Origin: Methanobrevibacter millerae
GTDB taxonomy: Archaea > Methanobacteriota > Methanobacteria > Methanobacteriales > Methanobacteriaceae
NCBI RefSeq assembly: GCF_900103415.1
Contig: NZ_FMXB01000001.1
Location: 62,001-126,000 of the forward strand
DNA length: 64,000 nt
Direction: 5' to 3'
The translations under genes and the position numbers were made by a program. Of this stretch, positions 1 to 64,000 are shown piece after piece. Each line of letters begins with the position of its first letter. The first letter of the stretch is position 1. The notes below the pieces were generated by a model that searched no databases, had not been told where the DNA came from, and worked only from the letters and a program-made list of their open reading frames with translations.

Positions 1-467
1 CTGATATCATAGAAGAGTTGCTTGAAACAACTGAAGAAGATAACAAAAAGTTAGCTGAAGAGTTTAAGGATGAGGAAATCTTTTATTGTCTTGGAAGCGG
101 CCCTAACTTCGGTCTTTCATTCAAACTGGCAATGACAATGCTTATGGAAGGAGCAATCAAGCATGCATGTCCACTTTATTCAGCTGAATTCAGGCATGGT
201 TTAATAGAACGTGCCGAAAAAGACGTTCCTATCATTATCTTTGACTCTGACTTTGAATCCGATGAGATTACAAGAAAAGCAATAGAATTTTCCAAAAACC
301 TTGAGCTTAAAATGATCGTATACAATTTAAGCGACTACGCTGATGTCAATAACCTATTGTCTCCATTGGTTTATGTTGTTCCTTTGGAATGGTTTGTCTA
401 TTACCTGGCACACTTCAACGGCGAAGACCCTGGTGCTACAAGACACATCGGCAAGGTAAGGTATTAA
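1..467 (+). CDS. SIS-domain sugar isomerase/deglycase-like protein, C-terminal part
   Basis: The gene is open from the left edge (first full codon at base 3), so the N-terminal part lies outside the window. The visible 155 or so residues form one SIS (sugar isomerase) domain. They contain a phosphosugar-binding stretch [10 protein letters not shown], an acidic AEFRHG segment and a C-terminal tail ending [11 protein letters not shown]. This matches the second SIS domain of GlmS/FrlB-type proteins, which isomerise or deglycate sugar phosphates in the cytoplasm. No glutaminase domain can be judged from here. Substrate is unknown. A hairpin terminator follows directly at 481-504. Confidence 0.75.
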
Positions 468-480
468 TTTCTAAAATTTA

Positions 481-504
481 AGCAGTAGAAGCTATTCTAC
501 TGTT
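481..504 (+). terminator. Hairpin terminator after the SIS gene
   Basis: Inverted repeat CAGTAGAA (483-490), loop GCTA, TTCTACTG (495-502), extended by an A-T pair outside a G-T wobble and followed by TTATTTTA and a later T-run. The same 8-base stem recurs after the next gene at 3460-3478. Confidence 0.6.
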
Positions 505-564
505 ATTTTAATCTATTTTTTAACATTTGGCTTTTAATAAGGCTTTTTTAACATATTTTATAAA

Positions 565-577
565 TTTTATATATAAT
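565..577 (+). promoter_or_regulatory. TATA box for the Ig-repeat surface protein
   Basis: TTTTATATATAAT in an AT-rich stretch, about 57 bases upstream of the GGGGTG ribosome binding site of the next gene. It fits an archaeal TATA element with a start of transcription near base 600. Confidence 0.5.
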
Positions 578-633
578 GTTTTGCATATTCATATTTGTAT
601 TAAACTTTTTGAAATGGTAATTGGGGTGTAAAA

Positions 634-3411
634 ATTTTTAATAGGAAATATGCAATTATTCTTTCCATTGTTCTGACATTGTTCATTGCGATGGGTTCAC
701 TTTCAGCTGCTGATTTAAACGATACCTGTGAGGATTATGTCTCAGGGACTGTTTTTCAGGAATTTCATTCTTTAGATGATGACGTTACGGCCAATGGTAC
801 AATTCCAACCTCTCTGGCCGGAAACGACACTGAAATGTATTTTGGAAGCGGTGAATCATTTAAGGTTTCACTAACAGACGTTAACGGAACTGCATTGTCA
901 AACGAAAGCGTAATATTTACGATTAATGCAAATAACTATACCAGAACCACTGACGTTAACGGCACTGCTTCAATCAAAATCAACCTGAACTCAGGAAGCT
1001 ATAATGTGACATCTTATTTTGCTGGAACTGACATTTATAGCTCTTCAAATACTTCACATGTCATTAATGTCCTCTCAACGATTTTAGGTGATGATATCGA
1101 GAAATTTTATAAAAACGATACTCAGTATTATGCAACTTTTAAAGACAGCAGCGGCAATCTGCTGGTAGATACAAACGTCACTTTCAACATCAACGGCGTT
1201 TATTATGAAAGAAAGACCAATGAAAAGGGTACTGCAAGGCTCAACATTAATCTCAATTCAGGAAAATACATTTTAACAGCCATCAATCCGGCCAATGGCG
1301 AGATGCATTCCAATAACGTCACCGTGATTTCCACATTATACGGCTCTGACGTTGTGAAATACTATAAAAACGACACCCAGTATTATGTAACTCTCGTAAA
1401 CGGTGAAGGAAAGCCATTGGCAAACCAGAAAGTTACTTTCAACATCAATGGCGTTTACTATGAGCGAACCGCAGATTCAAACGGAATTGCCAGAATGAAC
1501 ATCAACCTGAATCCTGGAAACTACACGATTACTGCAATCAGTTCCTTTAACAATGAGATGCACTCAAACAACATTGAGGTATTGCCTACGATATCAGCTG
1601 AGGATTTAACCATGAATTATAAGGACGGCAGCAGATTCTGCGCCAACGTTCTTGACGATAATGGAAATCCTCTGGCCAAAAGCGATGTGGTGTTCAACAT
1701 TAACGGTGTTTATTACACCCGCACAAGCGACAATGAGGGCAACGCATATTTAAACATCAATCTTGAAGTTGGAAGCTATGTCATAACAGCAACCAACAAT
1801 AAAGGCCTTTCAGTTTCAAAAACGATTAAGATTAATAAGGGAGATTCCACTATCAAGGCCAGTGATGCCCATATTATTGTAGGCGTTGACAGAGACTATA
1901 CTGTTACGTTAATGGGCGTCAACAACAAGACAGTTCCTTTAAACCTAATAAGTTTCAGATATAATGGTGTTAACGTCAATGCGGTTTCAAATGAAAACGG
2001 TGAAGCGACAATAGTAATTTCAAATCTCAGCGAAGGAAATTACACTCTGGAATGTGAATTCAGGGGAAACGGGAATTACAATCCGTGCAAGTCCTCCGTT
2101 AACTTGACCGTTGAGAACGCTACCAACCGTCTATTTGGAAGCGATTTGAAAATGTATTATCATGACGGCTCCAGATTCACTGTGGCGTTAACCGACTTGA
2201 AATCACACCCTATGGCTAACGAAACCATTACATTCAATATCAACGGCAATCTCTATAACCGAACTACCGATTCAAGAGGCATTGCCGGTTTAAACATCAA
2301 CCTGAATCCGGGCACTTATAAAATCTCATACTCCTATTGCGTCCCTGATTCTCCGGATTACAATAGAGGATCAAATACGATTGTCGTTTCAAAAATCCCG
2401 GTTAATATGCAAACAAGCGATTTGACGTTCATTCACGGCGAAAAAGGAGTATTCACCGCAACGTTAATCGACTACCGCAAAAGTCCTCTGGAAGGATTTG
2501 AGGTTACATTCAGCATTAGCGGAAAAACATACAAAAGGATAACGAACGCTTCAGGAGTAGCCTCCCTAAACATCAATCTGCCTGTAGGTTATTACGAAAT
2601 TTCAACGTCATTCGACAATGTATTTTACACTCCGTGCAGTGCATCTAATCACGTTCTGGTTGACGGAGCCACGCTCGTTGCATATGACGTAACTATTTAT
2701 CCTGGATATTACAGGGATTATTCAGTATGGGTATATGACGCTTATGGAAAGCCGATTGAAAACGCTGACATTGAATTCATATACAATGGCGTATCCAAGC
2801 ATGCATTAACCGATGATGAAGGTATAGCTACCGCATCCGTTGGCGGCATGGCCAAAGGGGAATACGTGGTTGTCTATAAATACGCCGAGAGAAACACTGC
2901 CGGCCAGGCACATCTTTTCGTATCCGAACAGGTGTTGAATACGAAAAATACGATTGAGGATTTGACTCCGTATCTGATTGAGTCCATTAACTGTCAGGTT
3001 TCAAATCCGGAAATCGTTTCCCTTGCAAACAGATTGACCAGCGGTTTAACCAGTTCCTGGGATAAGGCTAAAGCTATTTACAATTATGTGCGTGATGCAA
3101 TAAGCTATGGCTACTATTATGATACCAAGTACGGCGCTGTGGGAACGCTCCATTCCAAAGTGGGGAACTGCGTTGATCAGTCACACCTGTCAATTGCGTT
3201 ATACAGGGCTGCAGGCCTTCCTGCAAGATACGTCCATGGAAAATGCACATTCGGAGATGGCAGATATGGTCACGTGTGGGTTCAGGTATTAATTGGTGAT
3301 ACTTGGGTTGCAGGCGATACGATAAGTTCCAAAAACTCACTTGGCGTAGTCAATAATTGGAATAATTATGATTATAAGCATTATGGATACTTCCCGTATA
3401 TTGTATTCTGA
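634..3411 (+). CDS. Secreted Ig-repeat adhesin-like protein with C-terminal transglutaminase-like domain
   Basis: Exported surface protein of about 925 residues. After a signal peptide come roughly eight Ig-like (Big/invasin type) repeats of 80-100 residues, each with a core like FNINGVYYERT..GxAxLNINLxxGxY. They end in a transglutaminase-like cysteine-protease fold with candidate triad Cys846 (GNCVDQ), His880 (GHVWV) and Asp895 (AGDTIS). Such domains are common in methanogen surface proteins and may act on pseudomurein peptides; that role is inferred. Start: the first canonical codon is TTG at 679, but that cuts the signal peptide. The open frame continues upstream through a Lys/Arg-rich n-region to ATT at 634, five bases after GGGGTG (623-628). 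No ATG, GTG or TTG fits there. Confidence 0.8.
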   Translation: MFNRKYAIILSIVLTLFIAMGSLSAADLNDTCEDYVSGTVFQEFHSLDDDVTANGTIPTSLAGNDTEMYFGSGESFKVSLTDVNGTALSNESVIFTINANNYTRTTDVNGTASIKINLNSGSYNVTSYFAGTDIYSSSNTSHVINVLSTILGDDIEKFYKNDTQYYATFKDSSGNLLVDTNVTFNINGVYYERKTNEKGTARLNINLNSGKYILTAINPANGEMHSNNVTVISTLYGSDVVKYYKNDTQYYVTLVNGEGKPLANQKVTFNINGVYYERTADSNGIARMNINLNPGNYTITAISSFNNEMHSNNIEVLPTISAEDLTMNYKDGSRFCANVLDDNGNPLAKSDVVFNINGVYYTRTSDNEGNAYLNINLEVGSYVITATNNKGLSVSKTIKINKGDSTIKASDAHIIVGVDRDYTVTLMGVNNKTVPLNLISFRYNGVNVNAVSNENGEATIVISNLSEGNYTLECEFRGNGNYNPCKSSVNLTVENATNRLFGSDLKMYYHDGSRFTVALTDLKSHPMANETITFNINGNLYNRTTDSRGIAGLNINLNPGTYKISYSYCVPDSPDYNRGSNTIVVSKIPVNMQTSDLTFIHGEKGVFTATLIDYRKSPLEGFEVTFSISGKTYKRITNASGVASLNINLPVGYYEISTSFDNVFYTPCSASNHVLVDGATLVAYDVTIYPGYYRDYSVWVYDAYGKPIENADIEFIYNGVSKHALTDDEGIATASVGGMAKGEYVVVYKYAERNTAGQAHLFVSEQVLNTKNTIEDLTPYLIESINCQVSNPEIVSLANRLTSGLTSSWDKAKAIYNYVRDAISYGYYYDTKYGAVGTLHSKVGNCVDQSHLSIALYRAAGLPARYVHGKCTFGDGRYGHVWVQVLIGDTWVAGDTISSKNSLGVVNNWNNYDYKHYGYFPYIVF

Positions 3412-3457
3412 AAACGGGATTGGCAATGCAGGTTAATTATTAAAAAAAGAAAATTTA

Positions 3458-3480
3458 AACAGTAGAATTATTCTACTGTT
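3458..3480. terminator. Bidirectional hairpin between convergent genes
   Basis: AACAGTAGAA (3458-3467), TTA, TTCTACTGTT (3471-3480): ten-base arms. On the minus strand it overlaps the Hsp20 stop codon and is followed by a T-rich tract, so it probably ends both the surface-protein and hsp20 transcripts. The stem is the same as at 483-502. Confidence 0.6.
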
Positions 3481-4118
3481 ACTTTATGTTTTGGAATAAC
3501 TAATTTTGGAATAGTAATGACTACTACACCTTTGTCGTATTTAGCTTTGATTTTTTCTACTTCAATGCTGTTTTCGAATCTGACGGTTTTTGAGCATCTT
3601 CCGACAGTTAATTCAGAAGCGATGATGTCAACATCTTTTTTGTCTTCGTCTTCTTCCTCTTCAGATTTGAGAATGCATTCCAATTCTTCAGCGAATGGTT
3701 TGAAGGTTGCATTGATTACGAGGTCATTGTCGCCGGCTTCGATTTCAATATCGTCTTTGGAAAGACCTGGAACTGCAACTTTCAAGTAGTAAATGTTATC
3801 TGTTTCGATTAAGTCAACAGCTAAATTGCTTATGGTAGCGTTTTTATATTCGTTGATTTTTTCATCAGCGTATTGCTGCATGTTTTTAAGGCCTTCCTTG
3901 AATTCTTCAACTGTTTTGTTTAAGTCGCTTGCGAATTTTTCAGAGTAGATTTTTCCTTTTTCTTTCTTTTCTTCGAATTTTTCTTTGTGTTCGTTGATTT
4001 TTTCGTCGAATAATCCTTCTCTTGTTTTTTCTTCTTCTTTTTCGAAGGTTTCTTCAGATTCATCGAATTTTTCTTTTCTTTCGTCAATCTTATCTTCAAG
4101 TATGTCTTTTTTTGCCAT
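3468..4118 (-). CDS. Hsp20/alpha-crystallin family small heat-shock protein with long charged N-terminus
   Basis: Small heat-shock chaperone that holds unfolding proteins in the cytoplasm. The alpha-crystallin domain spans about residues 100-216 (AVPGLSKDDIEIEAGDNDLVI, then GVVVITIPK near the end). The N-terminal 95 residues are almost entirely charged (Glu/Lys heptads), typical of a coiled coil and unusual for the family. A second oddity is an acidic insert (SEEEEDEDKKD) within the crystallin domain. Start chosen at ATG 4118 because GGAGTG lies six bases upstream; an in-frame GTG at 4127 is part of that ribosome binding site. Convergent with the surface protein. Confidence 0.85.
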   Translation of the reverse strand: MAKKDILEDKIDERKEKFDESEETFEKEEEKTREGLFDEKINEHKEKFEEKKEKGKIYSEKFASDLNKTVEEFKEGLKNMQQYADEKINEYKNATISNLAVDLIETDNIYYLKVAVPGLSKDDIEIEAGDNDLVINATFKPFAEELECILKSEEEEDEDKKDVDIIASELTVGRCSKTVRFENSIEVEKIKAKYDKGVVVITIPKLVIPKHKVTVE

Positions 4119-4193
4119 GATTTTCACTCCTTTATAGTTTTTTTCCTATATGTTTGATTATATCATTATACATTCACATATATAAGATTATCG

Positions 4194-5219
4194 TTAATAG
4201 TAGTCGAGCTCCTCTTCGTCTTCAACAGTTCTGTCGATTTTTTCTATGGTATCGATTATCTCATTGATTTTGTCTATTCCATCTCCGTCAAGTGCAGATA
4301 TGAATAAAGTGTTATCAGGGTCGTCTACAAACTGATTTATGTATTCTTCATCCTGTTCGATGTCCATTTTATTGAATAAGTGAATAATAGGGATTTCATC
4401 GAATATCTTTGCAATCTGCTTTTGAAGATTATACTGGCTTTCCAGGTGGAATCCACAGGTTTCAGATCCGTCATAAATGAAGAGAATCGCATCGGCCAGA
4501 TGCTCAAGGGCAACGATAGCGTTCATTTCAATGTCATTCATCTCCATAACTGGTCTGTCAAGCAGTCCTGGTGTATCAATGAACTGTATGCTCTTCCAGT
4601 GCCTTTCGGTATGGCCTATCTGAATTCCCTTTGTGGTAAAAGGATAATCGGCAACCTGAGGGTCTGCACCGCTTATCTGTCTTAAAAGGGTTGATTTGCC
4701 CACATTTGGAAATCCTGCAATAACTATTGTGGTAGCGTCAAAATCGATGGTGGGCATGTTCCTTAACTTGGATTTGGCAAAGTCTAAAAAATCAAGGTCC
4801 TTTTCGATTTTATTAATTACTGAAGCTATTCTTCCATAGGCTTCTCTTTGAATGGCGCTTGCCTTTTCTGAAGGGCTTCTCTTAAGCTTTCTTGAGTATT
4901 CCCTTTCAAGCTGTGCCAATATTCCATAAGCCCAGTTAAGTGCACCCAATGCCTGTTTCATTGAGTCTACACCGACAGTAATGTCTATATAATCTTGATA
5001 AAATGGATGGAGCTCTTCAATTTCCGGGACTGCATCGATAATTGATTTCAATTTATCTTTCATTACCTGACATGCAGTAACCACTCTTCTTTCTTCAATT
5101 TTTTTTCCTTTCAAATGTTTTGGGATTTTTTGGGTTCTTAATAAATCAGCGGCTTTCTTTCCTCTGCTGAATCCCTTGTCCAATATTTCATCCGGGGTCG
5201 GTATTGTTGGAATCATCAT
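4194..5219 (-). CDS. NOG1-type OBG-family GTPase
   Basis: Cytoplasmic GTPase of 341 residues with an N-terminal helical region (about 1-155) followed by a G domain: G1 GFPNVGKST, G3 DTPGL, G4 NKMD, G5 ISAL. The helical domain plus OBG-like G domain matches archaeal NOG1/MJ1408-like proteins, which are linked to large-subunit ribosome assembly. That role is from the eukaryotic homologue. It ends in an acidic tail (EDEEELDYY). Single-gene unit on the minus strand. An ATG pair sits at the start; the first is used here. Confidence 0.85.
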   Translation of the reverse strand: MMIPTIPTPDEILDKGFSRGKKAADLLRTQKIPKHLKGKKIEERRVVTACQVMKDKLKSIIDAVPEIEELHPFYQDYIDITVGVDSMKQALGALNWAYGILAQLEREYSRKLKRSPSEKASAIQREAYGRIASVINKIEKDLDFLDFAKSKLRNMPTIDFDATTIVIAGFPNVGKSTLLRQISGADPQVADYPFTTKGIQIGHTERHWKSIQFIDTPGLLDRPVMEMNDIEMNAIVALEHLADAILFIYDGSETCGFHLESQYNLQKQIAKIFDEIPIIHLFNKMDIEQDEEYINQFVDDPDNTLFISALDGDGIDKINEIIDTIEKIDRTVEDEEELDYY

Positions 5220-5486
5220 TATATCACTTTAATATAAGTTACGTATCTGCTTGTCTCATAACTTTTCTTATAATATTCTTTGACTGGGATGATTAATTAA
5301 ATTTGTGGATAATATACTATATTAATTAAATTAAAAGTTTGTTAAACATTATTTATAATCTCTTGTTGTATTGTAAAAATAAAATAATGATTTTCATAAC
5401 TGCTAAATAAAGTTAATTTAAATATAAATGAAATAAAAAATTATCAATATGTTCTGAGTCATGTGAAAACTCACGATAAATTTGTA

Positions 5487-5588
5487 CTACTCACCCAAAA
5501 CCAAAATTGTTACAATAATTGCAATAATTGCATCATAGAATGCTTCCAGTCTGTTGGTTGACATATATTTTTCATTCATTATAATCAT
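5487..5588 (-). pseudogene. Remnant of a TMEM175-family (DUF1211) potassium channel gene
   Basis: Thirty-four codons from ATG 5588 to TAG, reading MNEKYMSTNRLEAFYDAIIA then IIVTILVLGE. This matches the first transmembrane helix of prokaryotic TMEM175 channels, whose signature is R-x3-FSD-x-x-x-AI-x-x-T-x-LVL (here Tyr replaces Ser). The frame then stops; I find no continuation of the roughly 200-residue protein in any frame of the AT-rich sequence between 5230 and 5487. It is best read as a 5' fragment left by deletion. The rest of 5220-5706 holds only AT-rich promoter sequence. Confidence 0.6.
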
Positions 5589-5654
5589 TTTTAATTTAAA
5601 ATATGATAAATTTTTCTTAAAATGGCATTTAGTAATTGTTGACATTCGCAACTA

Positions 5655-5663
5655 TTATATATT
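5655..5663 (+). promoter_or_regulatory. TATA box for the alpha/beta hydrolase gene
   Basis: TTATATATT, about 36 bases upstream of the AAAGGTG ribosome binding site (5694-5700) and 44 before the ATG at 5707. Confidence 0.4.
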
Positions 5664-5706
5664 ATGATGTTAATAATTTAATTTGAATAAACAAAAGGTG
5701 TTTATT

Positions 5707-6675
5707 ATGGATAATATTGAAATTACTAAAGAATGGGATAAAGTTTTTCCAAAAAGTGACGAAGTGAATCACGAAAAAATAACATTCAAGAATAAATATG
5801 GATTCAGCTTGGTTGCAGATTTATATGAACCCAAAGATGCTAATGAAAAATTACCTGCAATTGCAGTTTCAGGACCATTTGGTGCTGTAAAGGAGCAGTC
5901 CTCAGGGTTATATGCGCAGGAATTAGCTAAAAGGGGATTTCTAACAATTGCTTTTGATCCGTCATTTACCGGTGAAAGTTCCGGTGAACCTCGATATATG
6001 GCATCTCCGGACATTAACACTGAAGATTTTCAGGCTGCAGTTGACTTTTTAGTGACTAATGATAAAGTGGATGCTGATAAGATTGGAATTCTGGGTATTT
6101 GTGGTTGGGGAGGAATGGCTTTAAATGCTGCATCAATAGATACCCGTATTAAAGCTACAGTTACCTCAACAATGTATAATATGACCCGTATTAATGCTAA
6201 AGGATATTTTGATGAAGCAGACAATCCTGATGCAAGATATGAAATGAAAGTCATGCTTAACAATCAAAGAACTGAAGACTATAAAAACGGAGAATATGTA
6301 AGGGCTGGTGGAGTAGTTGATCCTCTGCCTGATGATGCACCATTTTTTGTAAAAGACTACTATGACTATTATAAAACAGAAAGGGGATACCATAAACGTT
6401 CTCTAAACTCAAATGACGGTTGGAATGCCATTGGATGTATGTCATTTATCTCCCAGCCAATCATTGCGTATTCAAATGAAATCAGATCAGCGGTTTTAAT
6501 AATCCATGGGGATAAGGCACATTCATGTTATATGTCTAAAGATGAATTCGAAAAATTAGAAGGCGACAACAAGGAACTTCTTATCATTCCTGATGCGGTT
6601 CACACGGATTTATATGATGATTTAGATATAATTCCTTTTGATAAAATTGCTGAATTCTACAAAGAAAATTTTTAA
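5707..6675 (+). CDS. Alpha/beta hydrolase, dienelactone-hydrolase-like
   Basis: Cytoplasmic hydrolase of 322 residues, no signal peptide. The nucleophile elbow is GICGWGG, so the nucleophile may be Cys rather than Ser. The other likely triad members are Asp in IIHGDKAHS and His in DAVHTDLYDD. An oxyanion-type segment SGPFGAVKEQSSGLYA lies near residues 53-68. Close relatives occur in gut bacteria, so transfer is possible but unproven. The true substrate is unknown. Start chosen at ATG 5707, six bases after AAAGGTG; an in-frame TTG at 5683 lacks a binding site. Confidence 0.75.
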   Translation: MDNIEITKEWDKVFPKSDEVNHEKITFKNKYGFSLVADLYEPKDANEKLPAIAVSGPFGAVKEQSSGLYAQELAKRGFLTIAFDPSFTGESSGEPRYMASPDINTEDFQAAVDFLVTNDKVDADKIGILGICGWGGMALNAASIDTRIKATVTSTMYNMTRINAKGYFDEADNPDARYEMKVMLNNQRTEDYKNGEYVRAGGVVDPLPDDAPFFVKDYYDYYKTERGYHKRSLNSNDGWNAIGCMSFISQPIIAYSNEIRSAVLIIHGDKAHSCYMSKDEFEKLEGDNKELLIIPDAVHTDLYDDLDIIPFDKIAEFYKENF

Positions 6676-6708
6676 GTTAGTTAATAATTATAACTAACCT
6701 TTTTTTTT
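6676..6708 (+). terminator. Strong hairpin plus T-run terminator
   Basis: GTTAGTTA (6676-6683), seven-base loop, TAACTAAC (6691-6698), then CT and a run of T to 6708, one base after the hydrolase stop codon. Read from the other strand it also follows the convergent gene at 6714. Confidence 0.75.
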
Positions 6709-6713
6709 AAAAA

Positions 6714-7145
6714 TTATCTTAAACTGAATTCTAATACTGTGTTGCCAGAGCCTAAAACCTCTTTTAAATCACTGACATTTTGTATTTTGCCTAATTTTGT
6801 ATAACTCCATGAATGGGTGTCATAAAACACAGACACTTGATTTCCTTGATATAATACAATATCTCCAGCCTCAGTGTTCATATTTTCGTCATTAACAGGT
6901 AGTGAAAAACCTAAATTTCCAACTTTTTCAAAATTACCATAATCTGTTGCATTGACAGTAACATTGCCGGTTTCTAATTTTTTTACCAACTCTTGTGTTG
7001 CAGAATTATTTTCTAATTCAACATCAAAAATATGGTCATTAACTTTAAGTTTTATTATATTATCATTATTTTGAGCATTAACTCCTGATAAAAGCAAAAA
7101 ACCTAAAATAATAAATATCATCGAAGTTTTTTTAATAAAGATCAT
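6714..7145 (-). CDS. Exported cyclophilin-like fold protein
   Basis: Protein of 143 residues with an N-terminal signal peptide (KKTSMIFIILGFLLLSGVNA, cleavage near residue 24). The mature part has the GDIVLYQGNQVSVFYDTHSW and SYTKLGKIQ pattern of the bacterial/archaeal cyclophilin-like domain (PF18050 type). The fold is known, but enzymatic activity is not established, and the domain lacks an obvious isomerase active-site Arg. Probably anchored or free outside the membrane. It lies 39 bases downstream of the acetyltransferase on the same strand and may be cotranscribed with it. Confidence 0.65.
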   Translation of the reverse strand: MIFIKKTSMIFIILGFLLLSGVNAQNNDNIIKLKVNDHIFDVELENNSATQELVKKLETGNVTVNATDYGNFEKVGNLGFSLPVNDENMNTEAGDIVLYQGNQVSVFYDTHSWSYTKLGKIQNVSDLKEVLGSGNTVLEFSLR

Positions 7146-7184
7146 ATTATCACTCTTTTTTCTATTTTGAATATGAAAACAGAT

Positions 7185-7757
7185 TCAAAGTTTCACATCT
7201 CTAATGTATCGTGCAGGAACTCCCCCTACAACCGTGTTTTTTGCAACATCTTTTGTGACAACCGCTCCTGCAGCAATAATAGCTCCGTCACCAATAGTGA
7301 CACCGGGGATTACTGTAACATTTGAACCAATCCATACATCATCACCTATAATGACTGGCGATGGGATTAAATTGCCTCTTTTTTGAGGATTTTCATTATG
7401 ATTTAAAGTAGCCAGAACAACATTATGGCCAATCAAAACATTATTTCCAATATAAATTCCGCCTTGATCCTGGAATCTACAGCCGGAATTAATGAAAACA
7501 TTTTTCCCAAGGTGAATGTTTTTTCCAAAATCAGTTGTGAATGGTGGGAAAACCCTGAAATCATCGCTGACGTTTTTATCAATCAGTTTAGAAAACAGTA
7601 TTCTAATTTCATCAAGGTCATGATATTCATAATTCAGTTCACAGGTGATTTTTTGTGCTTCTTGGGAGTAATAGTTACAGGCTTCTGCAGCATCCTCATC
7701 CATTTCCAATTCAGAACCATCATTAAAAATCCTTAAAAGTTCATCTAATTCTAACAT
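7185..7757 (-). CDS. Maltose/galactoside O-acetyltransferase-like hexapeptide-repeat enzyme
   Basis: Acetyl-CoA-dependent sugar O-acetyltransferase of 190 residues, cytoplasmic. A short N-terminal Mac domain (about 1-60) precedes a left-handed beta-helix of hexapeptide repeats with the family signature [20 protein letters not shown] and [20 protein letters not shown]. The catalytic His is in TLNHNENP. The acceptor sugar cannot be told from sequence. It may modify cell-surface polysaccharide precursors or detoxify sugars. Confidence 0.85.
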
Positions 7758-7918
7758 GTATAAAATTATATTGGAAGTAGTATATTATCATATATCTTAA
7801 AAGTTTTTGTTCACATGCACACATTGTCATTGCTTCAATCTTTGCAAGTATTAATAAATTAAATTGCATATTTCATTTTATATAATGTTTAAATATCTTC
7901 AAGCTCATATTCAACAAC

Positions 7919-8605
7919 ATGACGGACAGGTTTAAATTTGAAGATGGGGACTATGACTTCCCTTTCTATGATAAAAATCCTCACATTCCCAAATGGGGCT
8001 GGATTGTTTTATTCATTGCGGGTCTTATAGGATATATCTTTACTATCTCTTCAAAGATTCATTTTGCAATACTTGGATGTATAGTTTTGATTGTTCCCGT
8101 TTTGTATTTCTTGAAATGGGATTACAAGGCAATATTTAGAATGCCGTCTCTTAGAGATATCCTTCTTGCAGCAGCTCTTTTTGTCGGTTATATGTTATAT
8201 GCATTCGTTATGGATATGATATTGGCCCAATTCGGAATAGTCAGCAGCGGAATCGTTGAAGAAAACTCAATTACAGTTATGAGTTTAATTCCTCCGATAT
8301 TTTCAATAATGGGTGAGGAATTCGTTAAGTTCATTCCATTCATGTTTTTCTTGAGGGTTTTTTTCAAGTACTCAAATAACCGTAAACTGTCCGTAATCGC
8401 ATCAGTTGCTTTGGTAATGATAATGTTTGCATCCATGCATGCATATAATCCTGTCATGTTCATATTTGCGCTTTTCATACAGGGATTGGGCTCAATATTT
8501 GAGTTTTTCGCATACGTTAAAACCAAAAACATTGTTGTTTCATACCTGACTCATTTATTCACTGATGAATTTATTTTTATTGTTTCATTGCTTGGAGTCG
8601 CCTAG
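7919..8605 (+). CDS. CPBP/CAAX-type intramembrane protease family membrane protein
   Basis: Integral membrane protein of 228 residues with about seven hydrophobic helices. Motif 1 is GEEFVKF (family EExxxR, with Lys in place of Arg). A His follows in SMHAYN within motif 2, and THLFTDEF fits motif 4. This supports the CPBP (Abi) family; proteolytic activity is not assured with the altered motif. No ribosome binding site precedes the ATG; a TATA-like TTTATATAAT about 42 bases upstream suggests a very short leader. Convergent with the next gene. Confidence 0.6.
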   Translation: MTDRFKFEDGDYDFPFYDKNPHIPKWGWIVLFIAGLIGYIFTISSKIHFAILGCIVLIVPVLYFLKWDYKAIFRMPSLRDILLAAALFVGYMLYAFVMDMILAQFGIVSSGIVEENSITVMSLIPPIFSIMGEEFVKFIPFMFFLRVFFKYSNNRKLSVIASVALVMIMFASMHAYNPVMFIFALFIQGLGSIFEFFAYVKTKNIVVSYLTHLFTDEFIFIVSLLGVA

Positions 8606-8633
8606 GAATTTTATAATTAAGTCGGATGGCCAA

Positions 8634-8990
8634 TTAACTCTGTGAATGTGTTAGTTTTTCAATATGCATTTTATTGCCGCATTCGTAGGCAAACTCTTCC
8701 TGGCCCAACAGCTCATTGTTTTTCCTAAACCATTCTTTGAATATGCTCTCAGGAAATTCATGTTTTTCAAGGAACTCACTTGATACGTAAAGCGTTATTG
8801 TTATTTCATCAAAGCATCTTGTTTTGTAGTAGCCTTTTACCATTGACATGTATAGGCTGTCGTATCCTTTTTCACTAAACTGCATTATTAATTCATCAAT
8901 AATATCGTCCATATCCAGAGCTATCAATTCGTTATCAACGTATTTGTAAAGGGGAATGTGAAAAACGTATTTTTTGTCCAATTCCACCAT
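8634..8990 (-). CDS. Hypothetical protein, 118 residues
   Basis: I do not recognise the family. It is a soluble, acidic protein with alternating strand/helix pattern and no signal peptide or metal motif. An aromatic segment KEWFRKNNELLG lies in its C-terminal half. It is the last gene of a minus-strand run tldD-ammA-this gene, separated from ammA by 15 bases, so cotranscription is likely. GGGGAAAA precedes the ATG. Confidence 0.6.
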   Translation of the reverse strand: MVELDKKYVFHIPLYKYVDNELIALDMDDIIDELIMQFSEKGYDSLYMSMVKGYYKTRCFDEITITLYVSSEFLEKHEFPESIFKEWFRKNNELLGQEEFAYECGNKMHIEKLTHSQS

Positions 8991-9005
8991 TTAGTTTTCC
9001 CCTGA

Positions 9006-9563
9006 TTATTTAAATATTTGTCCTTGGAATTTGTAGACATCACAGCTTTCATCCATCCAGCTGTCTGCGCTGATTCCTGCTTTCATGCAGGTGTGCTCTA
9101 AAAACTCCTCTACATTAAAGCCATTTTCCGGAGCCACTTGCGGAAGGAGCAGGCCTCTAGCATAGCCTTTTTGAATAATCAGGCCGTCTTCACCAATTAT
9201 GATTTCATCAAAATACTGATTCGGATGGGCTACTTCAATTAATTCAGGCTGTGTCAGTACAGTCACTTCAAATTCAAGCTGATCGAACTCTTCCTTTTTA
9301 AGTTCAGGAAATCTTGGATCGTTGAATGCTGCTGAAATGGCCACATCAATCGTTGATTCGATTAAACTTTTAACAGGTTCCGGATATCCGATGCATCCTC
9401 TGAGCCTGTGCTTTTTGTTTAAAGTAACGAATACTCCCAGCTCTTCCATTAATTCAGCCGGACAGTCTTCAGGTATCAGCATTTTGCGGTTCTTTTCCAG
9501 ATATGTTGAAATCGCTTCCTTTGCTACATTCAGTAAATATTGTCCGTTTTCTTCGCTTATCAT
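9006..9563 (-). CDS. AMMECR1-domain protein (AmmA)
   Basis: About 185 residues, cytoplasmic. The family signature LRGCIGYPEP is present, along with SAAFNDPRFPEL and LLLPQVAPENG, covering the whole AMMECR1 fold. In methanogens this protein belongs to the 'AmmeMemoRadiSam' set with Memo-like and radical SAM partners; neither partner is in the window and the reaction is unknown. Start set at ATG 9563, six bases after AAGGTG; the upstream GTG at 9572 is part of that binding site. It directly follows tldD with 10 bases between. Confidence 0.9.
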   Translation of the reverse strand: MISEENGQYLLNVAKEAISTYLEKNRKMLIPEDCPAELMEELGVFVTLNKKHRLRGCIGYPEPVKSLIESTIDVAISAAFNDPRFPELKKEEFDQLEFEVTVLTQPELIEVAHPNQYFDEIIIGEDGLIIQKGYARGLLLPQVAPENGFNVEEFLEHTCMKAGISADSWMDESCDVYKFQGQIFK

Positions 9564-9573
9564 AATTATCACC

Positions 9574-10944
9574 TTAATTGCTTCCGCCTACCATGGCATC
9601 AATAATTCTTGTGTGTGGTCCGCCGTCTCCAACAGGTGCGGTCTGACCGTCCTTTCCACAAAATCCAACGCTTAACTTGAAATCATTGCCTAAAGCATCT
9701 ACATTGTTGAGAGTTTCAAGAATGTTTCCGGACAGTGACACGTCACGCAAAGGCGTTGAAAGCTCTCCGTTTTCAATTCTGAATCCTTCAGCGGCATTGA
9801 ACTGGAAAATTCCCTTTCCGGTATCAACCTGTCCTCCTCTTGAACCTTTTAAGTATATTCCGTCCGGAATGTCTTCTATCAGTTCTTCAAAGCTCATGTC
9901 TCCCGGCTGCATGTACGTATTACTCATTCTTACGATTGGAGCATCGCTTATTATTGATCTTGCATTTCCGGAGGATTTCATGTTTAGTTTGGATGCGGTT
10001 TCTCTTGAAGATAATAGGGAAACCAGTTTTCCGTCCTTCACTAGCTGATTGGCTTTTGTCTTGATACCTTCAACGTCATATGGATAGTATCCGAATCCGT
10101 CTTTTATCGTTGCATCATCGAAGATATTGACTATGTCTGAAGCGATTTTAGTATTCAGTTTGTCTTTTAGAATGGAATCGTTTTGAAGTATCAAATCGGC
10201 TTCGGTTGCATGGCCCAGGGCTTCATGAACCATCACGCCCGTTAATTCAGGGTCAGCTATTATCTTGAATTTGCCTGATGGAGCGCTTTCGGCCTTAAGC
10301 AGTCTTGTTGCCTTTTCACCGATTTTCCTTCCGAATTCTTCAATGTCCCTATCGGCTATCACTTCAAATCCTTTTACTCCACCCATGCTTCCGTGTCCGA
10401 ACTGTATTATTTGACCGTCGGTTGCCGTAGCGTTAAGCGCCATCCTTACACGGCTTGTATTAATCTCGATTTGTGAGCCTTCGCTGTTTAAAAACACCTC
10501 TTTGCTTTCGATGTCTCCATAACCTACGGTGGTGCTGTTAACCTCTTCAAGCGTTGCACTTTCGCTTGCCTCTTTCATTATGGCCTGCTTTTCTTCAACT
10601 GATATGTCACCGAAAGGTATTCTGACGTCAGTTGCCACCTTGTCCTTTATTATTTCGCTTTCGGCCAGTTCAACGTCTCCTTTCAGGGAGTTTGAAAGCT
10701 TCAATGCGGTTTCGGTAATCTCATCAAACTTGGAAATGTCCGTTGTGTAGGCAAATCCCCAGGCTCCATTATTCAATACTCTGATTCTGGCGGATACACT
10801 CATTCCGGTATTGATTTCATCAATTTCTCCGTCTTTCATTAAAATTGATGTAGTGTTTCCTTTTCCGGCTCTTATATCGATATAATCGACTTTAGGAATT
10901 GTTTTTTCTATAACATTTTCAAATAAGCTAATGTATTCTTCCAT
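9574..10944 (-). CDS. tldD: TldD-family metalloprotease subunit
   Basis: TldD/PmbA-family peptidase, 456 residues. The zinc-site motif HEALGH (HExxxH) followed by ATEADLI identifies it as the catalytic TldD-type member. In bacteria TldD forms a heterodimer with TldE/PmbA and trims small peptides; no tldE gene is in this window. The C-terminal barrel holds the conserved GSRGGQVDTGKG and GFCGKDGQ stretches. GGAGC precedes ATG 10944. First gene of the unit tldD-ammA-hypothetical, divergent from the GMC oxidoreductase. Confidence 0.9.
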   Translation of the reverse strand: MEEYISLFENVIEKTIPKVDYIDIRAGKGNTTSILMKDGEIDEINTGMSVSARIRVLNNGAWGFAYTTDISKFDEITETALKLSNSLKGDVELAESEIIKDKVATDVRIPFGDISVEEKQAIMKEASESATLEEVNSTTVGYGDIESKEVFLNSEGSQIEINTSRVRMALNATATDGQIIQFGHGSMGGVKGFEVIADRDIEEFGRKIGEKATRLLKAESAPSGKFKIIADPELTGVMVHEALGHATEADLILQNDSILKDKLNTKIASDIVNIFDDATIKDGFGYYPYDVEGIKTKANQLVKDGKLVSLLSSRETASKLNMKSSGNARSIISDAPIVRMSNTYMQPGDMSFEELIEDIPDGIYLKGSRGGQVDTGKGIFQFNAAEGFRIENGELSTPLRDVSLSGNILETLNNVDALGNDFKLSVGFCGKDGQTAPVGDGGPHTRIIDAMVGGSN

Positions 10945-11057
10945 TCTAATCGCTCCAAAAGCTAATCATTTAATAGTTTGAATTTCATAATACTTTAATA
11001 TTTATAGTAGTTTATGTAAATATAACAATTGACATATTTTAATTCGGTGATTTATAA

Positions 11058-12260
11058 ATGATAGTTATTGTTGGTACGGGCGCTGGTGGGGGAATAATCG
11101 CCCGTGAATTGGCAAAGGACAATATTCCCGTAACGATTATAGAAAAAGGTCCTTATATTCATTCAAAGGACGCATTCAACTATTATGATGCATACAGCGA
11201 TGAAGTGGATTTGCTGACTACGACATGCATAGGCGGAGCCACAATCGTTTCAATGTCAAACATGGTGCGCGCCCTGGATGAGGAATTGCATGAATACGGA
11301 ATTGACATATCCGAAGAGTATGATTACGTTGAAGATTTAATTAATGTTCATCAGCTTGATGATTCACATATCGGAAGAGGAACTCAGCTATTTCTGGATG
11401 CCGGGCATAAACTGGGCTTGAAAACCATGAAAATGCCTAAAGGCATTCGTGAAAGCGACTGCATACAGTGCGGAAACTGCGCATTTGGATGTCCCGTTGA
11501 CGCAAAGTGGTCCGGAAAGGACTTCGTCGATGAGGCCGTTGAATGCGGTGCCATATTGATAAGTGAAGCGGAAGTAACTGAAGTATTTTCCGAAGATTCA
11601 AAAGTCAAGGGAGTCAAATACGTAAAGGACAGTTCAGAAGAGACATTATTGGCCGATACCGTCGTATTGTCTGCAGGCGCAATAGGCTCCACATTAATTT
11701 TAAGGAAGTCCGGAATCGATGCCGGCAGGGAAATATTCTTTGATCCTTTCGTATCAGTTGGAGGATACCTTAAAGACATAAAATTCAACACTGAAGTTCA
11801 GATGGCAGGTTTGGTAATTGGCAAGAACTTCGTTTTATCCCCACACTTTTCATCATTCATCAAAGGAAACATCGACATTGAAAAAGTTGACGATAAGGAT
11901 ATACTGAGCATAATGGTCAAGACTTCAGATGAGGCCAAGGGATACGTTACCGATGACGGCGATGTTGTCAAAATCAACACGATTCAGGACATCAGGTATC
12001 TGGCCGAAGGGGTTGCCACCGCAGGATTTATTCTATGTGAAGCGGGCGTTGATCCAAGTACAATAGGCTCAACCGTTTACAGGGGTGCACATCCTGGCGG
12101 AACGGCACCGATTGGAAAAGTCGTTGACAGCAATCAGGAAACCGAGATTAAAGGATTGTTTGTAAGTGACGCAAGTGTCCTTCCCGTTTCTCCAGGAAAG
12201 CCTCCTATATTGACAATTCTTGCTCTTTCAAAAAGGTTGGCTGATTATCTAAAAAAATAA
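11058..12260 (+). CDS. GMC-type FAD oxidoreductase with a 4Fe-4S-like cysteine motif
   Basis: FAD enzyme of 400 residues. The N-terminal dinucleotide fold GTGAGGGIIA and Glu in IIEKG bind FAD. A GGATIVSMSN segment lies near residues 57-66. The GMC C-terminal signature (VSDASVLPVSPGKPP) is intact. Between them is C-x2-C-x2-C-x3-CP (CIQCGNCAFGCP, about residues 135-146), a ferredoxin-type 4Fe-4S motif that classic glucose-methanol-choline enzymes lack. Substrate and electron partner are unknown. It is single, with promoter sequence in the 113-base divergent gap to tldD. Confidence 0.75.
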   Translation: MIVIVGTGAGGGIIARELAKDNIPVTIIEKGPYIHSKDAFNYYDAYSDEVDLLTTTCIGGATIVSMSNMVRALDEELHEYGIDISEEYDYVEDLINVHQLDDSHIGRGTQLFLDAGHKLGLKTMKMPKGIRESDCIQCGNCAFGCPVDAKWSGKDFVDEAVECGAILISEAEVTEVFSEDSKVKGVKYVKDSSEETLLADTVVLSAGAIGSTLILRKSGIDAGREIFFDPFVSVGGYLKDIKFNTEVQMAGLVIGKNFVLSPHFSSFIKGNIDIEKVDDKDILSIMVKTSDEAKGYVTDDGDVVKINTIQDIRYLAEGVATAGFILCEAGVDPSTIGSTVYRGAHPGGTAPIGKVVDSNQETEIKGLFVSDASVLPVSPGKPPILTILALSKRLADYLKK

Positions 12261-12267
12261 GTGAAGA

Positions 12268-12735
12268 TTATTCGAATTGTTTTTCGATATCTTCATGTTT
12301 TATTAATTTTTCACAGTAATGGCATCTTAGAACCGGCGGCTGAGTTTCAATAACATGGAATTTTGAAGTTATAGGTTCGTTTTCGTAATTTGTAATGCAT
12401 TTGCTGTTTGTGCATTTGATAATTGAGGTAATTTTCTCAGGAAGTATTATCTTGTCTTTTTTTGCAACTTCATAATCCCTTATAATGTTGATTGTAGCTT
12501 CGGGGGCAATTAATGCAATCTGGTTTAGCTCTTCATGGTCAATTTCTCTGTTTTCAATTTTAACGATGTCCTTTCTTTCAGTTTGGCTGGAAGAAACGTT
12601 CATAGCAACAGTCACGTTAATTGTATCTTCATCGGGGAGTCCTAGAATCTTAAGGATATGAAGAGACTTGTTTGCGGTAATGTGGTCTATAACGGTACCG
12701 TTTTCAATTGCTTTAATTTTTAATTCTGATTTCAT
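12268..12735 (-). CDS. pyrI: Aspartate carbamoyltransferase regulatory chain
   Basis: Regulatory subunit (155 residues) that binds nucleotides and relays allosteric control to PyrB in pyrimidine synthesis. The N-terminal allosteric domain runs from about 1 to 100, with NGTVIDHI and LPDEDTINV. The zinc domain has the expected four cysteines (C-x4-C, then C-x2-C in RCHYC). pyrB is not in this window. It is last in the minus-strand run hisA-ribL-argC-flavodoxin-pyrI and begins directly after the flavodoxin stop codon. Confidence 0.95.
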
Positions 12736-13233
12736 TTAAATCCCACCGTACATTTTTAAATCCAGCATCTGAATAAGGCTTTCAGTATCTGTAATTATGT
12801 CTTCAGGAATTTTGTCCTTGGTCTGCAGGTGAAAGCTTTTGATTACCCTTCCTCCACGCATTCCGATCTTTTCTTCCATCCTGTCAAGTGTGGATTCGCC
12901 GTCGCTGTTGCTTGTTGTGGTAAATAGGATAACATCCTTTCCTGCCCAGTTGCATCTGTCAATAATGGTAATTATGGCCGGAGCCGCATTGTTTGCCCAT
13001 GTCGGTGTTCCGATATAAATCAAATCGTAACCGGATAAATCCAATTTTGCAGGTGAAATCTCAGTTTTGGATTCCCTGAATGCATCTATGGAAGATAGGA
13101 ATCTGTTTGCAAGACCGCTTCTCTTTTTCATGTCCTTGATTTCTATAATGTCTGCCTTCAAGTGCATTGAAAGGGTTCGAGCCATTACTCTTGTGCTTCC
13201 GCCGCTTGAATAGTATATTATTAACGTTTTCAT
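12736..13233 (-). CDS. Flavodoxin-like protein
   Basis: FMN-binding electron carrier or flavodoxin-fold oxidoreductase, 165 residues. The phosphate loop is IIYYSSGGSTRVMA (YSSxGxT), followed by YIGTPTWANNAAPA and LFTTTSNSDG around the isoalloxazine site. Such small proteins are frequent in methanogens; the partner is unknown. It lies between argC and pyrI in a biosynthetic operon with no gap to pyrI, but a role in arginine or pyrimidine synthesis is not implied by the sequence. Confidence 0.8.
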   Translation of the reverse strand: MKTLIIYYSSGGSTRVMARTLSMHLKADIIEIKDMKKRSGLANRFLSSIDAFRESKTEISPAKLDLSGYDLIYIGTPTWANNAAPAIITIIDRCNWAGKDVILFTTTSNSDGESTLDRMEEKIGMRGGRVIKSFHLQTKDKIPEDIITDTESLIQMLDLKMYGGI

Positions 13234-13257
13234 TTTTTCTCCCCCTTCTTTAAAATG

Positions 13258-14271
13258 TTAAGGATGAAGTCCGAAGTGCGTTAAGCCTGCGGTTTCATCA
13301 ATTCCAAGTAATATGTTCATGTTCTGGATAGCCTGACCGGATGCCCCCTTAACAAGGTTGTCGATTGCTGAAAGCATTACGGCCCTTCCGGTTTCGTCAA
13401 TTTCAAATCCTCCGATATGAACAAAGTTGGATCCTCTAACTGAGCTTAGATGAGGAATTTCTCCTTCATCCATTAATTTGATGAAATATTCGCCTTTATA
13501 TTCTTTTTCATAAGCTTGCCTTAATTCATCAACTGTAATGTCCTTAATCAGGAAGCTGTGGCTTGTAGTCTGGATTCCTCTGATGACCGGAACCAAGTGT
13601 GGCGTAAATGATACTTTAACGTCGTCAAAGCCATGGAGTTCCTGTTGGATTTCGGACATGTGTCTGTGGGAACTAATTTTATATGGATTAACGTTATCTG
13701 CAATGTTCGGGTAATGTGTGGTTGAGCTCGGATTAACTCCAGCACCGCTTACTCCGGTTTTTGAATCAATAATGATTCTGTCAACAAAATCGTTTTTTAC
13801 CAGTGGGTAGGATGACAGGATTGCTCCTGTTGGAAAACATCCAGGATTTGCAACTAAATCAGCTTTTTTGATTTCATCTCTGTAAAGCTCAGGAAGCCCG
13901 AATGCTCCTTTGTTTTCCTTGTCAGTGTGTTCCATTCCATACCATTTCTCATAAACTGCAGTATCCCTATACCTGTAGTCTCCGCTTAAGTCAACCACTT
14001 TAGCGCCAGTATCGAGAATCTTCGGCACAATCTTCATTGATGCTCCGTGAGGAGTTGCAGTAAAGACAACGTCCGCATCCAATTCGTCCGGAGCCTTGTT
14101 TTTGAAAACCAGGCCGGAATCCCTGATGTGGGGATGAATTTTGTGCGCAGGAGTGCCGTCGTACTGTCTGGATGTGATGTCTGTCACTTCGACTTCAGGA
14201 TGGTTTAAAAGCATCCTTAAAAGTTCTCCGCCCGTATATCCGCTTGCTCCAATTATTGCTACTTTATACAT
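13258..14271 (-). CDS. argC: N-acetyl-gamma-glutamyl-phosphate reductase
   Basis: NADPH-dependent reductase of arginine (or LysW-free ornithine) synthesis, 337 residues. Rossmann motif [11 protein letters not shown] at the start; active-site cysteine in NPGCFPTGA; His in the [10 protein letters not shown] region. Length is normal for the family. Start taken at ATG 14271, five bases after AAGAGGG; a GTG at 14289 would overlap ribL and puts that binding site inside the gene. Third gene of the run led by hisA. Confidence 0.95.
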
Positions 14272-14281
14272 ATTTTCCCTC

Positions 14282-14743
14282 TTAATCACAATTGTCTAGT
14301 ATTTTTCCTTCAAAGTCAGTCGTTTTAATCTTTTTGATAATCTTGCAGCTGCTGTCCAGTTCATCCTGATGATAAACACTTACCCTTTGGACACGTGCCT
14401 TGAGACCTCTTTTGTCTATTTCATTTTGCAGTTTTTCAACGTTATGTGTCTGGTCAGGTCCGATAGCTATAATGTCAGGGTCAATCTCTTCAACGATTTT
14501 GAAAATGTCCCCGTTTTCATTGCCCAGATAAGCTTCATCAACTGGCTTCAGCATTTTAATCAATTCCAAACGCTGGTTTTCACCAACAATCGGGACTCTT
14601 TTTCTTTTTTCAACTGTGGAATCCCTTGCAACTACTACATATAGCTTGGATTTGTATCCTCCAAGGTTTTTTGCTTCCTGCAGGTAAATTCCATGTCCCG
14701 GATGCAATAAGTCAAATGTTCCACTTGCCATTACTTTCTTCAT
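14282..14743 (-). CDS. ribL: Archaeal FAD synthase (FMN adenylyltransferase)
   Basis: Nucleotidyltransferase of 153 residues that adenylates FMN to FAD. The class motif is [10 protein letters not shown] near the N-terminus, and the second site is in IGPDQTHN. The C-terminal pair of cysteines (SSCK, DNCD) is typical of RibL, which differs from bacterial RibF and contains reactive cysteines. It lies between hisA (7-base gap) and argC (10-base gap), so translation is probably coupled along the operon. Confidence 0.9.
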
Positions 14744-14750
14744 TATTTCA

Positions 14751-15488
14751 CTACCTTTTCTGGTATTTCAATGCTTCCTTTAAATCAATTTTATTCTTAT
14801 AAAGTGCAGAACCGATTACTACTCCTTCCACACCGGTTTCATTAAGCTTTTTGATGTCATCTATCGTCGTAATTCCTCCGGAATAGACGATAGGCAAGTC
14901 AACTGAATTTTTAAGCTCGATTACCGGATCGGTATAGAATCCTCCCATTAGTCCTTCAACGTCGACATTGGTAAAGAGTATGCTTCCCGCTCCGTGCTCT
15001 TTGAATTCATTTGACAGTTCTGATGGGGTCTTGTCTACCTTTTCCTGCCATCCCTTGATTACAACCTTATTGTCTTTGCTGTCAAGGGATATCATAATTC
15101 TCTCTGAGCCGTATTCGTCGGCCAGCTGAGTAATGCTTTGGGGGTTTTGAATTCCCATGGTTCCGATAATCAGCCTTTCGATATCCAAATCCAACAATTC
15201 CTGTGCGTATTCAATGCTTCTTATTCCTCCGCCCAGCTGGATTGGAACGGAGACTTCATTAACTATCTTTTTGATTACTCCAAGGCTCGTCTTGCCGTCA
15301 ATGGTGCCGTCAAGGTCAATAACGTGGATGTTTTTGGCCCCTTCGTTTTCCCAATGAAGGGCAACGTTTTCTGGATTTTCAATTTCAACCATTTCACTTC
15401 CAGGTTTGCCCTGAACGAGCTGCACGCACTTTCCGTTTTTGATATCTACCGCAGGCATTATCAGCATTTCATCTTTATTGAATGACAT
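14751..15488 (-). CDS. hisA: ProFAR isomerase of histidine synthesis
   Basis: HisA, 245 residues, a TIM barrel that isomerises phosphoribosyl-formimino-AICAR-phosphate in the cytoplasm. Catalytic Asp in the first strand ([16 protein letters not shown]) and the second in VDVEGL. Two phosphate-binding half-barrel motifs are present (LGGGIRS and YSGGITT). First gene of the run hisA-ribL-argC-flavodoxin-pyrI. Its 94-base upstream gap holds AT-rich promoter sequence shared with the divergent AraC-type gene. Confidence 0.95.
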
Positions 15489-15582
15489 TTGTACCCCATA
15501 ATATTTTATTATAATAATACTATGTTTCTGAAATGTTTTATAGTTATCATTTTATATTGATGTTTTTACAATATAGTAATCG

Positions 15583-16524
15583 ATGAATGAAAATTTCTAT
15601 GAAATGATGAACGAAACCTTTAAGGATGCGGATTTTACCCAAAAGGACGGGATAATATTTCTTGACTTTCATGAAGGGGGAAAGATTGAAATGCACAGCA
15701 TCTTTCCGGGCATTATCCTGGCTTTCATTGACATCCGACTCAACAAGTCAAGTGACCTGTTCATCGAGGACGCTCCCATCAAAAGCAGGCTTCTTGAAAT
15801 CAACCACTGCATTGACGGAAGATACGCCTATCAGGTAAAGGACGATAAATTAATCTATTTTGGAAAGGGAGATTTGTGCATAAGCATTTACGATTTGACA
15901 AAATCCGTTTCGGACTTTCCCGCAGGATACTACAGGGGCCTTGAGTTCTTCATAGACGTTGACGTTTCAAACGACTATATCACTGAATTCCTGCCGGACT
16001 TCAATCTGGCCGATTATTACGAAGACCTTGAAAATAATGCCGGTTATTTGCTGGTGAGGGCAAATGAGAAAATCGATCATGTTATCGGTGAGCTCTACGG
16101 CGTTGATGAAAGGATTCAGGAATCATATTTCAAGCTTAAAACCCTTGAACTGTTACTCTTTTTCAGCATTACTCATTTCAGCGAAAGTTCCCACAAATCC
16201 CTTTCGATAAATCAGGCAAAGATTGTTGAAAACGTCTACAATGACTTAACGAGAGATTTAGAAAAGGCAATAACCATCGACGAGCTGGCAGATAAGTACG
16301 GCATAAGCAAAACTGCTTTAAAGAACTGCTTTAAGGAAGTCTACGGCAAGCCGATTTTCAAGTGGCGAAAGGAATACAAGCTTGAATATGCCTGCAGATT
16401 AATCAATGATGACGAATACAGCATTTCGGAAATTTCAAGGATGGTTGGCTACTCATCACCTTCAAAGTTCGCCCAGGCCTTCAAGGAATATGTCGGCTGC
16501 ACCCCGTCAGAGTACAGGAAATAG
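15583..16524 (+). CDS. AraC-family transcription regulator
   Basis: DNA-binding regulator of 313 residues. The C-terminal third (about 215-313) is a two-HTH AraC domain: ITIDELADKYGISKTALKNC and then SISEISRMVGYSSPSKFAQA, ending CTPSEYRK. The N-terminal 200 residues would sense a ligand and have no recognised cupin motif. Bacterial YbtA-type AraC regulators sit next to YbtPQ-type ABC genes, as here, so it probably controls the downstream transport genes. AraC proteins are bacterial in origin, which suggests transfer with the cluster. Confidence 0.9.
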   Translation: MNENFYEMMNETFKDADFTQKDGIIFLDFHEGGKIEMHSIFPGIILAFIDIRLNKSSDLFIEDAPIKSRLLEINHCIDGRYAYQVKDDKLIYFGKGDLCISIYDLTKSVSDFPAGYYRGLEFFIDVDVSNDYITEFLPDFNLADYYEDLENNAGYLLVRANEKIDHVIGELYGVDERIQESYFKLKTLELLLFFSITHFSESSHKSLSINQAKIVENVYNDLTRDLEKAITIDELADKYGISKTALKNCFKEVYGKPIFKWRKEYKLEYACRLINDDEYSISEISRMVGYSSPSKFAQAFKEYVGCTPSEYRK

Positions 16525-16706
16525 ATTTTGTCTTTTTGGTATAGTTTTTGACTTTTTAGTTCAATTATATTTATATACTAATTTTAATTAATATTTTAAT
16601 TGAATTAGGTTTATTTACTATTTTATTTTTAATTCTAATTTAAAATCGTGTTTTAATGATATTTTTAAGGATTATTGGTGGTTGTCTTTTTAGACCATTT
16701 AAAATT

Positions 16707-16722
16707 TTTAGGTAAACCTAAA
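16707..16722. promoter_or_regulatory. Palindromic operator before the YbtPQ-like/ECF genes
   Basis: TTTAGGT-AA-ACCTAAA, perfect seven-base arms, 42 bases before the next gene. A 15-of-17 match recurs at 23091-23107 before the MacB-like cluster. The TTAGG/CCTAA half-sites resemble those of DtxR/IdeR metal-dependent repressors. The rest of the 240-base gap 16525-16764 is AT-rich with poly-T tracts after the AraC gene and a TATA-like TTTATATACT near 16570. Confidence 0.6.
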
Positions 16723-16764
16723 TTACTTTATCAATTTCTTAAAATAAAATTAAGGAGTTTTCAA

Positions 16765-18555
16765 ATGTCAGAAACTAAAAATAAAAATAAATTCATACGA
16801 TTATTAAGTTATTCTGGAAATTATAAATATTTAACAATATTGGGCTGCATATTGTCTGCATTAAGTGCAATATGTCTGTTAATTCCATTCATTTACATAT
16901 GGGAAGTGGTAAATGCACTTCTCCAGGTAGCTCCGGATTTTGCCAAGGCGCAGAATCTGGAAAGCTATGCATTCAGCGCATTTTTCTATGCGGTACTGGG
17001 TATTGCCCTGAACTTTTTCGGTTTGATGGGCACTCATCTATCCGCATTTAAAAATGAAAAGAACATGAAGGATGCCGCAATGAATCATCTGTTGACATTG
17101 CCTTTAGGCTATTTTTCAACACACACCAGCGGAGGATTGAGAAAAGTGATAGATTTCAGTACGGCAAAGACCGAAGGCTTTTTGGCCCACAACCTCTTTG
17201 ATTTGGTCGGAGCAATCGTCACTCCGATAGTATTTTTGATATTGCTTTTCAGCTTTGATTTGATACTTGGGCTTGTATGTCTCATTCCAATCATACTGTG
17301 CTTTATTTTCATGTATCCGATGTTTTCCAAGGAATCACAAAACATCATGGTTCAGTATCAGGAATACCTTGAGAAAATGAACGGGGAAGCCGTTGAGTAC
17401 GTAAGGGGAATCCCGGTTACAAAGGCTTTTCAGCAAAGTGTCTATTCATTCAAGAATTTCATTAAGGCAATTAAAAACTATGGAAAATTCTCTTCAGAGT
17501 ATTCCTTATCAACACAGCTTCCTATGACATCATTTGTCGTATCAATCAACGGTTTCTTCGCCCTTTTAATACCTGCGGGAATACTGCTTGCCGGTGCAGT
17601 AGTTGACGTTAAGTTTTTCGCCAACTTCATGTTTTACGTGATTTTCACTCCGCTGTGTGCCGTTATGATGAACAAAATCATGACAGTTTCACAGGACTGG
17701 ATGCTTGCAAGCTATGCTCTTGATGGTATTGAAGCTATTTTAAACGAAAAGCCTCTGGTTGAAGCTGCAAATCCTCAAAAGCCTAAAAACCATTCAATCG
17801 AGTTTGAAGGAGTGTTCTTTGACTATGAAGACACGGACTCAGATGAACACATATTGAATGACGTTAACTTAAAGATTAATGAAAACGATTCCGTTGCACT
17901 GGTCGGACCTTCAGGCGGAGGAAAAACCACAATAGCTTCACTGATTCCAAGATTCTGGGATGTGGGTGAAGGTTCAATTAAAATAGGTGATGTTGATGTA
18001 AGGGATATCTCAACCGAAGAATTGATGGAAAACATATCTTTTGTATTCCAGAATACGACATTATTCAAGGATTCAATTTACAATAATGTTGCAATCGGAC
18101 GAAAAGGAGCCTCAAGGGAAGAAGTTAGAGAAGCGCTCAGCTTAGCACAGTGTGATGACATCATCGACGAATTGCCGCAGGGCATCGACACTGTTATCGG
18201 AACGGAAGGAACCTATCTTTCAGGAGGTCAGCAGCAAAGAATCGCCCTTGCAAGAGCAATACTTAAGGACGCTCCGATAATTATCCTGGATGAGGCCACT
18301 GCACTGGCAGATCCTGAAAATGAATACATGATTCAAAAGGCAATTTCTGAAATTACAAAAGATAAAACAGTTATAATGATTGCCCACAGGCTCTCTACAG
18401 TCAAAAACGTCGATAAGATTTACGTGATTGAAAAGGGAAGAATCGTAGAAGAGGGAAATCACGATTCACTTGTTGAAAATGAAGGACTCTATTCAAGGAT
18501 GTGGGACGAATTCAATCAATCCATTCAATGGAAAGTTAAAAGCGAGGTGATATAA
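16765..18555 (+). CDS. ABC transporter, fused membrane-ATPase half, YbtP-like
   Basis: 596 residues: an exporter-fold membrane domain with six helices (about 20-320), then an ATPase with Walker A GPSGGGKTT, signature LSGGQQQR and Walker B IIILDEATA. The D-loop reads ALADPENE where most exporters have SALD; this ADPENE variant is typical of siderophore-importing YbtP/IrtA-like proteins. It forms a heterodimer with the next gene, whose start overlaps this stop by one base. Start at ATG 16765 after AAGGAG (752-757); an upstream in-frame GTG-region extension lacks a binding site. Likely imports (or exports) a metallophore-like compound; the substrate is inferred. Confidence 0.85.
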   Translation: MSETKNKNKFIRLLSYSGNYKYLTILGCILSALSAICLLIPFIYIWEVVNALLQVAPDFAKAQNLESYAFSAFFYAVLGIALNFFGLMGTHLSAFKNEKNMKDAAMNHLLTLPLGYFSTHTSGGLRKVIDFSTAKTEGFLAHNLFDLVGAIVTPIVFLILLFSFDLILGLVCLIPIILCFIFMYPMFSKESQNIMVQYQEYLEKMNGEAVEYVRGIPVTKAFQQSVYSFKNFIKAIKNYGKFSSEYSLSTQLPMTSFVVSINGFFALLIPAGILLAGAVVDVKFFANFMFYVIFTPLCAVMMNKIMTVSQDWMLASYALDGIEAILNEKPLVEAANPQKPKNHSIEFEGVFFDYEDTDSDEHILNDVNLKINENDSVALVGPSGGGKTTIASLIPRFWDVGEGSIKIGDVDVRDISTEELMENISFVFQNTTLFKDSIYNNVAIGRKGASREEVREALSLAQCDDIIDELPQGIDTVIGTEGTYLSGGQQQRIALARAILKDAPIIILDEATALADPENEYMIQKAISEITKDKTVIMIAHRLSTVKNVDKIYVIEKGRIVEEGNHDSLVENEGLYSRMWDEFNQSIQWKVKSEVI

Positions 18556-20300
18556 TGATTTCAGAGTATTTTATGGAAAGATTCGGACTTACAAAGGACG
18601 GTGCCGACAATCTCATTAAGGGAATCCTTTACACGGCACTTCAAAACATTTCCTTCATGCTTCCTGTAGGTTTGTACGCGCTGCTCATATACATGTGGAT
18701 CAGCCCCCTTATGGGCGGTGAAATAATCGATTCCAACTTGGGAATGTTCATTGTAGCCATTCTAATCATATTGGGAATAATATTCGCATTCTCATGGAAA
18801 CAGTACCATTTTGTCTTCAACACGACTTACGTTGAAAGCGAAAACAGAAGGATAAACCTCGGTGAAAACTTAAGGAAACTACCCCTTTCATTTTTCGAAA
18901 GAAGAGACCTTGCCGATTTGACTGCAACAATAATGAATGACTGCACAGATTTGGAGCACGTATTCTCACATGCGATTCCTCAGCTTTTAGGTTCAATCCT
19001 GTCACTGATTTTGGTGGCTATAGGAATGTTCGCATTTGACTGGAGACTTGCAATCGCCCTTCTATGGGTGGTTCCTGTAGCATTCATAATACTTTACGTT
19101 TCAAAAAAAATGATTTATAAGGGTAGTGAAATCGTAACGGCCGATTTGCTTGAATGTGGAGACTCAATGCAGGAATGTATAGAATCCATAAGGGATTTAA
19201 AATCATACAATTATCAGAATGAATATTTGTCCAAACTGACTGGCATTACAAGTAAAATCGAAAGGTCAAGAATCAAATCAGAACTGATGGCCTCTGCAGG
19301 AGTAATTACCGGAAGGGTTGTCCTGAATCTAGGAATAGTTTCAGTAATACTTCTCGGCTCATACCTGATTATGAACGGCCAGGTATCAATTTACACTCTT
19401 TTGATATTCCTAATAGCTTCAGCAACCGTTTACGCTCCGGTTGAAAACGGACTGACATTTTTGGCTGAGATTCTGATGATGGACATTAAAATCGAAAGGA
19501 CAAAGGAAATCGAAGAGCTTGTCATTGAAGGAGGACTCAAGGAATATTCCCTTGACAACTATGACATTGAGTTCAAGGATGTCAACTTCAATTATGACGA
19601 TTTAAAAGATGTTTTATCCAACATTAATTTCACAGCCAAACAGGGGGAGGTTACAGCGCTTGTTGGACCTTCCGGCGGAGGAAAAAGTACCGTTTCAAAG
19701 CTTGCGGCAAGATTCTGGGATCCAGTTTCCGGTAAGGTAATTCTTGGAGGCCAAGACTTATCTGATTTGGATTCAGAAAAGCTTTTGGAAAACTTTTCAA
19801 TCGTTTTCCAGAACGTCATTTTATTCAATGAGTCAATCATGGAAAACATCCGTGTCGGCAAAAAGGATGCAACAGATGAAGAGGTTATGGAAGCCGCAAG
19901 GCTTGCCGAATGCGATGAATTCGTTCAAAAACTTCCTGAAGGATACGATACTGTCATCGGGGAAAATGGTGAGCTGTTATCTGGCGGTCAAAGGCAGAGG
20001 ATTTCAATTGCAAGAGCACTTCTAAAGGATGCAAATGTTATTCTTCTGGATGAGGCAACATCCTTCTTGGACGTTGAAAACGAATCCAAAATCCAGAAAG
20101 CTCTCTCTGCACTGATTAAAAACAAGACCGTAATCATTATTGCGCACAGGATGCGTACAATAGCTAATGCGGATAAAATCGTAGTCTTAGATGATGGTAG
20201 AATCGTTGAGCAAGGTTCACCTGATGAGTTAATTGCTCAAGACGGCCTTTTCAAGAAAATGGTCGATTTGCAAAATTTAAGTGGAGCGTGGGAAATTTAA
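18555..20300 (+). CDS. ABC transporter, fused membrane-ATPase half, YbtQ-like
   Basis: 581 residues with six membrane helices (about 20-315) and an ATPase: Walker A GPSGGGKST, signature LSGGQRQR, Walker B VILLDEATSFLD, switch His in IIIAHRM. Unlike its partner it has a normal D-loop, so the pair is asymmetric, as in YbtPQ. It overlaps the upstream stop codon by one base (TAATG), showing coupled translation. Together they probably form one transporter in the cytoplasmic membrane. A hairpin overlaps its 3' end. Confidence 0.85.
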   Translation: MISEYFMERFGLTKDGADNLIKGILYTALQNISFMLPVGLYALLIYMWISPLMGGEIIDSNLGMFIVAILIILGIIFAFSWKQYHFVFNTTYVESENRRINLGENLRKLPLSFFERRDLADLTATIMNDCTDLEHVFSHAIPQLLGSILSLILVAIGMFAFDWRLAIALLWVVPVAFIILYVSKKMIYKGSEIVTADLLECGDSMQECIESIRDLKSYNYQNEYLSKLTGITSKIERSRIKSELMASAGVITGRVVLNLGIVSVILLGSYLIMNGQVSIYTLLIFLIASATVYAPVENGLTFLAEILMMDIKIERTKEIEELVIEGGLKEYSLDNYDIEFKDVNFNYDDLKDVLSNINFTAKQGEVTALVGPSGGGKSTVSKLAARFWDPVSGKVILGGQDLSDLDSEKLLENFSIVFQNVILFNESIMENIRVGKKDATDEEVMEAARLAECDEFVQKLPEGYDTVIGENGELLSGGQRQRISIARALLKDANVILLDEATSFLDVENESKIQKALSALIKNKTVIIIAHRMRTIANADKIVVLDDGRIVEQGSPDELIAQDGLFKKMVDLQNLSGAWEI

Positions 20301-20314
20301 AATTCCCATTTTTT
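20289..20314 (+). terminator. Hairpin plus T-run inside the transport operon
   Basis: TGGGAA (20289-20294), eight-base loop, TTCCCA (20303-20308), then six T. It overlaps the stop codon of the YbtQ-like gene. The next gene lies only 32 bases downstream, so it may lower rather than end expression of the ECF genes. Confidence 0.45.
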
Positions 20315-20345
20315 ATTAAATCAAAAAAACTAGGAGAAAATATAC

Positions 20346-20927
20346 ATGAGTGAAAGATTGAATGTAAAAGACTTGATTACTGTCGGTATCTTCGCAGTAA
20401 TACTTATAGTTATGATTTTTGCCTTCGGAATGCTGGGCTATGTCCCGATTCTGATGCTGGCGCTGCCGATTATTGCGGCACTGATTTGTGGAATTCCGTA
20501 CATGCTATTTTTAACGAGAGTTTCCAAATTCGGAATGGTGACTCTGCTCGGTCTGATTCTGGGTATTGTAATGTTTCTCTCAGGCCATACCTGGGTTCCG
20601 ATAGTCACGTTCACGCTCTTTGCATTAATTGCCGATATCATCCTTAAAATGGGAAATTATTCATCAATGAAAAACTCCATAATAAGCCATGGATTTTTCA
20701 TTTTGGGAATAATGGGTAATATGCTGCCGTTTTTCATTTTAAGGGATTATTTCGTAGAGGCAATGCGCACATCAATGGGAAACGATTACGTCAATACAAT
20801 ATTGCCGTTTCTGGAGTACAATACGTTAATCGTACTGTTTATATTAACGTTCATCTGCGGAATAATAAGTGCATATATAGGCAAGCTCGTATTGAAAAAG
20901 CATTTTGAAAGAGCAGGTATAGCATAA
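20346..20927 (+). CDS. MptD/Trep_Strep-family ECF transporter substrate-binding (S) component
   Basis: Membrane protein of 193 residues with about six helices and short loops, a length and layout typical of ECF S components. The N-terminal VKDLITVGIFAVI and central VPIVTFTLFALIADIIL resemble the Trep_Strep/MptD family. The family's substrates are mostly unknown. It sits directly before ecfT (10 bases) and a fused ecfA, so a complete ECF importer is encoded. AGGAG precedes ATG 20346. Confidence 0.75.
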   Translation: MSERLNVKDLITVGIFAVILIVMIFAFGMLGYVPILMLALPIIAALICGIPYMLFLTRVSKFGMVTLLGLILGIVMFLSGHTWVPIVTFTLFALIADIILKMGNYSSMKNSIISHGFFILGIMGNMLPFFILRDYFVEAMRTSMGNDYVNTILPFLEYNTLIVLFILTFICGIISAYIGKLVLKKHFERAGIA

Positions 20928-20937
20928 GGTGATTTCC

Positions 20938-21645
20938 TTGGAATTAAAACTGAATCTGGATCCGAGAACGAAAATTATAGTCCTCATTATAATAAGTTTT
21001 ATGGTATTCAATGACGTACCGTTATATGTCAGCGGAATCCTGGTTTTAATTCCATTTTTTTGTTTATTCTTTTCGGATTACCGAAAGATAGCAGTAATCT
21101 ACATTGTCCTCTATCTGCTGGCCAGATATATTCAGGTTTACATTCTCCCAACCGCTACAGGCATTTTGGCTATAATCCTGATAACTTTCAGTTATACGGC
21201 ATGCAGGATGCTTCCTATTCTTCTGATGGGAACGTATACTGTATTGACAACCAAGGTCAGCGAATTCATTGCGTCAATGGAGAAAAGCAAGGTTCCAAAA
21301 GACATTATAATACCTATTTCAGTTGTTTTCAGATATATTCCATCAGTCTATGAGGAAATAAGGTCAATAACCAACGCAATGAAAATGAGGGGTTTTGGCC
21401 TTAATCTGAAATCACTGAAATCTCCGTTAAAGCTGATTGAGTTTTACATGATTCCAATATTAATCAGTGCGGTCAAGACAAGTGATGAATTGTCCATCGC
21501 TTCACTGACCAGGGGACTCAGCAATCCTAAAAGGAGGACACATCTCGCTCAGGTCAACTTCAAGGCCTTTGATTACGTGTTCATTCTCCTTTCTTTAACG
21601 GGATTATTGATTTACGTTTATTTTTTATTTGGTAAGGTGTTTTAA
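20938..21645 (+). CDS. ECF transporter transmembrane component (EcfT)
   Basis: Scaffold membrane subunit of 235 residues that couples the S component to the ATPases. N-terminal LDPRTKIIVLI is the usual EcfT opening. Two coupling-helix signatures are seen: the Ala-Met-x-x-RGF motif in NAMKMRGFGLN and a related S-x-x-RG in IASLTRGLSNPK. Start chosen at TTG 20938, six bases after AAGGTG (20926-20931); the GTG at 20929 is part of that binding site. The stop abuts the next start codon. Confidence 0.85.
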   Translation: MELKLNLDPRTKIIVLIIISFMVFNDVPLYVSGILVLIPFFCLFFSDYRKIAVIYIVLYLLARYIQVYILPTATGILAIILITFSYTACRMLPILLMGTYTVLTTKVSEFIASMEKSKVPKDIIIPISVVFRYIPSVYEEIRSITNAMKMRGFGLNLKSLKSPLKLIEFYMIPILISAVKTSDELSIASLTRGLSNPKRRTHLAQVNFKAFDYVFILLSLTGLLIYVYFLFGKVF

Positions 21646-23085
21646 TTGATTGACATTGACAACATTTCATTTTCATATAAAAATGCAGACAGGATGAGCC
21701 TGGAAGGCATTAATCTGGATATAAATCCTGGCGAAGTCATTTTGCTGTGCGGACAGTCCGGCTGCGGAAAGACAACGTTAACGAGGTTTTTAAACGGACT
21801 CATTCCCAATTTCTTTGAAGGAAAAAGGGATGGAAACGTCTATCTGAATAAAAAGTTAATTGGTGAAATGCCGATTTATGAAATATCCGAGCATATGGGT
21901 TCCGTTTTTCAAAATCCTAAAACTCAATTCTTTAATGTGGATACGACAAGCGAAATCGTTTTCGGCTGTGAAAACCTGTCAATGTCTGAAGATGAAATAG
22001 AAAAGAGGCTTCAAAGGGTTGTTGACGATTTTGATTTGAATCATCTTCTTGACAAAAGCATTTTCAAGCTTTCAGGCGGTGAAAAGCAGAAAATTGCATG
22101 CGCTTCAGTATCTGCGGTCAATCCAGAAATATTCGTTCTGGACGAACCGTCCTCAAATCTGGATTCACAGTCCAGCTGGAATCTGGAAGATATAATCAGA
22201 AAATGGAAATCACAGAAAAAGACAGTAATAATAGGTGAGCATAAACTCTTCTTTTTGGAAAACGTTGTCGATAAGGTAGTATATTTGAATAATGGTAAAA
22301 TCGAAAATGTATGGTCCATTTCAGAGTTTAAAAAGGTAAATCACAGGAATTTGGGCTTGAGGCAGCTGGATTTGAATAATCTGGCTGCAAAAAGAAGGGA
22401 ATACTACTCAGCCAATAATGAATTTATGGAATTGAGAAATTTCAAATTCAACTATGGAAAAACTCCGATTCTAGATATTGATAACGTTAAAATCCCTAAA
22501 AACGAGATAATAGCCATTATAGGAAAGAATGGTGCAGGCAAATCAACGTTCGCAAATTGCCTCTGCGGCCTTAAAAGATCATGCAAGGGAGAAATCGTTT
22601 TCGAAAACAAAACTTTGAAAAGAAAGGACAGATTGAAAAAGAGCTACATGGTAATGCAGGACGTTAACCACCAGCTCTTTTCGGAAAGCGTCATGGACGA
22701 AGTGCTCTTGAGCATGAATGAAGAAGACGAAAAAGAAGCCGAATCCATTTTAAAAAATTTAAACTTAATTCATTTAAAGGACACTCACCCAATGGCATTG
22801 TCCGGCGGAGAAAAGCAAAGGGTCGCAATAGCTTCAGCCATCGCATCCAAAAATGAGATACTGATTTTCGACGAGCCTACAAGCGGGCTTGACTTGAACA
22901 ACATGATGAAGGTCAGCGAGAACCTGATTTATCTTCAAAGTCTTGGCATCACTTCATTTATCATTACCCATGACTTTGAACTGATAATGGAAGCCTGTTC
23001 TCACGTTCTGCACTTCGAGAACGGCAAAATAATTGATAACTATCAAATTAATGAAGAGAAATTAAGGAAATTTTTCTTAAAATAA
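21646..23085 (+). CDS. Fused double-ATPase component of an ECF transporter (EcfA-EcfA')
   Basis: Two ABC ATPases in one chain of 479 residues. First half: Walker A GQSGCGKTT, signature LSGGEKQK, Walker B IFVLDEPSS. Second half (from about 260): Walker A GKNGAGKST, signature LSGGEKQR, Walker B ILIFDEPTS. It replaces the separate EcfA1 and EcfA2 and would bind EcfT. TTG start, six bases after AAGGTG (21634-21639), immediately following the ecfT stop. Signature Ser-Gly-Gly-Glu and both Walker B Glu-containing motifs are intact, so both sites look active. Last gene of the AraC-linked operon. Confidence 0.88.
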   Translation: MIDIDNISFSYKNADRMSLEGINLDINPGEVILLCGQSGCGKTTLTRFLNGLIPNFFEGKRDGNVYLNKKLIGEMPIYEISEHMGSVFQNPKTQFFNVDTTSEIVFGCENLSMSEDEIEKRLQRVVDDFDLNHLLDKSIFKLSGGEKQKIACASVSAVNPEIFVLDEPSSNLDSQSSWNLEDIIRKWKSQKKTVIIGEHKLFFLENVVDKVVYLNNGKIENVWSISEFKKVNHRNLGLRQLDLNNLAAKRREYYSANNEFMELRNFKFNYGKTPILDIDNVKIPKNEIIAIIGKNGAGKSTFANCLCGLKRSCKGEIVFENKTLKRKDRLKKSYMVMQDVNHQLFSESVMDEVLLSMNEEDEKEAESILKNLNLIHLKDTHPMALSGGEKQRVAIASAIASKNEILIFDEPTSGLDLNNMMKVSENLIYLQSLGITSFIITHDFELIMEACSHVLHFENGKIIDNYQINEEKLRKFFLK

Positions 23086-23087
23086 TT

Positions 23088-23107
23088 AATTTAGGTATTC
23101 CTAAATT
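23088..23107. promoter_or_regulatory. Palindromic operator before the MacB-like genes
   Basis: AATTTAGG-TATT-CCTAAATT, perfect eight-base arms. It lies 21 bases upstream of a TATA box and shares TTTAGGTA-N2-CCTAAAT with the site at 16707-16722. Position just upstream of the promoter would suit either an activator or a repressor. Confidence 0.6.
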
Positions 23108-23128
23108 TTAAATAGTATTATGATGAAA

Positions 23129-23138
23129 TTTTATATAT
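23129..23138 (+). promoter_or_regulatory. TATA box of the MacB-like operon
   Basis: TTTTATATAT, 24 bases before the ATG at 23162. A GGGAG ribosome binding site follows at 23150-23154. Confidence 0.55.
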
Positions 23139-23161
23139 GAAGTAACTACGGGAGAATAAAA

Positions 23162-23866
23162 ATGAGTACAATTATCGAATTTAAGGACGTGATCAAGGAA
23201 TACAGGGCCGGTGATCATGTCCTGAGAGCTATGGACAACGTTAACTTCACAATAGAGGAAGGAGAATTTGTAGTAATTTTAGGCCCTTCAGGAGCGGGTA
23301 AATCAACCCTTTTAAATCTTTTAGGAGGACTGGATTCAACGACATCCGGCCAGATTATAGTCAACGGCGAGCATGTTGAAAGCTTCAACGACAATGAATT
23401 AACTCGCTATCGCGCCAGGAATGTCGGATTCATATTTCAATTTTATAATCTGATTCCTAATCTGACGGCTTTGGAAAATGTGGAACTGATGAAAGATATC
23501 GTAGACGTTAACATCGACGGCGAAGCGGTACTCGATTCGGTGGGATTAAAGGATCATTCCAACCAGTTTCCGGCACAGCTGTCAGGCGGTGAGCAGCAGA
23601 GGGTATCCATTGCAAGGGCAGTTGCAAAACAGCCTGCAATGCTTTTGTGTGACGAGCCGACAGGTGCACTGGACTCAAAAACCGGCGTTCTCATTTTAAA
23701 CCTGCTTCAGGACATGAGCAACAGCAAGGATACGACAGTCGTAATCGTAACCCACAATGCAATACTGGCCGAAGCTGCAGATAAGGTCATAAGAATCAAG
23801 AACGGCCAGATTGAAAGCATTGCCATTAATGAAAATCCCAAGAAAGTTTCAGATCTGGACTGGTGA
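23162..23866 (+). CDS. MacB/LolD-type ABC ATPase
   Basis: Cytoplasmic ATPase of 234 residues: Walker [11 protein letters not shown]-loop region IFQFYNL, signature LSGGEQQR, Walker [16 protein letters not shown]. The [16 protein letters not shown] stretch is the hallmark of the MacB/LolD/FtsE group, which powers mechanotransmission by FtsX-type permeases rather than classic transport. It is followed after 4 bases by the first of two large FtsX permeases, which it probably drives. Substrate unknown. Confidence 0.9.
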
Positions 23867-23870
23867 TTGA

Positions 23871-26141
23871 ATGCTTTCAAAAAAGATGTTAAGGGACATC
23901 AGAAAGCACAAAACCCAATTTCTGTCAATTTTTTTAATGGCTTTTTTAGGAGTATTTGTGTTTGCAGGTGTCGGCGGTGAATCCGTTGGCCTTGAAGTTA
24001 GCGTCAATAATTTCTATGAGGACACTAACCTTGCTGACGGATGGATTTACAGTGAAAACCTTGACGATAACTTTGTTGATAAGGTAAATAATCTGACTCC
24101 AACAACCGCTTCGGAAAGACAGCTGGTATTGGATTCGGTTGGAAACTTTTCAAACGACCCAGAAATAACGCTGCATTTCGTTGAAAACAATACGTTATCT
24201 AAGTTTTATTTAATCGAAGGGGAAGAATTAAATATAAGCGATGAGGACGGTGTATGGCTTGATAAGAACTTTGCCGATGCCAAGAATTTAACGGTTGGAG
24301 ACAACATTACCTTCGAGTTCAACGGAATCACAATGGAAAAGGAAATCAGGGGTATCGGCTATTCGCCGGAATATGTCTATCATGCTTCCGATGCATCAAT
24401 AATACCTGATTTCGGAAAAATTGGTTTTGCATACCTGTCCTATGAGGCATTTCCAATGGATAATGTTCCATATAACGTTATGCAGGTCAAATTCAATGGA
24501 AATCCTCATGATTACAGCGATCTGCTCTCAGATAAGCTGGATGGGGATTACAATTCATTCATTGAGCAGTCAGAACACTCAAGCGTAAGTCAGTTTTCAG
24601 AGGAAATGAATCAGCATAAGATGATGTCCGATATTTTCCCTGTCGTATTCATACTGATTGCGATGCTGATTCTTTTAACGACAATGACAAGGATTATTGC
24701 TCATCAAAGGACTCAAATAGGTATTTTAAAGGCAAGCGGATTTACTGACAGGTCAATAATATTCCACTACGTATCCTACGGATTCTGGCTTGTTTTAGTA
24801 GGTTCCATTTTAGGACTGATTCTTGGACCTCTGACATTGCCTCAGCTCTTTTATCCGTCAATGAGCTCAACATATGTATTGCCTTCATGGGAACCTGCCT
24901 GGAGCATGAATTTCATCTACGTTACCGTATTGATGATATTGATGTCGCTAGTCGTCTCTTATTTCGCTGTTAGAAGCATATCAAAGGAAAATCCTGCAGA
25001 TACGATAAGGCCTAAGGCACCGAAGGTTTCAACAACGGGGTTCATTGAAAAGTTCGGCTTCTGGAAGAAAGTGTCATTCAATGCACGCTGGAATTATCGT
25101 GATGCCAAAAGAAACAAGTTCCGCGCATTAATGACAATAGTCGGCGTTATAGGCTGTACTGCCCTTCTGGTATCAGCATTCGGTATGTATGACGGCATGA
25201 CGGATTTAAAGGAATGGGAATATAATCAAATCAATCATTATGATTCAAAGTTGGTCATTGATGAGGAAGCAACACTTTCTGAAATCGATGAGGTTGCAGA
25301 GGAGGTCAATGGTGATAAGCTGATGGAAAGCGCAATTGAGCTTGAATCGGACACCTCCAAAAAGTCAGGTTCGCTTCTGGTCCTGAATGGCACTGACCTG
25401 GTCACGCCGACAGACTATGACTGGAATAAGGTCAATATTTCAGATGATGAGGTGTCAATTTCACAGAAAATGGCCGATTTGCTTGGCGTTGGTGTTGGCG
25501 ATACCGTCAAATGGCATATAATGGGTTCAGACAAATGGATCAACACGACGATTGACAAGATTCACGCAGATCCGATTTCCCAGGGATTCATAATGTCTTC
25601 AGACAAGCTGGAGGATCTGGACTTGAACTACACGCCTACAAGCATCGTAACCCAAGAGCACGTTAACGAGAACTATTCAGCCATAAAGTCAACAAGTTCA
25701 ATGAAGGACATGACCGCAAGCTGGGATGAGCTGACAGAGTCAATGTGGCTTTTGATATACATATTAATATTCTTTGCCTCTTTATTGGCTATTGTGGTTC
25801 TTTATAACCTTGGATTGCTGTCATTTACAGAAATCGAGCGTGAAATAGCTACATTAAAGGTATTGGGTTTTAAAACGGGCGCTCTAAGAAAGCTATTGTT
25901 AACCCAAAACTTATGGTTCACGGCTATAGGATTCGTATTGGGAGTTCCTGTAGGATATTATATCCTAAAGATAATGTGGGAATCCTCAGGCGATTCATTT
26001 TACGTATTGCCTTCCATAACAATTATGAATCTCGTATTAACGGCAATAATAACATTCTCATTGTCAATACTTGTGAACCTGATGTTTTCACGCAAAATCA
26101 AAAATCTTGACATGGTCGAATCGCTAAAGGGTAATGAATAA
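23871..26141 (+). CDS. Double-FtsX-domain ABC permease, copy 1
   Basis: Membrane protein of 756 residues built from two MacB-like halves. First half: helix near residue 20, a 220-residue extracytoplasmic domain, then helices near 265, 310 and 360. The second half starts at about 410 (WNYRDAKRNKFRALM), with another outside domain and three helices after about 625. The last helices carry the FtsX signature IEREIATLKVLGFKTG. The permease may work as a monomer or pair with copy 2. A role in extruding or releasing compounds at the outer face is inferred from the family. Confidence 0.85.
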   Translation: MLSKKMLRDIRKHKTQFLSIFLMAFLGVFVFAGVGGESVGLEVSVNNFYEDTNLADGWIYSENLDDNFVDKVNNLTPTTASERQLVLDSVGNFSNDPEITLHFVENNTLSKFYLIEGEELNISDEDGVWLDKNFADAKNLTVGDNITFEFNGITMEKEIRGIGYSPEYVYHASDASIIPDFGKIGFAYLSYEAFPMDNVPYNVMQVKFNGNPHDYSDLLSDKLDGDYNSFIEQSEHSSVSQFSEEMNQHKMMSDIFPVVFILIAMLILLTTMTRIIAHQRTQIGILKASGFTDRSIIFHYVSYGFWLVLVGSILGLILGPLTLPQLFYPSMSSTYVLPSWEPAWSMNFIYVTVLMILMSLVVSYFAVRSISKENPADTIRPKAPKVSTTGFIEKFGFWKKVSFNARWNYRDAKRNKFRALMTIVGVIGCTALLVSAFGMYDGMTDLKEWEYNQINHYDSKLVIDEEATLSEIDEVAEEVNGDKLMESAIELESDTSKKSGSLLVLNGTDLVTPTDYDWNKVNISDDEVSISQKMADLLGVGVGDTVKWHIMGSDKWINTTIDKIHADPISQGFIMSSDKLEDLDLNYTPTSIVTQEHVNENYSAIKSTSSMKDMTASWDELTESMWLLIYILIFFASLLAIVVLYNLGLLSFTEIEREIATLKVLGFKTGALRKLLLTQNLWFTAIGFVLGVPVGYYILKIMWESSGDSFYVLPSITIMNLVLTAIITFSLSILVNLMFSRKIKNLDMVESLKGNE

Positions 26142-26204
26142 TTATCTTTTAGCCAATCCTTTTTTTACTAAAATTTAAATCTTATTTTTTCTAAAATTAT
26201 ATTC

Positions 26205-28463
26205 ATGTCACTTACTCGCAAAATGCTGAGGGATATGAGAAACAACAAGACTCAATTCATAGCCATATTCATGATGGCATTAATTGGTATTTTCGCTTAT
26301 TGCGGTGTTTGCAGCGAGTATTATGGACTGGAACAGACTTCTTCTGATTTTTACAGCGAAACCAATCTTGCCGATGGCTGGATTTACAATACCACAATCA
26401 CCGATGATGCCGTTGATGAAATAGATAACTTTTCTACCGGCAGTGAAAGGCAGCTGGTCATACAATCGGTAGGTGAGTTTGAAAACGACCCCGACATCAC
26501 CCTGCATTTTCTTGAAAACAATACCATTTCGAAGTTTTACCTCGTGGAAGGCGAGGAATTGAATTTATCCGACGATTCAGGAGTCTGGCTCGACAAGCGC
26601 TTTGCGAATGCCCAGAACTTAACGGTTGGAGACAACATAACATTTAAATTAAATGGGCTTGAAATTGAAAAGGAAATAAAGGGAATCGGATATTCTCCAG
26701 AATACGTTTATGAGGCATCTCCAACAACAATAATTCCCGATTTCAAGGATATGGGATTTGCATATCTCTCACACGAGGCATTTCCAATGGATATCCAGTA
26801 TAACGCCCTGCTGGTCAAGTTCAATCAGAGTCCTGAAGATTTCAAGGATTCCCTGGACGATTCCGTTGACTATTTATCATTTACAAAGCAGGCAGACCAT
26901 GTCAGCGTATCACAGTTCAACGAGGAAATGGCACAGCACAAGATGATTGGTGACGTTTTCCCGTTACTGTTTATTGCAGTTACCTTTTTGACTCTTTTAA
27001 CGACAATGACTCGTATAGTATCGCACCAGAGAACTCAAATCGGTGTTTTAAAGGCTGTGGGCTATAAGAACCGAACAATTATCCTGCATTTCATGTCCTA
27101 TGGATTCTGGCTCGTTCTGGCCGGAGCTATTCTGGGACTGGTCACGGGACCTATGGTCATTCCTAATTTATTCTATCCGACAATGAGCTCAAGGTATTCC
27201 CTTCCGGAGTGGCATCCTGGATTTGACAACACTTTCATCATTGTGGCCGCAGCAATGGTCATATCTTCGCTTCTGGTATCGTACTGGGCTGCAAGAAACA
27301 TTTCAAAGGAAAATCCTGCAAATACCATGAGGCCTAAGGCGCCGAATGTTTCATCTTCCGGAGTTCTTGAAAAGTCAGGGTTCTGGAAGAAACTGGGATT
27401 CAACCTTCGCTGGAATTACCGTGATGCCAAAAGGAACCGTTTCAGGGCACTGATGGCAATAATTGGCGTTATGGGTTGTGTAGGACTTTTAATTTGCGCT
27501 TTTGGTATGGACGACTCAATGGATAATCTGGCGTCATGGGAATATGATGATATCAGCCATTTCGAATCCAAACTCTTCATAAACAGCAACGCAACCTTTT
27601 CGGATATTGATGAGGTTGCTGATGAGGTAAACGGCAGTACGATTATGGAGCAAGCTATTGAAATAAAGGCTCATGGAAATGAAAAGACGGCGATGATTCT
27701 GTCGTTAAATGAAACGGATTTGATATCTCAGACAGACAAGTATCAAAATCCTATTAATTTAACCTCGACAGATATATCACTTTCAGCAAAAGTTGCAGAA
27801 ACTCTTGGAGTTGATGTGGGAGACTCCATAAAGTGGCACATTGTAGGTTCAGACGACTGGGTTGAATGCAAAATAACTAATATTCATGGAGAGCCGATGT
27901 CACAGGGAATAATACTTTCAGCAGATAAACTGGAGGATTTGGATTTGAATTTCACTCCAACAAGCATCTTGAGTGATGAAAAGGTGGATGATGACTATGA
28001 TTCAATCAAAAGCGTTTCGACAATCGGCGAAATGATGGAAAACTGGGATGAAATGAGCGGATCCATAATGATGCTTGTTTCAATCATAATAATCTTTGCG
28101 GTTCTTCTGGCAATTGTAGTACTGTATAATCTTGGAATATTGTCATTTACCGAAATCGAGCGTGAAATTGCTACCTTAAAAGTGTTAGGATTTAAAACAA
28201 GGGATTTAAGAAAGCTTCTGCTTACTCAAAACCTCTTCTTTACGGGTATCGGATTCCTTCTGGGCATTCCTCTGGGATTCTATCTGATGACGCTGATAAT
28301 GAACGCTGCAGGAGAAACCATTTATTACATTCCGTCATTAACCTGGGGAAACATCGCATTGAGTGCAGTCATTACTTTTACAATATCCATTGCTGTTAAT
28401 TTATTGTTTTCAGGCAAAATAAAGAATCTGAATATGGTTGAAGCGCTTAAAGACGTTGAATAG
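26205..28463 (+). CDS. Double-FtsX-domain ABC permease, copy 2
   Basis: 752 residues, same design as copy 1 and clearly its tandem duplicate. Shared stretches include TNLADGWIY, the ENNTISKFYLVEGEELN region, RIVSHQRTQIGVLK and IEREIATLKVLGFKTR. Differences concentrate in the extracytoplasmic domains, as expected if the two bind different faces of a ligand or form a heterodimer. The 63-base gap holds a T-run and TTTAAAT, but no clear terminator, so transcription with copy 1 is likely. No separate ATPase is nearby. Confidence 0.85.
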   Translation: MSLTRKMLRDMRNNKTQFIAIFMMALIGIFAYCGVCSEYYGLEQTSSDFYSETNLADGWIYNTTITDDAVDEIDNFSTGSERQLVIQSVGEFENDPDITLHFLENNTISKFYLVEGEELNLSDDSGVWLDKRFANAQNLTVGDNITFKLNGLEIEKEIKGIGYSPEYVYEASPTTIIPDFKDMGFAYLSHEAFPMDIQYNALLVKFNQSPEDFKDSLDDSVDYLSFTKQADHVSVSQFNEEMAQHKMIGDVFPLLFIAVTFLTLLTTMTRIVSHQRTQIGVLKAVGYKNRTIILHFMSYGFWLVLAGAILGLVTGPMVIPNLFYPTMSSRYSLPEWHPGFDNTFIIVAAAMVISSLLVSYWAARNISKENPANTMRPKAPNVSSSGVLEKSGFWKKLGFNLRWNYRDAKRNRFRALMAIIGVMGCVGLLICAFGMDDSMDNLASWEYDDISHFESKLFINSNATFSDIDEVADEVNGSTIMEQAIEIKAHGNEKTAMILSLNETDLISQTDKYQNPINLTSTDISLSAKVAETLGVDVGDSIKWHIVGSDDWVECKITNIHGEPMSQGIILSADKLEDLDLNFTPTSILSDEKVDDDYDSIKSVSTIGEMMENWDEMSGSIMMLVSIIIIFAVLLAIVVLYNLGILSFTEIEREIATLKVLGFKTRDLRKLLLTQNLFFTGIGFLLGIPLGFYLMTLIMNAAGETIYYIPSLTWGNIALSAVITFTISIAVNLLFSGKIKNLNMVEALKDVE

Positions 28464-28498
28464 ATTAATTTATAAAAAAATAAAAGGGGGTTTAGAAT

Positions 28499-29467
28499 TT
28501 AAGAATAAAGTTTTTCTAAAGCCCAATCTGCACTATCGTGGTCTATTACAGCTCCGTGGAGATGCCATATTCCAGAAACTGAATCTCCATTATAATAAAC
28601 TGTATACAAATAATCTCTTGGTGGAAGTTTAATAACTGAGCCATCAGCTATAAAAACGCCATCTTTTCCGGTTTTAAATTCATAGAATTCTCCATTAATA
28701 TTAATTTTTATTGGTGCGTTTTCAAAGCTTTCTCCTTTTCCATCAAGTACTCTAACACTTATTATTCCGCTGCCAATAGCTATTCGAGGAAAGAGCATGA
28801 GCGTCGGCCTAACGATTATTTTGTTTGAAACTTTACATCCTTCGTATTCGGCAGTTATAATGTAGTCTCCGGGAGCTAAATTAATATTTAATTTTGCAAT
28901 TCCGTCAGCATTTGTCTGGCGGGTATAAAATACTCCATTAATGTTGAATGTCACGTTTTTTCCGCTGCTTACTGGTTTGCCGTCAGGACCTAAAATTTTA
29001 ACAGTGTATTGGGAATCGTTTTTGTAAAATTTGGTTAAGTCGTTGTTTTCGGTTATTGTCGGCAAGACAGTTATCGTATTCGTATTTTTGAGTATTCCGT
29101 AATATGTTGTTATTACATATGTTCCCGGCTCTAGGTTAATATTCAATTTTGAAGTGTTGTTTTGAATCGCCCGGTAATATAAAACTCCATTAACTTCAAA
29201 TGTGCATTTTGTAGGTTTATCAAAAAAAGAAATTCCTTCGTAATTATCTTTAACTTTGGCTTCGAATTGTGAACCGTTTTTGTAGATTTTAGTCAGGTCG
29301 TTTGTTTCAAATGTGACATTATATATTCCATTTTCAGGAATTTCAACATTTATTTCTGGAATTTCGTCTGTATTTCCAGTTTCATTCATATTGTCTTCTG
29401 CACACACGGCAGAAACTGAAAATAGGATTAATATGATAGAAAATATTATTAATAGTTTTGAGTTAAT
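28499..29467 (-). CDS. Secreted Ig-repeat adhesin-like protein, three repeats
   Basis: Exported protein of about 322 residues. A signal peptide (NSKLLIIFSIILILFSVSAV) is followed by two Big-type repeats with the core FNINGVFYTRQ..GIAKLNINLAPGDY, very like those of the 634-3411 protein. A third, more divergent repeat follows, then a short C-terminal tail without an anchor or enzyme domain. Start: the first canonical codon is GTG 29407, but it falls at the end of the signal peptide. The frame is open to ATT 29467, nine bases after GGAGG (29481-29477), with no ATG, GTG or TTG between. Confidence 0.7.
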   Translation of the reverse strand: MNSKLLIIFSIILILFSVSAVCAEDNMNETGNTDEIPEINVEIPENGIYNVTFETNDLTKIYKNGSQFEAKVKDNYEGISFFDKPTKCTFEVNGVLYYRAIQNNTSKLNINLEPGTYVITTYYGILKNTNTITVLPTITENNDLTKFYKNDSQYTVKILGPDGKPVSSGKNVTFNINGVFYTRQTNADGIAKLNINLAPGDYIITAEYEGCKVSNKIIVRPTLMLFPRIAIGSGIISVRVLDGKGESFENAPIKININGEFYEFKTGKDGVFIADGSVIKLPPRDYLYTVYYNGDSVSGIWHLHGAVIDHDSADWALEKLYS

Positions 29468-29612
29468 TGTATCAGTCCTCCAATTAAGTATGTAATGTTT
29501 TTATTCCTTTATGTATAAATAATTTTCCATATTGCCATTTATGAACTTAACCTTGCAATCAATTGACCACATTTATTTACTTGTGTTTTCATATATTGAT
29601 TTAGTGTTTGAT

Positions 29613-30503
29613 ATGCAAAAGAATTTTAAATATTTGGATGAATTAATACATGGAGGGGCTAAAGAAATAGTGTTAACTTCAGATATCGTTTTGGGTGAAG
29701 ATGAAGAGTCCGATTATCCTGAAGGCATTAATCTGGATGTTGATGGTCTGGTAATTGACGGAAACGGTCATTCAATTGATGCATGCTCAAAAACAAGGAT
29801 ATTCTACAACACCGCCAAGGATGTTACAATCAAAAATATTGCGTTGAAAAATGCTGTTGTTGCAATATACAATTTTTACGGCGTTTTAAGCATATTTGAT
29901 TCTGAATTGTCCGATAACACGTCAAATCTTGCTGGCGCAGCGATATACAATAACTGGGGAGAATTAAACATTAATGATTCAGTATTGTCCGATAACGCAT
30001 CAGAGTGTCATGGCGGCGCGATATTCAATGTCAATGGCACTGTAAATGTTAAAAGCTCCAGGTTTTGCAATAACTCTGCTAAGGGTGACGGGGGAGCGAT
30101 ATATTCCGGTGCTAAATTGAATATTGAGGATTCTGAGCTTTCACATAACTATGCGGGAGGTTCGGGCGGTGCGATTTACGATAACAGGGGAGAAATTAAT
30201 ATCGCTGAATCTGTATTGTCCGACAATGAATCAAAGGGAATCTTTGGTGGCGGCGCGATACACAAGAATAGGGGCGATTTGGATATTGTTTCCTCAAAAT
30301 TATTGAATAACTGGGCTAAAAGCGATGGGGGAGCCATATTCAGCATTGACGGAAACGTAAGCATAACTGAATCTGAATTGTCCAAAAACGTATCCGAAGC
30401 ATGTGGCGGAGCTATCTGTGACGGCGGAACGCTAAAGGTGGAATCTTCGGATTTTTCAGATAACTCTTCAAAAAACGGTGATGAAGACATATTTACGAAA
30501 TGA
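29613..30503 (+). CDS. Right-handed beta-helix repeat protein without a signal peptide
   Basis: About 296 residues. After a 90-residue opening (IVLTSDIVLGEDEESDYPEG, then DGLVIDGNGHSIDA) come eight or so Pmp-like repeats of the form GGAIYNNxGELNIxxSxLSDN, which build a parallel beta-helix. Similar repeats occur in methanogen surface proteins, but no signal peptide or anchor is present when the start is ATG 29613. A longer frame reaches ATG 29532 and gives a partly hydrophobic leader of 27 residues. A TATA-like CATATATT about 20 bases before 29613 supports the shorter, leaderless form. Confidence 0.6.
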   Translation: MQKNFKYLDELIHGGAKEIVLTSDIVLGEDEESDYPEGINLDVDGLVIDGNGHSIDACSKTRIFYNTAKDVTIKNIALKNAVVAIYNFYGVLSIFDSELSDNTSNLAGAAIYNNWGELNINDSVLSDNASECHGGAIFNVNGTVNVKSSRFCNNSAKGDGGAIYSGAKLNIEDSELSHNYAGGSGGAIYDNRGEINIAESVLSDNESKGIFGGGAIHKNRGDLDIVSSKLLNNWAKSDGGAIFSIDGNVSITESELSKNVSEACGGAICDGGTLKVESSDFSDNSSKNGDEDIFTK

Positions 30504-30523
30504 TAATTTGACTGGTGATAAAG

Positions 30524-31018
30524 ATGAATCGTGATTTGATAGGATATTTGCTTGGATTTGTTATTTTCATAATAGGAATTCCTTATGTGATGTATCTCGC
30601 ATCGGGAAGTCCGGGTTATGACCAGATTGGATTGATACGCATTCTGCTTTTTATAATTTTTGCAATTGTAGGCATTGAATTAAGCGTTTGGTCAATCATT
30701 TACATGAATGATGTAGGAAACGGCAATCCTTTTGACGCTTTCAATCACGAAGTCGCACCGAGAACCACCCAGTTAATGACTGGCGGGCCTTATGCTATTT
30801 GCAGAAATCCTATGCTTCTGGGAGTTTTCATCTATCATATTGGGGTTCTAATAGCTCTTTTATCCGTCGGTGCATTCATAATTCTTTTGATTGAAATCAT
30901 AATCATGAACATTCAGGTTAAAAAGGAAGAGCAACGCTTAATGCAGGATTTCGGATGGGAATATGAGGAATACGTCAGAAATTCCAACAGGTTTTTCCCG
31001 AAAAAGATGTGGTTATAA
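30524..31018 (+). CDS. Isoprenylcysteine-carboxylmethyltransferase-like membrane protein
   Basis: Membrane protein of 164 residues with four or five helices. The C-terminal half carries the ICMT/PEMT family features: RNPMLLG, then KKEEQRLMQDFGWEYEEYV and RFFPKK, which bind S-adenosylmethionine at the membrane face. Archaeal substrates are not known. Start ATG 30524 follows GGTG by six bases; an in-frame GTG at 30515 belongs to that binding site. It is 20 bases downstream of the beta-helix gene and 2 bases before the next start. Confidence 0.7.
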   Translation: MNRDLIGYLLGFVIFIIGIPYVMYLASGSPGYDQIGLIRILLFIIFAIVGIELSVWSIIYMNDVGNGNPFDAFNHEVAPRTTQLMTGGPYAICRNPMLLGVFIYHIGVLIALLSVGAFIILLIEIIIMNIQVKKEEQRLMQDFGWEYEEYVRNSNRFFPKKMWL

Positions 31019-31020
31019 AA

Positions 31021-31461
31021 ATGGATAAGACAACAGTCATGATTTTAATCGTATTGGTGGCTCTTTTGGGGTTATCATTAACATTCGCAGGTGAAAATCC
31101 ATCAGATAATGAAACTACACTGAATGTGTCTTCTGAAGGATCATGCGAACTTTCAAAATTAGTTAATGATATCAGAACCAAGGATTACTATGCTGGCTAT
31201 GATAATGAAACCCTTTCATGGATGGAATCATTGGGAAGCAAATATGTATGGTTTTCAGACGATGAAATCGTAATAATGGACTGGTGGGATTCCAACAAGA
31301 TTCCGTCAGTTTCAGTATGTGACGGTTATGCTCATGAGATATTTTCCTGTACAATACTGGAAAACCGATCTCTGGGAAATATGAATAATTCTAAAGACGT
31401 TTTGCTCGTTAAAAACGTCGAATACATTAAAGAGGAAATACGCGGAAACGGTTTAGCTTAA
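31021..31461 (+). CDS. Exported hypothetical protein
   Basis: 146 residues with a clear N-terminal signal peptide (KTTVMILIVLVALLGLSLTF, cleavage near residue 22). The mature domain is acidic and rich in Trp/Tyr (ETLSWMESLGSKYVWF, VIMDWWDSN). I do not recognise the family. It begins two bases after the methyltransferase stop, so it is probably translated from the same message. Acting outside the membrane is the only inference possible. Confidence 0.55.
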   Translation: MDKTTVMILIVLVALLGLSLTFAGENPSDNETTLNVSSEGSCELSKLVNDIRTKDYYAGYDNETLSWMESLGSKYVWFSDDEIVIMDWWDSNKIPSVSVCDGYAHEIFSCTILENRSLGNMNNSKDVLLVKNVEYIKEEIRGNGLA

Positions 31462-31472
31462 GGTGATAATAT

Positions 31473-31937
31473 ATGGAAAACGTAAAAGAATGGAAAGGAA
31501 TTAACGGACAGCTTGTATCTTTTAAGGAAGTGGTCGGAGACGCTAAAAAGGTAACTTTCATAGGATCTCCGGGAGTATGCACTCCATTTGCAGAATTGAT
31601 GGCCTATGCGATAAGGGATAAGGAATCTCATTTCATTCCTCTGGTGAATATTGACGATTGCCATCAGTTTGAATCAAAATCCTTCGGAATGGTGCTTAAT
31701 GCAGAAGTCTCAAATCCTCACGAATCCGATGCCGTAGTGCTTTTGGGAGGCCTTTCAATGCCGAAATATGAACTGGATACTGAAGACATTAACGCTTTGG
31801 TTAAGGATATCATTAATGAAAACGGCAAAATAATAGGCGTCAGCTTCATGGACATGTTTACAAAAGCCGGATGGGTTGATAAGGTTCCGTTTGACTGTAT
31901 TGTTGACGGTACGCTGATTGGTGTGGTTAAGGAATAG
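31473..31937 (+). CDS. DUF2124 family protein
   Basis: Soluble protein of 154 residues found mostly in methanogens. Recognisable segments are FIGSPGVCTPFAELMAYA, VVLLGGLSMPKY and SFMDMFTKAGW, giving a flavodoxin-like alternating alpha/beta pattern. Function is not known. A GGTG precedes the ATG by six bases. The downstream gene starts 45 bases later after its own TATA-like stretch. Confidence 0.8.
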   Translation: MENVKEWKGINGQLVSFKEVVGDAKKVTFIGSPGVCTPFAELMAYAIRDKESHFIPLVNIDDCHQFESKSFGMVLNAEVSNPHESDAVVLLGGLSMPKYELDTEDINALVKDIINENGKIIGVSFMDMFTKAGWVDKVPFDCIVDGTLIGVVKE

Positions 31938-31982
31938 CCCACCAAAAATTTAAATACAACTTAAACACAATATAATACTACT

Positions 31983-32333
31983 ATGAGAGCACAAACTATT
32001 TTAGATAAATTTGATGAGGAATTTTTAACGATTGACGTTATTGAAACTTCCGACGGCAAGTTCATTACCTTCAATACATTTGATGTGGTTCCGGTTAAAT
32101 GCAGTATCCGCTATTTCTGGGATTCCACAGGCAGGGAGGTTAAAGACACCTTCTATGTCGACAGCATAACGATGGATACAAGCGATGATTCGTTTACTTT
32201 CGAATTGGCCGACAGGACTAAAGAGATGCTTGATGCCAGTGATATAATCGAATTGGAAGTTTCCAAGATATCAGAAAATCAGTACAAGCAAGCTATTATG
32301 GAGGATAAGGCTTTGGACGATTTTTTTGATTAA
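31983..32333 (+). CDS. Hypothetical protein, 116 residues
   Basis: I do not recognise the family. The protein is soluble and acidic, with a mainly beta pattern up to residue 85 (KFITFNTFDVVPVKCSIRYF) and a charged helical C-terminus ending DDFFD. No ribosome binding site is visible; a TTTAAATACAAC element about 33 bases upstream fits a TATA box with a leaderless message. It precedes the metal-resistance genes but is separated from them by their operator. Confidence 0.5.
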   Translation: MRAQTILDKFDEEFLTIDVIETSDGKFITFNTFDVVPVKCSIRYFWDSTGREVKDTFYVDSITMDTSDDSFTFELADRTKEMLDASDIIELEVSKISENQYKQAIMEDKALDDFFD

Positions 32334-32351
32334 TATTTTTTTTCAATAAAA

Positions 32352-32373
32352 CATATCATAATATTGTGATATG
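32352..32373. promoter_or_regulatory. SmtB/ArsR-type operator before the metal-efflux genes
   Basis: Imperfect palindrome CATATCA-TAATATTG-TGATATG: eleven-base arms with one mismatch. It ends just before the TATA-like TTTATATATATT at 32380-32391. Sites of this size, placed at the promoter, are bound by SmtB/CadC dimers; the adjacent gene encodes one. Confidence 0.65.
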
Positions 32374-32436
32374 AAAATATTTATATATATTAAAATTATA
32401 AACTATAAAGTAGATATAAATTTAATGGGAATAAAA

Positions 32437-32814
32437 ATGACAGACAGAAAAAATTATGAAGATATCTCTGATGGCGTTTGTGAAGTATTTGACTCTCATG
32501 AGGATGTCATTGAACGTGTACAGAAACGGATGATTGATGAAGAGCAATATTCTGAATTGTCCGAGTTCTTTAAAATCTTCGGCAATCCTACACGATTAAA
32601 AATACTTTCTCTACTGACTATTGAAGATTTATGTGTTTGCGACATTTGTGAAGCATTAAATTTAAATCAAACTACTGTTTCAAATCAATTAAGAATATTA
32701 AGAGCACATAATATTGTCAAATATCAAAAAGAAGGAAAAATGGCTAGATACTCTCTAACTGATCTTCATATTGAAATGATATACAAAGTTGGCTTGGAAC
32801 ACATCTTGGAATAA
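32437..32814 (+). CDS. CadC/SmtB-type ArsR-family metal-sensing repressor
   Basis: 125 residues. The winged-helix core (about 35-110) has the CadC-like metal box DLCVCDICEAL in the helix before the recognition helix TTVSNQLRILRAH. The cysteines fit soft-metal (Cd/Pb/Zn) binding, as in CadC. It probably represses itself and the following P-type ATPase through the palindrome at 32352-32373, releasing DNA when metal binds. Start ATG 32437 follows GGGA at six bases; an earlier in-frame ATG at 32425 lies inside that region. Confidence 0.88.
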   Translation: MTDRKNYEDISDGVCEVFDSHEDVIERVQKRMIDEEQYSELSEFFKIFGNPTRLKILSLLTIEDLCVCDICEALNLNQTTVSNQLRILRAHNIVKYQKEGKMARYSLTDLHIEMIYKVGLEHILE

Positions 32815-32833
32815 AACTCTAAAGGTGTTGTCA

Positions 32834-35329
32834 TTGGAAAAGAATAAATGTTATGACCCTGATTGCGAAAAAGAAGAATGTCATGATCCAGAACATTACA
32901 ATTATATTTGTTTTGATCCGGATTGTGACGATGTTCACTGTGAAAATCAGAAACATTACAATAAGCAATTATTAAAAGATTATCAAGAAAGTACAGATTT
33001 AAGCGTATATGACCACAGGGAAGAAATAGATTATGATGAGGATGTTGACATAAGCCTCTGCGCTTGTCCTGATTGTGCGGATGACGACGACCATGACCAT
33101 GACCACGGTCACGAACATCATCATGACCACGATCATGAGCACGGACATGACCACAATCATGACCATGACCACGGTCACGAACATCATCACAATCATGAGC
33201 ATGAGCATCATCACGGTCACGAACATCATCACGATCATGAGCATGAGCATCATCACGGTCACGATCATGAGCATGGACATGAGCATCATCATGATGAGAA
33301 AGATACCTGTACTGATGACAGCTGTGGCTGTCACGACCACGACCATGACGATGATGTTGAATTCAGCCTTTGCGGCTGTCCGGATTGTGCAGATGACGAT
33401 GATGGCCATGGACATGACCACGGTGACGGAGAATTGCTTGCAGAAGGAAAACCTTTAATTTACAACAGGCCAATCCAAATCATCGTTGCAAGCGGCCTTA
33501 TGTTCGCATTGGGACATATCCTTGAATTCCTATCATTTTCCCAAACGGTTATCACGATTGTTTACATGATAGGTGCTGTAATAGCAGGTTATGAAATTGC
33601 AATAATGGCCTATAAGTCACTTGTCAAAAGACACACTGTTGGACCTGCAATGTTAATGTGTATTGCTTGTGTTGCCTCATTTATCATAGGACATCCTGAA
33701 GAGGGTGCAGCTGTTACATTCCTTTACTATATTGCGGAATTCCTGGAAGACTATGCAGAATACCGCTCAAAAAGGTCAATCAAGTCCCTGGTTGAAATCG
33801 CCCCTGATACCGCAAGGGTAAAGGTCGGTGACGGTGAAGAAATCAAAAACGTTGAAAACGTCGAAATCGGCGATATTGTTATAGTAAAACCTGGAGATAA
33901 GGTTCCTCTGGACGGAAAAGTTGTCTTCGGTGCATCTTCAATAAATCAAGCTTCAATTACAGGTGAAAGCGTGCCTGTGCATAAGGAAGTCGGTGATGAG
34001 GTATTTTCAGGTACTGTCAATGAAGATGGATATCTGGAAGTCGAAGTAACCAAGGAAGCAAAAGATTCTGTAATTTCAAAAATCGTAACATTAGTTAAAA
34101 GATCACAGCTCAACCGTTCCGAAACGGAAACTCTGGTTGAAAAGGTCGCCAAATATTACACTCCGATAATGATGGTTGCAGCGATAATCGTAGCTTTCCT
34201 TCCACCTCTGTTATTCGGTCTGGATTTATACGACTGGGTTTACAAGGCACTTTCACTTCTGGTAATATCATGTCCTTGCGCATTTCTGATTTCAACGCCT
34301 GTGGGAATGGTTTCAGCCATTACATCAGCTACAAGAAACGGTGTTATCATCAAGGGAAGTACATATGTTGAAGAGATGAAAAACATCAAGGCCGTAATCT
34401 TTGACAAGACAGGTACATTGACTGAAGGTAAACTTCATTTAAGCGAAGTGGAAGTCTTTGACGAATCATACTCCAAAGAGGACATCGTAAAGATAGCAGC
34501 TTCTCTTGAACATGAATCTTCACACCCTATCGCTCAGGCAATTGTAAATTATGCAGGTGAAAACGAAATAGCTTTAGAAACAATCAGCAACTTCAAAAAC
34601 GTTCCTGGAAAAGGTATTATTGCAGACATTAACGGCGAAGAATTCTATGCAGCAAACGAGCCGCTGATTGAAGAATCAAGCTTTGACGTATCAAAGGATA
34701 AAATCAATGAGATTGCTGAAGGCAAGACCCTGGTATTTGTTGGAAATTCAGAGAAGGTTTTGGCCATTATCACGGTTTCCGATACGATAAGGGAAAACGC
34801 TTCAGAAGTCATTGCCGATTTAAACAGTCAGGGCATACAAACAGTTATGCTTACAGGTGACAATAAGCTTGCAGCCAAGGCGGTTGCGGATGAAATCGGA
34901 ATCGGCTATGTCTATTCCAACTTAATGCCTGAAGACAAATTAAATATTCTGGATACAATCAGAAACAAATTCGGTGAAGTGGCCATGATTGGAGATGGAA
35001 TTAACGATGCTCCTGCACTTGCAAGGGCAAATATCGGTATTGCAATGGGTGCTGCAGGTTCCGACGTGGCAATTGAAACGGCTGACGTTGCATTGATGCA
35101 GGACGATATTTCAAAACTGCCTTATCTCTTCTCATTAAGCCGCAAGACAATGACAATCATTAAGCAGAACATTACGGTGGCCATTGCCATCAAGCTGCTC
35201 TGTGTAGTGCTGGCAGTTCTTGGAATCATTACGTTAATGATGTCTGTCGGTTTCGGAGATTTAGGATTGACCCTGCTGGTTATCCTCAACTCATTTAGAA
35301 TTGGAATGGTGAAAGATCCACTATTCTAA
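32834..35329 (+). CDS. Heavy-metal P1B-type ATPase with His-rich N-terminal domain
   Basis: Metal efflux pump of 831 residues. N-terminus: Cys-rich pairs (CYDPDCEKEEC, CFDPDC), then a His/Asp/Glu tract at about residues 86-156 between two CxCPDCADDDD modules. Core: membrane helices from about 215, CPC motif with Cys480 in helix 6, phosphorylated Asp524 in DKTGT, SSHP in the N domain, and GDGINDAPAL. The CPC type moves Zn, Cd or Pb, and the His tract suggests Zn or a soft metal. TTG start six bases after AAGGTG (32822-32827), 19 bases after cadC, hence one operon. Confidence 0.92.
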   Translation: MEKNKCYDPDCEKEECHDPEHYNYICFDPDCDDVHCENQKHYNKQLLKDYQESTDLSVYDHREEIDYDEDVDISLCACPDCADDDDHDHDHGHEHHHDHDHEHGHDHNHDHDHGHEHHHNHEHEHHHGHEHHHDHEHEHHHGHDHEHGHEHHHDEKDTCTDDSCGCHDHDHDDDVEFSLCGCPDCADDDDGHGHDHGDGELLAEGKPLIYNRPIQIIVASGLMFALGHILEFLSFSQTVITIVYMIGAVIAGYEIAIMAYKSLVKRHTVGPAMLMCIACVASFIIGHPEEGAAVTFLYYIAEFLEDYAEYRSKRSIKSLVEIAPDTARVKVGDGEEIKNVENVEIGDIVIVKPGDKVPLDGKVVFGASSINQASITGESVPVHKEVGDEVFSGTVNEDGYLEVEVTKEAKDSVISKIVTLVKRSQLNRSETETLVEKVAKYYTPIMMVAAIIVAFLPPLLFGLDLYDWVYKALSLLVISCPCAFLISTPVGMVSAITSATRNGVIIKGSTYVEEMKNIKAVIFDKTGTLTEGKLHLSEVEVFDESYSKEDIVKIAASLEHESSHPIAQAIVNYAGENEIALETISNFKNVPGKGIIADINGEEFYAANEPLIEESSFDVSKDKINEIAEGKTLVFVGNSEKVLAIITVSDTIRENASEVIADLNSQGIQTVMLTGDNKLAAKAVADEIGIGYVYSNLMPEDKLNILDTIRNKFGEVAMIGDGINDAPALARANIGIAMGAAGSDVAIETADVALMQDDISKLPYLFSLSRKTMTIIKQNITVAIAIKLLCVVLAVLGIITLMMSVGFGDLGLTLLVILNSFRIGMVKDPLF
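33088..33300 (+). repeat. Histidine-codon tandem repeat tract within the metal ATPase gene
   Basis: The tract is built from CAT/CAC/GAC/GAG codons. A perfect 29-base repeat starts at 33194 and 33236 (period 42). A longer, imperfect repeat of GACCATGACCACGGTCACGA recurs at about 33093 and 33162. It encodes the metal-binding His-rich domain and is expected to vary in length between strains. Confidence 0.75.
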
Positions 35330-35387
35330 TTTCATTTCTTTTTTTGATAGGATACTTTTATATTTTAAAAAATTTTAATAGTTACTT

Positions 35388-36761
35388 ATGTTGGGTAATG
35401 ACAGTTTAAACAGTGTAGACATAATGCTTGGAAATCCTAAACAGGCATTGCTTAAGATGTCTATACCTCTCATTATCTCATTGCTTATTTCAAGTCTCTA
35501 CAATCTCATTGACGCCGCCTGGGTGTCAGGCCTCGGTGCAGATGCCCTTGCAGGTGTTGGTTTTTTCACTCCGATTTTCATGATTCTCGTCGGCTTTGGA
35601 AACGGCTTGGGTGCGGGCTCAGCGTTCGCAATTTCCAAATATGTCGGTGAGGAAAACAAGCCAAAGGCAGACAATGCTTCAATCCATTCGATATTCATTA
35701 ATGTCATTTTATCAGTCATTATAACAATAATTTTATTACTTTTTCTTGAAACAATATTGGATGCCATGGGCGCAGGCCAAACCATTAATTACGCAACAGA
35801 TTATGGTGTAATAATGCTTGCGGGTTCCATATTGGTTATCATGTCAAACGCTTTGTATGGAATCTACAGGGGAGAAGGTGATACCCAACGTCCAATGTAT
35901 GCAATGGCAGCTTCAGCAATCCTCAACATGATTCTGGACCCGATTTTCATTTATTCGTTAAATATGGGAGTAAAAGGGGCGGCAATCGCAACGTTAATAT
36001 CTTCTCTTTTCGTTATCCTGATATTAATTTACTGGCTTTATATCAAAAAAGACACTTATCTAAAGCCTGTTCTATCCAATTTCGCCTTTAAAAGGGATAT
36101 TTCTTTTGATATCATAAAGGTGGGAATTCCCGCAAGCCTGCAGCTTTTAAACAACGCATTCTTTGCAGCGGTCTTTTCAGCGCTTCTTGCATTTGTAAGT
36201 TCAACGGATTCTGTGGCTGTATATTCGACAGGCTGGAGAATAGTCACCATAGGAACAACGCCGATGCTGGCTATTGGAACGGCATTAATAAGCATCATTG
36301 CAGCCAATTATGGGGCAAAAAACTACGAAAACATTAAAATTGCCCACAGGTATGCCATGAAGATTTCAATGGTTTTCGCCTTTTTGGTAGCTATACTGAC
36401 CAATGTCTTTGCAGGGGACATTGCATCGCTTTTCACTTCTACTGGAAGCAGCGCAAGGATAGCTGGAGAACTGACAAGCTTTTTACAGTGGATTGTAATC
36501 TATTATCCGACGATGGCGGTCGGTGTGGCTTCAACTTACGTTTTCCAGGGAATCGGACGTGGAGTAACCGCAATGTTTCAGACAATCATGAGGGAAACGG
36601 GCTTCACGATATTCTTTGCGGTTCTTTTGGCGGTGGTATTTGATTTCGGTGTTTGGGGAGCCTGGATGGGAATCGTTTTGGGTGAGGTCGTATCAAACAA
36701 CATTACTATGGTGTGGGCTGATTTAACTATAAAAAAATTGATTAATATTAATGATGATTAG
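35388..36761 (+). CDS. MATE-family efflux transporter
   Basis: Cation-coupled multidrug-type exporter of 457 residues with about twelve helices. The paired MATE features are PLIISLLISSLYNLIDAAWV in helix 1 and YRGEGDTQRPMYAM between helices, with a mirrored half in the C-terminal portion (FQGIGRGVTAMF). A T-rich gap of 58 bases separates it from the metal ATPase, so a link to metal resistance is unproven. Convergent and overlapping by four bases with the ABC ATPase gene on the other strand. A second MATE gene is at 47127. Confidence 0.9.
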   Translation: MLGNDSLNSVDIMLGNPKQALLKMSIPLIISLLISSLYNLIDAAWVSGLGADALAGVGFFTPIFMILVGFGNGLGAGSAFAISKYVGEENKPKADNASIHSIFINVILSVIITIILLLFLETILDAMGAGQTINYATDYGVIMLAGSILVIMSNALYGIYRGEGDTQRPMYAMAASAILNMILDPIFIYSLNMGVKGAAIATLISSLFVILILIYWLYIKKDTYLKPVLSNFAFKRDISFDIIKVGIPASLQLLNNAFFAAVFSALLAFVSSTDSVAVYSTGWRIVTIGTTPMLAIGTALISIIAANYGAKNYENIKIAHRYAMKISMVFAFLVAILTNVFAGDIASLFTSTGSSARIAGELTSFLQWIVIYYPTMAVGVASTYVFQGIGRGVTAMFQTIMRETGFTIFFAVLLAVVFDFGVWGAWMGIVLGEVVSNNITMVWADLTIKKLININDD

Positions 36762-37372
36762 GCACCATTAATATCTTTCAGATAGATTTTGTCGTCACAT
36801 ATCGTATTTATCAAATCCATATCGTGGCTGACAAGCAGGAATCCCATATTTCTTTCCTTAACTATTTTTAAAACGGAATCCAGAATCTGAACCTGGGTGA
36901 TTGCATCCAGCATAGTGGTCATTTCGTCAGCTATTATGAATTTGGTTTTCGGATTCAGTGATCTCAATACGGAAAACCTTTGAAGCTCTCCTCCGGACAG
37001 TTCCTGAGGGAACCTTGTAAGCCAGCTCTTTTGAATTCCGAACTCGGAGAGTATGTCGTCAGGAACTTCCCATGATTCTTCAAGCACCTGCTTCATTTTC
37101 CATTTCGGATTCATTACCTTTTCAGGGTGCTGATATATCAGCTGAACAGGTTTGAATCCTTTTTTGGGAAGTGGTTGACCGTCCAACGTTACGCTGCCTT
37201 CATATTTGTCAACATATCCTGATAGGATTTTGCATAACGTTGATTTTCCGCTTCCACTGTCTCCAATCAAACCTATGATTTTTTTGTTGTCCAACTCAAG
37301 GTTAACGTCTTTTAACTGGTATTTTTTAGCGGAGGGATATTTAAATGAAATATTTGTTGCCTTAAGTTCCAT
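36758..37372 (-). CDS. Nickel/peptide ABC transporter ATPase, NikE-like
   Basis: 204-residue ATPase with Walker A GDSGSGKST, signature LSGGELQR, Walker B FIIADEMTTMLD. The Dpp/Opp/Nik ATPase pair is usual, and this is the shorter (E) type. Start chosen at ATG 37372, six bases after AAGGTG and one base after the stop of the partner gene, showing tight coupling. An upstream in-frame extension would overlap the partner by 85 bases. The matching permeases and binding protein are at 40066-43560 on the other strand. Confidence 0.85.
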   Translation of the reverse strand: MELKATNISFKYPSAKKYQLKDVNLELDNKKIIGLIGDSGSGKSTLCKILSGYVDKYEGSVTLDGQPLPKKGFKPVQLIYQHPEKVMNPKWKMKQVLEESWEVPDDILSEFGIQKSWLTRFPQELSGGELQRFSVLRSLNPKTKFIIADEMTTMLDAITQVQILDSVLKIVKERNMGFLLVSHDMDLINTICDDKIYLKDINGA

Positions 37373-37373
37373 C

Positions 37374-38321
37374 TTATTCACCTTCCTCGTATTTGAAACA
37401 TCTGATTTTCTTATCTCCCATGTCACGCAATTGCGGCCTTTCGTTTTTGCATCTTTCAAAGCGCATTTCGCATCTGCTGTAGTAAGGACATCCTTCCTGT
37501 ATTTCTCCGTGCAGTGGCTGATGGCCTTTTACAAGTTCGAATCCGTTTGCAGGCAGTGCCTTGTACAGCGATTTGGTGTACGGGTGAAGAAGGTTTTCAC
37601 CGTCTCCTGAGAAGTCTTCTGCTTTGGCAATTTCTATAACGTAACCTGAATAGAAGATTCCGATTCTGTCTGCAACCTCAAGAGCTGCATGAATATCGTG
37701 AGTAATCAGAAGGACTCCGACACCGTCCTCTTTCATGTGTCTGAAATGATTCAAGGTTTCTTCTACGGTTTTTTCATCAAGACCTGGCGTAGGCTCGTCT
37801 GCAACGACCAGTTTAGGGTCGGATAACAGTGCGGTTGAAACCAGAACTCTTCTGGCCATTCCTCCGGACAGCTGGAAAGGATACATTTCATCCACGTCAG
37901 GGCCAAGGTTATAATGCTCGAAGATTTCCCTTTGTTTGATTTTCTTTTCCGCTTTTTCTTCCTTGCTGTCGATATGTCCGATAGCCTGGTCGGAGATTTT
38001 CATTAAAGGATCTAAGAAGTTAACGGATTGTGGAATTAATGCTATTTCTTTTCCTCTAAGTTCTTCCTTGTCTTCCTGTGATAATTCTTTTCCTTTATAG
38101 CTGATTTTTCCGTTCAGGTTTGCATTTTCGGGAAGTATTCCGAATATTGCGTGTGCAAGCAGACTTTTCCCGGAACCGCTTGAACCCAAAACCGCTAAGA
38201 TTTCTCCTTCGGAAACATCTAAAGTCAAATCTGTTATTACTTTTAGTTCTCTTTGATTTAATCCCTGGGTGTATTGTATAAAAGAAATAGAAACGTTTTC
38301 TACGTCCAATACCTTTTCCAT
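37374..38321 (-). CDS. Nickel/peptide ABC transporter ATPase, NikD/DppD-like
   Basis: 315 residues. Walker A GSSGSGKSL, signature LSGGMARR, Walker B LVVADEPTPGLD, then the C-terminal oligopeptide-family extension with the cysteines CPYYSRCEMRFERC that often hold an Fe-S or zinc site in Dpp/Nik ATPases. It pairs with the NikE-like protein to energise the permeases encoded at 41723-43560. The promoter faces the paired operator at 38415-38457. TATATAAAAG lies about 40 bases upstream of the ATG. Confidence 0.85.
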   Translation of the reverse strand: MEKVLDVENVSISFIQYTQGLNQRELKVITDLTLDVSEGEILAVLGSSGSGKSLLAHAIFGILPENANLNGKISYKGKELSQEDKEELRGKEIALIPQSVNFLDPLMKISDQAIGHIDSKEEKAEKKIKQREIFEHYNLGPDVDEMYPFQLSGGMARRVLVSTALLSDPKLVVADEPTPGLDEKTVEETLNHFRHMKEDGVGVLLITHDIHAALEVADRIGIFYSGYVIEIAKAEDFSGDGENLLHPYTKSLYKALPANGFELVKGHQPLHGEIQEGCPYYSRCEMRFERCKNERPQLRDMGDKKIRCFKYEEGE

Positions 38322-38414
38322 TTAATCACCTTTTTTAGTGTTATGTGTTTCAAATAATAACTTTTATATACTAATTTGAACCTTATCAATATTAAAGTTA
38401 TTTAAAAATAACTG

Positions 38415-38457
38415 AAAAGTATTACCGATAACATAAATTCTGTAGAAAAAGTAATAC
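38415..38457. promoter_or_regulatory. Paired operator between nikD-like gene and GNAT gene
   Basis: AAAAGTATTAC at 38415-38425 and AAAAGTAATAC at 38447-38457. Their centres (38422, 38454) are 32 bp apart, three helical turns, the same spacing as at 39982-40028. It lies in the 153-base divergent gap and could serve both the ATPase genes and the GNAT gene. Confidence 0.6.
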
Positions 38458-38474
38458 ATTAATGTGGTGTAACG

Positions 38475-39038
38475 ATGTATGTGATTATCAGGGAGCTAAG
38501 CAACGATTCGGAATTAATCAGCAATGTTCAGGATTTTCTCTTTAAGCAGATTAAAATCGAATTCGGCTATGACTATGTTCCCCAATGGCATCAGGACATC
38601 GTTAAAATGAATGAATATTACATTAACCCTGAAAAAAATAACTTTTTTGTAGCTTTCAATGGCAAAACCAATGAAATCATAGCAACCATCGGCATAAGGG
38701 CATATGACAAGGATTTTGAGGAGTTCAGGCATCTCTATTCTGAGGAAAAGACATCAAGCATCTGGAGACTTTTTGTTGATAAAAGATACAGGCGCTGCGG
38801 TCTTGCTTCAAAGATGTTCAGCGTAGCCGAAAGATTTGCAAATCAATGCGGTTATGAGGAAATCTACCTGCATACTCATAGAAATTTAAATGGTGCTCTT
38901 GAATTCTGGACAAAAATGGGCTTTGTCATTACTCTTGATACGAATGATGATCTTGAAACCGTCCACATGGACAAAAAGATTCAGGGTATTGAGCTTACTT
39001 CCCCTCAGTCTGTCTTTAATTATGCCGTTGAACTTTAG
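38475..39038 (+). CDS. GNAT-family N-acetyltransferase, copy 1
   Basis: 187 residues. The acetyl-CoA loop is RRCGLASKMF (Arg/Gln-x-x-Gly-x-Gly/Ala type), after SSIWRLFVDKRY. Overall it closely resembles the second GNAT at 43620: both share IRAYDKD, SIWRL, and YLHTHRxL. The natural substrate is unknown. It is driven from the gap containing the paired operator, five bases after GGTG, and overlaps the convergent Fe-S gene by four bases. Linked regulation with the transporter suggests it modifies a transported or metal-binding small molecule, a pure inference. Confidence 0.8.
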   Translation: MYVIIRELSNDSELISNVQDFLFKQIKIEFGYDYVPQWHQDIVKMNEYYINPEKNNFFVAFNGKTNEIIATIGIRAYDKDFEEFRHLYSEEKTSSIWRLFVDKRYRRCGLASKMFSVAERFANQCGYEEIYLHTHRNLNGALEFWTKMGFVITLDTNDDLETVHMDKKIQGIELTSPQSVFNYAVEL

Positions 39039-39724
39039 TGCCTGATGTATTTTTGAGTGTGCGGACAGGCGAATATGCATTTCCCGCATACGGTATCTGC
39101 TTTTCCCAAATTTTCATATGAGACTTCCAGAGCGTATTTCTCACATTTCTTGTCATCGTAAAAGTCGTTTCTTTTAAGCGTATAGTTCCATGGTATTCCG
39201 CTTATTGCGTTTCCAGGGCAAGCGTCCCTGCATTCCATGCATTTTCCGCATTTTGATTTAAGTATCGGCTTTCCGAAATCCAGTTGGGCATTTGTCAATA
39301 CTGAAGACAGCCTTAGGGCTGATCCGTATTTGAATGTCGTAAAGAGTGCTGATTTACCGATCCAGCCGAGTCCCGCTCTTGTGGCAATGGTCTTGTGGGG
39401 CAGTTCGAATGAGTTGAACTCTCCGAAGTCCCCGCCCAGTCTCTTTTTGGTTTGGGCATAGGCTTCATATCCCTCGTCAATCAGGAAATTTTCGCATTTC
39501 ATTCCTATATCGTCCAGTCTTGAATTGATGCTTATCAGCTCTTCAAGATATTCCTGGGTCGGTGCGTTTCCCATGTTTCTAATTATCTCTTTGGGATATG
39601 TCAGGTAAAATACGATGCCTGTATTCAATCCAGGTTTTGGACTGAATCCGTTTATGTCTGCAAATCCTACTTCCTTTGCACCGTTTTTAAGTATGAATTT
39701 TCTTAATTTTTCAGAGAGTGTCAT
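39035..39724 (-). CDS. Double 4Fe-4S protein, epoxyqueuosine-reductase-like
   Basis: 229 residues. N-terminal domain (about 1-150) resembles the cobalamin-binding part of QueG-like proteins, including AGLGWIGKSALFTT. The C-terminal ferredoxin-like region has CGKCMECRDACPGNAI and CGKCIFACP, enough cysteines for two 4Fe-4S clusters. Methanogen relatives are of unknown role; true QueG is not expected in archaea. It lies within the transporter group, with a copy of the transporter operator 38 bases upstream (39762-39776), so it is likely coregulated. Confidence 0.7.
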   Translation of the reverse strand: MTLSEKLRKFILKNGAKEVGFADINGFSPKPGLNTGIVFYLTYPKEIIRNMGNAPTQEYLEELISINSRLDDIGMKCENFLIDEGYEAYAQTKKRLGGDFGEFNSFELPHKTIATRAGLGWIGKSALFTTFKYGSALRLSSVLTNAQLDFGKPILKSKCGKCMECRDACPGNAISGIPWNYTLKRNDFYDDKKCEKYALEVSYENLGKADTVCGKCIFACPHTQKYIRH

Positions 39725-39761
39725 TGCAATTAATTTGCTCCTAATATTATTTAAATTTAAT

Positions 39762-39776
39762 AAAAGTATTACTTTT
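39762..39776. promoter_or_regulatory. Single copy of the AAAAGTATTACTTTT operator
   Basis: AAAAGTA-T-TACTTTT, a perfect odd palindrome 38 bases upstream of the Fe-S gene start. A weaker GTATAAT lies near 33 bp away, so this site may act alone. The gap 39725-40065 otherwise holds AT-rich sequence, an inverted repeat at 39944-39965 and the paired operator at 39982-40028. Confidence 0.55.
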
Positions 39777-39943
39777 CTTTTTCTTATATTAAAAAAATGT
39801 ATAATTTTAATACTTATTTTTTGTATTGTAGTGTAATTTTACTTAATATAAGTTATGATATTGTAGAATTTATTTATATTTAAATTTTCTATATTTTAAT
39901 TTTTTAAACATACTTTAACTGTAATAAAAATCTTTTTATATAT

Positions 39944-39965
39944 TTGTTCTCAAATATAAGAACAA
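39944..39965. repeat. Inverted repeat upstream of the binding-protein gene
   Basis: TTGTTCT, eight-base spacer, AGAACAA. It follows a TATA-like TTTTTATATA at 39933-39942 and could be a second operator or a leader hairpin. No other copy was found in the window. Confidence 0.4.
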
Positions 39966-39981
39966 TATTAAAATATTTCAT

Positions 39982-40028
39982 AAAAGTATTACTTTTTACT
40001 CATATTTCTATGAAAAAGTATTACTTAA
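39982..40028. promoter_or_regulatory. Paired operator before the binding-protein gene
   Basis: AAAAGTATTACTTTT (39982-39996) and AAAAGTATTACTTAA (40014-40028), centres 32 bp apart. The spacing equals that of the pair at 38415-38457. It lies 38 bases before ATG 40066 and downstream of the TATA-like element at 39933, as expected for a road-block repressor. Confidence 0.65.
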
Positions 40029-40065
40029 TTTTAATATTGCATTTAAATAATTTAGGTGAAAAATT

Positions 40066-41673
40066 ATGGACAAAAAGATAATTATTGGTATTATCGCTGC
40101 AATCGTCATTATCGGAGGTCTTGCCTATGCATTCATGGGCAACGGTGTCGGTGACGACGATCCAACCCATTTGGTTGTAGCAGCACACAGTAATATTAAA
40201 GAACCAAAAGCTGGTTTCGATCCTCTCACAGGTTGGGGATGCGGACACCAGAATTATAATCCTTTAGTACAAAGCTGTTTATTTAAAACAAACGGCTCCG
40301 GTGAATTTGCTCCGGATCTTGCAACGGATTATTCAATAAGCGAAGATGGAAAAACTTGGACAGTAAACATTCGTGATGACGTTAAATTCTCAGACAATTC
40401 AACCTTAAATGCTGAAGACGTTGCATTCACATTCAATACTGCAAAAAAACTAGAAACTGACTTGGATTTAACCAACCTTGAAAATGCAACTGTAGTAAAT
40501 GATACCTGTGTTGAATTCCATTTGGTAGAACCTAGATCAACATTCATTTACGACTTAAGGTATCTTGGAATTGTTCCTTCTGATACATATGACAACAATA
40601 CTTACGGTCAAAAACCAATCGGTTCTGGACCTTACGTTTTAGACCACTGGGATAAAGGTCAACAGGCAATTTTCAAAATAAATGACAATTACTACGGACA
40701 AAAACCTTACTTCACTCAAATTACCTTATTGTTCCCTGAAGAAGCAACCTGGTTAGAATTAGCTAAATCCGGTGATGTAGATGTTGTGCCTGTTGCAACT
40801 TCCGCATTAAACCAAAGCGTTAACGGATACCAGTTCGTTGAAAAATCTGCCGGTAGGGCACAAGGTGTTTCCTTACCATATCTCCCTGACACTGGAATCG
40901 TAACAAATGACAGTTACAAAGTAGGTAACAACGTCACTGCTGACCATGCTATCAGAGAAGCATTAAACGTCGGTATTGACCGTAATAAAACTGTACAATC
41001 CGTATTTGCAGGTCACGCTTCACCTGAATACACTGGTGTAGATACAAGGGATTACGCAAACCCTGACGCTAAAGTTCAGGATGGTGACATCGACAGAGCA
41101 AAACAAATCCTCGCAGAAGGAGGATGGAACGATACTGACGGAGACGGAATCGTTGAAAAAGATGGTGTAAAAGCTTCATTCGATTTATACTACCCTCCTG
41201 ACTATCTCGACAGACAATCTCTATCAACCGTATTTGCTGAACAGGCAAAAGAAATAGGTATTGAAGTAAAACTTGTCGGTGCTGACTGGGATACCATTTA
41301 TGCAAACATGTACAGCTCAGCCGCTTTAATGCAACAGACTTCCCCAGACCCATACAAATCCATTTACCAACAATACCACAGTAAAGAGATGGACGGTTTC
41401 TACATGAACCCTAACTTATACAACAACTCTGCTGCGGACGCTTTAATGGAACAGGCTATGGCTTCTAACGACTTCGCTCAAGCTAACAGCTTATGGTCAC
41501 AATCCGCATTAGTTAACGGCGGAGGTTGGGGTCCTGCTGGTGACGCTCCATGGGTATGGATTGCTAATTACGACTACAACTACTTCATTAAAGACGGTAT
41601 CAATATCGGAAGCCAACCTGACGGATTAGGAAACGATATTTTAATAAACATTTGTGAATGGACAAGGGCTTAA
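40066..41673 (+). CDS. Nickel/peptide ABC transporter substrate-binding protein
   Basis: 535 residues, SBP family 5. An N-terminal hydrophobic helix (about 4-25, no lipobox cysteine) anchors it to the outer face of the membrane. Family features include LATDYSISEDGKTWTVNIR, GSGPYVL and HAIREALNVGIDRNK. The family covers dipeptides, nickel and metallophores, and the ligand cannot be fixed by eye. Codon use is like highly expressed genes. Starts nine bases after AGGTG. A T-rich tract follows, probably giving more binding protein than permease. Confidence 0.88.
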   Translation: MDKKIIIGIIAAIVIIGGLAYAFMGNGVGDDDPTHLVVAAHSNIKEPKAGFDPLTGWGCGHQNYNPLVQSCLFKTNGSGEFAPDLATDYSISEDGKTWTVNIRDDVKFSDNSTLNAEDVAFTFNTAKKLETDLDLTNLENATVVNDTCVEFHLVEPRSTFIYDLRYLGIVPSDTYDNNTYGQKPIGSGPYVLDHWDKGQQAIFKINDNYYGQKPYFTQITLLFPEEATWLELAKSGDVDVVPVATSALNQSVNGYQFVEKSAGRAQGVSLPYLPDTGIVTNDSYKVGNNVTADHAIREALNVGIDRNKTVQSVFAGHASPEYTGVDTRDYANPDAKVQDGDIDRAKQILAEGGWNDTDGDGIVEKDGVKASFDLYYPPDYLDRQSLSTVFAEQAKEIGIEVKLVGADWDTIYANMYSSAALMQQTSPDPYKSIYQQYHSKEMDGFYMNPNLYNNSAADALMEQAMASNDFAQANSLWSQSALVNGGGWGPAGDAPWVWIANYDYNYFIKDGINIGSQPDGLGNDILINICEWTRA

Positions 41674-41722
41674 TTAATGTCCTTTCCTTTTTTATTTTTT
41701 AAAAATTCAAGGGGGTTAATTT

Positions 41723-42712
41723 ATGAACAAGAAAAAGGTATTGAAGTTTTTCGGATACAAATTTGTTAGATTCATAATATTGATGGTTGCTGTTGCAATC
41801 TTTAGTTTTGTACTATTAGATTTATCCCCTATTGATCCAGTTAATGCTTATTTAAAAGGTGCTGCTGTATCTCCGGCTCAAAGAGCAATTCTTGAACAGT
41901 ATTTTGGTGTTGGAGTGCCGTTGCCTACTAAAATCTATCACTGGCTGTTGGATTTGATTCAGGGTAATCTTGGTACCTCATTGATTTATCGCGCTCCTGT
42001 AATTGACGTAATCATTGATAAGTTCGTGACTTCTCTTGCATTGATGTCATTATCTTGGATATTTAGCGGAATCATCGGTTTTGCATTAGGCATCGTTGCA
42101 GGTAAAAACAAAGGATCCTGGATTGATAAAGCTGTAAAAGTTTACTGTTACGCAATTCAATCTGCACCATCCTTCTGGGTCGGTATGCTTGTTTTAATGG
42201 TATTTGCAGTTTATCTGGGATGGTTCCCAATCGGATTCGGTGTTCCTATAGGTACCAAGAGTACGGATGCGACATTCCTGGAATGGGCGTCACGTCTGGT
42301 GCTTCCTACATTGACGCTGAGTCTGGTCGGTCTGGCGCCGATTGCAATGTACACGCGTAATGAATTGGTTAGCGTATTATCCTCTGATTATATATTGTTT
42401 GCAAAATCAAGAGGTGAAAAAGGTTGGAATTTAATTAAAGACCATGGTATCAGGAACATATTATTGCCGGCAATCACATTGCAGTTCATGTCATTCAGTG
42501 AACTCTTCGGAGGTGCTGTACTTGTGGAACAGGTATTTTCCTATCCCGGTATCGGTCAGACTGCTGTAGCGGCGGGTCTTCAGAATGATGTTCCGCTGTT
42601 TTTAGGAATTGTTGTAATCAGTGCAATCTTTGTATTTGTAGGTAACCTGCTTGCGGATATTTCCTATTACTTTATAGATCCAAGAATCAAGGAGAATGAG
42701 TTCAATGATTAG
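41723..42712 (+). CDS. Nickel/peptide ABC permease, NikB/DppB-like
   Basis: 329 residues with six helices. The family opening is FVRFIILMVAVAIFSFVLLD, with LSPIDPVNAY. The coupling motif is EKGWNLIKDHGIRNILLPAI, followed by EQVFSYPGIGQ near the C-terminus. Together with the next gene it forms the membrane channel, powered by the NikDE-like ATPases at 36758-38321. Start follows AAGGGGG at ten bases or less. The stop overlaps the next gene by eight bases. Confidence 0.9.
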   Translation: MNKKKVLKFFGYKFVRFIILMVAVAIFSFVLLDLSPIDPVNAYLKGAAVSPAQRAILEQYFGVGVPLPTKIYHWLLDLIQGNLGTSLIYRAPVIDVIIDKFVTSLALMSLSWIFSGIIGFALGIVAGKNKGSWIDKAVKVYCYAIQSAPSFWVGMLVLMVFAVYLGWFPIGFGVPIGTKSTDATFLEWASRLVLPTLTLSLVGLAPIAMYTRNELVSVLSSDYILFAKSRGEKGWNLIKDHGIRNILLPAITLQFMSFSELFGGAVLVEQVFSYPGIGQTAVAAGLQNDVPLFLGIVVISAIFVFVGNLLADISYYFIDPRIKENEFND

Positions 42713-43560
42713 AAAAAAACAGGACGATAAGAAACAGTGGTTTGTATACAATGCAAACCTCAGGACAAAAACTCTTGTTATCATTGCTATTTCAGTAGTG
42801 GTTATTGCAAGTATCCTGATAGCCAGCCTATTCATTGGGGAGATTCCAACAAGCTTTGCAAGCGCAAATCAAATGCCTTCACTGGAACACCTTTTCGGTA
42901 CTGATTGGATGGGTAGAGACATGTTTCAGCGAACCATTGCGGGACTTGCATTAAGTCTGACTGTAGGTATCATTGCTTCTGCAATCAGTACAGTCATTTC
43001 CATTATTTTGGGACTGTTTTCAAGTTTCAACAGGTTTGCTGATGAAATAGTTGCAGGAATCATTGACTTATTCGGATCAATACCTCACATTCTTTTGATT
43101 ATTCTTGTTTCCATCATGTTCGGTGGAGGAACCTTCGGGGTTATCATGGGTGTAGGTTTAACTCACTGGACTCCTCTCGCAAGGGTTCTCAGATCCGAAG
43201 TAAAGGAAATCAAAACAAAGGAATTTATTGCCTTAGCCCAAAATTTCGGTAGATCTAAGGCTTGGATTGCAATGAAACATATTTTTACCGTTGGTTATTT
43301 CCCAGATTATTGTGGGTGTTATTTTGATGTTCCCTCACGCAATTATGCACGAGGCTGCTATAACATTCTTAGGATTCGGTTTACCACCTCACGAACCTGC
43401 AATTGGGGTAATCCTGTCTGAATCAATGCACTATCTCTCATCAGGATACTGGTGGTTGGCATTCTACCCTGGTATGTCCCTGCTGATTGTTGTATTGCTC
43501 TTTGACTTAATCGGTGAAAGTGTTGAAAAATTACTCAATCCTGAAACTGCACATAAATAA
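42705..43560 (+). pseudogene. Nickel/peptide ABC permease, NikC/DppC-like, frameshifted
   Basis: Second permease, about 284 residues if corrected. The first part runs from ATG 42705 in frame through KAWIAMKHI. It continues one frame later as LPLVISQIIVGVILMFPHAI to LNPETAHK. The join is the run of five T at 43282-43286: removing one T restores HILPLVISQ. Both parts are of full family quality (GLTHWTPLARVLRSEV, HEAAITFLGFG). Without correction the chain ends at 43421 with 45 unrelated residues and lacks its last two helices. Either a sequencing error, a recent inactivation or programmed slippage. Confidence 0.85.
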
Positions 43561-43570
43561 CTGGATATTT

Positions 43571-43595
43571 AAGAGAAATTATTTTAATTTCTCTT
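43571..43595 (+). terminator. Eleven-base hairpin ending the transporter operon
   Basis: AAGAGAAATTA, loop TTT, TAATTTCTCTT, perfectly paired, followed by CATTACTTTTTT. The next gene starts 24 bases after it, so read-through or a separate promoter must drive the second GNAT. Confidence 0.6.
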
Positions 43596-43619
43596 TCATT
43601 ACTTTTTTGGGGGAAAATT

Positions 43620-44117
43620 ATGGATTTTGAAATCAGGCAAATTAATGATGATGAAATCAGCCTAGCCCAATCTTTCCTGTTTGACCAAATCAAGAAGGTT
43701 TATGGAATCGACAGGATGCCTGAATATCATTATGACATCGACGATTTGGAGAAATATTACCTTTTGCCGCCTCGAAACAATTTTTACATTGCTTTTAATG
43801 GGGATGAGATTGTAGCAACCGCAGGCATTAGGGCATACGATAAGGATTATGAAATCTTTGAAGGCATTTATTCGGCCGAAAACACTGCAAGCATTTGGAG
43901 GTTAATGGTCGATGAAAAGTATAGAAGGCATGGCCTTGCACGTAATCTTGTAGGCAAAATGGAAGAATTTGCACGCAGCCAAAAATATGATAAAATTTAC
44001 CTTCATACACATAGATATCTTGATGCAGCCATTGCATTCTGGAAGTCTTTAGGCTATGAGGTAACAGTCGAAGAAGACGATTATGACGAAACAAGCCACA
44101 TGGTTAAAAATTTATAA
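43620..44117 (+). CDS. GNAT-family N-acetyltransferase, copy 2
   Basis: 165 residues, a clear relative of the protein at 38475: shared DQIKKVYG/DFLFKQIK start region, IRAYDKDYE, SIWRLMVD, YRRHGLARNL and YLHTHRYLDAA. It lacks the C-terminal 20 residues of copy 1. The two copies sit at either end of the nickel/peptide transporter group. GGGGG precedes the ATG by six bases. The acetyl acceptor is unknown. Confidence 0.8.
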   Translation: MDFEIRQINDDEISLAQSFLFDQIKKVYGIDRMPEYHYDIDDLEKYYLLPPRNNFYIAFNGDEIVATAGIRAYDKDYEIFEGIYSAENTASIWRLMVDEKYRRHGLARNLVGKMEEFARSQKYDKIYLHTHRYLDAAIAFWKSLGYEVTVEEDDYDETSHMVKNL

Positions 44118-44120
44118 TTT

Positions 44121-44134
44121 GGATTTTAAAATCC
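44121..44134. terminator. Palindrome after the GNAT gene
   Basis: GGATTTTAAAATCC, a perfect 14-base palindrome three bases after the stop codon, followed by TAAAACTTATTTTATATT. It may act as a terminator; it also sits just upstream of the TATA region for truA. Confidence 0.4.
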
Positions 44135-44172
44135 TAAAACTTATTTTATATTAAGATTAATATCTATTATTG

Positions 44173-45033
44173 ATGAAAAGAACAGCATTAAAGATTGGAT
44201 ATATCGGTACTAATTTTCACGGTTTTCAAAGGCAGCCTGATTTAAGGACTGTTGAAGAGGAATTAATTTATCATTTGCGTAAATTGGATTATATTGATGA
44301 TTTAAAGAAATCCAGATTTAGGATAGCTGGCAGAACTGACGCCGGAGTCCACAGTCTGGGCAATGTAATAAGCTTTCAGTCCGAAAAGGAAGTGAGGGTT
44401 AATGAAATCAACAACAGCCTGCCTGACGATATCCAGATTCTTGCAAAGGCGCCTGTTCGCTACGCATTCAAGCCGAGATATGCCCAGATGAGGCAATATC
44501 GCTATCTTTTGTTCCAGAATCTTGACGTCGAAAAGCTTGAGGAGGTTGCGGAAGTCTTTAAAGGAACCCATAACTTCACCAATTTCACCAAAAGGTTTCA
44601 AAAGACAACCACAAGAACGATTGACGACATAAAAATTACTAAAGTTGATTTAGATGACTATCACAAAAGGGAGTTTCCGAATCTCCATGATACATTAAGT
44701 CCCATTTTTGTAGACATCTACGGTGAGTCTTTCCTCTGGAATATGGTAAGAAAGATGATGAGGGTCTTTGTAGATTATGCAAACGATAAGATAACTCTGG
44801 ATGAGATAAAGGAGCTATTGAATCCTGAAGAGAACTCACCAAGGGCACACATTAAGGTAATGGAAGCCGAATATCTGATTTTAATGGATATCCAGTATGA
44901 CGGCATCAGGTTTACCTATGATGACTACGCCTGCGAGCGCTTCAGAAGAAATCTGGTAAATTCACTGGACAATCTGCAAAAAAAGTATGCAATCCGTGAA
45001 TCCATGATAAAAAGCTTAAACGATTTGCTTTAA
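44173..45033 (+). CDS. truA: tRNA pseudouridine synthase TruA
   Basis: 286 residues. It converts uridines 38-40 of tRNA anticodon arms. The catalytic Asp lies in AGRTDAGVHSLGN, with further family segments FKPRYAQMRQYRY and ESFLWNMVRKMM. ATG 44173 is preceded by no ribosome binding site; a TATA-like TTTTATATTAAG about 27 bases upstream suggests a leaderless message. Overlaps the convergent exported-protein gene by four bases. Confidence 0.93.
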   Translation: MKRTALKIGYIGTNFHGFQRQPDLRTVEEELIYHLRKLDYIDDLKKSRFRIAGRTDAGVHSLGNVISFQSEKEVRVNEINNSLPDDIQILAKAPVRYAFKPRYAQMRQYRYLLFQNLDVEKLEEVAEVFKGTHNFTNFTKRFQKTTTRTIDDIKITKVDLDDYHKREFPNLHDTLSPIFVDIYGESFLWNMVRKMMRVFVDYANDKITLDEIKELLNPEENSPRAHIKVMEAEYLILMDIQYDGIRFTYDDYACERFRRNLVNSLDNLQKKYAIRESMIKSLNDLL

Positions 45034-45458
45034 GGCTTAATTGGTGTTATGTTATTTAATTTGTTGAATTCCTTGAGATAATTAATTGAATCGTTAATGT
45101 AATCCTCATCTATTATGGTGCTTGCATAGAGCACTGAAACCGTATACTTTTTCCCGTCGATTTGAATCAGCTCAATGGCACCCATATCGCTTGCCTGGCG
45201 ATTTGAAAAGCAGAATATGTCTTTTTCTCCGCTTGACCAGAACTCATACATTGATGAGTTTTTAAAAGATGGGCTGCTGTCGTTGAATTCACCGATAATA
45301 AAACGAGGATTGTCATAGGTTTTTGGCATGAAGTAGTTTCCATCGCTTCTCTTTCCCGAAAAGTCGGACGGGACCTGTAAATCGTTAACATTCACAGCAT
45401 ATGCCACGCTTATTGCAAATAATGTTATTATTAAGATAACAGAAATCTTTTTAATCAT
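45030..45458 (-). CDS. Exported hypothetical protein
   Basis: 142 residues with a signal peptide (KKISVILIITLFAISVAYA, cleavage after about residue 21). The mature domain starts VNVNDLQVPSDFSGKRSDG and has alternating strands, fitting a small extracellular domain. I do not recognise an enzyme motif. Methanobrevibacter genomes hold several proteins of this layout. A single gene on the minus strand between truA and the NCS2 permease, 50 bases downstream of the latter. Confidence 0.55.
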   Translation of the reverse strand: MIKKISVILIITLFAISVAYAVNVNDLQVPSDFSGKRSDGNYFMPKTYDNPRFIIGEFNDSSPSFKNSSMYEFWSSGEKDIFCFSNRQASDMGAIELIQIDGKKYTVSVLYASTIIDEDYINDSINYLKEFNKLNNITPIKP

Positions 45459-45507
45459 TTTTCACCACTTTTAAAATTTTAAAAAGTTGTATGATTTACC
45501 CATACAA

Positions 45508-46845
45508 CTATAGTCCGAAGAATAGGTAAATTATAAAGACTATTGTAAGTATCCACATTCCCCACGACATTTCCCGGTATTTTCCCATTGCGACTGTCGC
45601 TACGGCATAAGTTAGGAATCCCCATGCGATACCAAGGGAAATTGAGTAGCCCAATACCATCATGATGATTGTCATGAATACGGATGAGGCAATATCTATA
45701 TTATCCAAGTTCACTTCTTTTAATTGTTCAATCATTAAAAAACCGACAATAATCAATGCTGAGGCGGTTACCGGAGCAGTAAATAATGACAGTATCAATG
45801 GAGCGAAGAATATGGATAATATGAAGAAGATGCCCGTTACAATAGAGGTAAGTCCTGTTCTTCCGCCAAGACCGATGCCTGTAGCACTTTCCACAAAAGC
45901 AGTTACGGTACTTGTACCGCAGATGGAACCGATCATTCCGGCTACTCCATCGCTTAAGAACGCCTTTTCTATGTTTTTTGCCTTTCCGTCTTCATCAATG
46001 AATCCGCATTGTCTTCCGAGTGTAATCAAAGTTCCTGTAGTATCGAAAAATGTAACGAATAGCAATGAAAATACAATCATTATCAGATTAGGAATATTGG
46101 AGAACAGCTGCCCGAATCCACGTGCAAAGCCGAAGAATAATGTAGTATCAAAATTAAATGATATGATGTATTGTGGAAGTGAAGGCATTAAAGGGTTTCC
46201 GGTTCCAAATCCAATATAAGTAAATATCAAACCGATAATGGCTGTTTCAACCAATCCGAAAAACACTGCGGCAGGTACTTTTTGAACAAATAGAATCATT
46301 GTAACCATAATGCCGATTATTGTGAGCAATGCCGTCGGAGATAGAAGAGATCCCATAGAGACAATTGTTGAAGGATTGCTTACAATGATTCCAGCACCTT
46401 TAAGACCTAAAAATGCCAGGAAAAATCCAATACCTGCACCGATACCCAGTTTCAAGTCAACAGGGATGATATTTAAAATAGCTTCCCTCAATCCGGAAAT
46501 CGTTATTATTATAAAGATTATGCTTGAAACAAAAACCGCCGCAAGTGCCGTTTCCCATGTGTTTCCCATAGCTATAATAATCGTGTATGTAAATAATGCG
46601 TTAAGTCCCATTCCGGGTGCAAGACCGATGGGATATTTGGAAACAAGACCCATTATTATACAGGCAATCCCCGATGCAATCGCTGTAGAGAAAAATATTC
46701 CTGTTGCAGGCATTCCGCCATCTGCAAGCATTGTTGGGTTAACCCCTAAAATATATGCCATTGCAAGGAAAGTAGTAATTCCTGCGAATATTTCTGTTTT
46801 AAAGTCTGTACCATTTTCCTCAAATTTGAAAAAATTGTCTAACAT
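45508..46845 (-). CDS. NCS2-family purine permease
   Basis: 445 residues with about twelve helices. The AzgA-like subgroup features are present: GITTFLAMAYILGVNP at the N-terminus, GIGIGFFLAFLGLKG-like repeat, and the DTTGTLI and GTSTVTAFVESATG motifs of the transport core. It imports hypoxanthine, guanine or adenine with protons or sodium. It is single, and divergent from the MATE gene across a 281-base AT-rich gap that holds a palindrome at 46991-47013. No riboswitch-like structure was recognised in the leader. Confidence 0.9.
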   Translation of the reverse strand: MLDNFFKFEENGTDFKTEIFAGITTFLAMAYILGVNPTMLADGGMPATGIFFSTAIASGIACIIMGLVSKYPIGLAPGMGLNALFTYTIIIAMGNTWETALAAVFVSSIIFIIITISGLREAILNIIPVDLKLGIGAGIGFFLAFLGLKGAGIIVSNPSTIVSMGSLLSPTALLTIIGIMVTMILFVQKVPAAVFFGLVETAIIGLIFTYIGFGTGNPLMPSLPQYIISFNFDTTLFFGFARGFGQLFSNIPNLIMIVFSLLFVTFFDTTGTLITLGRQCGFIDEDGKAKNIEKAFLSDGVAGMIGSICGTSTVTAFVESATGIGLGGRTGLTSIVTGIFFILSIFFAPLILSLFTAPVTASALIIVGFLMIEQLKEVNLDNIDIASSVFMTIIMMVLGYSISLGIAWGFLTYAVATVAMGKYREMSWGMWILTIVFIIYLFFGL

Positions 46846-46990
46846 AAAGACCTCTCAATCAAAACTTACTGTTTCGATATGAGTATTTATATGCAATTTA
46901 TTTAAAATATTTAGTTATTTGATTTTGATGTAATGCATTTGTTGATTGGAGAAAAAACAGCTAAAAGATTATTGAAAATTCTAATTTTTA

Positions 46991-47013
46991 CATGTGATTT
47001 TTAAAAATACATG
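46991..47013. promoter_or_regulatory. Inverted repeat in the NCS2-MATE divergent gap
   Basis: CATGTGATTTTT facing AAAAATACATG: eleven paired bases with one bulged G. It could be an operator for either gene. The rest of the gap 46846-47126 is AT-rich with no gene. Confidence 0.4.
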
Positions 47014-47126
47014 CAGTTTTCCAAAAGTAAATAATTTTCTTATTAAGCATTCACTCAAAATGCTTATTTAATTAGATTAACAAATATTTAAACAGATTTT
47101 AAAATTCATTTTTTGGTTGACTGACA

Positions 47127-48485
47127 ATGGCTAACGATAACGTTGAACTGATGAGGGGAGAACCGGAAATAGCTGTAAGGAAACTGGCTATTCCAATTAT
47201 GATTTCAATGCTTTTAACGGCATCCTATAATATCGTTGATGGTATTTGGGTAGCCGGACTGGGTCAGGCAGCCATTGCCGGAATAGGCTTTGTAACGCCG
47301 ATATTCATGATTATTAACGGTTTCAGCATAGGTCTTGGAAACGGTGCAACGAGCAGCATCAGCCGTGCCGTCGGCGCAAGGAATCATGAACGGGCCAATA
47401 AATCGGCAACTCATGCAATATTGATATTTTTGGCAGCTTCCATAATAATGTCATGTGTTCTGCTTCTGCTTCTGGAGCCTTTGCTTAAGACTTACGGTGC
47501 ATCAGGACAATCGTTGGCTGAAGGAATAAAGTACGGAACTCCATTGTTTATTGGTTTATTCGCATTCATGTTCTCCAATGGGGGAAGCGGTATTCTTCGT
47601 GGGGAAGGTGATATGAAAAGGGCAATGTATGCAATTATCGTTTCCGTTGTCTTGAATTTTGTTCTCGATCCTCTTTTCATATATGTGCTTAATCTGGGCT
47701 CAGCTGGTGCTTCTCTTGCAACAATCATGAGTGCATTGGGTTCTGCAATAGTTATAATGTATTGGATTTTAATTAAAAAGGACACCTACGTCCACGTTAC
47801 ATTCAAGGACTTTGAATTCGATTCAAAAATAGTAATGGATATCCTGAAGGTAGGTATTCCTGCTTCCCTGGACATGCTGATGATGTCAATTGCAATGAGT
47901 CTTTATCTGGTATTCATTTCATCAATTGCAGGTGAATACGGTATCGCTGCATTCACTTCAGGCCAGAGATTATATTTATTCGCCATCATGCCTCTTACTT
48001 CCATCGGAAGTGCCGTAGCTGCCGTCAGCGGTAGCGCCTTCGGTGCCAGAAACGGCGATTATCTTGACAGGACTCACATCTATGGTACCAAGTTTGCAAT
48101 GCTTTTAGGGGTTGCGTTAATGCTTATTCTGGTAATATTTGCACCACAATTGGCGCTGCTTTTTGCATACACTCCAGAAACAGCTGTATTGGTTCCTGAA
48201 ATCACTAACTTTTTAAGAATTGCTTCTTTTGGACTGCTTCTGGTCGGAATAGGAATGCCTTCAAGCTTCATGTATCAGGGAATCGGAAGGGGAACCACGA
48301 GCCTTGCCTGGACAATCATAAGGGAAGTAATCTTCACTGTCAGTTTCACTTATCTCTTTGGTATTGTTTTTAATTGGGGTTTGACAGGTATATGGACAGG
48401 ACTTGCAGTAGGTAGAATGATTGCATCCATTTTAAACTTCATATATGCCAGAACCACTATTAAAAGATTGAAAGAACAATTCTAA
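47127..48485 (+). CDS. MATE-family efflux transporter, second copy
   Basis: 452 residues, about twelve helices, related to the protein at 35388: shared IMISMLLTASYNIVDGIWVA opening, GEGDMKRAMYA between helices and YQGIGRGTTS in the C-terminal half. Substrate unknown. It follows the divergent gap with the palindrome at 46991 and is 56 bases before the wecB gene. The two MATE copies are 12 kb apart and differ enough that recent duplication is unlikely. Confidence 0.9.
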   Translation: MANDNVELMRGEPEIAVRKLAIPIMISMLLTASYNIVDGIWVAGLGQAAIAGIGFVTPIFMIINGFSIGLGNGATSSISRAVGARNHERANKSATHAILIFLAASIIMSCVLLLLLEPLLKTYGASGQSLAEGIKYGTPLFIGLFAFMFSNGGSGILRGEGDMKRAMYAIIVSVVLNFVLDPLFIYVLNLGSAGASLATIMSALGSAIVIMYWILIKKDTYVHVTFKDFEFDSKIVMDILKVGIPASLDMLMMSIAMSLYLVFISSIAGEYGIAAFTSGQRLYLFAIMPLTSIGSAVAAVSGSAFGARNGDYLDRTHIYGTKFAMLLGVALMLILVIFAPQLALLFAYTPETAVLVPEITNFLRIASFGLLLVGIGMPSSFMYQGIGRGTTSLAWTIIREVIFTVSFTYLFGIVFNWGLTGIWTGLAVGRMIASILNFIYARTTIKRLKEQF

Positions 48486-48541
48486 AGCTTTTTTTAATAT
48501 TATATATATGATAATGAATATAGTATATTTTGAGGGATATT

Positions 48542-49864
48542 ATGAAAATTGCTGTAGTACTTGGAACAAGGCCCGAAATCATTAAAATGGCCCCAATTAT
48601 CGATGAAATTATAAAAAGAGGTATTGATTTAACTCTTATTCATACGGGACAGCATTACGATAAGGAAATGTCCGATAACTTCTTTAAAGACCTTGAAATC
48701 CCTGCTCCGGATTACAATATTCATGTGGGCTCAGGTTCTCACGGAAAGCAGACGGGACTGATGATGGAAGGCATTGAAGAGGTATTGGTGGATGAAAAAC
48801 CGGATATCGTTTTGGTTCAGGGAGATACCAATGCGGTTCTTGCAGGAGCTCTTGTGGCCTCCAAACTGCACATTGCCGTCGGCCACGTCGAGGCGGGACT
48901 CAGGTCATTTGACATGACGATGCCCGAAGAAATCAACCGCAGAGCTTGCGACGTTACTTCAACAATGTACTTTATCCCAACTGAAGAATCAGCCATTAAC
49001 CTGCTGGCTGAAGGATTTTCAAGGAAAAATTTGATAATAACCGGAAACACCGTTGTCGACGCCTGCTTCAGGCATCTTGAAATCGCCAGAAAAAGGGGAT
49101 TCGAGGACGAATCACTTGCCGAGCTGGACATTGACAATATGAAAAATATCCTGACCTTAACTATGCACAGGGCGGAAAACGTCGACGACAAAGAAAGGGT
49201 AACAAGCATTATCGAAGCCCTGAAGGAACTCGATCAGATGAATATAATTTTCCCGATACATCCAAGAACAAAAAAGACTCTGGAAAGCTTTGGACTCTTT
49301 GATGAGCTGAATAATTTAAATCATGTTCATATAATCAAGCCGATAGGTTATCTGGACTTTCTGCAGCTGACTTCAAAGTCCAGCTTAATCTTGACAGATT
49401 CCGGAGGCCTTCAGGAAGAGGCAATCACGATAAACGTTCCCGCATTAACGTTAAGGTACAATACTGAAAGGCCTGAAACGGTAACGGCCGGAGGAAACAT
49501 CCTGGTGGGCTCCGACAAGAAAGCAATCCTTGAAAATGCAGAAAAAATATTAAATGACAAAGAATTTGCAGACAGGATGCGAAACGCTGAAAACCCTTAC
49601 GGACAGGGTGATTCAGCTCAAAAAACCGTTGATGCAATTCAGGATTATTACGATAACGGATTACTTGATATCAAGGCTCCCGAAGACATCATGACATCAT
49701 TTGAAAGAAAAATGGCATTGATTAATGAAAATATTACTGTTAATGAATTCGAAGAGAAAAACAATGCCCTGATTCACATGGTATTCGACGGAGAAAAGAT
49801 GCGTTTTCCAGCTGATGATTTAAATATAAAAGAGATGTGTGTTACTTATGACAAATTCCAATGA
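48542..49864 (+). CDS. wecB: UDP-N-acetylglucosamine 2-epimerase (non-hydrolysing)
   Basis: 440 residues. It makes UDP-ManNAc for surface glycans or pseudomurein-associated sugars in the cytoplasm. Family motifs: [36 protein letters not shown], and DSGGLQEEA. The usual length is about 370, so this protein has an extra tail of some 70 residues that is acidic and includes [14 protein letters not shown]. Start ATG 48542 follows GAGGG. Its end overlaps the mfnD start by 17 bases, giving the operon wecB-mfnD-mfnF-rnhA. Confidence 0.92.
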
Positions 49865-50915
49865 ATCAATATTAGTATTTGAGTATTTCACCGCTTCAGG
49901 TGAAAAGGATAAAAGCATAATTTCAGAAGCGGAAGCATTGCTTTTTGCATTAATCGATGATTTGAAGGATTATGCTTTGGATGTGGTTTTAAACGAATCA
50001 TATGAAGATGTTATTAAAGAATATGAAAATGTCAATCCGATATTGATTGATACAGACATTATCTCCTGGCTTAAAGATAATGCGGCCAACTTCAAAAGGG
50101 CCATTTTTATTGCAGCCGAAAATGACAATAATTTATATAACATTACAAAGATTCTGGAAGACAGTGGCGTATCAATTTACACATCTTCAAGCGATGCATG
50201 CCTGACTGCATCTGACAAGTCCTTAAGCTATGAAACGATTGGAAATACCGTTCCTCAGCCAAGAACATTCAGAATGAAAATAGATCCTAAGGGATACTGG
50301 AAAAGAGCTATTGAAAACCTCTATGACAAATGGCAGGCTGAAGACCCATTAACACCCCTTAAGATTATAATAAAGCCATTGATTGGCGTTGACTGTGAAA
50401 ATGTCGTATTGATTGAAGACATTAATGACTTAAGCTATGATCTGGAGGAAATATTTGAAAAAGGCTCCAGAATAGTCGTTCAGGAGTTCATTGAAGGCGA
50501 AGACGTAAGCGTCAGCTTAATATGTCATGAAGGCACTGCCGTACCGATAAGCCTGAACAAACAGTTTGTAGAGCTTGATAAAAACAACGGAACATATGTC
50601 GGCGGAAAAATACCTTATGAAAGCGAAGTTAAAGACGAGCTCTTTGACATTGCAAAAAAAGCCTGCGAATCCATTGAAGGCTTGAACGGTTTTGTCGGTG
50701 TTGATTTGATAGTCAGTGATGATGATATCTATCCAGCATACCTGCTTGAAGTCAATTCCAGGTTTACAACACCATATGTTGGACTTAAACAAATTGCAAC
50801 TTTCAACATCGCCAAAACGATAATCGAAGGTAACATTGATGAAGTTGAAGTTTCCCTTGACGGAAAAGTGGAATTCATAAAAGAAAACGATGACTTGATT
50901 ATCAGGAGACTCTAA
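49848..50915 (+). CDS. mfnD: Tyramine-L-glutamate ligase (methanofuran synthesis), ATP-grasp
   Basis: 355-residue ATP-grasp enzyme that joins glutamate to tyramine, an early methanofuran step. The ATP-grasp core has [33 protein letters not shown] and the metal-binding LLEVNSRF. The next gene encodes an MfnF-type protein, which supports the assignment over a general carboxylate-amine ligase. Start ATG 49848 lies inside wecB; an earlier in-frame GTG at 49839 is possible. Confidence 0.8.
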
Positions 50916-50918
50916 AAC

Positions 50919-51941
50919 ATGAAAATAGCTGGCTTTGATATTGGTGGTGCAAACACCGATTTGGCAGTAATTGACTTTGAAAACGGCGAAATAAAAAACA
51001 TTGAAGTTGATTTCGCTTACCTTCCGATGTGGAGCAATAACGATGACTTGTCACGGGTTCTGATTGAACTGATAGAAAACATCTGTCCGGTTTCTGAAAT
51101 CGACGCTGTAGGAATATCCATGACCGCAGAGCTTGTCGATGCATACGACACCAAAAAGGATGGGGTTCTTGATGTCGTTAATAAATGTGAGGAAACCTTT
51201 TCATGTCCTGTAGCCTATGTGGGAATTGACGGAATGCTGTCTTTGGAAGAAATCCGAAAGGATCCCCTTAAGGCTGCTGCAGCAAACTGGATTGCAACGG
51301 CCCAGATAGCCACATTAATATCCGACAACTGCATTTTCATCGATACCGGAAGCACAACCACTGACATTATCCCAATCAAGGATGGCAGTGAATGCGCAAT
51401 AGGAAAATCCGACTTTGACAGGTCCGCCACCGGAGAACTGGTCTACACAGGAACCTTGAGAACGAATCTCGCAAGCTTTTTAGATAAGGTGGAGCTCAAT
51501 GGAAAGGAGTATCGTGTCGCCAGTGAACTCTTTGCGCAAACCGCAGACGTCTACATGGTATTAGACTTAATCAGCGAAGAGGATTATGTCTGTGACACCT
51601 TTGACGGTGAATCAAAGTCAAAAATCGACTGCGCCAAAAGAATTGCCCGTGTAGTATGTGCCGATTTGGAAATGCTGAGCGAAGATGAAATCATCGAAAT
51701 GGCTAAATTCATTCACCAAAAGCAGATTGAACAGATTGCAGATGGTCTTAAACAGGTTCATGAAACCCAGGGCCTTGATTTAATCATTACAACAGGTTTG
51801 GGCAAGGATATTCTTGATAAGCCTGCAGCGGAATTGCTTGGTCTTGAAGTCAAATCCATGGGCGATATCCTGACAGATGAGCAGTGCGTTGTAGCTCCTG
51901 CTGTGGGAACTGCTGTAATGATGGATAAATACCTTAATTAA
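50919..51941 (+). CDS. mfnF: MfnF-type methanofuran biosynthesis protein (hydantoinase/oxoprolinase-like fold)
   Basis: 340 residues. ASKHA-type fold: FDIGGANTDLAV near the start, DTGSTTTDIIPI in the middle and TTGLGKDIL near the end. This is the 'H4MPT-linked C1 transfer' family, now assigned to MfnF. MfnF condenses the aminomethyl-furan phosphate with gamma-glutamyltyramine, which gives the APMF-Glu intermediate of methanofuran. It lies four bases after mfnD, whose product supplies one substrate. AGGAG precedes the ATG. Confidence 0.85.
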   Translation: MKIAGFDIGGANTDLAVIDFENGEIKNIEVDFAYLPMWSNNDDLSRVLIELIENICPVSEIDAVGISMTAELVDAYDTKKDGVLDVVNKCEETFSCPVAYVGIDGMLSLEEIRKDPLKAAAANWIATAQIATLISDNCIFIDTGSTTTDIIPIKDGSECAIGKSDFDRSATGELVYTGTLRTNLASFLDKVELNGKEYRVASELFAQTADVYMVLDLISEEDYVCDTFDGESKSKIDCAKRIARVVCADLEMLSEDEIIEMAKFIHQKQIEQIADGLKQVHETQGLDLIITTGLGKDILDKPAAELLGLEVKSMGDILTDEQCVVAPAVGTAVMMDKYLN

Positions 51942-51952
51942 GGGGTTTTTAA

Positions 51953-52513
51953 ATGCCTGATAAATACACTTACTATACTGACGGCGCCGCTACAATGAAG
52001 CGCCAAAAGGGACAGTATGTTCGTGAAGCCGGAGGATGGGCTTTTGTATTATTAATTGATGGTAATGAGGATTCAAGCCAGTCCGGAGGATGCCCGCTAA
52101 CCACAAACAATGAAATGGAACTCTATGCAATTTACGCGTCAATGAAGGACTTCCTCTCAAAATGCAGTCCTCAGGATAGCGTTGAAATATGCTCCGATTC
52201 ATCATACTGCATTGACATCTACACCAAATGGGCCAGAAACTGGCAAAGAAGAGGATGGAGAAAATCAGACGGTAAGCCAATCAAGAATCTTGAAATCATA
52301 AAGGCAACATGGAAACTGATGGCTCAAATTAAAGATAAATCCTGCAATCTTAAGTTCGTTAAGGTAAGAGGCCATTCCAACAATAAGTTAAACATTAAGG
52401 CGGACAGGCTCGCAGTTGATGCGAAGGCTGCTGCATTCAAAACGGGCAAAACCGTAGGATATAACAATAAAAAAGATTCTCTTTTGGGCGGAAAATCCAA
52501 ATACGCCAATTAA
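51953..52513 (+). CDS. rnhA: Ribonuclease HI
   Basis: 186 residues. Removes RNA from RNA-DNA hybrids. The four acidic active-site residues are in YTDGAA, NNEMELYA, CSDSSYC and IKADRLAVD. The handle region with Trp/Arg (ARNWQRRGWRK) resembles E. coli RNase HI. An extra C-terminal stretch of 30 residues ends in Lys/Gly-rich sequence. Archaeal RNase HI is less universal than HII, so this copy may have been acquired. Its stop overlaps the convergent carS gene. Confidence 0.9.
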   Translation: MPDKYTYYTDGAATMKRQKGQYVREAGGWAFVLLIDGNEDSSQSGGCPLTTNNEMELYAIYASMKDFLSKCSPQDSVEICSDSSYCIDIYTKWARNWQRRGWRKSDGKPIKNLEIIKATWKLMAQIKDKSCNLKFVKVRGHSNNKLNIKADRLAVDAKAAAFKTGKTVGYNNKKDSLLGGKSKYAN

Positions 52514-53076
52514 TACCAAACGTCTTTCATTCCGAGCAGATATGCTCCGGTATTTGCTATCAGATGTATGATAATGGTCAGTATGATGGCAATTATGACG
52601 AATTCCCAAGTGAATTTAACGACCAGTGAAGCGAATAGCAGCGCAACAACTAAAAAATCAATCTGATCAAGTATCGGTGCAGGTTTTCCACGTCCGATTC
52701 CAAGTCTTCTTTTTAAAAAGCTTCCTGCAGCATCTCCAATAAGTGCACCGAATGCAAGTAAAAAGCCGATTATTATGCCGTTTGAAATGCCGACGGCTAT
52801 TGGCGTTACAATCACGTCCCCATATAGGCTGAGCAAATCGGCTCCGAAATATCCCTGAATTGCTCCAACAAGGGTTCCGATAAGTGTTCCTCCAACTAAT
52901 CCTCTCCATGTTACGCCGTCTCCAATCCAGCGGACGCCATTTTTATCTGTTTTTCCCATATCTAGAGGAGTTCCCCCTCCAAATATTAATCCTCCGCTGT
53001 TTGAAACATAGGCTGGGAGAATGAAATAGAGTACTGCAACGCATGTTATTGCTAAGCTTGTGAGGTCAAGGTTCAT
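52510..53076 (-). CDS. carS: CDP-archaeol synthase
   Basis: 188-residue membrane protein with about five helices. It makes CDP-archaeol from CTP and digeranylgeranylglyceryl phosphate, a core step of archaeal phospholipids. Family features: GGGTPLDMGK, WIGDGVTWRGLVGGT and GALIGDAAGSFLKRRLG with the nucleotide-binding Asp. Start ATG 53076 is chosen with GGTG just upstream; an ATG at 53091 is possible. Divergent from the Tes-like radical SAM gene across a 150-base gap. Confidence 0.88.
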   Translation of the reverse strand: MNLDLTSLAITCVAVLYFILPAYVSNSGGLIFGGGTPLDMGKTDKNGVRWIGDGVTWRGLVGGTLIGTLVGAIQGYFGADLLSLYGDVIVTPIAVGISNGIIIGFLLAFGALIGDAAGSFLKRRLGIGRGKPAPILDQIDFLVVALLFASLVVKFTWEFVIIAIILTIIIHLIANTGAYLLGMKDVWY

Positions 53077-53226
53077 TATGTAAAACACCATTTAAATTCT
53101 TTTAAATATTCTTTTAGTCATTAAAGTATATAAGTTTTAAATAACTTTAAATATTAAATTAACTATATTTATTCTTAATATGTTTGTATTACTTGGAGTT
53201 ATGTTTTTCTAGGAAAGGTGATTTTT

Positions 53227-54729
53227 TTGAAAATTAAAGATACAAAAAGTTTATGTCCTGAGTGTGGTAAAACTCTCGATGCGGAAGTCTTTGATGAAGG
53301 AGGAAAAGTTTACATAAAAAAGACTTGTGAAGAACACGGAGAGTTTATTAACACTTATTGGAGTGATGATGGGATTTATGAAAGAGTGGATAAATATGAA
53401 CCGTCCATTACATCTCCTGCAAATCCAAACGTGGAAGATTTTACTTCTTGCCCGCATAATTGTGGACTTTGTTCAAAACATGAAACTTCTACCGTTTTAG
53501 GGTTAATTGATGTAACGAACAGATGTAATTTAAGATGTCCTGTATGTTTTGCCAATGCTGCAGCTAAAGGATATCTCTATGAGCCTAGCCAGGATGAAAT
53601 TAGACAGATGCTTAGGAATTTCAGAAATATAAAGCCTCATCCTGCTCTCGCTATCCAGTATGCCGGCGGAGAGCCTACAGTCAGAAAAGACATTGTCGAA
53701 TTAATTGCAATGGCTAAGGAAGAAGGTTTTACTCACGTTCAAATTGCTACCAATGGTATTAAATTAGCATTGAAGGAAAATCTGGCCAAGGAAATGAAAG
53801 ACGCAGGTCTCAATACAGTTTACCTGTCTTTTGAAGGGGTTACTCCAGAGCCTTATATCATTAATAAGGGAAGGGATTTGCTTCCTCAAAAAATTCAGGC
53901 TATTGAAAACTGTAGAAAAGCCGGATTGGGTGTAGTGCTGGTTCCTACATTGGTCAAAGGAGTTAATGACGACCAGGTCGGCGAAATCATAAAGTTCGCA
54001 TTTGACAACAATGACATTATTTATGGTGTTAACTTCCAGCCTGTTTCATTTGCCGGAAGAACTCCTTCAGATCAGGTGGAAGAGCAAAGAATAACCATTC
54101 CTGATTTCATTAAGATAATAGAAGAACAGACTGACGGTCAAGTCAAAACAACAGATTTCTACCCGCCTTCTTCAGTTGAAGCAGTAGCTAATTTCATAGG
54201 TGCCCTGGACGGTGAAGAGCCAAGCGTTACCCTTAACTGCCATCAGCACTGTGGTATCGCTACCTATGTATTCAGGGACAAGACCGAAGGTCCTGGAAAG
54301 GACAAGTTAACTCCAATCAACAGATTCATTGACATCGATTTATTGTTTGAAAAATTGGACGGATACTCCGAAAGATTGATGGGAGGAGGATTCGCAATCA
54401 GGAAAAGGGTTCTTGCAAGCGCTACAAAAGACCTTCCTAAGCTGATTGACAAAGATGAGGCTCCGGAAAACATGGATGCGAAAAAGATTTTCCTTAACAT
54501 GTTTACGCACAGGTCCTATGAAGCATTGGGTGAATTCTCAAAAGATGCGATGCTCATTTCATGCATGCACTTCATGGATTCATTTAACTTCGATGAAGAC
54601 AGGGTTAGAAAGTGCGTTATCCACTATGCAACTCCTGACGGCAGAATCATTCCATTCTGCAGCTATAACTCAATGTATCGTGATGGTGTTGAAGAAAAAT
54701 TCTCAACTCCATTCAAGTCTAAAGAATAA
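53227..54729 (+). CDS. Radical SAM protein of the tetraether-synthase/MJ0619 family
   Basis: 500 residues. Zinc-ribbon-like CPECG near residue 10, a second cluster region CPHNCGLC, then the radical SAM site CNLRCPVC (C-x3-C-x2-C), GGEPTVR and a C-terminal section with further cysteines (CHQHCG, CMHF, FCSY). This extra-cysteine layout fits COG1964, which includes tetraether lipid synthase (Tes) and the MJ0619-type pterin methyltransferase. Divergence from carS favours Tes, which links two archaeol chains. TTG start, six bases after AAAGGTG. First gene of a run into mptG. Confidence 0.7.
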   Translation: MKIKDTKSLCPECGKTLDAEVFDEGGKVYIKKTCEEHGEFINTYWSDDGIYERVDKYEPSITSPANPNVEDFTSCPHNCGLCSKHETSTVLGLIDVTNRCNLRCPVCFANAAAKGYLYEPSQDEIRQMLRNFRNIKPHPALAIQYAGGEPTVRKDIVELIAMAKEEGFTHVQIATNGIKLALKENLAKEMKDAGLNTVYLSFEGVTPEPYIINKGRDLLPQKIQAIENCRKAGLGVVLVPTLVKGVNDDQVGEIIKFAFDNNDIIYGVNFQPVSFAGRTPSDQVEEQRITIPDFIKIIEEQTDGQVKTTDFYPPSSVEAVANFIGALDGEEPSVTLNCHQHCGIATYVFRDKTEGPGKDKLTPINRFIDIDLLFEKLDGYSERLMGGGFAIRKRVLASATKDLPKLIDKDEAPENMDAKKIFLNMFTHRSYEALGEFSKDAMLISCMHFMDSFNFDEDRVRKCVIHYATPDGRIIPFCSYNSMYRDGVEEKFSTPFKSKE

Positions 54730-54752
54730 TCATATTTGCTGAGGATATTATC

Positions 54753-55742
54753 ATGTATATTAAATCACCTTCAAGACTCCATTTAGGCCTTATTGACATG
54801 AATGGGTCTTATGGGAGGCTCGACGGTGGAATCGGGCTTGCTATCCAAGACCCTAACTTTTGTTTATATGGTGAAAGTGCTGAAAATGGAATTACAATTG
54901 ACTTTAACGAAAACTATGATTTCAGTGATGAAATAAGAAATGAATGCGTAAAGAAAATCAATGACGCCGCTCAAAAGGTAATTGACTATTATGACGTTGA
55001 TGAAGGATTTTATTTTAGGGTAGATAAGGCATTTCCTCCTCATTCAGGACTTGGTTCCGGAACTCAGATAGCTTTGTCCACCGGAAAATTGATTACAGAA
55101 CATATCGGTGAGGAATCCAACGGAGTCAGTCTCGGTAAAATCACCGGCCGTGGAGGAACCTCAGGCATAGGCGTTTTTGCATTTGACCATGGTGGTTTCA
55201 TTGTTGACGGAGGACACAGCAAGAAGGAAAAGGATTCTTTTCTGCCTTCCTCAGCTTCCAAAGCCAGTCCGCCACAACTTTTCGGACGCTACGAATTCCC
55301 TGAAGAATGGGGTGTTTTATTAGTCATATTAAAGTCAGACGTAAGCGTCAACGGCCAGAAGGAAGTAAACATCTTCCAGGAATACTGTCCTATTGACACC
55401 CAGGAAGTGGAACTTTATTCCCATCTTGTTTTCATGAATATGATTCCTTTCTTGATTGAAAAGGATTTGCCATGCTTTGGAAACATAATTAATAAGATAC
55501 AGACAATAGGATTCAAGAATATTGAAGTTTCTCTTCAGACTGACAATATCAAGAATCTGATGAAGAAATTAAGAGAAATAGGTGCTTATGCCGTTGGAAT
55601 GAGCTCTTTTGGCCCGACGGTCTATTCGTTTTACGATGAAACCAATAAGCACATAGTTGATGAAATTAAAGATTACGTTGGCGATGACGGCATTGTCATT
55701 ACGACCAAAGCCCAAAATCATGGCCATATTCTTACTAAATAG
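54753..55742 (+). CDS. mptG: Beta-ribofuranosylaminobenzene 5'-phosphate synthase
   Basis: 329 residues, GHMP-kinase fold. It joins 4-hydroxybenzoate (or para-aminobenzoate) to PRPP with loss of CO2 in tetrahydromethanopterin synthesis. Opening SPSRLHLGLIDMNGSYGR LDGG is characteristic (two pieces here), as are PPHSGLGSGTQIALS and GRGGTSGIGVFAF. It lies 23 bases after the radical SAM gene; if that is an MJ0619-type pterin methylase, both would serve methanopterin. The stop overlaps the following region. Confidence 0.93.
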   Translation: MYIKSPSRLHLGLIDMNGSYGRLDGGIGLAIQDPNFCLYGESAENGITIDFNENYDFSDEIRNECVKKINDAAQKVIDYYDVDEGFYFRVDKAFPPHSGLGSGTQIALSTGKLITEHIGEESNGVSLGKITGRGGTSGIGVFAFDHGGFIVDGGHSKKEKDSFLPSSASKASPPQLFGRYEFPEEWGVLLVILKSDVSVNGQKEVNIFQEYCPIDTQEVELYSHLVFMNMIPFLIEKDLPCFGNIINKIQTIGFKNIEVSLQTDNIKNLMKKLREIGAYAVGMSSFGPTVYSFYDETNKHIVDEIKDYVGDDGIVITTKAQNHGHILTK

Positions 55743-55750
55743 TGATTATT

Positions 55751-56233
55751 ATGGATATTATTCGTGGAAAAACCTGGACATTCGGTGAAAATATAGACAC
55801 CGATGTCATCATACCCGGAAGATATTTGAGAACATTCAATCCTCAGGATTTGGCAGACCACGTCCTTGAAGGGGAAAGGCCTGATTTTACTGAAAATGTT
55901 CAAAAGGGTGATATCATTGTTGCAGATGAAAACTTCGGATGCGGATCATCAAGAGAACAGGCTCCGGTAGCTATCAAGACTGCAGGCGTTGATGCAATAG
56001 TCGCCAAGTCATTTGCAAGAATATTTTATAGAAATGCAATTAATATAGGTCTGCCGGTTATCGTAAGCGATATCGAAGCTAAAGACGGTGACATTATTAA
56101 AATAGACTTATCTAAAGGAAGTTTAATCAATGAAACTTCCGGCGAAGAAGCAAACTTCGAGCCATTTAAGGAATTCATGTTAGACATTTTGGAAGATGGC
56201 GGTTTGGTAAATCACCATCTAAAAAACGATTAA
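55751..56233 (+). CDS. hacB: 3-isopropylmalate/homoaconitase small subunit
   Basis: 160 residues, swivel subunit of an aconitase-like enzyme. Motifs: ENIDTDVIIPGRYLRT and the substrate-binding ADENFGCGSSREQAP. The specificity loop reads YLRT (Arg27, Thr28). In methanogens Arg-Thr at this place marks homoaconitase for coenzyme B synthesis, while isopropylmalate isomerase has Val-Tyr. So HacB is favoured over LeuD. The large subunit is not in the window. ATG 55751 is eight bases after the mptG stop. Confidence 0.8.
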   Translation: MDIIRGKTWTFGENIDTDVIIPGRYLRTFNPQDLADHVLEGERPDFTENVQKGDIIVADENFGCGSSREQAPVAIKTAGVDAIVAKSFARIFYRNAINIGLPVIVSDIEAKDGDIIKIDLSKGSLINETSGEEANFEPFKEFMLDILEDGGLVNHHLKND

Positions 56234-56263
56234 TTATTTATTTTTATAAGGAGGCATTAAAAA

Positions 56264-56884
56264 ATGGAATGTCCTATTTGCGGTTCTGACGATATTGAAA
56301 TATTAAATTCAAAACAGAAGGAATCAAAAAAGAAGATAATGGAAGAATATCTTTTGAAATGTTTTGACTGCGGTCACGTTTTCAAGGATGTTGTTTCCGC
56401 AAAAAAACCTAAAGAGTATAGACTTATCATATCTGAACAAAATAAATCTCATAAAACCACAATCGAATTATCTCCAAGTGAAGAACTGAAAGTTGGAGAC
56501 GTTCTGCTTTCCGATTTGGGTCAAGTGGAAGTTACAAGTATTGAAGTTGACGACAAAAGAGTTAAAAAGGCATTGCTGGAAGACGTCGGAACAATCTGGG
56601 CGACTTCAGTTGAAATCCCTGCACGTATCGGATTTTCAGTTGACCTTCATGGAAAGGTCGACTCATACAAGCTTGATTTGGATAGGGATTTTGAAATAGC
56701 ACCTGGTGATGTCGTAAAAATTGAAAACCATATCGTCAAGGTACATGTCATTAAGACTGCTGAGCGCAAGCTCACTTCAGGCTTTGCAAAGGCCAGTGTT
56801 ATTAAAAGGGTCTATTCAAAGCCGGTCAAGTTCAACAACTACGACTATGATCTGACTGACAATATCTTCAAGAAAACCAAGTGA
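56264..56884 (+). CDS. HVO_0476-family zinc finger protein
   Basis: 206 residues. An N-terminal zinc ribbon has CPICGSD (about 3-9) and CFDCGH (about 34-39). It is followed by a mainly beta domain with two related parts (LKVGDVLLSDLGQVEVTSIE and IAPGDVVKIENHIVKVHVI). Archaeal homologues are uncharacterised, probably nucleic-acid or protein binding. Strong GGAGG lies nine bases before the ATG. It is part of the operon ending with mtaB, ten bases downstream. Confidence 0.8.
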   Translation: MECPICGSDDIEILNSKQKESKKKIMEEYLLKCFDCGHVFKDVVSAKKPKEYRLIISEQNKSHKTTIELSPSEELKVGDVLLSDLGQVEVTSIEVDDKRVKKALLEDVGTIWATSVEIPARIGFSVDLHGKVDSYKLDLDRDFEIAPGDVVKIENHIVKVHVIKTAERKLTSGFAKASVIKRVYSKPVKFNNYDYDLTDNIFKKTK

Positions 56885-56893
56885 GAATCTTTC

Positions 56894-58168
56894 ATGAAAG
56901 TATATATAGAATCCTACGGATGCACGTTCAACAAGGCAGACGGCCAGATAATGGCTGGTGTTTTAAATGAAAACGACATTGATTTGGTTGATACTATTGA
57001 CGATGCTGATGTCGTTATCGTAAACACCTGCTATGTCAAGCTGCCTACCGAAAACAAGGTGATTCATAAAATCCAAAAGCTGCAGAAGAATTATCCCGAC
57101 AAGAAAATCATCGTCGGAGGCTGCATGGTCGAAATCGATCCGGAAAAGCTGGAAAGCATTGGGCCTGACTGCAGCTGGATTGGGCCTCACCAGTTGAACA
57201 AGGTTGCAGATGTTGTTGAAAAGACATATTGCGGTGAAGTGATACGCGAATCCGGATTTTCAAAGGAAAGTAAAGTCAACGTTCCTAAAATTACTGACGA
57301 CAGTCTGATTCACATCATTCAAATCTGTGAAGGCTGTCTGGGAGCGTGCACATTCTGCTGTACCCGATTTGCCCGTGGACCGCTCAACAGCTATCCTATT
57401 GAAGATATTAAGGCTGAAGCGAAATGGGCAATAGAAAACGGCGCCCGTGAAATCCAGCTCACTGCCCAGGACACTGCAGCGTATGGCCGGGACACTGGTG
57501 AAAAACTGTCTGATTTAATCAAAGAAGTGGCTAATTTAGATGGAGATTTCAGAATTCGTGTTGGAATGATGCACCCTAAAAATATTTTAAATGATGTTGA
57601 TGAAATAATCGATGCAATTAAACATCCTAAGGTATATGATTTTATTCATTTGCCTGTACAGAGTGGAAGTGACAAGGTCCTGAAGGAAATGAGGCGTGGT
57701 CACACCATAGCCCAATATCTTGAAATTGTGGATAAATTCAAAAGTGAAATTCCTGATTTGACTTTGGCTACAGATATCATTGTCGGATTTCCAACAGAGA
57801 CTGATGATGATTTTGAAAAAACCGTCGAATTGCTTAATGATGTGAAACCAAGTATAATTCACTTGTCCAAATATCAGCACAGGAAAGGTGCAATATCTTC
57901 ATCATTAAAGGAAATTCCTCATCACGTTATGAAGAAAAGATCCAAATTTTTATCCGAAATCAAGAGTGAAATAACCCAAGCAGAAAACGAGGAATTATTG
58001 GATTCATATCAAAATATTCTGGTTGTCGAAAAGGGAAGTAAAGGCGGATTTATTGCAAAGACTGATTCATATATTCCTGTTGTAGTTGAAAATGTCAGTT
58101 TAGGCGAATTTGTTCGTGTAAAGATAACTCAGGCAACGGCCACATATCTTAGGGGTGTTGTAGAATAA
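56894..58168 (+). CDS. tRNA t6A37 methylthiotransferase
   Basis: 424 residues, archaeal CDKAL1/MtaB type. It converts t6A37 to ms2t6A37 in tRNA. N-terminal MTTase domain with cluster cysteines in YGCTFNKADG, NTCYVK and GGCMVE; radical SAM C-x3-C-x2-C in CLGACTFCC; C-terminal TRAM domain from about residue 365. Length is normal. It is the last gene of the run beginning at 53227. The GTG to ATG distance is consistent with a message continued from the zinc-finger gene. Confidence 0.92.
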   Translation: MKVYIESYGCTFNKADGQIMAGVLNENDIDLVDTIDDADVVIVNTCYVKLPTENKVIHKIQKLQKNYPDKKIIVGGCMVEIDPEKLESIGPDCSWIGPHQLNKVADVVEKTYCGEVIRESGFSKESKVNVPKITDDSLIHIIQICEGCLGACTFCCTRFARGPLNSYPIEDIKAEAKWAIENGAREIQLTAQDTAAYGRDTGEKLSDLIKEVANLDGDFRIRVGMMHPKNILNDVDEIIDAIKHPKVYDFIHLPVQSGSDKVLKEMRRGHTIAQYLEIVDKFKSEIPDLTLATDIIVGFPTETDDDFEKTVELLNDVKPSIIHLSKYQHRKGAISSSLKEIPHHVMKKRSKFLSEIKSEITQAENEELLDSYQNILVVEKGSKGGFIAKTDSYIPVVVENVSLGEFVRVKITQATATYLRGVVE

Positions 58169-58321
58169 TTTATTATTTTAATGTGTTATTTTCATAATTT
58201 TCATATATTTAATGTCTTTAATTATTAGTTATTTTCTTATTATTTTTCTATTATTAAAACACTTTGTTAATAGGTTCATGGTTAATGTTTAGGTAAAAAT
58301 TAGGCCTTTTTTTCCAAAAAG

Positions 58322-58330
58322 TTTATATAC
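58322..58330 (+). promoter_or_regulatory. TATA box of the histone gene
   Basis: TTTATATAC preceded by purine-rich AAAAAG (BRE-like), 35 bases before ATG 58365. GGAGGTG follows at 58353-58359. The gap 58169-58321 has T-rich sequence and two TTAGG half-sites but no palindrome. Confidence 0.6.
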
Positions 58331-58364
58331 TATGCATTACTACCTTTTAATTGGAGGTGAAAAT

Positions 58365-58565
58365 ATGAGTGAATTACCAATCGCACCAGTAGGTCGTATC
58401 TTAAAAAATGCTGGAGCTGCAAGAGTTAGCGACGAAGCAAAAATTGCATTAGCTGAAGCATTAGAAGAAAAAGGTGACGAAATCGCTAAAAAAGCTGTTA
58501 ATTTCGCACGCCACGCTGGTAGAAAAACTGTAAAAGCTGAAGATGTTAAATTAGCAATCAAATAG
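58365..58565 (+). CDS. Archaeal histone
   Basis: 66 residues, the HMf family. The histone fold covers the whole chain: [18 protein letters not shown], then the long helix and [14 protein letters not shown] with the Arg-Thr pair that contacts DNA. It dimerises and wraps genomic DNA. Preceded by a strong GGAGGTG six bases from ATG 58365. A hairpin plus eight T lies after it. It is a single-gene unit next to two tRNA genes, with codon use suiting high expression. Confidence 0.97.
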
Positions 58566-58588
58566 GCTTTTTACTTGTTATTTAACTA

Positions 58589-58618
58589 TTGGCCATTTTC
58601 TTGTGGTCAATTTTTTTT
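58589..58618 (+). terminator. Histone gene terminator
   Basis: TTGGCCA (58589-58595), eight-base loop, TGGTCAA (58604-58610; one G-T pair), then eight T. Confidence 0.75.
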
Positions 58619-58647
58619 CTTTTTTATCGGTTCTATTATTGCAAAGT

Positions 58648-58655
58648 TTTATATA
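58648..58655 (+). promoter_or_regulatory. TATA box of the tRNA pair
   Basis: TTTATATA, about 32 bases before the first base of tRNA-Val, as expected for an archaeal tRNA promoter. Confidence 0.6.
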
Positions 58656-58686
58656 TTACTTTTGATAAAACATATAATGTTGTATA

Positions 58687-58758
58687 GGACCGGTGGTCTA
58701 GGGGTATGATTCCTCTTTGACGTGGAGGAGATCACGAGTTCGAATCTCGTTCGGTCCA
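58687..58758 (+). tRNA. tRNA-Val (anticodon GAC)
   Basis: 72 bases. Acceptor GGACCGG pairs with TCGGTCC (one G-T), discriminator A. Anticodon stem CCTCT/GGAGG with loop TTGACGT, anticodon GAC at 58719-58721. T-arm has GTTCGAATC. No CCA is encoded. Shares a promoter with the next tRNA. Confidence 0.93.
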
Positions 58759-58761
58759 TAC

Positions 58762-58834
58762 GCCATGGTAGTTCAGATGGGAGAACGCTAGACTGAAGAT
58801 CTAGATGTCGCTGGTTCAAGTCCGGCCCATGGCA
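58762..58834 (+). tRNA. tRNA-Phe (anticodon GAA)
   Basis: 73 bases, three bases after tRNA-Val. Acceptor GCCATGG pairs fully with CCATGGC, discriminator A. Anticodon stem CTAGA/TCTAG with loop CTGAAGA, anticodon GAA at 58795-58797. T-arm GTTCAAGTC. No CCA encoded. T-rich sequence follows. Confidence 0.93.
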
Positions 58835-58924
58835 TCCACTTTTCTATTTTTTTTAAATTTTAACCTAAAATAAGTAGGTCTTTTTTTAAATCCCCTATGA
58901 TATGGTGATGGTTTTTTTTTAATT

Positions 58925-59647
58925 TTACCTTAAGGTAATTGGTTTTGGTTTTACTTGTGTGTTTTCTCTAAGTTCCCTGTATTTGGAAACAATTTCATAT
59001 CCGTTATTTGACGCAATCAAATCAGCGCCTGCGGTCAATACCTGATTGGCCATTTTCCAGATATCAATTCCGTCATATACCTCGATTTTAGTTTTCGGAG
59101 CATATCTCTGGAATATGTTGATGTCATTAACGATTTCATAAATGTGGTTTGGCGTTAAAAATCCTGTAGATGTCTTGATATAGTCAACTCCGGCATTTTC
59201 AAGCCTTATGACGATATTTGCCTTCTGTTCGTCTTCAAGAATCTTGCTTTCAATAATCATTTTTAATGTTTTGTCTCCAACGGCCTCCTTAAGCAGTCTG
59301 GCTTCCTCTTCAATCAATTCATATTTTTCACTTGCAACATGATTTAAATTAATCACGGCATTTACTGCGTCGGCTCCGTTTTCAATCAATGATTTGGCTT
59401 CTGCAACTTTGGATTCGGTACTTTCACAGCCCAACGGAAATCCGACAACGCTTTCAACGGTTGTGTCACGCTCTGCCAATATCTCTTTGGCTAACGGGAC
59501 ATAGGTTGGATTAATAATTACTGAATTGAAGTCGAATTCAGATGCTTCAGTTAAAAACTGTTTCATTTCCTCTTCGCTAATCATATTATTAAGGTTTGTG
59601 TAGTTAATAAGACTAGCCAAGTGATTTGAGCTTTTTATTTTATACAT
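58925..59647 (-). CDS. deoC: Deoxyribose-phosphate aldolase
   Basis: 240 residues, class I aldolase with TIM-barrel fold. It cleaves deoxyribose 5-phosphate to glyceraldehyde 3-phosphate and acetaldehyde. Family segments: VVGFPLG, DAVNAVINLNHV, KMIIESKIL with the Schiff-base region, and the second lysine in DYIKTSTGF. Start ATG 59647 is preferred; ATG 59662 is five codons upstream. Single gene after elp3 on the minus strand. T-rich sequence after it faces the tRNA pair. Confidence 0.92.
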   Translation of the reverse strand: MYKIKSSNHLASLINYTNLNNMISEEEMKQFLTEASEFDFNSVIINPTYVPLAKEILAERDTTVESVVGFPLGCESTESKVAEAKSLIENGADAVNAVINLNHVASEKYELIEEEARLLKEAVGDKTLKMIIESKILEDEQKANIVIRLENAGVDYIKTSTGFLTPNHIYEIVNDINIFQRYAPKTKIEVYDGIDIWKMANQVLTAGADLIASNNGYEIVSKYRELRENTQVKPKPITLR

Positions 59648-59721
59648 TATTACCACTCTCATTTATTTAATTTGTTTGTAGATATACGAATGAAACTATT
59701 TAAAGTTTGTGACTTGATTTT

Positions 59722-61377
59722 TTAAATTAGTTTTTTGGCCATATATGGCCCTTTTCTCTCATAGCCGAATTTGCGGTAGTAATTTCTTGTTCCGATACCG
59801 CTTATGATAGCTATTTCATCCTTTCCATTATCAACTGCCAGGTTTTCCGCTTCCATTAAAAGCCTTTCACCAAAGCCGGTGTGCTGGCCTATGGCCGGAT
59901 TTTTATCTCCGATCTGAATCATGTTTCCATAGACGTGGAGCTCACGTATTAATGCGGTTTTATCCGTAATTTCCGGTCTGAAGGCATTTTCTGAAGGAAT
60001 TCTGAAACGCAAAAATCCTGCAATGCTTTCCTCGTTTTTATCTTCAATTGAGATGAAGGTTTCCTCTCCTGCGCAGGCGGTGTATGATTCCTTGAATAAT
60101 TTGAAATCCTCCAGCGTGTAGTTTTCCTTTGTTTTTTTATGGCCGATTTCACGGCATCTTATGCACTGGCAGTTAATATCATTTTCATCCAGCCTGTTGT
60201 ATACGAGCTCACCGAGATTGGATTTCTGAACGCCGGCCTCAATTAATGTGGACGGGATGTCCCTTTGGATTCTCATGGTCCTTACCCATTTCGGAAGAAT
60301 CCTTTTAATCTCCACAATCAAATCAACGGCTTCCTCATCGCTATATGGGTTGTAGGTGCCCTCTTTCCACATGTCATAGATTTCGCTTCCCTTGGTAACG
60401 AGGCATGGATAGATTTTAAGCATGTCCGGCTTGAAATTATCGTCGCTGAACAGCTGTTTAAACATTTTAATGTCTTCCTTTTTGTCAACGAAGAGGCCAG
60501 GCATCATGTGCATGGCCACCTTGATGGCTGAATCCCTCAATAGCTGGTTTGCCTCAATGACGTCCGCTATCGTATGGCCCCTTTTGACGTTCTTATATAT
60601 CTCATCGGACAGTGTCTGAACGCCCAGCTCTACTCTTGTAACGCCGAAATTAAGCATCCTGTTAATGTGTTCCTTTTTGCAGTAATCCGGACGTGTCTCG
60701 AATGTCATTCCCACACATCTGACCTTGGAGTTTTCATTAACTCTCTGGGCTTCATCTATCAAAACATAATCGTTTGGAGGATATGTTTTCAAAACATCTT
60801 TTTCAAATTCTCTAATTAATTCACTATTGATTTCAAGTTCCGCATTGTTTTCTAAAATCAGTCCAAAATCGCACATGGCCTTGAGGCATTGTGAAACGAA
60901 CCATTCCTGATAGCACAGGTCTCTTGAAGGGAATGTTCCTCCCATTATTATAAGTTCCACCTTGTCTACAGGATGGCCTATCTTTTTAAGCTGCGCTAAA
61001 CGGTTAAAACATTGAACGTAAGGATGATATTCAAACATTCTTCCCCTTAAGGCCGCCGGCTCCTCACCGGTATAGCTTGGAGGGGCGATGTCGCTTTCAG
61101 GACAGTACATGCATCTTCCGTGAGGGCATTTGTGGGGATGGCACATTACCGCTACGATTGCCACGCCGGATTTGGTTCTTGTCGGCTTTTTCTTTAGCGT
61201 ATCGGAAACCAGTTCCTTTTCATCGGGGCTTGCATATTCAAGAATATCTGCATTGCTCATGAATCTTGATAGCTTCAGTTCACGGCAAAGCTGCCTTTTT
61301 TTGACTTCCAATTCACGTCGAGTGGATATTTTTCCTTCAATAATATCATTTATAATTATTCGACATGCCTTTTCCAT
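59722..61377 (-). CDS. Elp3-type tRNA uridine(34) acetyltransferase
   Basis: 551 residues. Adds a carboxymethyl-type group to wobble uridine in tRNA. Radical SAM domain with cysteines in CPHGRCMYC (C-x4-C-x2-C within the CHPHKC stretch), GGTFPSRD and [10 protein letters not shown]-terminal GNAT domain (from about 400) with GFGERLL and an acetyl-CoA loop near QHTGFG. Length matches archaeal Elp3. Archaea have Elp3 without the rest of Elongator. Minus strand, followed by deoC after 59 bases. Confidence 0.95.
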
Positions 61378-61466
61378 TAATATTCACCTATTAAATTATA
61401 TGATAGTTAATTTTATATATTGGTTATGTTTAAGTAATTAATATATAATTATTTTGAGGCGATAAA

Positions 61467-61733
61467 ATGCGTGCAAAAGAACTTTTTGGAATGACTGTTT
61501 TAGACAGCAAAGTAAGAGAAGTAGGTAGAATTGAAGATGTTGACATTGATGTTGAAGAAGGTAATGTAGAGTCACTCGTTGTTTCCTTGAAAAAAGGTAT
61601 CTTATCCAACGATTACATCGAAGTTGACTTTTCAAACATTGCAACCATCGGTGATTACGTTCTCTTAAGCACTGAAATTGAAAAAGAAGCTGAAGAAGCT
61701 GAAGAAGTAACAGTTGAAGTAGAAGAAGAATAA
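61467..61733 (+). CDS. PRC-barrel domain protein
   Basis: 88 residues: one PRC-barrel domain (MTVLDSKVREVGRIEDVDID) with a Glu-rich C-terminal tail. PRC-barrel proteins are abundant in methanogens and bind RNA or protein partners; exact role unknown. Start follows GAGGCG closely. The gene after it starts 18 bases later, suggesting one operon. Confidence 0.8.
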   Translation: MRAKELFGMTVLDSKVREVGRIEDVDIDVEEGNVESLVVSLKKGILSNDYIEVDFSNIATIGDYVLLSTEIEKEAEEAEEVTVEVEEE

Positions 61734-61751
61734 TTATAATGAGGTAATATC

Positions 61752-62048
61752 ATGGCATTTGATGCTCGTGATAAAGAAATCTCAGTCGATGATTACGTTC
61801 GATATGTCGATACTGGAACTGTTGGAAAAGTAGTCGACACTAAAATTGAAGACGAAATCGGCTGGGTTTTACTGGATAAGACTGGTTTATGGTATAAATC
61901 CAATTTAGTCGAAATCCTTGATGAAAAAGATATCAACGTTAAAGACATACCAACAGGTCGTGACTTTGATGTTGAGGAATACAAAGAAAAGGCTGCAAAA
62001 TTAGAAAACATGGAAATGGATTCTAGTGTTGCAGAAGGTGGAGGATAA
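61752..62048 (+). CDS. DUF2098 family protein
   Basis: 98 residues, methanogen-restricted. A small beta-rich core (VDDYVRYVDTGTVGKVVDTK, then GWVLLDKTGLWYKSNLVEIL) gives way to a charged C-terminal helix ending in SSVAEGGG. Function unknown. Follows the PRC-barrel gene in the same strand with GAGG at its ribosome binding site. Convergent with the helicase gene seven bases after its end. Confidence 0.8.
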   Translation: MAFDARDKEISVDDYVRYVDTGTVGKVVDTKIEDEIGWVLLDKTGLWYKSNLVEILDEKDINVKDIPTGRDFDVEEYKEKAAKLENMEMDSSVAEGGG

Positions 62049-62055
62049 TCCTCCC

Positions 62056-64000
62056 CTAATAATTTTCTGAAAACTGCTTTATTTTTTTGGATAACGTTTC
62101 ACCGATACCATCGATTTTTTGCAACTCTTTTTCGGAAACTGATTTCAAATCGGTTCCAAATATTTCCACAACGTTTCTGGCCCGTTTTCTTCCGAGGCGT
62201 TTAACTCCCACTACAAGAGGAATGATATCTTCCTTTACGCCGTAATAGAGTCTTGCGGACAGGATATCATAATCCTTAAGGTCTGAATAGCTTCCCAGAA
62301 TCTCTGAAGTGCTTTTTGCAAACCTTACAAGCCTTGAAGCTTCATAGGCTGACCTTCTTGTTGAGGCTGAATAGACTCCGTACTTGTTTTCGATTTCAAA
62401 CTCGTTTCTCTCATTAATCCATTCAATCAGTGACACCGTTGTGGCTTCGGGATTTCCTATATCGACCGCAAAAAGGCCTGATTCAGACATCTTGTCACGG
62501 ACAGGATCCTTGTTTTTCCTTCCCTTAAACGTGATTAAAGGCAAATCAGGAGTTTCGGCAAGGGCATAGATGAACTCCGGAATGTTGAAGGAATCCATTG
62601 TTGAGATGTATTCCTTTATCTTGACCGCCGTTTCAACGGCATAGTTTGATTTGGCTATCAGATTACCGAATTCCGTTGTCTTGAGGCCTTCAGGCGTTGC
62701 CCTTATTATTCCGTTTTGAAGCAGGAACTGCAAGGCATTTTCAAGCTCCCATCTAAGGCTGTCCGCAGCAAAGAGAGACATTGACGGATTGTTGCTCATC
62801 TGATATCCGTAAAGTGTCTTTTCAAAGAAATCGGTCAGCTCATCCAGATCCTTTGATAAGGTTGATGCGATTTGTGCAATAATCTGTTTGTAGACTGCAT
62901 CCTTGTTGTCAACCAGTTTTGAATTGGTAATCTCGATTTCACCGTGAATATAGTAATCCTGCAAGTTAATGGCTTCATCCGAGGTCTTTGCAACGAGATA
63001 TGAGTAACCCACGTCATCGTATTGTGGCCTTCCAGCACGGCCTGACATCTGCTCATAGTCAAAGACAGGAATTGGCTGCGGTCCGTTGCTTGTCCAGCGT
63101 GTGGTATCTCTAATTGCAACTGCTTTTGACGGCAAATTGACTCCATACATTAAACTTGGCGTTGCGCTGATCATTAATATGTTGCCTTTTCTGAACTCGT
63201 CTTCAATGATTTCCTTCTGTTCATTGAAAAGTCCTGCATGGTGAAAGGCAACTCCCTTTTCGGCAGCTTCGGCCAGTTTGGTACAGGTTGTGGTCGGTAG
63301 AGACCCCTTGTTTTTGGGAACCTCAAGCAATTTATTGGCTACTTCTTTAAAGCGAATCTTCTGTTCCTTGGTGAGCTTCTTGTTGATTTTTTTGGCAACG
63401 TAAGTGGCCAGGCTTTCTGTAAAGCGCCTTGTTGATACAAAGGTTAATGCCTGTGATTCGTCCTGCATTGCCTTTTCAACGATTTTAACGATAACGTCAT
63501 TCTTGTTTTTCGTGTTGAACATCTCCGCATCAAGGACTTCCTTGTTTAAAGGAACAGGCCTGTAGTCATGCTCGACGCACTTTCCTTCAAGCCATCCTTC
63601 AATCTCTTCAATGTTTCTTAAAGTGGCCGATAAAGCTATTATTCTCATGCCAGGATTGATAATCTTCGCCCTTGTGATGGCTGCCTCTAATGTAGGACCT
63701 CTCGTGTATTCGCCGATCATGTGAAACTCATCGATAATCAACGTATCGACGTCACGAAGAACGTCCCATTGAAATCTGGTAAGGGCATCGAAGGATTCGA
63801 AAACCATAACTGACAAATCTGAGCTTGACGGATGCTTTCCAACTGAGATTCCATGTTCCTCAAAGGCCTTGAACTCCTGCACCTTTTCATTTTGAATTGA
63901 TAAGAGAGGTGCTGCATAAACGGCCTTTCCATTATTTAAAATGGTTTTAAGTGCCGGCAAAACTCCTAAAACGGTTTTTCCACTTGCCGTTGGAATGCAG
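62056..64000 (-). CDS. Ski2/Hel308-like helicase, 3' part (start beyond window)
   Basis: The gene runs off the right edge; about 648 residues are visible, beginning just before Walker A PTASGKT (near the window end). DEFH in IIDEFHMIG (motif II), SATL (motif III), FVSTRRF, and the motif VI QMSGRAGRPQ follow. The C-terminal part has a winged-helix-like section and a helix-hairpin-helix near the end (IDGIGETLSKKI), usual for Hel308-like DNA helicases. Archaeal Ski2 relatives act in replication restart or RNA decay; DNA is favoured by the HhH. Confidence 0.88.
   Translation of the reverse strand, partial: CIPTASGKTVLGVLPALKTILNNGKAVYAAPLLSIQNEKVQEFKAFEEHGISVGKHPSSSDLSVMVFESFDALTRFQWDVLRDVDTLIIDEFHMIGEYTRGPTLEAAITRAKIINPGMRIIALSATLRNIEEIEGWLEGKCVEHDYRPVPLNKEVLDAEMFNTKNKNDVIVKIVEKAMQDESQALTFVSTRRFTESLATYVAKKINKKLTKEQKIRFKEVANKLLEVPKNKGSLPTTTCTKLAEAAEKGVAFHHAGLFNEQKEIIEDEFRKGNILMISATPSLMYGVNLPSKAVAIRDTTRWTSNGPQPIPVFDYEQMSGRAGRPQYDDVGYSYLVAKTSDEAINLQDYYIHGEIEITNSKLVDNKDAVYKQIIAQIASTLSKDLDELTDFFEKTLYGYQMSNNPSMSLFAADSLRWELENALQFLLQNGIIRATPEGLKTTEFGNLIAKSNYAVETAVKIKEYISTMDSFNIPEFIYALAETPDLPLITFKGRKNKDPVRDKMSESGLFAVDIGNPEATTVSLIEWINERNEFEIENKYGVYSASTRRSAYEASRLVRFAKSTSEILGSYSDLKDYDILSARLYYGVKEDIIPLVVGVKRLGRKRARNVVEIFGTDLKSVSEKELQKIDGIGETLSKKIKQFSENY

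Follow-up and report, generated by a model that had tools for sequence, protein, structure and literature searches.

A palindrome pair with three-turn spacing as a probable nickel operator, most likely read by NikR, in Methanobacteriaceae

In the genome of Methanobrevibacter millerae (2.72 Mb), a 15-bp palindrome occurs in pairs 32 bp apart before genes of a NikABCDE-like transporter, and the same arrangement was observed across the Methanobacteriaceae. Judging from these sequence patterns, the sites probably serve a nickel-responsive repressor as operators; this repressor, most likely NikR, would govern the nickel-starvation regulon of this family. The window referred to below is the whole stretch of DNA analysed, which comprises 64,000 nucleotides.

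Results

Operator sites in the transporter locus

On the minus strand of the locus lie the genes for a NikD/OppD-like ATPase (37374..38321), a NikE-like ATPase (36758..37459), and a 4Fe-4S protein that is distantly QueG-like (39035..39724). The plus strand carries a GNAT acetyltransferase gene (38475..39038), the gene for a NikA/CntA-like solute-binding protein (SBP_bac_5; 40066..41673), whose nearest named relative, from a M. millerae MAG, shows 86% identity, the genes for NikB-like (41723..42712) and NikC-like (42696..43560) permeases, and a second GNAT acetyltransferase gene (43620..44117). Because the reading frame of the NikC-like gene is split in two overlapping frames (42696-43421 and 43291-43560), this gene is interrupted or contains a sequencing error. 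We also noted a P-type ATPase gene near the transporter (32789-35329) that encodes a very long His/Asp-rich N-terminal stretch and has no exact operator site.

Five sites built on the 15-bp palindrome AAAAGTAWTACTTTT (AAAAGTA-W-TACTTTT) were found in the locus, all of them centred where the first-pass annotation had placed them. The first pair lies between the NikD gene (minus strand) and the GNAT gene (plus strand), 3' of the predicted GNAT start; it consists of AAAAGTATTACCGAT (38415..38429, centre 38422), which has a decayed right half and is about 30 bp from that start, and AAAAGTAATACATTA (38447..38461, centre 38454). The second pair lies between the Fe-S gene (minus strand) and the binding-protein gene (plus strand), 3' of the predicted binding-protein transcription start; a perfect palindrome (39982..39996, centre 39989) is located about 25 bp, and AAAAGTATTACTTAA (40014..40028, centre 40021) about 57 bp, 3' of this start. 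In both pairs the centres are exactly 32 bp apart, and a single perfect palindrome, AAAAGTATTACTTTT (39762..39776, centre 39769), was confirmed 38 bp 5' of the Fe-S gene, both as originally described. A site near the position of this single palindrome is also present in most relatives. The palindrome is perfect at 39762 and 39982, one side is decayed at 38415, 38447, and 40014, and the 11-mer AAAAGTAWTAC occupies 38415-38425, 38447-38457, 39982-39992, and 40014-40024.

Start sites were predicted from TATA boxes. By eye, a TATA-like element, TTTTATATACT (38362..38372), was recognized that could serve both the GNAT gene on the plus strand and the NikD gene on the minus strand. For the binding-protein gene, alignment of 33 upstream regions revealed a conserved TATA element on the plus strand, TTTTTATATATTT (39933..39945), with the operator pair downstream of the predicted start. 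The description of the pairs as flanking divergent promoters can be refined: both pairs lie between divergent genes, but classical repressor geometry applies only to the GNAT and binding-protein promoters, because it is their predicted starts that the pairs lie downstream of.

The pair before the binding-protein gene (39963-40039) is flanked on the plus strand by a conserved inverted repeat, TATTAAAATA ... TATTTTAATA, with its left arm at 39963..39974 and its right arm at 40028..40039; the right arm is shifted yet kept in some relatives. The 5' leader could possibly fold into a hairpin. The arms are conserved and complementary, and the fold z-score was -4.4 in the window, weaker in relatives (range -4.4 to -0.4). 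Because these scores were uneven and covariation was almost absent, a leader hairpin was rejected as the main function and is given here as a side observation.

Spacing and conservation across relatives

The first-pass reading depended on the spacing being conserved in close relatives. Indeed, the pair at the binding-protein promoter was spaced at 32 bp in 35 of 36 orthologues and at 31 bp in the other one, and on the GNAT side 23 of 30 relatives have the pair at 32-34 bp. At the binding-protein promoter the two sites are retained but much of the spacer has drifted, with the exception of a central A/T tract.

A gene-blind survey of 60 genomes for two sites 17-47 bp apart was then evaluated on the first 125 distinct pairs listed, which came from 24 genomes. 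Among these 125 pairs, which are not independent since the genomes are related, 52 were spaced at 32 bp, 23 at 33 bp, and 13 at 31 bp (88 at 31-33 bp), and a second peak of 13 pairs was observed at 43-44 bp. Two-turn spacing was virtually absent from the same 125 pairs, with none at 22 bp and 0-1 each at 20, 21, and 22 bp. The two peaks bear out the helical phasing, three turns between sites, that had been suggested from the window. The common spacing was shared by unrelated promoter sequences, namely those of nikM, the binding protein, the ATPase, hmd, and nicotianamine synthase.

The exact 15-mer was present in 122 of 139 Methanobacteriaceae genomes, with the control near zero. In a scan of the phylum, the pair was detected in 95 of 132 genomes, all of them Methanobacteriaceae, and the reversed control scored in one genome. 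Before nikM in two outgroup families, a looser pair, GTATTAC or TTATTAC-N26-GTAATAC, was found; in one of these families the DNA around the gene has 48-50% GC. Taken together, these findings support the initial reading of the sites as the operator pair of a metal regulon. That reading was framed for the present locus; the pair stands, but the site is distributed far more widely than this operon, apparently over a family-wide nickel regulon.

Candidate DNA-binding protein

NikR was detected in 125 of 139 genomes, in all 17 genera, and some MAGs without a NikR match carry the sites; most of these are incomplete, and missing contigs may explain the lack. In this genome NikR is encoded at C30:18661-18888 (E 1.5e-30). 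Its ribbon-helix-helix (RHH) part is nearly invariant, the DNA-contact strand has the residues R-S-S, like that of Pyrococcus and H. pylori NikR, and the four metal ligands (His/His/His/Cys) are intact, as judged from alignment of the ligands and the RHH strand to 2bj1 and 2ca9. Furthermore, GTAWTAC, a half-site of the canonical NikR type (GT-N3-AC / TRWYA), is present in both members of each pair, and the sites are located in nickel-uptake promoters (nikMNQO, the NikABCDE-like operon, hypB, and others), which is also characteristic of NikR. These results suggest that the most likely binder of the sites is NikR.

The comparison with NikR made in the first-pass annotation thus holds for the choice of the candidate, but not for the spacing: published half-sites are 20-21 bp apart (PMC545781, PMC5385501). 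Instead of the canonical 20-22 bp between centres, the 31-33 bp class accounted for 88 of the 125 pairs listed. Because the two-turn spacing, a defining feature, was looked for and not found, we do not class the sites as canonical NikR boxes; they appear to be a NikR-like variant operator. A longer NikR linker that would explain the wider reach was not found. A site within 300 bp upstream of nikR occurred in only 1 of 29 genomes; in this genome there is no site near nikR, and nikR is not beside a transporter. Autoregulation was accordingly rejected as proof of NikR binding, since 28 of the 29 genomes have no site in those 300 bp. A Fur/Nur/Zur box was also rejected, as a Fur-family protein is absent from this genome (no PF01475 match) and only partial matches were obtained in 5 of 21 genomes.

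It is conceivable that the same nickel regulon is controlled by a different archaeal repressor, for example a winged-helix protein that binds each 15-bp palindrome as a dimer and contacts its neighbour 32 bp off, in which case NikR would have another job. A winged-helix dimer would fit a 7-1-7 palindrome with A4/T4 flanks as well, and the spacing of 32-33 bp instead of 20-22 bp and the lack of a site at nikR point in the same direction. Against this stand the GTAWTAC core, which is of the type published for NikR, the occurrence of NikR in all 17 genera, and the absence of a Fur/Nur-type protein here; moreover, none of the regulon loci was seen to have a candidate regulator gene next to it. We regard such a repressor as unlikely, though by no means negligible, and NikR is kept below as the most likely binder.

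Genes associated with the sites

In this genome, the exact 15-mer occurs 8 times, and the 12-mer AAAAGTAWTACT gave 34 matches as compared with 5 for the reversed pattern. Outside the window, exact sites precede nikMNQO, a P1B ATPase gene, an mcr operon, and a gene for a DUF3344 surface protein, and another is found before a second CbiM/N pair beside a secreted FmdE-domain protein. Weaker sites near hypAB, a CDF transporter gene, mrt, mtd, eha, and fdh are candidates only; for mcr, mrt, mtd, eha, and fdh, the nearby sites are either single or weak. Another motif, TTAATACTTTTAATAAGGTATTAAT, is common to the mrt and mtd promoters (L010:3180-3280 and L010:8400-8460) and looks like the site of a different regulator. 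In addition, a CsoR/RcnR-type repressor gene was noticed beside heavy-metal ATPase pieces (L010:503-2719); it and the mrt operon are divergently oriented, and the region separating the two holds a weak operator site.

We took 60 loci solely for a 31-33 bp pair, inspected the neighbour genes, and counted them by hand. Nickel genes adjoined 45 of these loci: nikMNQO in 14, the NikABCDE-like/GNAT/nicotianamine synthase group in 16, the P1B ATPase gene in 9, hmd with hcgG (HmdC) in 3, cfbA in 2, and hypB in 1. The hmd gene encodes the nickel-free [Fe]-hydrogenase, hcgG is its cofactor gene, and cfbA encodes the F430 nickel chelatase. In M. marburgensis (Methanothermobacter), Hmd, HcgG, presumed nickel transporters, and one NikR homologue are increased under nickel limitation (PMC12350162), and so is the transcription of hmd and mtd (PMC3087415); the operator thus stands before genes whose nickel response has been measured in a related genus.

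The nicotianamine synthase (NAS) gene had a pair upstream in 8 of 22 loci, and the NAS gene of this genome has no exact site. NAS-like genes (PF03059) with the operator were observed at L157, L158, L178, L190, L225, and L226, several of them divergent from a GNAT gene; the combination of an NAS-like gene and an Opp-type transporter suggests a possible archaeal nickel chelator system. Among the remaining 15 loci are those of surface proteins, DUF3344 and others, and a conserved gap in the vicinity of prefoldin and hisA-like genes. Large surface proteins of the DUF3344 type had 32-bp pairs in several genomes (L025:7092-15680, L177:2450-2560, and L193:2537-2640); they are possible nickel-regulated surface proteins, but a connection of this type with nickel is not known, and their pairs count against the proposed reading. 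Beside the prefoldin-beta gene, a conserved 33-bp pair (L015:8030-8180, L196:2527-2575, L201:2476-2525, and L207:2486-2535) faces a gap of about 600 bp before the hisA-like gene, with no clear ORF and no Rfam match to a known RNA; the gap may perhaps specify an untranslated RNA.

Some of these genes could also be read as answering not to nickel but to cobalt, to zinc, or to more than one metal: the ECF component CbiM carries the name 'cobalt' in NCBIfam, the best score of the P1B ATPase is for the general heavy-metal type, a site is associated with a CDF gene in this genome, and one tetrapyrrole methylase gene adjoins a pair. However, hypA/hypB, the nickelochelatase gene cfbA, hmd, and hcgG are coherent together as a nickel response, and Hmd and HcgG rise under nickel limitation in the related genus (PMC12350162); we consider the other metals very improbable as the signal. 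Mimicry of paired sites by AT-rich DNA and duplicated promoters is hardly credible even though the region is AT-rich and the P1B ATPase promoter has tandem near-copies, since in the window exact AAAAGTAWTAC gave 7 strand-matches as against 0.11 expected and GTAWTAC-N25-GTAWTAC gave 2 as against 0.03, numbers reached in 0 of 100 shuffles each, chance was likewise rejected by the reversed-pattern controls, the sites persist although many bases of the spacer have changed, and the spacing is common to many unrelated genes.

Discussion

We infer repression, nickel as the signal, NikR as the binder, and cooperativity from the sites, their spacing and conservation, the gene associations, and the presence of NikR. 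In the proposed mechanism, each 15-bp palindrome would present a GTAWTAC core to a symmetric dimer, and two palindromes 32 bp apart, that is, three helical turns, would lie on the same face of the DNA and be joined by protein contacts. If the binder is NikR, its half-sites here would be one helical turn further apart than those of bacterial NikR. When nickel is ample, the metal-loaded repressor would occupy the pair. In the first layout, that of the binding-protein gene, the pair just downstream of the start would block RNA polymerase. In the second, that of nikMNQO and the P1B ATPase gene, a 33-bp pair straddling the TATA box would exclude TBP/TFB; indeed, 16 of the 22 pairs at 33 bp enclosed a TATA-like element, as compared with 4 of 58 at 31-32 bp. 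Both positions, after the start and around the TATA box, would fit a repressor. When nickel falls, the repressor would leave, and the uptake systems and nickel handling genes would be turned on, in several relatives together with hmd, for the nickel-free [Fe]-hydrogenase, and the cofactor gene hcgG.

On balance we lean slightly towards the broader view that the three-turn operator acts as the master switch for nickel in the Methanobacteriaceae, read by an extended NikR or by a novel archaeal repressor that responds to nickel, and turns on uptake, a nicotianamine-like chelator system, and the [Fe]-hydrogenase route together. The replacement of [NiFe]-hydrogenases by [Fe]-hydrogenase in methanogens that run out of nickel is already known at the protein and transcript levels; no DNA signal for it was found in the literature searched, and the master switch, if true, would explain at the level of transcription how methanogenesis shifts when nickel is limiting. 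One short operator that is easy to score would tie nickel import to the handling of nickel for F430 and hydrogenases and, in several species, to hmd/hcgG, so that in major methane producers of the gut and rumen the response to nickel becomes directly testable. No archaeal NikR operator was found in the literature searched. According to PMC10617489, Rodionov et al. 2006 examined NikR sites in eight methanogen genomes; the spacing may have been noted there, which limits its novelty. The structural question is raised of how a NikR-type tetramer, or another binder, spans three turns and not two.

Several known systems resemble the one described here. Fur/Zur/PerR boxes are 7-1-7 palindromes and share the 15-bp form of the present sites, but their sequence differs and a Fur family protein was not found in this genome. 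The staphylococcal cnt metallophore system is similar in its Opp-type binding protein, as the one here has a CntA score, and in the CntL/nicotianamine-synthase-like gene, which is under the same operator in several relatives (NCBIfam); however, the present system is archaeal, the scores are far below the CntA/CntL cut-offs, and GNAT genes lie alongside. In delta-proteobacteria, NikR operators follow the pattern GTGTTAC-N13/14-GTAACAC, with a distance of 20-21 bp between centres (PMC545781). They share the GT-N3-AC half-sites with those found here, one listed as GTaTTAC, and likewise precede nikMQO operons and a nickel-free hydrogenase, hydAB (PMC545781), whereas here the centres are 32-33 bp apart and the half-sites are themselves symmetric palindromes with A/T tracts. 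In H. pylori, NikR operators have the form TRTTA-N15-TAWTA with pentamer centres 20 nt apart, and the TAWTA core is contained in GTAWTAC (PMC5385501). The R-S-S DNA-contact strand and a regulon of uptake and nickel-enzyme genes are also common to both; the half-sites, in contrast, are separated by two turns in H. pylori and by three turns here.
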